The notes beneath the pieces were generated by a model. It saw only the letters and a list, made by a program, of their open reading frames with translations, was not told the DNA's origin and searched no databases. A DNA stretch of 11,309 nucleotides from Oscillospiraceae bacterium (lineage in GTDB: Bacteria; Bacillota_A; Clostridia; Oscillospirales; Oscillospiraceae): assembly GCA_017470325.1 (NCBI GenBank), contig JAFUES010000026.1, positions 1-11,309 on the forward strand, written 5' to 3'. Every line of letters begins with the position of its first letter. Position 1 is the stretch's first letter. Shown in pieces: positions 1 to 11,309 of the stretch. The translations under genes were made by a program, and so were the position numbers.

Positions 1-3000
1 AGTCGCCGTGACTGTCGTCACTGTTGCGTCGTCGCTATCTGTTACGTCCTTATTGCTCGGATCCTTGCCGGTCGCAGTTGCCGTGTTGTCGATCTTCCCG
101 GCGTCCACGTTGGCCTGGGTCACCGTGTAGGTGTAGCTGATGGTCTTTGTACCGGCGGGAGCCAGGTCGAACGCAGCTTCGTTCAGCGTCACCAGCGTGT
201 CGCTCATGGCGATGTCGCTCACCGTCACGTTGCCAGTGTTCGTCACGACTACCGTGTAGGTGATCTCGTCGCCGACCTTCACGTTGCTTGTCGGGCTCGC
301 GGTCTTCTCCACCGTCAGGGCAGGCGCCGCCGTGACTGTCGTCACTGTTGCGCTCGCGCTCCGGCTGAAATCATCGATCGCCGCAGTAACTGTATTGGTG
401 AAGCTGCCCTCCACGATATCCGCCTCTACGATGGTATAGGTGGCCGTTGTCGTCACCGTCTCGCCGGCGGCAACATTCTCAAACACAGACTGCGCCAGCG
501 TCACGTTGGCGATTTCCGTCAGCGTAATGGTCTTTGCTTCATCAAAGATATTCGTCGCAGTGACAGCGAAGGTCACCACATCGCCGGTCTTATATTTTTT
601 GCCGGCGGTGGTGTCGCTGTCCGCCTTAGTGACGACCAGATCCGCTTCAACGTCATCCTTCGTCACCACCAGGGTGCCCAATTGCTCGCTGATGGAATAG
701 TTATTCTTATTGGTCGTGCCCCAGTCGATGTCGTAGGTGTTGCTGCTGCTGCCCACGTAGGTCTGGGAGCCGGTGGCCGTGACCGTGGCGGTCTCGCCCG
801 CGACCAGGCCGGTGATCCCCACCGTGGCGACCGTCAGCGGGGAGCCGTCATAGGTCTTCTCGCCGCCGCCGGTAGTGATGGTGACTTGTGCCTTGGTGAT
901 CTCCTGGTAACCGTCCGTCACCTGGAACGAAACTTCAAAGTTTTCGTTGGTATTTGAGAACTGGCTGGATTCCAGTCCCATATAGTTCTTACCGTAGTCG
1001 GTTCTGGCCGCCGCAGCGGTCCCGCTGAAGCCGATATCCGACGCCGTGTACAGCGTGGTGTTGATGCCGCCGATCTGGATGCTGTCGATCACATAGCCGG
1101 TCACAGTCTGGGGGTTGCCGTTATAGGGCTTGCTGCTGGTATTGCCGTGCAGCGTCACGACGACGGCAGCCTTGTTGACCTGCAGGGTGCCCAGCTGCTC
1201 GCTGATGGAATAGTTATTCTTATTGGTCGTGCCCCAGTCGATGTCGTAGGTGTTGCTGCTGCTGCCCACGTCCGTCTGGGAGCCGGTGGCCGTGACCGTG
1301 GCGGTCTCGCCATTGACCAGGCCGGTGATCGACGCCGTGCTGTTGGTCAGCGCGGTGCCGTCATAGGTCTTCTCGCCGCCGCCGGTGGTGATGGTGACCG
1401 TCACCTTCTCCACTGTCAGGGTGCCGTCCACGGTCCGCACGTTGGTGAAGAACTCGGTCTTGTCTTCGCCGTCCGCGTTCTTGATCACATAGCCTTCATC
1501 CACCACGTTGGCGCTCTCGCCCGCGTCGGTCTGGCTGCCGCTGGCGGTGGCCTCCACCGTGAAGCCTGCAGGCAGGCCGCTTGCGGTCACTGTGGCATTG
1601 GTCAGCGCGGTGCCGTCGTATGTCTTGCTGTCGCTGGCGGCGGTCAGGACGATCTCCGTGTCGTTGTCGGTGACGATCAGCGTACCCAGCTGCTCCGTCA
1701 CGCTGTAGTTGGAGTCCTTGGCCGTGCCCCAGTCGATGCTGTAGGTGTTGCTGCTGCTGCCGACCTCCGTCTGGGAGCCGGTGGCCGTGACCGTGGCGGT
1801 CTCGCCATCGACCAGGCCGGTGATCGACGCCGTGCTGTTGGTCAGCGGAGTGCCGTCATAGGCCTTCTCGCCGCCGCCGGTGGTGATGGTGACCGGCTTG
1901 GGCAGGATCTGCAGGCGGCCGGCACGGACATAGAGGCTGACGCTGTAGTTGGGATCCGCAGGCAGCTCCGCCTGGGTATATCCGATGGTGTAGGTCTCGT
2001 CGCAGACGTCTGTCTTCGCCAGTCCATAACGATGGAATCCAGCCGCGGCGTCATCAAAAGCAGCCTCCGACAATACCGCGTTCCAAATGGTATCCCGATA
2101 GGTCGTCTTATAGCCATCGTGGGAGATCATGAGGTAATCATCGATCTCCTTGCTGCCATTGGTAAAGCCGGCCTTATACGCTGTGCCGTTATAGATGTTG
2201 CCGACCCAGCGGTCCGGCTCAATGCGGACGGTGACGTTGATCTTCGTCACTTCCAGTGTGCCGCTGATGTAGCGGACGCTGTAATAGTTGTCGCTCGCGC
2301 CGCCGATCACGGCAGCGCTCGGCCTCACGGTGGCGATGCCCGCATTGATGCGGCCATCGTTGGTGTCGTTGTCCGTGTTGGTATAATTCAGCGTGACCGC
2401 GCTGAGGGTATGGCCCTCCAGCAGGCCGTCATAAGTTACCTGCTGCGCTAAGGTACTGCCCAGGGTGAGGGCGGTCGTGTCATACTGCTTGGTCTTGCTG
2501 ACCGCAGTGACCGTCAGCTTCTTCTGGTAGAACAGGGTAAAGGTCAGACCGTCTTCGGTAACCGCCTGGGTGATCTTATAGTCGGTGCCCGCAGCAGTCC
2601 CGTTATAAGCGGTCCCCTCCACAGCCTTGTTCAGTTCCCATCCGGCGATGGGGGTACGGCTGAGGGTAAAGGTCTTGCCGACCTTGAGGATCTGGGTATC
2701 CGCGGTCATGCCGGGGATGGCGTTGCCGTCCATATCCACAAAGTTGACGGTGACTGTGGCGTTCTTGAAGCTGGAATAGTAGAAGGTCAGAACGTTCTCA
2801 GCCGGGTTCGCGGTCAGGACCAGGGTCTTCTCCACCGCGTCGGCGTAGAACTCCAGATTTTCCAGCTCGGGATGGGCGGCAAGGAGCGTCTCGTAATCCA
2901 CGGCCGCCGCGGACTCGATCCGGGAGGCGGTATCGCCGGGAACATTCGACACGGTCTTCTCCGCCGCCACGGCGATATCGCCGGGGTACTCCGCCGGATC

Positions 3001-6000
3001 CAGGATGTACCGGACGGTGTAGCTGGTGGTTTCCACCTTGGCGCTGTAGACGAAGGTGAGCACGTTCTCACTGTCGGTCTCGCTCAGGCTCAGGGTCTGG
3101 CTGCTGGTGTTGGGCCGATAACCGGCCACGGCAATGGCATACTCGGTGATGTTCTGCTCCACCACATAATTGGGATTGGTGACCGTTTTGTCCGAGGCTA
3201 CGGGATTGCCTGCTTCATCCACATATTTTACGGTGTAGGTCAGGTTCTTCCGGATCCAGTGGGCGTAAACGGTGGTGTCCGCCGTGATCGGGTTGTTCCA
3301 ATCGTAGAGGGTGTCGCCGTCGGCGGTGGTGTACCAGCCGTCAAAGGTGTAACCCGTCTTGGTGGGCGTACCGGGGCTGGCGACCTTCTTGTACTTTTCT
3401 ACGGTCTGATCGTCATAGAGTTTGGTGGAGGTCGCTTCTCCGTCCACAAAGCTCACGGTGTAGCTGGGAGCCACCCACTTGGCGTAGAGATGCAGGTGGT
3501 AGCCGGGCATGGTGGAGAATGTGTATGGTGTGCCAAGACCGACGTCCGCGTACCAGCCGCCCCAGCTGTAGTCGTTGTCCACCCCCGCGGGCCGTGTGGG
3601 CTGGGTGTTATAGCCGGTGATGTCTGCTTCAAAGAATACGGTTCCATCAACCGTGCCGTTACCGTTGTAAGGATTGTGCTTGATGATATCGTACTGGGCC
3701 CGGTCGTAGTAGAAGCGGTAGGTGTATATCGTGCTTGTTACCGGATAGTAACCAGCTTCTTCATGGCATTCAGCAGTATAGCTATGGGTATTGTATACGT
3801 GATTGCCGTTGCGTTTAGTCTTTTTGGTGATTTCATAAGTATGACCATTGACCTCAAAAGTATCGCCGACATTATAACTACCATAGCCACTTCCCGGCCC
3901 ATTGAAGGTGTAAGTATCATCATATGCATCTCTCCACACCTGCTCTGTCACAGTGGTATTGCCGGAGCCGGTATAACCCTGGGGCGCCGATCCATCGCCG
4001 TTGTGCTTGGTATAGCCGCTGATTTCTTTGGGATCCAAGCCACTTGTATTCAAGCCGATCTGGGTATACTCATCGGCTATAGCCCAGGTGCCGTCAGGTT
4101 GCTGCAACCAGTATTCCGCGTTTCGGTTCTGCGTATTATTCGACCACCTGGCCGTCCAGGTCACCTGGTGGTTATTGTTGGCACCTTCAAAGTACTCATA
4201 GTCAATCGCGCCAAGCTTTGTGATTTGTCCCCAGCTATGATAGTTGTCGCCCCAACCGTTAAAGTACTGTTTGTCGTTTCCGTTTCTCGTATCATAGATT
4301 TCCGTAGACGAAGCGGGCCACACGGATGACATATCCTGTCCCAGAACAATATTCTCGATTGAATAACTGGTCCCAGTGTAGTCCTGTCCGCCGATCGTGA
4401 TCTTACCGTAGCTGTTGTTGATATTGAAAACAAATGTATACCGGATCAGGCTGTAGTAGACCTTCAGCGTGGCGCTGCCGTCGGCCTGGATGACCACCGC
4501 AGAGTCCTCGCCCGTGCCGGCGGCGGTGGCGGTGCCGTTGATGCTGCCGGCTCCGGTGAGCTTCTCATAACCGTTAAGGGTATAGGGCTGGGCGGAGGCC
4601 GCGTATACAGTCGTTCCCACCTGGGCACGGCCTGTGCGGCTGTACTCGTACACATAGGAGGTCGTTCCGGTGGCGTTGTTATACACTTCCTTCATGTAGA
4701 GGATGGTGTAATCCACCGTATCGCCTTCCCACTTGGCATAGAGGGTGGTGTTGCCCTCGATGGTGACGGTGCTGCCCGCCTGCCGGGTCAGACCCTCGTC
4801 CAGATACCAGCCCCGGAAGGTATAGCCTGTGCGGGTAGGCACCTCGGTGGACACAGCCACGTCGCTGCCGTAGGCGTAGGTGCCGCCGGCCACGTAGCTT
4901 CCGCCGGTGGTGTCATAGGAGAGGGTATAGTTCTTCCGGGTGTAGTAGACGTTCAGCTCCTGCTTGGGCTGGCCGTTCAAGCCGGAGGTTTCGATGATGG
5001 CGCCCTCGGCCAGCTCCATGTTGGCATAATCATAGGACTTGACCGTGGGGGTCACATAGCTGTTCAGCACGCCCTCCACGTCCACTGTCCGCTCGATCTC
5101 GGTGTAGCCGTCTCCGTCCAGATCCTCGAGCAGGTAGACGAAGTCGTATATGGCCGTGTAGGGCACGTACTTGAACCGGACAGTGGCTTCTCTGTTCGTG
5201 TCAAAATGAGCCGCGGTCACCGTGATCGTGGGGGTCTCGGGGTAGTAGAGGGGAGCGCCGGGGACCTCGTTGGGATCCGTCCGGGTGCTGACAGGCGCAG
5301 TGATGGGATAGGGCAGTTCGCCGGCCTCCACCTGCAGCAGGTCGGTATTGAAGATCACTTCGCCGTTATTCCCCAAATAATAATACTCGGCGGTGATGTT
5401 ATAGACGTCGATCGAGCGGAACACGGCCTCCACGATCAGGTTCTCGGTGATGACCGTATCGGCGTCCACTTCGGTGTCCGTGCCCTGGATCACCCACTTC
5501 TCAAAAATCTTGCCGGCTACGAAGGGATCCTGAGGCATGGCGCCGATGGCCTCGCCCGAATTGCGGAAATACTGGGAGAGGACCTCCGCCTCTTCTCCGC
5601 CTTTATCGATCACGAAGCGAACGAAGAGCATATCGGTGAAGCTCGCCTCGAGCGTCAAGTCAGAAGTGACGGATTCGCCGCCCACATACTCGGTCTCGCC
5701 CACGTACCAGCCCTGGAACTCTCTGCCTTCGATCACAGGCTCGGTGGGCAGCGTCAGAGTATCGTTTATATAATAGGTATCCGTGGCGTAAGTGTCCACG
5801 CCCACCTTAAAGGTGACGGTGAACACGTTCTGGTCGTACTCGGCCCAGACGCTGGTGTCCTCCGAGACGGCGACGCTGTTGTCAAAATCGCCGCCGGCAT
5901 AGACCCACCTGCCGCTGTAGCCTTCCTTCTCGGGGACAGCGGGAATGTCATTCAGGCAGTAGCTGGTATCCACATCGACGGTCTTGGCGTCGACCTGGGT

Positions 6001-8225
6001 CGTCTTATCCTCCTGATAGAAGGTGACCGTATAGGTGACCTTGTTATATTTGGGAACAACGGTCATATCCTCGGTCACGACCGTCTCGGCGGTGACCACG
6101 CCGCCGGTGACCTGGGTTTCATTGCCCTGGCCGCCGCTTATGATCTCGCCGATGGCCCATGCGGCATGATAGTCCTCGCGGGGGATCGCGTCGGGCAGCA
6201 GGTCGCCGATGGCGGTGTTGTCTTCCACGGTCAGCGTGGTAAGCACTTCCGCGTCACGGTTATAGAAGGTGACGGTCCATACCTTGGTGAGCTTCGCCGT
6301 CAGGGTCAGATTGCCGGTCGGGATCTCCGTGCCGTCGTAGAGGGTTTCGCCGTTGTACCAGCCGTCGAAGCGGTAGCCCTCAACGGAAAACTCCGGCAGC
6401 GTACCGATGGCCTCCCCCTCGGTTACGGTGATGGCAGCGGGGGCAGTCCCCTGCGCCGCCGCAAAAGAGACGGTATAGGTCGCAAGCTCGCGGAAGTTGG
6501 CGGTGAACGCCATGTCTGTGCTGTCGGCGGTGACCTCCGGCGCGAAGTTTGCCTCCGTGCTTACTTCATTATCACCCGCATCGGTCCAGTTTACAAACAC
6601 GTAGCCTTCCTCAGCCTCGGCGGCAGAGCCCTGGGCAGCGGGCTCGTCGACGGTGAGATCCACGGTCTCGCTCTCCGGGCTCACCGTGCCGCCTTCCCCG
6701 GCAGCGTAGGTGATGGTGAGCTCCGTCGCTGCCGCTTTGGCGGCGAGCGCGGGTACCTTCTTGGCGGCAAGCCCAAATTTTGCGCTTATCGCGGCGAAGT
6801 TCGCGGTATAAACCGCGTCAACGGAATCGCTGTCCAGCTCCGGGACAAGCACCGGGTCGGTGCTGATCTCGTTGCCCTCGGCATCGGTCCAGTTTACAAA
6901 CACATAGCCTTCCGCAGGCACAGCCTCCGCACCTGCGACCGTATAGTCTTCGGAGAAGAGGTCCACAGTCTCCCGGTCAAGGGAAACCGTGCCGTTCTCT
7001 CCCGCAATATAAGTGATCGTGACAAGGTCCGGCGCCTTTTCAAACTCGGCCACGAACCGCAGGTCATTGCTGGCCATGCTGAGCTTGGGAACAAAGGCCG
7101 CCTCCTCCGAGGCTACGCCGCCGCCATAGTACAGCCAGCGCCGGAACGTATAGCCCTCGTCGGGGATCGCCGTCGCGCCCTGGGCGGTGATCACGTCCGC
7201 TCTCACATTGACGCGCTCTTTGTCAAGGGAAACAGTGCCGTGCTCGGCCGCGCCGTAGCGGATCGTAATATACCGTCCGTTCGGATCCTCCCGGGGCTCT
7301 TCAGGCTTCTGGGTCTCGCCGGGCTCCTGAGTCTCGCCGGGCTCCTGAGTCTCGCCGGGCTCCTGAGTCTCGCCGGGCTCCCGGGTCTCGCCGGGCTCCT
7401 GGGTCTCGCCGGGCTCCTGGGTCTCGCCGGGCTCCCGGGTCTCGCCGGGCTCCTGGGTCTCGCCGGGCTCCTGGGTCTCGCCGGGCTCCTGGTCAACAGC
7501 AAAGTTCGCCCTGAAGGTCATGCTGTCGCTTGCCGCGCTCACGCCCGGCACAAAACGGAGTTCTCCGGAAACGATCGCCCCGGCATCCGTCGTCCAGTAC
7601 ACGAAGTGATATCCTTCGTTTGCTTCCGCCGTCGCCCCGAGGGCAGCAGCATTCGGCGCCTGAACATTGATCTGTTCAGCCGCTTCCAGGACTTTATAAT
7701 TACCCGCAGCAGAGACCGTGCCGCCTTCACCGGCTATGTAGCGGATGGTGATCCACTTTTCCTCGGTCTTGGGCTTCTCGGTCTTAGGCTCCTCGGCCTT
7801 GGGCTCCTTGGCTTTGGGCTCCTCGGCCTTGGGCTCCTCGGCCTTGGGTTCCTCGGCCTTGGGTTCTTCGGCCTTGGGCTCCTCGGCCTTGGGTTCCTCG
7901 GCCTTGGGCTCCTCAGCCTTGGGCTCCTCAGCCTTGGGTTCCTCGGCTTTGGGTTCCTCGGCTTTGGGTTCCTCGGCCTTGGGTTCCTCGGCCTTGGGCT
8001 CTTCGGCTTTAGGCTCTTCGGCCTTTGGCTGCTGCGCCGCTTCCGCGACGGCTTGTTCTGCCGCTGCCGGTTCCGCCGCAGCCTTCTCGGGCTCCGCTTT
8101 GGCCTCTATGGCAGCAGGGGGCACGCCCTCGTCCGCCGCGGCAAACGCGGAGGCCGGGAACATGCTCAGGCACATGATCAGCGCCAGCAGAAACGAGCCG
8201 ATCCTTTTTGAGAATCTTTTTTCAT
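1..8225 (-). CDS. Giant multi-domain secreted/surface protein (partial at C-terminus; apparent 1-nt frameshift at start)
   Basis: One frame is open from an upstream stop at 8262-8260 to the left edge, giving at least 2,742 residues. Numbering assumes the frame is restored at the start. Residues 1-29 are a signal peptide (basic KKRFSKR start, hydrophobic core, cleavage after ASAFA). KAEEP repeats follow (~68-147), then a divergent InlB-type module (~157-245), EPGETQ repeats (247-306), and three more such modules (~308-580) with the GEGGTVS...EGYVFVNWTDA pattern. Classical InlB B-repeats lie between ~600 and ~1660, with motifs such as GYTFRGWY and TTLYAKW. MucBP-like modules span ~1666-1880, seven YDG/MBG-type modules ~1904-2519, and two DUF11/DUF7507-like modules ~2521-2742. 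The family is adhesin-like and extracellular; ligand unknown. A sortase motif or other anchor would lie outside the window. The start ATG at 8225 has an excellent ribosome site but is one base out of frame with the signal peptide (six A instead of seven). The next in-frame ATG, at 8175, would lose most of the signal peptide. The domain calls come from motif reading, not a profile search. Confidence 0.88.
1183..1400 (-). repeat. YDG/MBG-type module, copy B of a near-identical DNA repeat
   Basis: Copy B (1183-1400) is very similar in DNA to copy A (670-887), offset 513 nt, and more distantly to copy C (~1681-1895), offset 1008 nt from A. Each encodes a module beginning VTITTGGGEK(T/A)YDG and closing with a Tyr-Ser/Asn-Val/Ile-x-EQLGTL strand. 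Less similar YDG/MBG-like modules sit between them (~905-1170 with KPYNG, ~1400-1670 with KTYDGTAL). Others lie upstream in the protein (~1915-2250, ~2250-2515 with KQYDTTAL). The phase-preserving spacing means recombination between copies would delete or add whole modules. Confidence 0.85.
6490..7760 (-). repeat. Four homologous ~85-90-residue divergent InlB-type modules
   Basis: Modules lie at ~7490-7760, ~7036-7305, ~6790-7035 and ~6490-6735. Each opens with an [IL]TI[RT]Y-x-A-(A/G)-E-x-GTVS strand and continues with EGY-x-F-x-x-W and a closing (F/Y)-x-A-(N/E)-F strand. They resemble the divergent InlB B-repeat (Flg_new_2-like) type, by motif only. The third and fourth share a near-identical DNA stretch (gtccagtttacaaacac at ~6583 and ~6887). 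The first two are separated by the EPGETQ array. The third ends in an Ala/Lys-rich spacer (~6735-6800). Confidence 0.7.
7309..7488 (-). repeat. (EPGET[Q/R])10 18-nt tandem repeat
   Basis: Ten uninterrupted 18-nt units encode Glu-Pro-Gly-Glu-Thr-Gln. Units three and six carry Arg instead of Gln through a single-base change. The DNA units are nearly identical, which points to recent expansion or homogenisation. The array links the first divergent InlB-type module to the second and is followed by a degenerate KPEEPREDP tail. It is probably a flexible linker that can vary in length between strains. Confidence 0.93.
7781..8025 (-). repeat. (KAEEP)n 15-nt tandem repeat stalk
   Basis: About 16 consecutive 15-nt units encode Lys-Ala-Glu-Glu-Pro, one of them KAKEP, followed by variant KTEKP and KTEEK units. 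The array lies directly after an Ala/Glu/Pro-rich segment that follows the signal peptide, at residues ~68-147. Synonymous changes among units (GCC/GCT/GAA/GAG choices) show the array is not freshly expanded. Its charged, proline-spaced character suggests an extended stalk. The 15-nt period preserves frame when copy number changes. Confidence 0.93.
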
Positions 8226-8541
8226 GGTCATACCTCCTGACCGAGATTTGCGATACGCTTTAAATCCATGTATATATTAGTATATGATCTTTACCCAGCG
8301 CTGCTCTTCTCCCCTGTGATCGGCCCTCCGGCCCGGAGCGGTTGAGACACAACTCCCATCACAGCACGGTCTTGACCGGGGCCCCTGAGACGTTTCCCCA
8401 AGAAAAGCGCTGTGCTTCCATCCTGCGGTGAGTATACCATCCGCAGCATCTACAAAAGCGTCAACAGCAGCGGCAAAACAGGGTATTTCTACAGGCCGAT
8501 CAAACGAAAAGCATAATGCGTACATTTTACCTATAAAATAG
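8226..8541 (-). promoter_or_regulatory. Long structured 5' leader of the surface-protein gene
   Basis: This stretch has no convincing gene. On the transcribed minus strand it can fold into a three-way junction: closing stem 8358-8363 with 8315-8320 (TGTGAT/ATCACA), hairpin 8341-8353 (GTTG/CAAC) and hairpin 8326-8338 (CTCCG/CGGAG). Nearby are a hairpin at 8367-8378 (CGGT/ACCG), a GGGGCCCC palindrome at 8378-8385, and a 6-bp inverted repeat CTGCGG/CCGCAG (8423-8428 with 8441-8446). That inverted repeat flanks a second extended -10 like element (TGGTATACT, -10 at 8436-8431). I matched it to no known riboswitch class. Whether it regulates anything is unknown. Confidence 0.4.
8233..8238 (-). promoter_or_regulatory. 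Ribosome binding site of the giant surface-protein gene
   Basis: A perfect AGGAGG lies 7 nt before the ATG at 8225-8223. Another ATG (8231-8229) in the same frame is only 1 nt from the AGGAGG, so the second ATG is the likely start. Both belong to a frame that ends after 15 codons (MKKDSQKGSARFCWR, stop at 8180-8178). The surface-protein frame needs a -1 shift within the A6 run directly after the ATG. Confidence 0.85.
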
Positions 8542-8547
8542 CAGTTT

Positions 8548-8576
8548 ATTATACCACGGCGTTTGATTCATTTCAA
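8548..8576 (-). promoter_or_regulatory. Sigma-A promoter of the giant surface-protein gene
   Basis: Read on the minus strand, TTGAAA (8576-8571) is followed by a 17-nt spacer and TATAAT (8553-8548). A TG one base before the -10 makes it an extended -10 as well. Transcription would start near 8541, leaving a leader of about 315 nt before the start codon. This is by far the best promoter-like sequence on this strand upstream of the gene. Confidence 0.75.
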
Positions 8577-8655
8577 TAACAATTGGCGACAATAAATAAC
8601 AAGTTTTTGAACTATCTCCTGTCTTTCGATATGAAATCCATATTTTCCCTCCCAA

Positions 8656-8678
8656 TTGACAGGGCTTTGTGTTATACT
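8656..8678 (+). promoter_or_regulatory. Probable extended -10 promoter for the lysozyme-like gene
   Basis: TATACT (8673-8678) preceded by TGT (8670-8672) forms an extended -10. A consensus TTGACA (8656-8661) lies only 11 nt upstream of the -10, too close to act as its -35, so the extended -10 probably carries the activity. The start codon at 8802 implies a leader of about 115 nt. Confidence 0.5.
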
Positions 8679-8801
8679 GGAAGAGCAGTCACCGCGGCAG
8701 CGCATGGCGAAGAAAGGCCCCGCCAGGCGCCGCTTTTATGACGAAAAATGAGGGCCTCATGTTCCTTGTCCATGAAAGGATCCTTTTTCCGGGAGGCAGT
8801 C

Positions 8802-9425
8802 ATGCTGAAACTGTACAGCAGAAGATCCGTACAAAGGCGCCTTGCGCGTCTGGCCCATCCGATCGATCTGGCGGCAGGGCGCAGCGGTGTGCCCGCCGCC
8901 TGCATCCGGGCCGTGCTCATGCAGGAGATGGGCGATATCGACCTGATGGATCCCGTGGCGGATCTGGCCGTGCGCTTTTACTGGCTGCGCTGGCGGCTGC
9001 GGGGCGGCAGGACGCCGCGGCTCCTGCGGGGCGCCCTGGGCAAAAAAGACAGCTCCACCGGCTGTGGGCAGATCTTCGCCTATGTGGCCATCCGGGCGCT
9101 GAACTTTGCCGCGGGCCGGGGCCTGCCCGCCTATGACTGGTTGGGGCTCTCCGAGGAGCGGCCCCTGCGGCCGGATCGGGACGAGGACCTGCAGTGGATG
9201 TGGTACCGGCTCCACCGGGATCCGGAGGCGAACATCCTGCTCTCCGCGCTGAATCTGCTCTCCGCGGCGGAGGAAATGACCGGGCGCCGCGATTTCAAAT
9301 CCTTCTCCCCCGAGCAGCTGCAGCTGACCTTCACCCGCTACAACGCCAATGTGCGGCACGTCACCGCCTACGGCCAAAAGGTCTTTGCGCTCTACCTGCA
9401 GGAAAAAACTCCAGAAAATGTATAA
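8802..9425 (+). CDS. Lysozyme-like (transglycosylase-fold) protein without signal peptide
   Basis: This encodes 207 residues. I chose the ATG at 8802 because GGGAGG (8791-8796) lies 5 nt before it; the frame also extends to an ATG at 8748, but that one lacks a ribosome site. The lysozyme-superfamily signature is an early Glu in VLMQEMGDID (Glu42), a central STGCGQI (residues 85-91) resembling the G-x-x-QI strand of SLT/GH23 enzymes, and a late RYNAN (179-183) resembling their Tyr-Asn loop. Such folds cleave peptidoglycan glycan strands. No signal peptide or membrane segment is visible: the N-terminus is Arg-rich (KLYSRRSVQRRLARL), so the protein may be cytoplasmic, leave by another route, or have lost activity. 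It is rich in Arg, Leu and Ala. The next promoter starts ~20 nt after its stop, so it seems monocistronic. The fold call is from motif recognition and moderate; a conserved protein of unknown function is the alternative. Confidence 0.55.
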   Translation: MLKLYSRRSVQRRLARLAHPIDLAAGRSGVPAACIRAVLMQEMGDIDLMDPVADLAVRFYWLRWRLRGGRTPRLLRGALGKKDSSTGCGQIFAYVAIRALNFAAGRGLPAYDWLGLSEERPLRPDRDEDLQWMWYRLHRDPEANILLSALNLLSAAEEMTGRRDFKSFSPEQLQLTFTRYNANVRHVTAYGQKVFALYLQEKTPENV

Positions 9426-9442
9426 TTTTTTTCATTCCCTAC

Positions 9443-9471
9443 TTTAAAGCTGAAGATCTTTTTGATATAAT
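9443..9471 (+). promoter_or_regulatory. Sigma-A promoter of the ribozyme-nagB-glmM unit
   Basis: TTTAAA (9443-9448), a 17-nt spacer and a perfect TATAAT (9466-9471) lie in an AT-rich stretch just after the lysozyme-like gene. Transcription would start near 9478. No convincing terminator separates it from the upstream gene: a T7 run at 9426-9432 lacks a GC-rich stem. Some read-through is therefore possible. Confidence 0.75.
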
Positions 9472-9484
9472 ATATAGTTAGTCA

Positions 9485-9498
9485 GGTGTTCGCACACC
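9485..9498 (+). other. 5'-terminal hairpin of the nagB transcript
   Basis: GGUGU (9485-9489) and ACACC (9494-9498) form a perfect 5-bp stem with a UCGC loop a few bases from the predicted transcript start. Such 5' hairpins can protect an mRNA end. The 50 nt between it and the ribozyme cleavage site show no clear fold. Confidence 0.45.
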
Positions 9499-9550
9499 CC
9501 AAGATAAAGGATGGTCTCCACGCCAAGGAGGGACAAGCGGAGGCTGTTTT

Positions 9551-9690
9551 AGCGCCAGGCCCGTAACAGGGTGACGAGGGATGGCAGTTATCGAAAGACT
9601 CGGCGGATGCTGCCACGGCCGGCGCGGGTCGAAAGGGAGAAAGCAAAAAGCAGAATCAAAACTGTAACAGAGGTTCTCCCGCCGTGCGTT
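9551..9690 (+). ncRNA. glmS ribozyme: glmS glucosamine-6-phosphate-activated self-cleaving ribozyme
   Basis: The conserved core is present in order: AGCGCCAG (9551-9558), GACGAGG (9573-9579), UUAUCGA (9588-9594), UCGGCGGAU (9600-9608). Cleavage is expected between A9551 and G9552. Visible helices are P1 9559-9562/9569-9572 (only 4 bp, one G-U, loop GUAACA); P2 9582-9587/9610-9615 (UGGCAG/CUGCCA); CGCC 9553-9556 with GGCG 9602-9605; P3 9616-9620/9627-9631; pseudoknot P3.1 9622-9626 with 9683-9687; and P4 9635-9641/9674-9680 (7 bp). In this class GlcN6P is the catalytic coenzyme, and the cut mRNA is degraded, giving feedback repression. It is almost always found before glmS. Here the next genes are nagB and glmM. 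The ribozyme identity is near certain; its activity is inferred. Confidence 0.95.
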
Positions 9691-9692
9691 TT

Positions 9693-9755
9693 CCGGACAT
9701 AACAAGCCTGATCCTGTGGAGGATGGCTGCGGCCGCGCGCTGCCGGTCGGTCCGG
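9693..9755 (+). other. Structured segment between ribozyme and nagB
   Basis: CCGGAC (9693-9698) can pair with GUCCGG (9750-9755), enclosing a perfect hairpin AUCCU-GUGG-AGGAU (9711-9724) that GCC/GGC (9706-9708/9725-9727) extends. A GCGGCCGC palindrome lies at 9730-9737. No U-run follows, so it is not an intrinsic terminator. It may be a 3' extension of the ribozyme or a separate control element; I do not recognise it. Confidence 0.4.
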
Positions 9756-9765
9756 GAGTTACTTT

Positions 9766-9819
9766 ATGAAAACAAAACAGGAGTATTTTTATGAGAGTCG
9801 TTATTCAAGAAAACTATGA
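9766..9819 (+). CDS. Possible 17-codon upstream ORF overlapping the nagB start
   Basis: The ATG at 9766 opens a 17-residue frame ([17 protein letters not shown]) that ends at TGA 9817-9819, inside nagB and in another frame. GGGAG (9754-9758) lies 7 nt upstream, a plausible ribosome site. Its translation would cover the nagB ribosome site (9779-9783) and start codon, so it could modulate nagB. A chance ORF is equally possible. Confidence 0.25.
9779..9783 (+). promoter_or_regulatory. Ribosome binding site of nagB
   Basis: AGGAG lies 7 nt before the nagB ATG at 9791, separated by the A/U-only spacer UAUUUUU. This fixes the start, which also matches the N-terminus of known NagB proteins (M-R-x-[IV]). 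Confidence 0.9.
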
Positions 9820-10582
9820 GAAGATGAGTCTTTGGGCCGCCCGTTACATCGCCGCAAAGATCAAGGCTCACAAGGAGGCGCGCCCCTTTGTGCTGGGCCT
9901 TCCCACCGGCTCCTCCCCCATCGGCGTCTATAAGGAGCTGGCCCGGATGAACCAGGCCGGTGAGCTTTCCTTTGCCAATGTGGTCACCTTCAACATGGAC
10001 GAGTACCTGGGCCTGCCCCATGAGCATGATCAGAGCTACTGGTACTTCATGCATGACAATTTCTTTGATCATCTGGTGGACATGAAGCCGGAGAACATCA
10101 ACATCCTCAACGGCATGACCGAGGATCCCGAAGGAGAGTGTGCCCGCTATGAGGAGAAGATCGCCTCCTACGGCGGCATCGACCTGTTCATGGGCGGCAT
10201 AGGCGTGGACGGCCACATTGCCTTCAACGAGCCCTACACCTCCCTCGCCTCCCGTACCGGCGTGCGGAACCTGACCACGGACACCCGCATCGTCAACTCC
10301 CGCTTCTTCGGCAACGATCCCGAGAAGGTGCCCTCCCAGGCGCTCTCCGTGGGCGTCGGCACGGTCACCGATTCCAAGGAGGTCCTGATCCTCATCAACG
10401 GCCACAACAAGGCCCGCGCCCTGGCCGCCACAGTGGAAGGCGGCGTCAGCCAGAAGTGGACCTGCTCCGCGCTGCAGATGCACAACGGCGCCATCATCGC
10501 CTGCGACGAGGACGCCTGCGGCGAGCTGACCGTGGACACCTACAAGTATTTCCTGGATATCGAGAAGAAAGAGAGACTGTAA
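9791..10582 (+). CDS. nagB: Glucosamine-6-phosphate deaminase/isomerase
   Basis: This encodes 263 residues (E. coli NagB has 266), aligning over its whole length. The enzyme interconverts GlcN6P + H2O and Fru6P + NH4+ in the cytoplasm. Landmarks are LGLPTGSSP (35-43), FNMDEYLGL with Asp70 (E. coli Asp72), and [11 protein letters not shown] with Asp140, His142 and Glu147 (Asp141, His143, Glu148). Phosphate-site Arg171 and Lys207 are kept. Of the E. coli GlcNAc6P allosteric-site residues, as I recall them, Arg158 corresponds to Gly157, Lys160 to Arg159 and Ser151 to Thr150, while Tyr254 is kept as Tyr253, so that activation site looks altered. The gene follows a glmS ribozyme and lies 1 nt before glmM; no nagA or sugar transporter is in view. 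This context fits GlcN6P synthesis rather than amino-sugar breakdown, an inference. The protein family itself is certain. Confidence 0.97.
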
Positions 10583-10583
10583 G

Positions 10584-11309
10584 ATGGGCAAATATTTCGG
10601 TACTGACGGCTTCCGCGGTGAAGCCAACAAGGATCTGACCTTTGAGCACGCCATCAAGATCGGCCGCTTCCTGGGCTGGTACTATGGCGCCCGGGTCGGC
10701 AAGAAGGCGAAGGTCGTCATCGGCAAGGACACCCGCCGTTCCAGCTACATGTTTGAGTACGCCCTGTGCACGGGCCTGATGGCCAGCGGCGCCGACGCCT
10801 ATATCATGCACGTCACCACCACCCCCTCCGTCGCCTACATCACCCGCGTGGATGATTTCGACTGCGGCATCATGATCTCCGCCTCCCACAACCCCTACTA
10901 CGACAACGGCATCAAGCTCTTGAACGGCAATGGGGAAAAGATGGACGAGGAGACCATCCTCAAGGTGGAAGACTACATCGACGGCAAGCTGGAGATCCCC
11001 GTCTCCGAGCGGGACGCTATCGGCCGCACCGTGGACTATGTCGCCGGCCGCAACCGCTATATCGGCTTCCTGATTTCCCTGTCAAAGTACAGCTTCAAGG
11101 GCTTGAAGGTGGGCCTGGACGTGGCCAACGGCGCCGCCTGGCAGATCGCCAACGGCGTATTCGAGGCTCTGGGCGCCAAGACCTATGTGATGAACGACCA
11201 CCCCGACGGCTACAACATCAACACCGACTGCGGCAGCACCCACATCGAGCATCTGCAGAAGTTCGTGGTCGACAACGGCCTGGACATCGGCTTTGCCTAT
11301 GACGGCGAC
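10584..11309 (+). CDS. glmM: Phosphoglucosamine mutase, N-terminal 242 residues (runs off the window)
   Basis: GlmM converts GlcN6P to GlcN1P, the step after GlcN6P formation in UDP-GlcNAc and peptidoglycan synthesis, in the cytoplasm. The N-terminus has FGTDGFRG (5-12). The phosphoserine loop ISASHNP puts the catalytic Ser at 101, close to Ser102 of E. coli GlmM. The window stops inside the metal-binding loop, after Asp240-Gly-Asp242 of the expected DGDxDR. The ATG follows the nagB stop by a single base, and its ribosome site must lie in the A/G-rich end of nagB (GAAAGAGAGA). Translation of the two genes is therefore probably coupled, and both should be under ribozyme control. The DGFRG and SASHNP motifs together with a Ser near 100 favour GlmM over other alpha-phosphohexomutases. 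Confidence 0.93.
   Translation, partial: MGKYFGTDGFRGEANKDLTFEHAIKIGRFLGWYYGARVGKKAKVVIGKDTRRSSYMFEYALCTGLMASGADAYIMHVTTTPSVAYITRVDDFDCGIMISASHNPYYDNGIKLLNGNGEKMDEETILKVEDYIDGKLEIPVSERDAIGRTVDYVAGRNRYIGFLISLSKYSFKGLKVGLDVANGAAWQIANGVFEALGAKTYVMNDHPDGYNINTDCGSTHIEHLQKFVVDNGLDIGFAYDGD

Follow-up and report, generated by a model that had tools for sequence, protein, structure and literature searches.

A complete self-cleaving ribozyme of the glmS class lies ahead of nagB, rather than glmS, in the 11,309-nucleotide stretch of DNA analyzed here (the window), and nagB is followed by glmM. The RNA is conserved and the unit recurs in 38 genomes, so that the arrangement is a genuine variant of glmS-ribozyme regulation, both maintained and recurrent. 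In the textbook roles NagB is catabolic and the glmS ribozyme shuts off glmS. The best supported reading of the arrangement, which rests on genomic context and to which we assign a probability of roughly 0.6, is that a functional glmS-class ribozyme feeds back on an operon for UDP-GlcNAc synthesis headed by a NagB that runs in the aminating direction.

Organization of the ribozyme-nagB-glmM unit

The ribozyme is located at 9540-9690 on the forward strand, where cmscan reports a match to RF00234 of 60.5 bits (E 3.3e-12; gathering score 37 bits) that spans the whole model, positions 1-167 of 167; no other Rfam family exceeds its threshold in the window. The initial annotation had described a complete glmS ribozyme about 100 nt upstream of nagB and had proposed a covariance search, and the significant score bears it out, with a gap of 100 nt between the end of the match and nagB. 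The predicted cleavage site, A9551/G9552, agrees with the window sequence and with the motif A/GCGCC, which is identical in all 39 aligned homologues. The transcript was also thought to have its own sigma-A promoter, and a consensus scan finds a sigma-70/sigma-A-type match (TTTAAA, 17 nt, TG-TATAAT) at 9443-9471 on the same strand, with 10 of 12 consensus positions, as a single site against 0.3 expected in shuffled sequences. A search of 9380-9800 turned up no terminator-like site ahead of nagB.

The nagB gene (9791-10582, forward) encodes a 263-residue member of the glucosamine-6-phosphate deaminase/isomerase family (TIGR00502, 375.6 bits against a cut-off of 236.9; PF01182), and the sequence offers it a ribosome-binding site, AGGAG, at 9779-9783, 7 nt before the ATG. 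The initial annotation missed glmM, which begins 1 nt past the nagB stop and continues beyond the end of the window. Its 5' part (10584-11309, forward) is recognized as phosphoglucosamine mutase by TIGR01455 and PF02878/PF02879, scoring 270.9 bits across the 242 residues encoded here; this lies below the TIGR01455 cut-off of 447.55 for the full-length protein because the gene is cut by the window end. The product shares 94% identity with GlmM from L005, a related locus. GlmM commits GlcN6P to UDP-GlcNAc. Because glmM follows nagB by one base, the window unit, in the order promoter, ribozyme, nagB and glmM, is an amino-sugar synthesis operon. Within this window unit the partner gene designated X (see below) is absent.

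The remainder of the window is dominated by a reverse-strand open frame at 1-8175 of at least 2725 aa, which runs off the window and has N-terminal PKAEE and GETQEP repeats. It also carries InlB-type B-repeats (PF18998, PF09479; 3001-8175 scanned) and looks like a large surface protein, and the long forward-strand ORFs within 1-8175 are its antisense. Just upstream of the promoter is a forward open frame of 225 aa (8748-9425) with no NCBIfam or Pfam match.

Conservation of the ribozyme RNA

Thirty-nine nagB-type ribozymes, the window's included, were aligned, with at least four rows whose 3' parts are misaligned left in. The core examined comprises 24 positions (A/GCGCC ... GACGAGG ... UCGA ... 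UCGGCGG), all of which the window ribozyme carries; 23 are invariant in 39/39 and the A of UCGA is present in 38/39. Twenty-eight nested pairs from the Rfam alignment, giving 995 cells, were scored for pairing. Row kinship being not fully controlled, 95.6% of these cells pair, and both-sided changes occur in 17 of the 28 pairs and in 111 cells versus 33 in shuffles; when the partners are slid as a control, pairing falls to 31-53%. The retention of the core together with this covariation speaks against a decaying remnant and for an RNA that is maintained.

Recurrence among close relatives of NagB

When genome contigs were scanned with the NagB of the window, at least 585 confirmed stretches were obtained, of which the best 80 loci (71-95% identity to the window protein) were used; many of their titles name rumen or other gut samples. 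This 80-genome set is uninformative on frequency because it was chosen by NagB similarity. Within it, RF00234 matches are found in 35 of 50 plus 6 of 30 whole genomes, amounting to 42 ribozymes. The tally of downstream genes proposed at the outset gives 38 of the 42 upstream of nagB, on the same strand and within about 2.3 kb.

Gene order in these 38 was judged from tblastn searches for five proteins (NagB, GlmM, gene X, GlmS and a GlmR-like protein) from -2.7 to +4.2 kb of nagB. The first gene behind the ribozyme is nagB in 30, X in 7 and glmM in 1, and glmM is nearby in 30. At one locus nagB is accompanied by X only, at a contig end, at another by the glmR-like gene, and at six by none of the other four sought genes. 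Four of these six (L014, L017, L022 and L029) have 5.8 kb of sequence from the nagB start, of which 4.2 kb was searched, and the other two, L020 (1.5 kb) and L041 (2.9 kb), are on shorter pieces. Since nagB is the sole sought gene behind the ribozyme at these loci, nagB itself can be the target.

The remaining 42 of the best 80 loci have no ribozyme of this kind; glmM is beside nagB in 17 of them and not nearby in 25. No degraded copy was detected before nagB in L001, L002, L003, L021, L037 or L038, which give no RF00234 match at E values up to 5. Four of the 42 ribozymes lie outside nagB units. Three are at glmS, in G060, in G080 and as a second copy in G041 (the genome of L041), which has one ribozyme before nagB and one directly before glmS. 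The fourth, in G079 (L162), stands just past the end of an X-glmM pair, and none of the five sought proteins was found in the 1.5 kb behind it.

One occurrence is in Ruminococcaceae bacterium P7 (L018), the title of which is not marked as a MAG and which we take to be an isolate. Its layout is ribozyme (40.7 bits), nagB, X, glmM, and the genome has one nagB and two full glmS genes and gives no nagA match.

A single origin of the nagB ribozyme appears doubtful: the NagB tree, in which support is poor and the rows were picked by NagB similarity, requires about 13 state changes for the ribozyme, at least 3 of them forced by well supported branches. Three loci with NagB 80-89% identical to that of the window (L036, L051 and L057) stand apart from the Bacillota rows and come from MAGs labelled Spirochaetales and Flexilinea (Chloroflexota), and the GlmM of L051 is 83% identical to that of L005. 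They represent either horizontal spread of the NagB-GlmM pair or a binning error.

Distribution in the class

Frequency was assessed in 391 genomes from the class of genome G018, with stricter filters that may miss some ribozymes. A ribozyme match at E 0.001 is present in 148 of the 391 (147 over the gathering score), for 150 ribozymes in all; downstream DNA was examined for 149 of them (30 + 119 loci) and for G018. The first gene is glmS-like in 143/150, on the ribozyme strand, usually 0.1-0.6 kb and at most about 1.6 kb away, and the premise that glmS leaders account for almost the whole class therefore holds for this sample. The nagB/glmM type accounts for 4/150: nagB is first in L206 and L215, G018 is a third nagB case, and X-glmM follows the ribozyme in L201, with no nagB within 4 kb. 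No NagB, GlmS, GlmM or X was recognized in the DNA available behind the ribozymes of L234, L255 and L265.

In L215 (G217) the match of the ribozyme-headed nagB is limited to residues 1-111. Soon after it begins a frame of 581 aa, transposase-like by eye, and nagB appears interrupted in that assembly. In two other genomes of the sample glmS heads a related order, ribozyme-glmS-X-glmM in L240 and ribozyme-glmS-X in L217. The occurrence of these layouts suggests exchange at the operon head and is not proof of ancestry; the L240 GlmM is only 43% identical to the query, which makes the comparison of layouts loose.

Three of the 143 glmS-like genes are glmS halves, with the ribozyme before a 370-388 aa GlmS-like protein that has the SIS (isomerase) half only: L232 (G307), L243 (G191) and L294 (G237). 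No full-length GlmS was found in G307 or G191, and in G237 the isomerase-half gene is followed in tandem by a second ribozyme with a full-length glmS. The isomerase-half protein is possibly an ammonia-dependent GlcN6P synthase under ribozyme control, and if it uses free ammonia it would constitute a second ribozyme-controlled ammonium route; the E. coli isomerase domain on its own is not known to use ammonia.

glmS in genomes with the ribozyme-nagB unit

GlmS scores over its cut-off in 29 of the 38 ribozyme-nagB genomes, is partial in two (G029, G054), and in seven (G004, G019, G020, G022, G035, G039 and G046) gives short or single-domain matches at most. The universal gene alaS, used as a control, passes in 32/38 (Fisher P 0.57 for glmS versus alaS), including G019, G020, G022, G035, G039 and G046. 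Because the control fares so similarly, these genomes give no indication that glmS has been lost systematically, and a general replacement of glmS by nagB is rejected; it may still have happened in single genomes, the one from which the window comes included. TIGR01173, the bifunctional GlmU, had been tried as a completeness control and proved useless because the genomes mostly are without it (over cut-off in only 4/50), and alaS was used instead.

At 20 glmS loci no ribozyme was found in up to 1.5 kb of upstream DNA (1.1 kb in L118 and 0.46 kb in L119); 18 of these loci belong to the 38 genomes, and the other two to G217 and G339, where ribozyme-nagB is present as well. The glmS genes of the other 11 genomes were covered by the whole-genome RF00234 searches. 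The ribozyme thus sits on the nagB unit, and glmS, where seen, is without its own, save in G041. At three loci (L015, L033 and L061) glmS is encoded on the nagB strand, at some distance behind nagB.

Partner genes

Gene X encodes 218 residues resembling the acetyltransferase (C-terminal) half of GlmU of the archaeal and the alternative bacterial types. It matches positions 213-393 of TIGR03992 and 202-358 of TIGR03991, under the full-length cut-offs because it is a half protein. Together nagB, glmM and X would complete the path from fructose-6-phosphate (F6P) through GlcN6P and GlcN1P to GlcNAc1P. A putative glmR-like gene adjoins the ribozyme-nagB unit in L031 and L033. TIGR00649, which we take to be the RNase J family, is over its cut-off in 36/38 ribozyme-nagB genomes.

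NagB and the direction of its reaction

Equivalents of Asp141, His143 and Glu148, the catalytic residues, are present in the window NagB and in 80/80 of its relatives (best 80 of at least 585). The GlcNAc6P-site list for the E. coli enzyme, in the available text of PMC4281351, comprises Ser151, Arg158, Lys160, Asp141, Glu148 and Tyr254. The last three are kept, and at the positions of Ser151, Arg158 and Lys160 the window protein and 79/80 relatives from the same best 80 of at least 585 have Thr, Gly and Arg; the three solved homologues for which alignments are shown read R-I-K, i.e. with Arg and Lys at the last two sites. By these three residues the window NagB is not of the E. coli GlcNAc6P-activated type, and the changes would fit an enzyme that works without prior activation by GlcNAc6P, as a trait of the whole NagB set. 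Loss of the allosteric site as a mark of ribozyme control is rejected, since the changes are found equally in NagB with and without a ribozyme and do not track it.

NagB is the sole copy over cut-off in 46/50 genomes. Where NagB acts in catabolism, it is nagA that feeds it from GlcNAc. In the 35 ribozyme-nagB genomes examined nagA is over cut-off in 12, with a long match just below in 2 more, and is without a substantial match in 21 (9 with no match at all at E 0.001 and 12 with short matches of at most 34.7 bits), versus alaS below cut-off in 5/35. This corresponds to a Fisher P of 1.5e-4 in an unpaired comparison that treats related genomes as independent. L001-L003, the closest NagB relatives among the matches listed, are without a ribozyme or nearby glmM, and nagA is present in their genomes; for this reason the family to which the window NagB belongs also occurs in settings that look like catabolic ones.

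The deaminating direction of NagB is usually favoured according to the available portions of PMC4281351 and PMC11593775, and the latter gives an equilibrium constant of 0.2 M. With this constant, an assumed 10 mM NH4+ and 1 mM F6P correspond to about 50 uM GlcN6P at equilibrium, and assumed ranges of 5-10 mM ammonium and 0.5-3 mM F6P to 12-150 uM. Known enzymes differ in what they do: as far as the excerpts available describe them, Giardia NagB makes GlcN6P efficiently and ignores GlcNAc6P (PMC4281351), and Akkermansia NagB is unable to make GlcN6P under physiological conditions (PMC5902328). In the genomes considered here the operon partners of nagB and the frequent lack of a nagA match indicate that NagB is probably biosynthetic, a view that rests on genomic context.

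A proposed feedback loop and its alternatives

In the proposed mechanism NagB would run fructose-6-phosphate + NH4+ to GlcN6P, which GlmM would next turn into GlcN1P. Gut ammonia levels are high, and an ammonia-rich gut, the habitat indicated by record titles, may favour amination. Accumulated GlcN6P would be the ribozyme cofactor, upon which the leader would cut itself at A9551/G9552. In Bacillus subtilis glmS, the cleaved mRNA is degraded by RNase J; by analogy the nagB-glmM mRNA would then be degraded in the same way. The result would be a classical feedback loop with NagB in the position of GlmS. In the 29/38 ribozyme-nagB genomes with glmS over cut-off, NagB is not needed as the sole synthase. 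It may instead offer ammonium an inexpensive entry of low affinity, alongside a glutamine-dependent GlmS that is retained, with no ribozyme to itself, by most relatives, a pairing that can be likened to glutamate dehydrogenase beside GS/GOGAT.

The ribozyme could serve mainly glmM and the acetyltransferase, with nagB a passenger or a two-way GlcN6P/F6P buffer near equilibrium. The presence of glmM near 30/38 ribozyme-nagB loci, the X-glmM unit of L201 and the GlmS of 29/38 genomes all lend weight to this, and yet we hold it unlikely: nagB comes first in 30/38 and is the only sought gene at the six loci from L014 to L041 named above, and a passenger deaminase would waste the GlcN6P that its own operon needs.

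More doubtful still is the reading of NagB as a normal deaminase of catabolism, or as an overflow valve, with the ribozyme acting either with its usual OFF sign or in reverse, cleavage stabilizing the mRNA. NagB does fall within the deaminase equivalog, nagA is over cut-off in 12/35 genomes, and the Akkermansia enzyme, in the available part of PMC5902328, deaminates with no amination at physiological conditions. The OFF sign, however, would mean repression by abundant substrate, which is the wrong logic for catabolism, and the operon partners are biosynthetic, while the presence of TIGR00649 in 36/38 genomes argues for the OFF sign.

The preferred reading, of an aminating NagB under feedback, is one half of an either/or put forward by the initial annotation and draws its support from context. 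The other half, a promoter-ribozyme cassette left behind once glmS had been replaced, is not supported and, taken as a remnant now without function, seems very improbable. The layouts of L240 and L217 show an operon in which glmS could have given way to nagB, and 7/38 ribozyme-nagB genomes show no glmS, but a remnant is hard to reconcile with a core kept in 39/39 (one substitution at one position), 95.6% pairing, 111 versus 33 double-changed cells and a glmS still over cut-off in 29/38. Finally, an assembly or binning artefact that joined a glmS leader to nagB, the pitfall against which the initial annotation had warned, is contradicted and can practically be dismissed, since, although nearly all relatives are metagenome-assembled, the unit recurs in 38 genomes in several gene orders, Ruminococcaceae bacterium P7 among them, and in two further class-sample genomes (L206, L215).

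Implications

The maintained ribozyme on nagB-glmM provides regulatory evidence for the direction of an ambiguous enzyme, and it suggests that gut anaerobes have a way of bringing ammonium into peptidoglycan precursors. There is in our estimate an even chance that the glmS ribozyme has, across many rumen and gut Clostridia, been re-deployed onto an ammonium-assimilating NagB acting as GlcN6P synthase, with the glutamine-dependent GlmS left without a ribozyme of its own. If so, the ribozyme marks an ammonia-driven entry into cell-wall amino sugars, a branch akin to glutamate dehydrogenase, and we have met no published account of such a branch. In these bacteria, compounds directed against the glmS ribozyme would act on another gene.

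No published nagB-linked glmS ribozyme was recognized in the literature searched; a ribozyme on nagB is not described in the available portions of PMC10668854, PMC2258182, PMC6154101 and PMC7967978, and an earlier mention in the survey of McCown et al. 2011 is possible. That survey (RNA 17:728) reportedly assigned every glmS ribozyme but two to glmS mRNAs.

Comparison with known systems

The closest known system is the glmS ribozyme-riboswitch of Gram-positive glmS leaders, which shares the core, the 5' leader position and the predicted cleavage site; it differs in that the first gene here is nagB (or X, or glmM) and not glmS. The window NagB shares the TIGR00502 equivalog with the allosteric E. 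coli-type enzyme, and its best solved-structure matches are named glucosamine-6-phosphate deaminase, including 1cd5/1dea/1hor, which we take to be the E. coli enzyme; it departs from that type in the Thr, Gly and Arg at Ser151, Arg158 and Lys160. Giardia lamblia NagB has the same proposed direction, F6P and ammonia to GlcN6P, with no GlcNAc6P activation expected, although Giardia is a eukaryote with mixed oligomers and the available text of PMC4281351 does not mention a ribozyme. Akkermansia muciniphila is, like the probable hosts of many of these loci, a gut bacterium, and its NagB is the only candidate for GlcN6P synthesis. It differs in being without GlmS and in a NagB without physiological GlcN6P synthesis, and a ribozyme is likewise not mentioned in the accessible part of PMC5902328.
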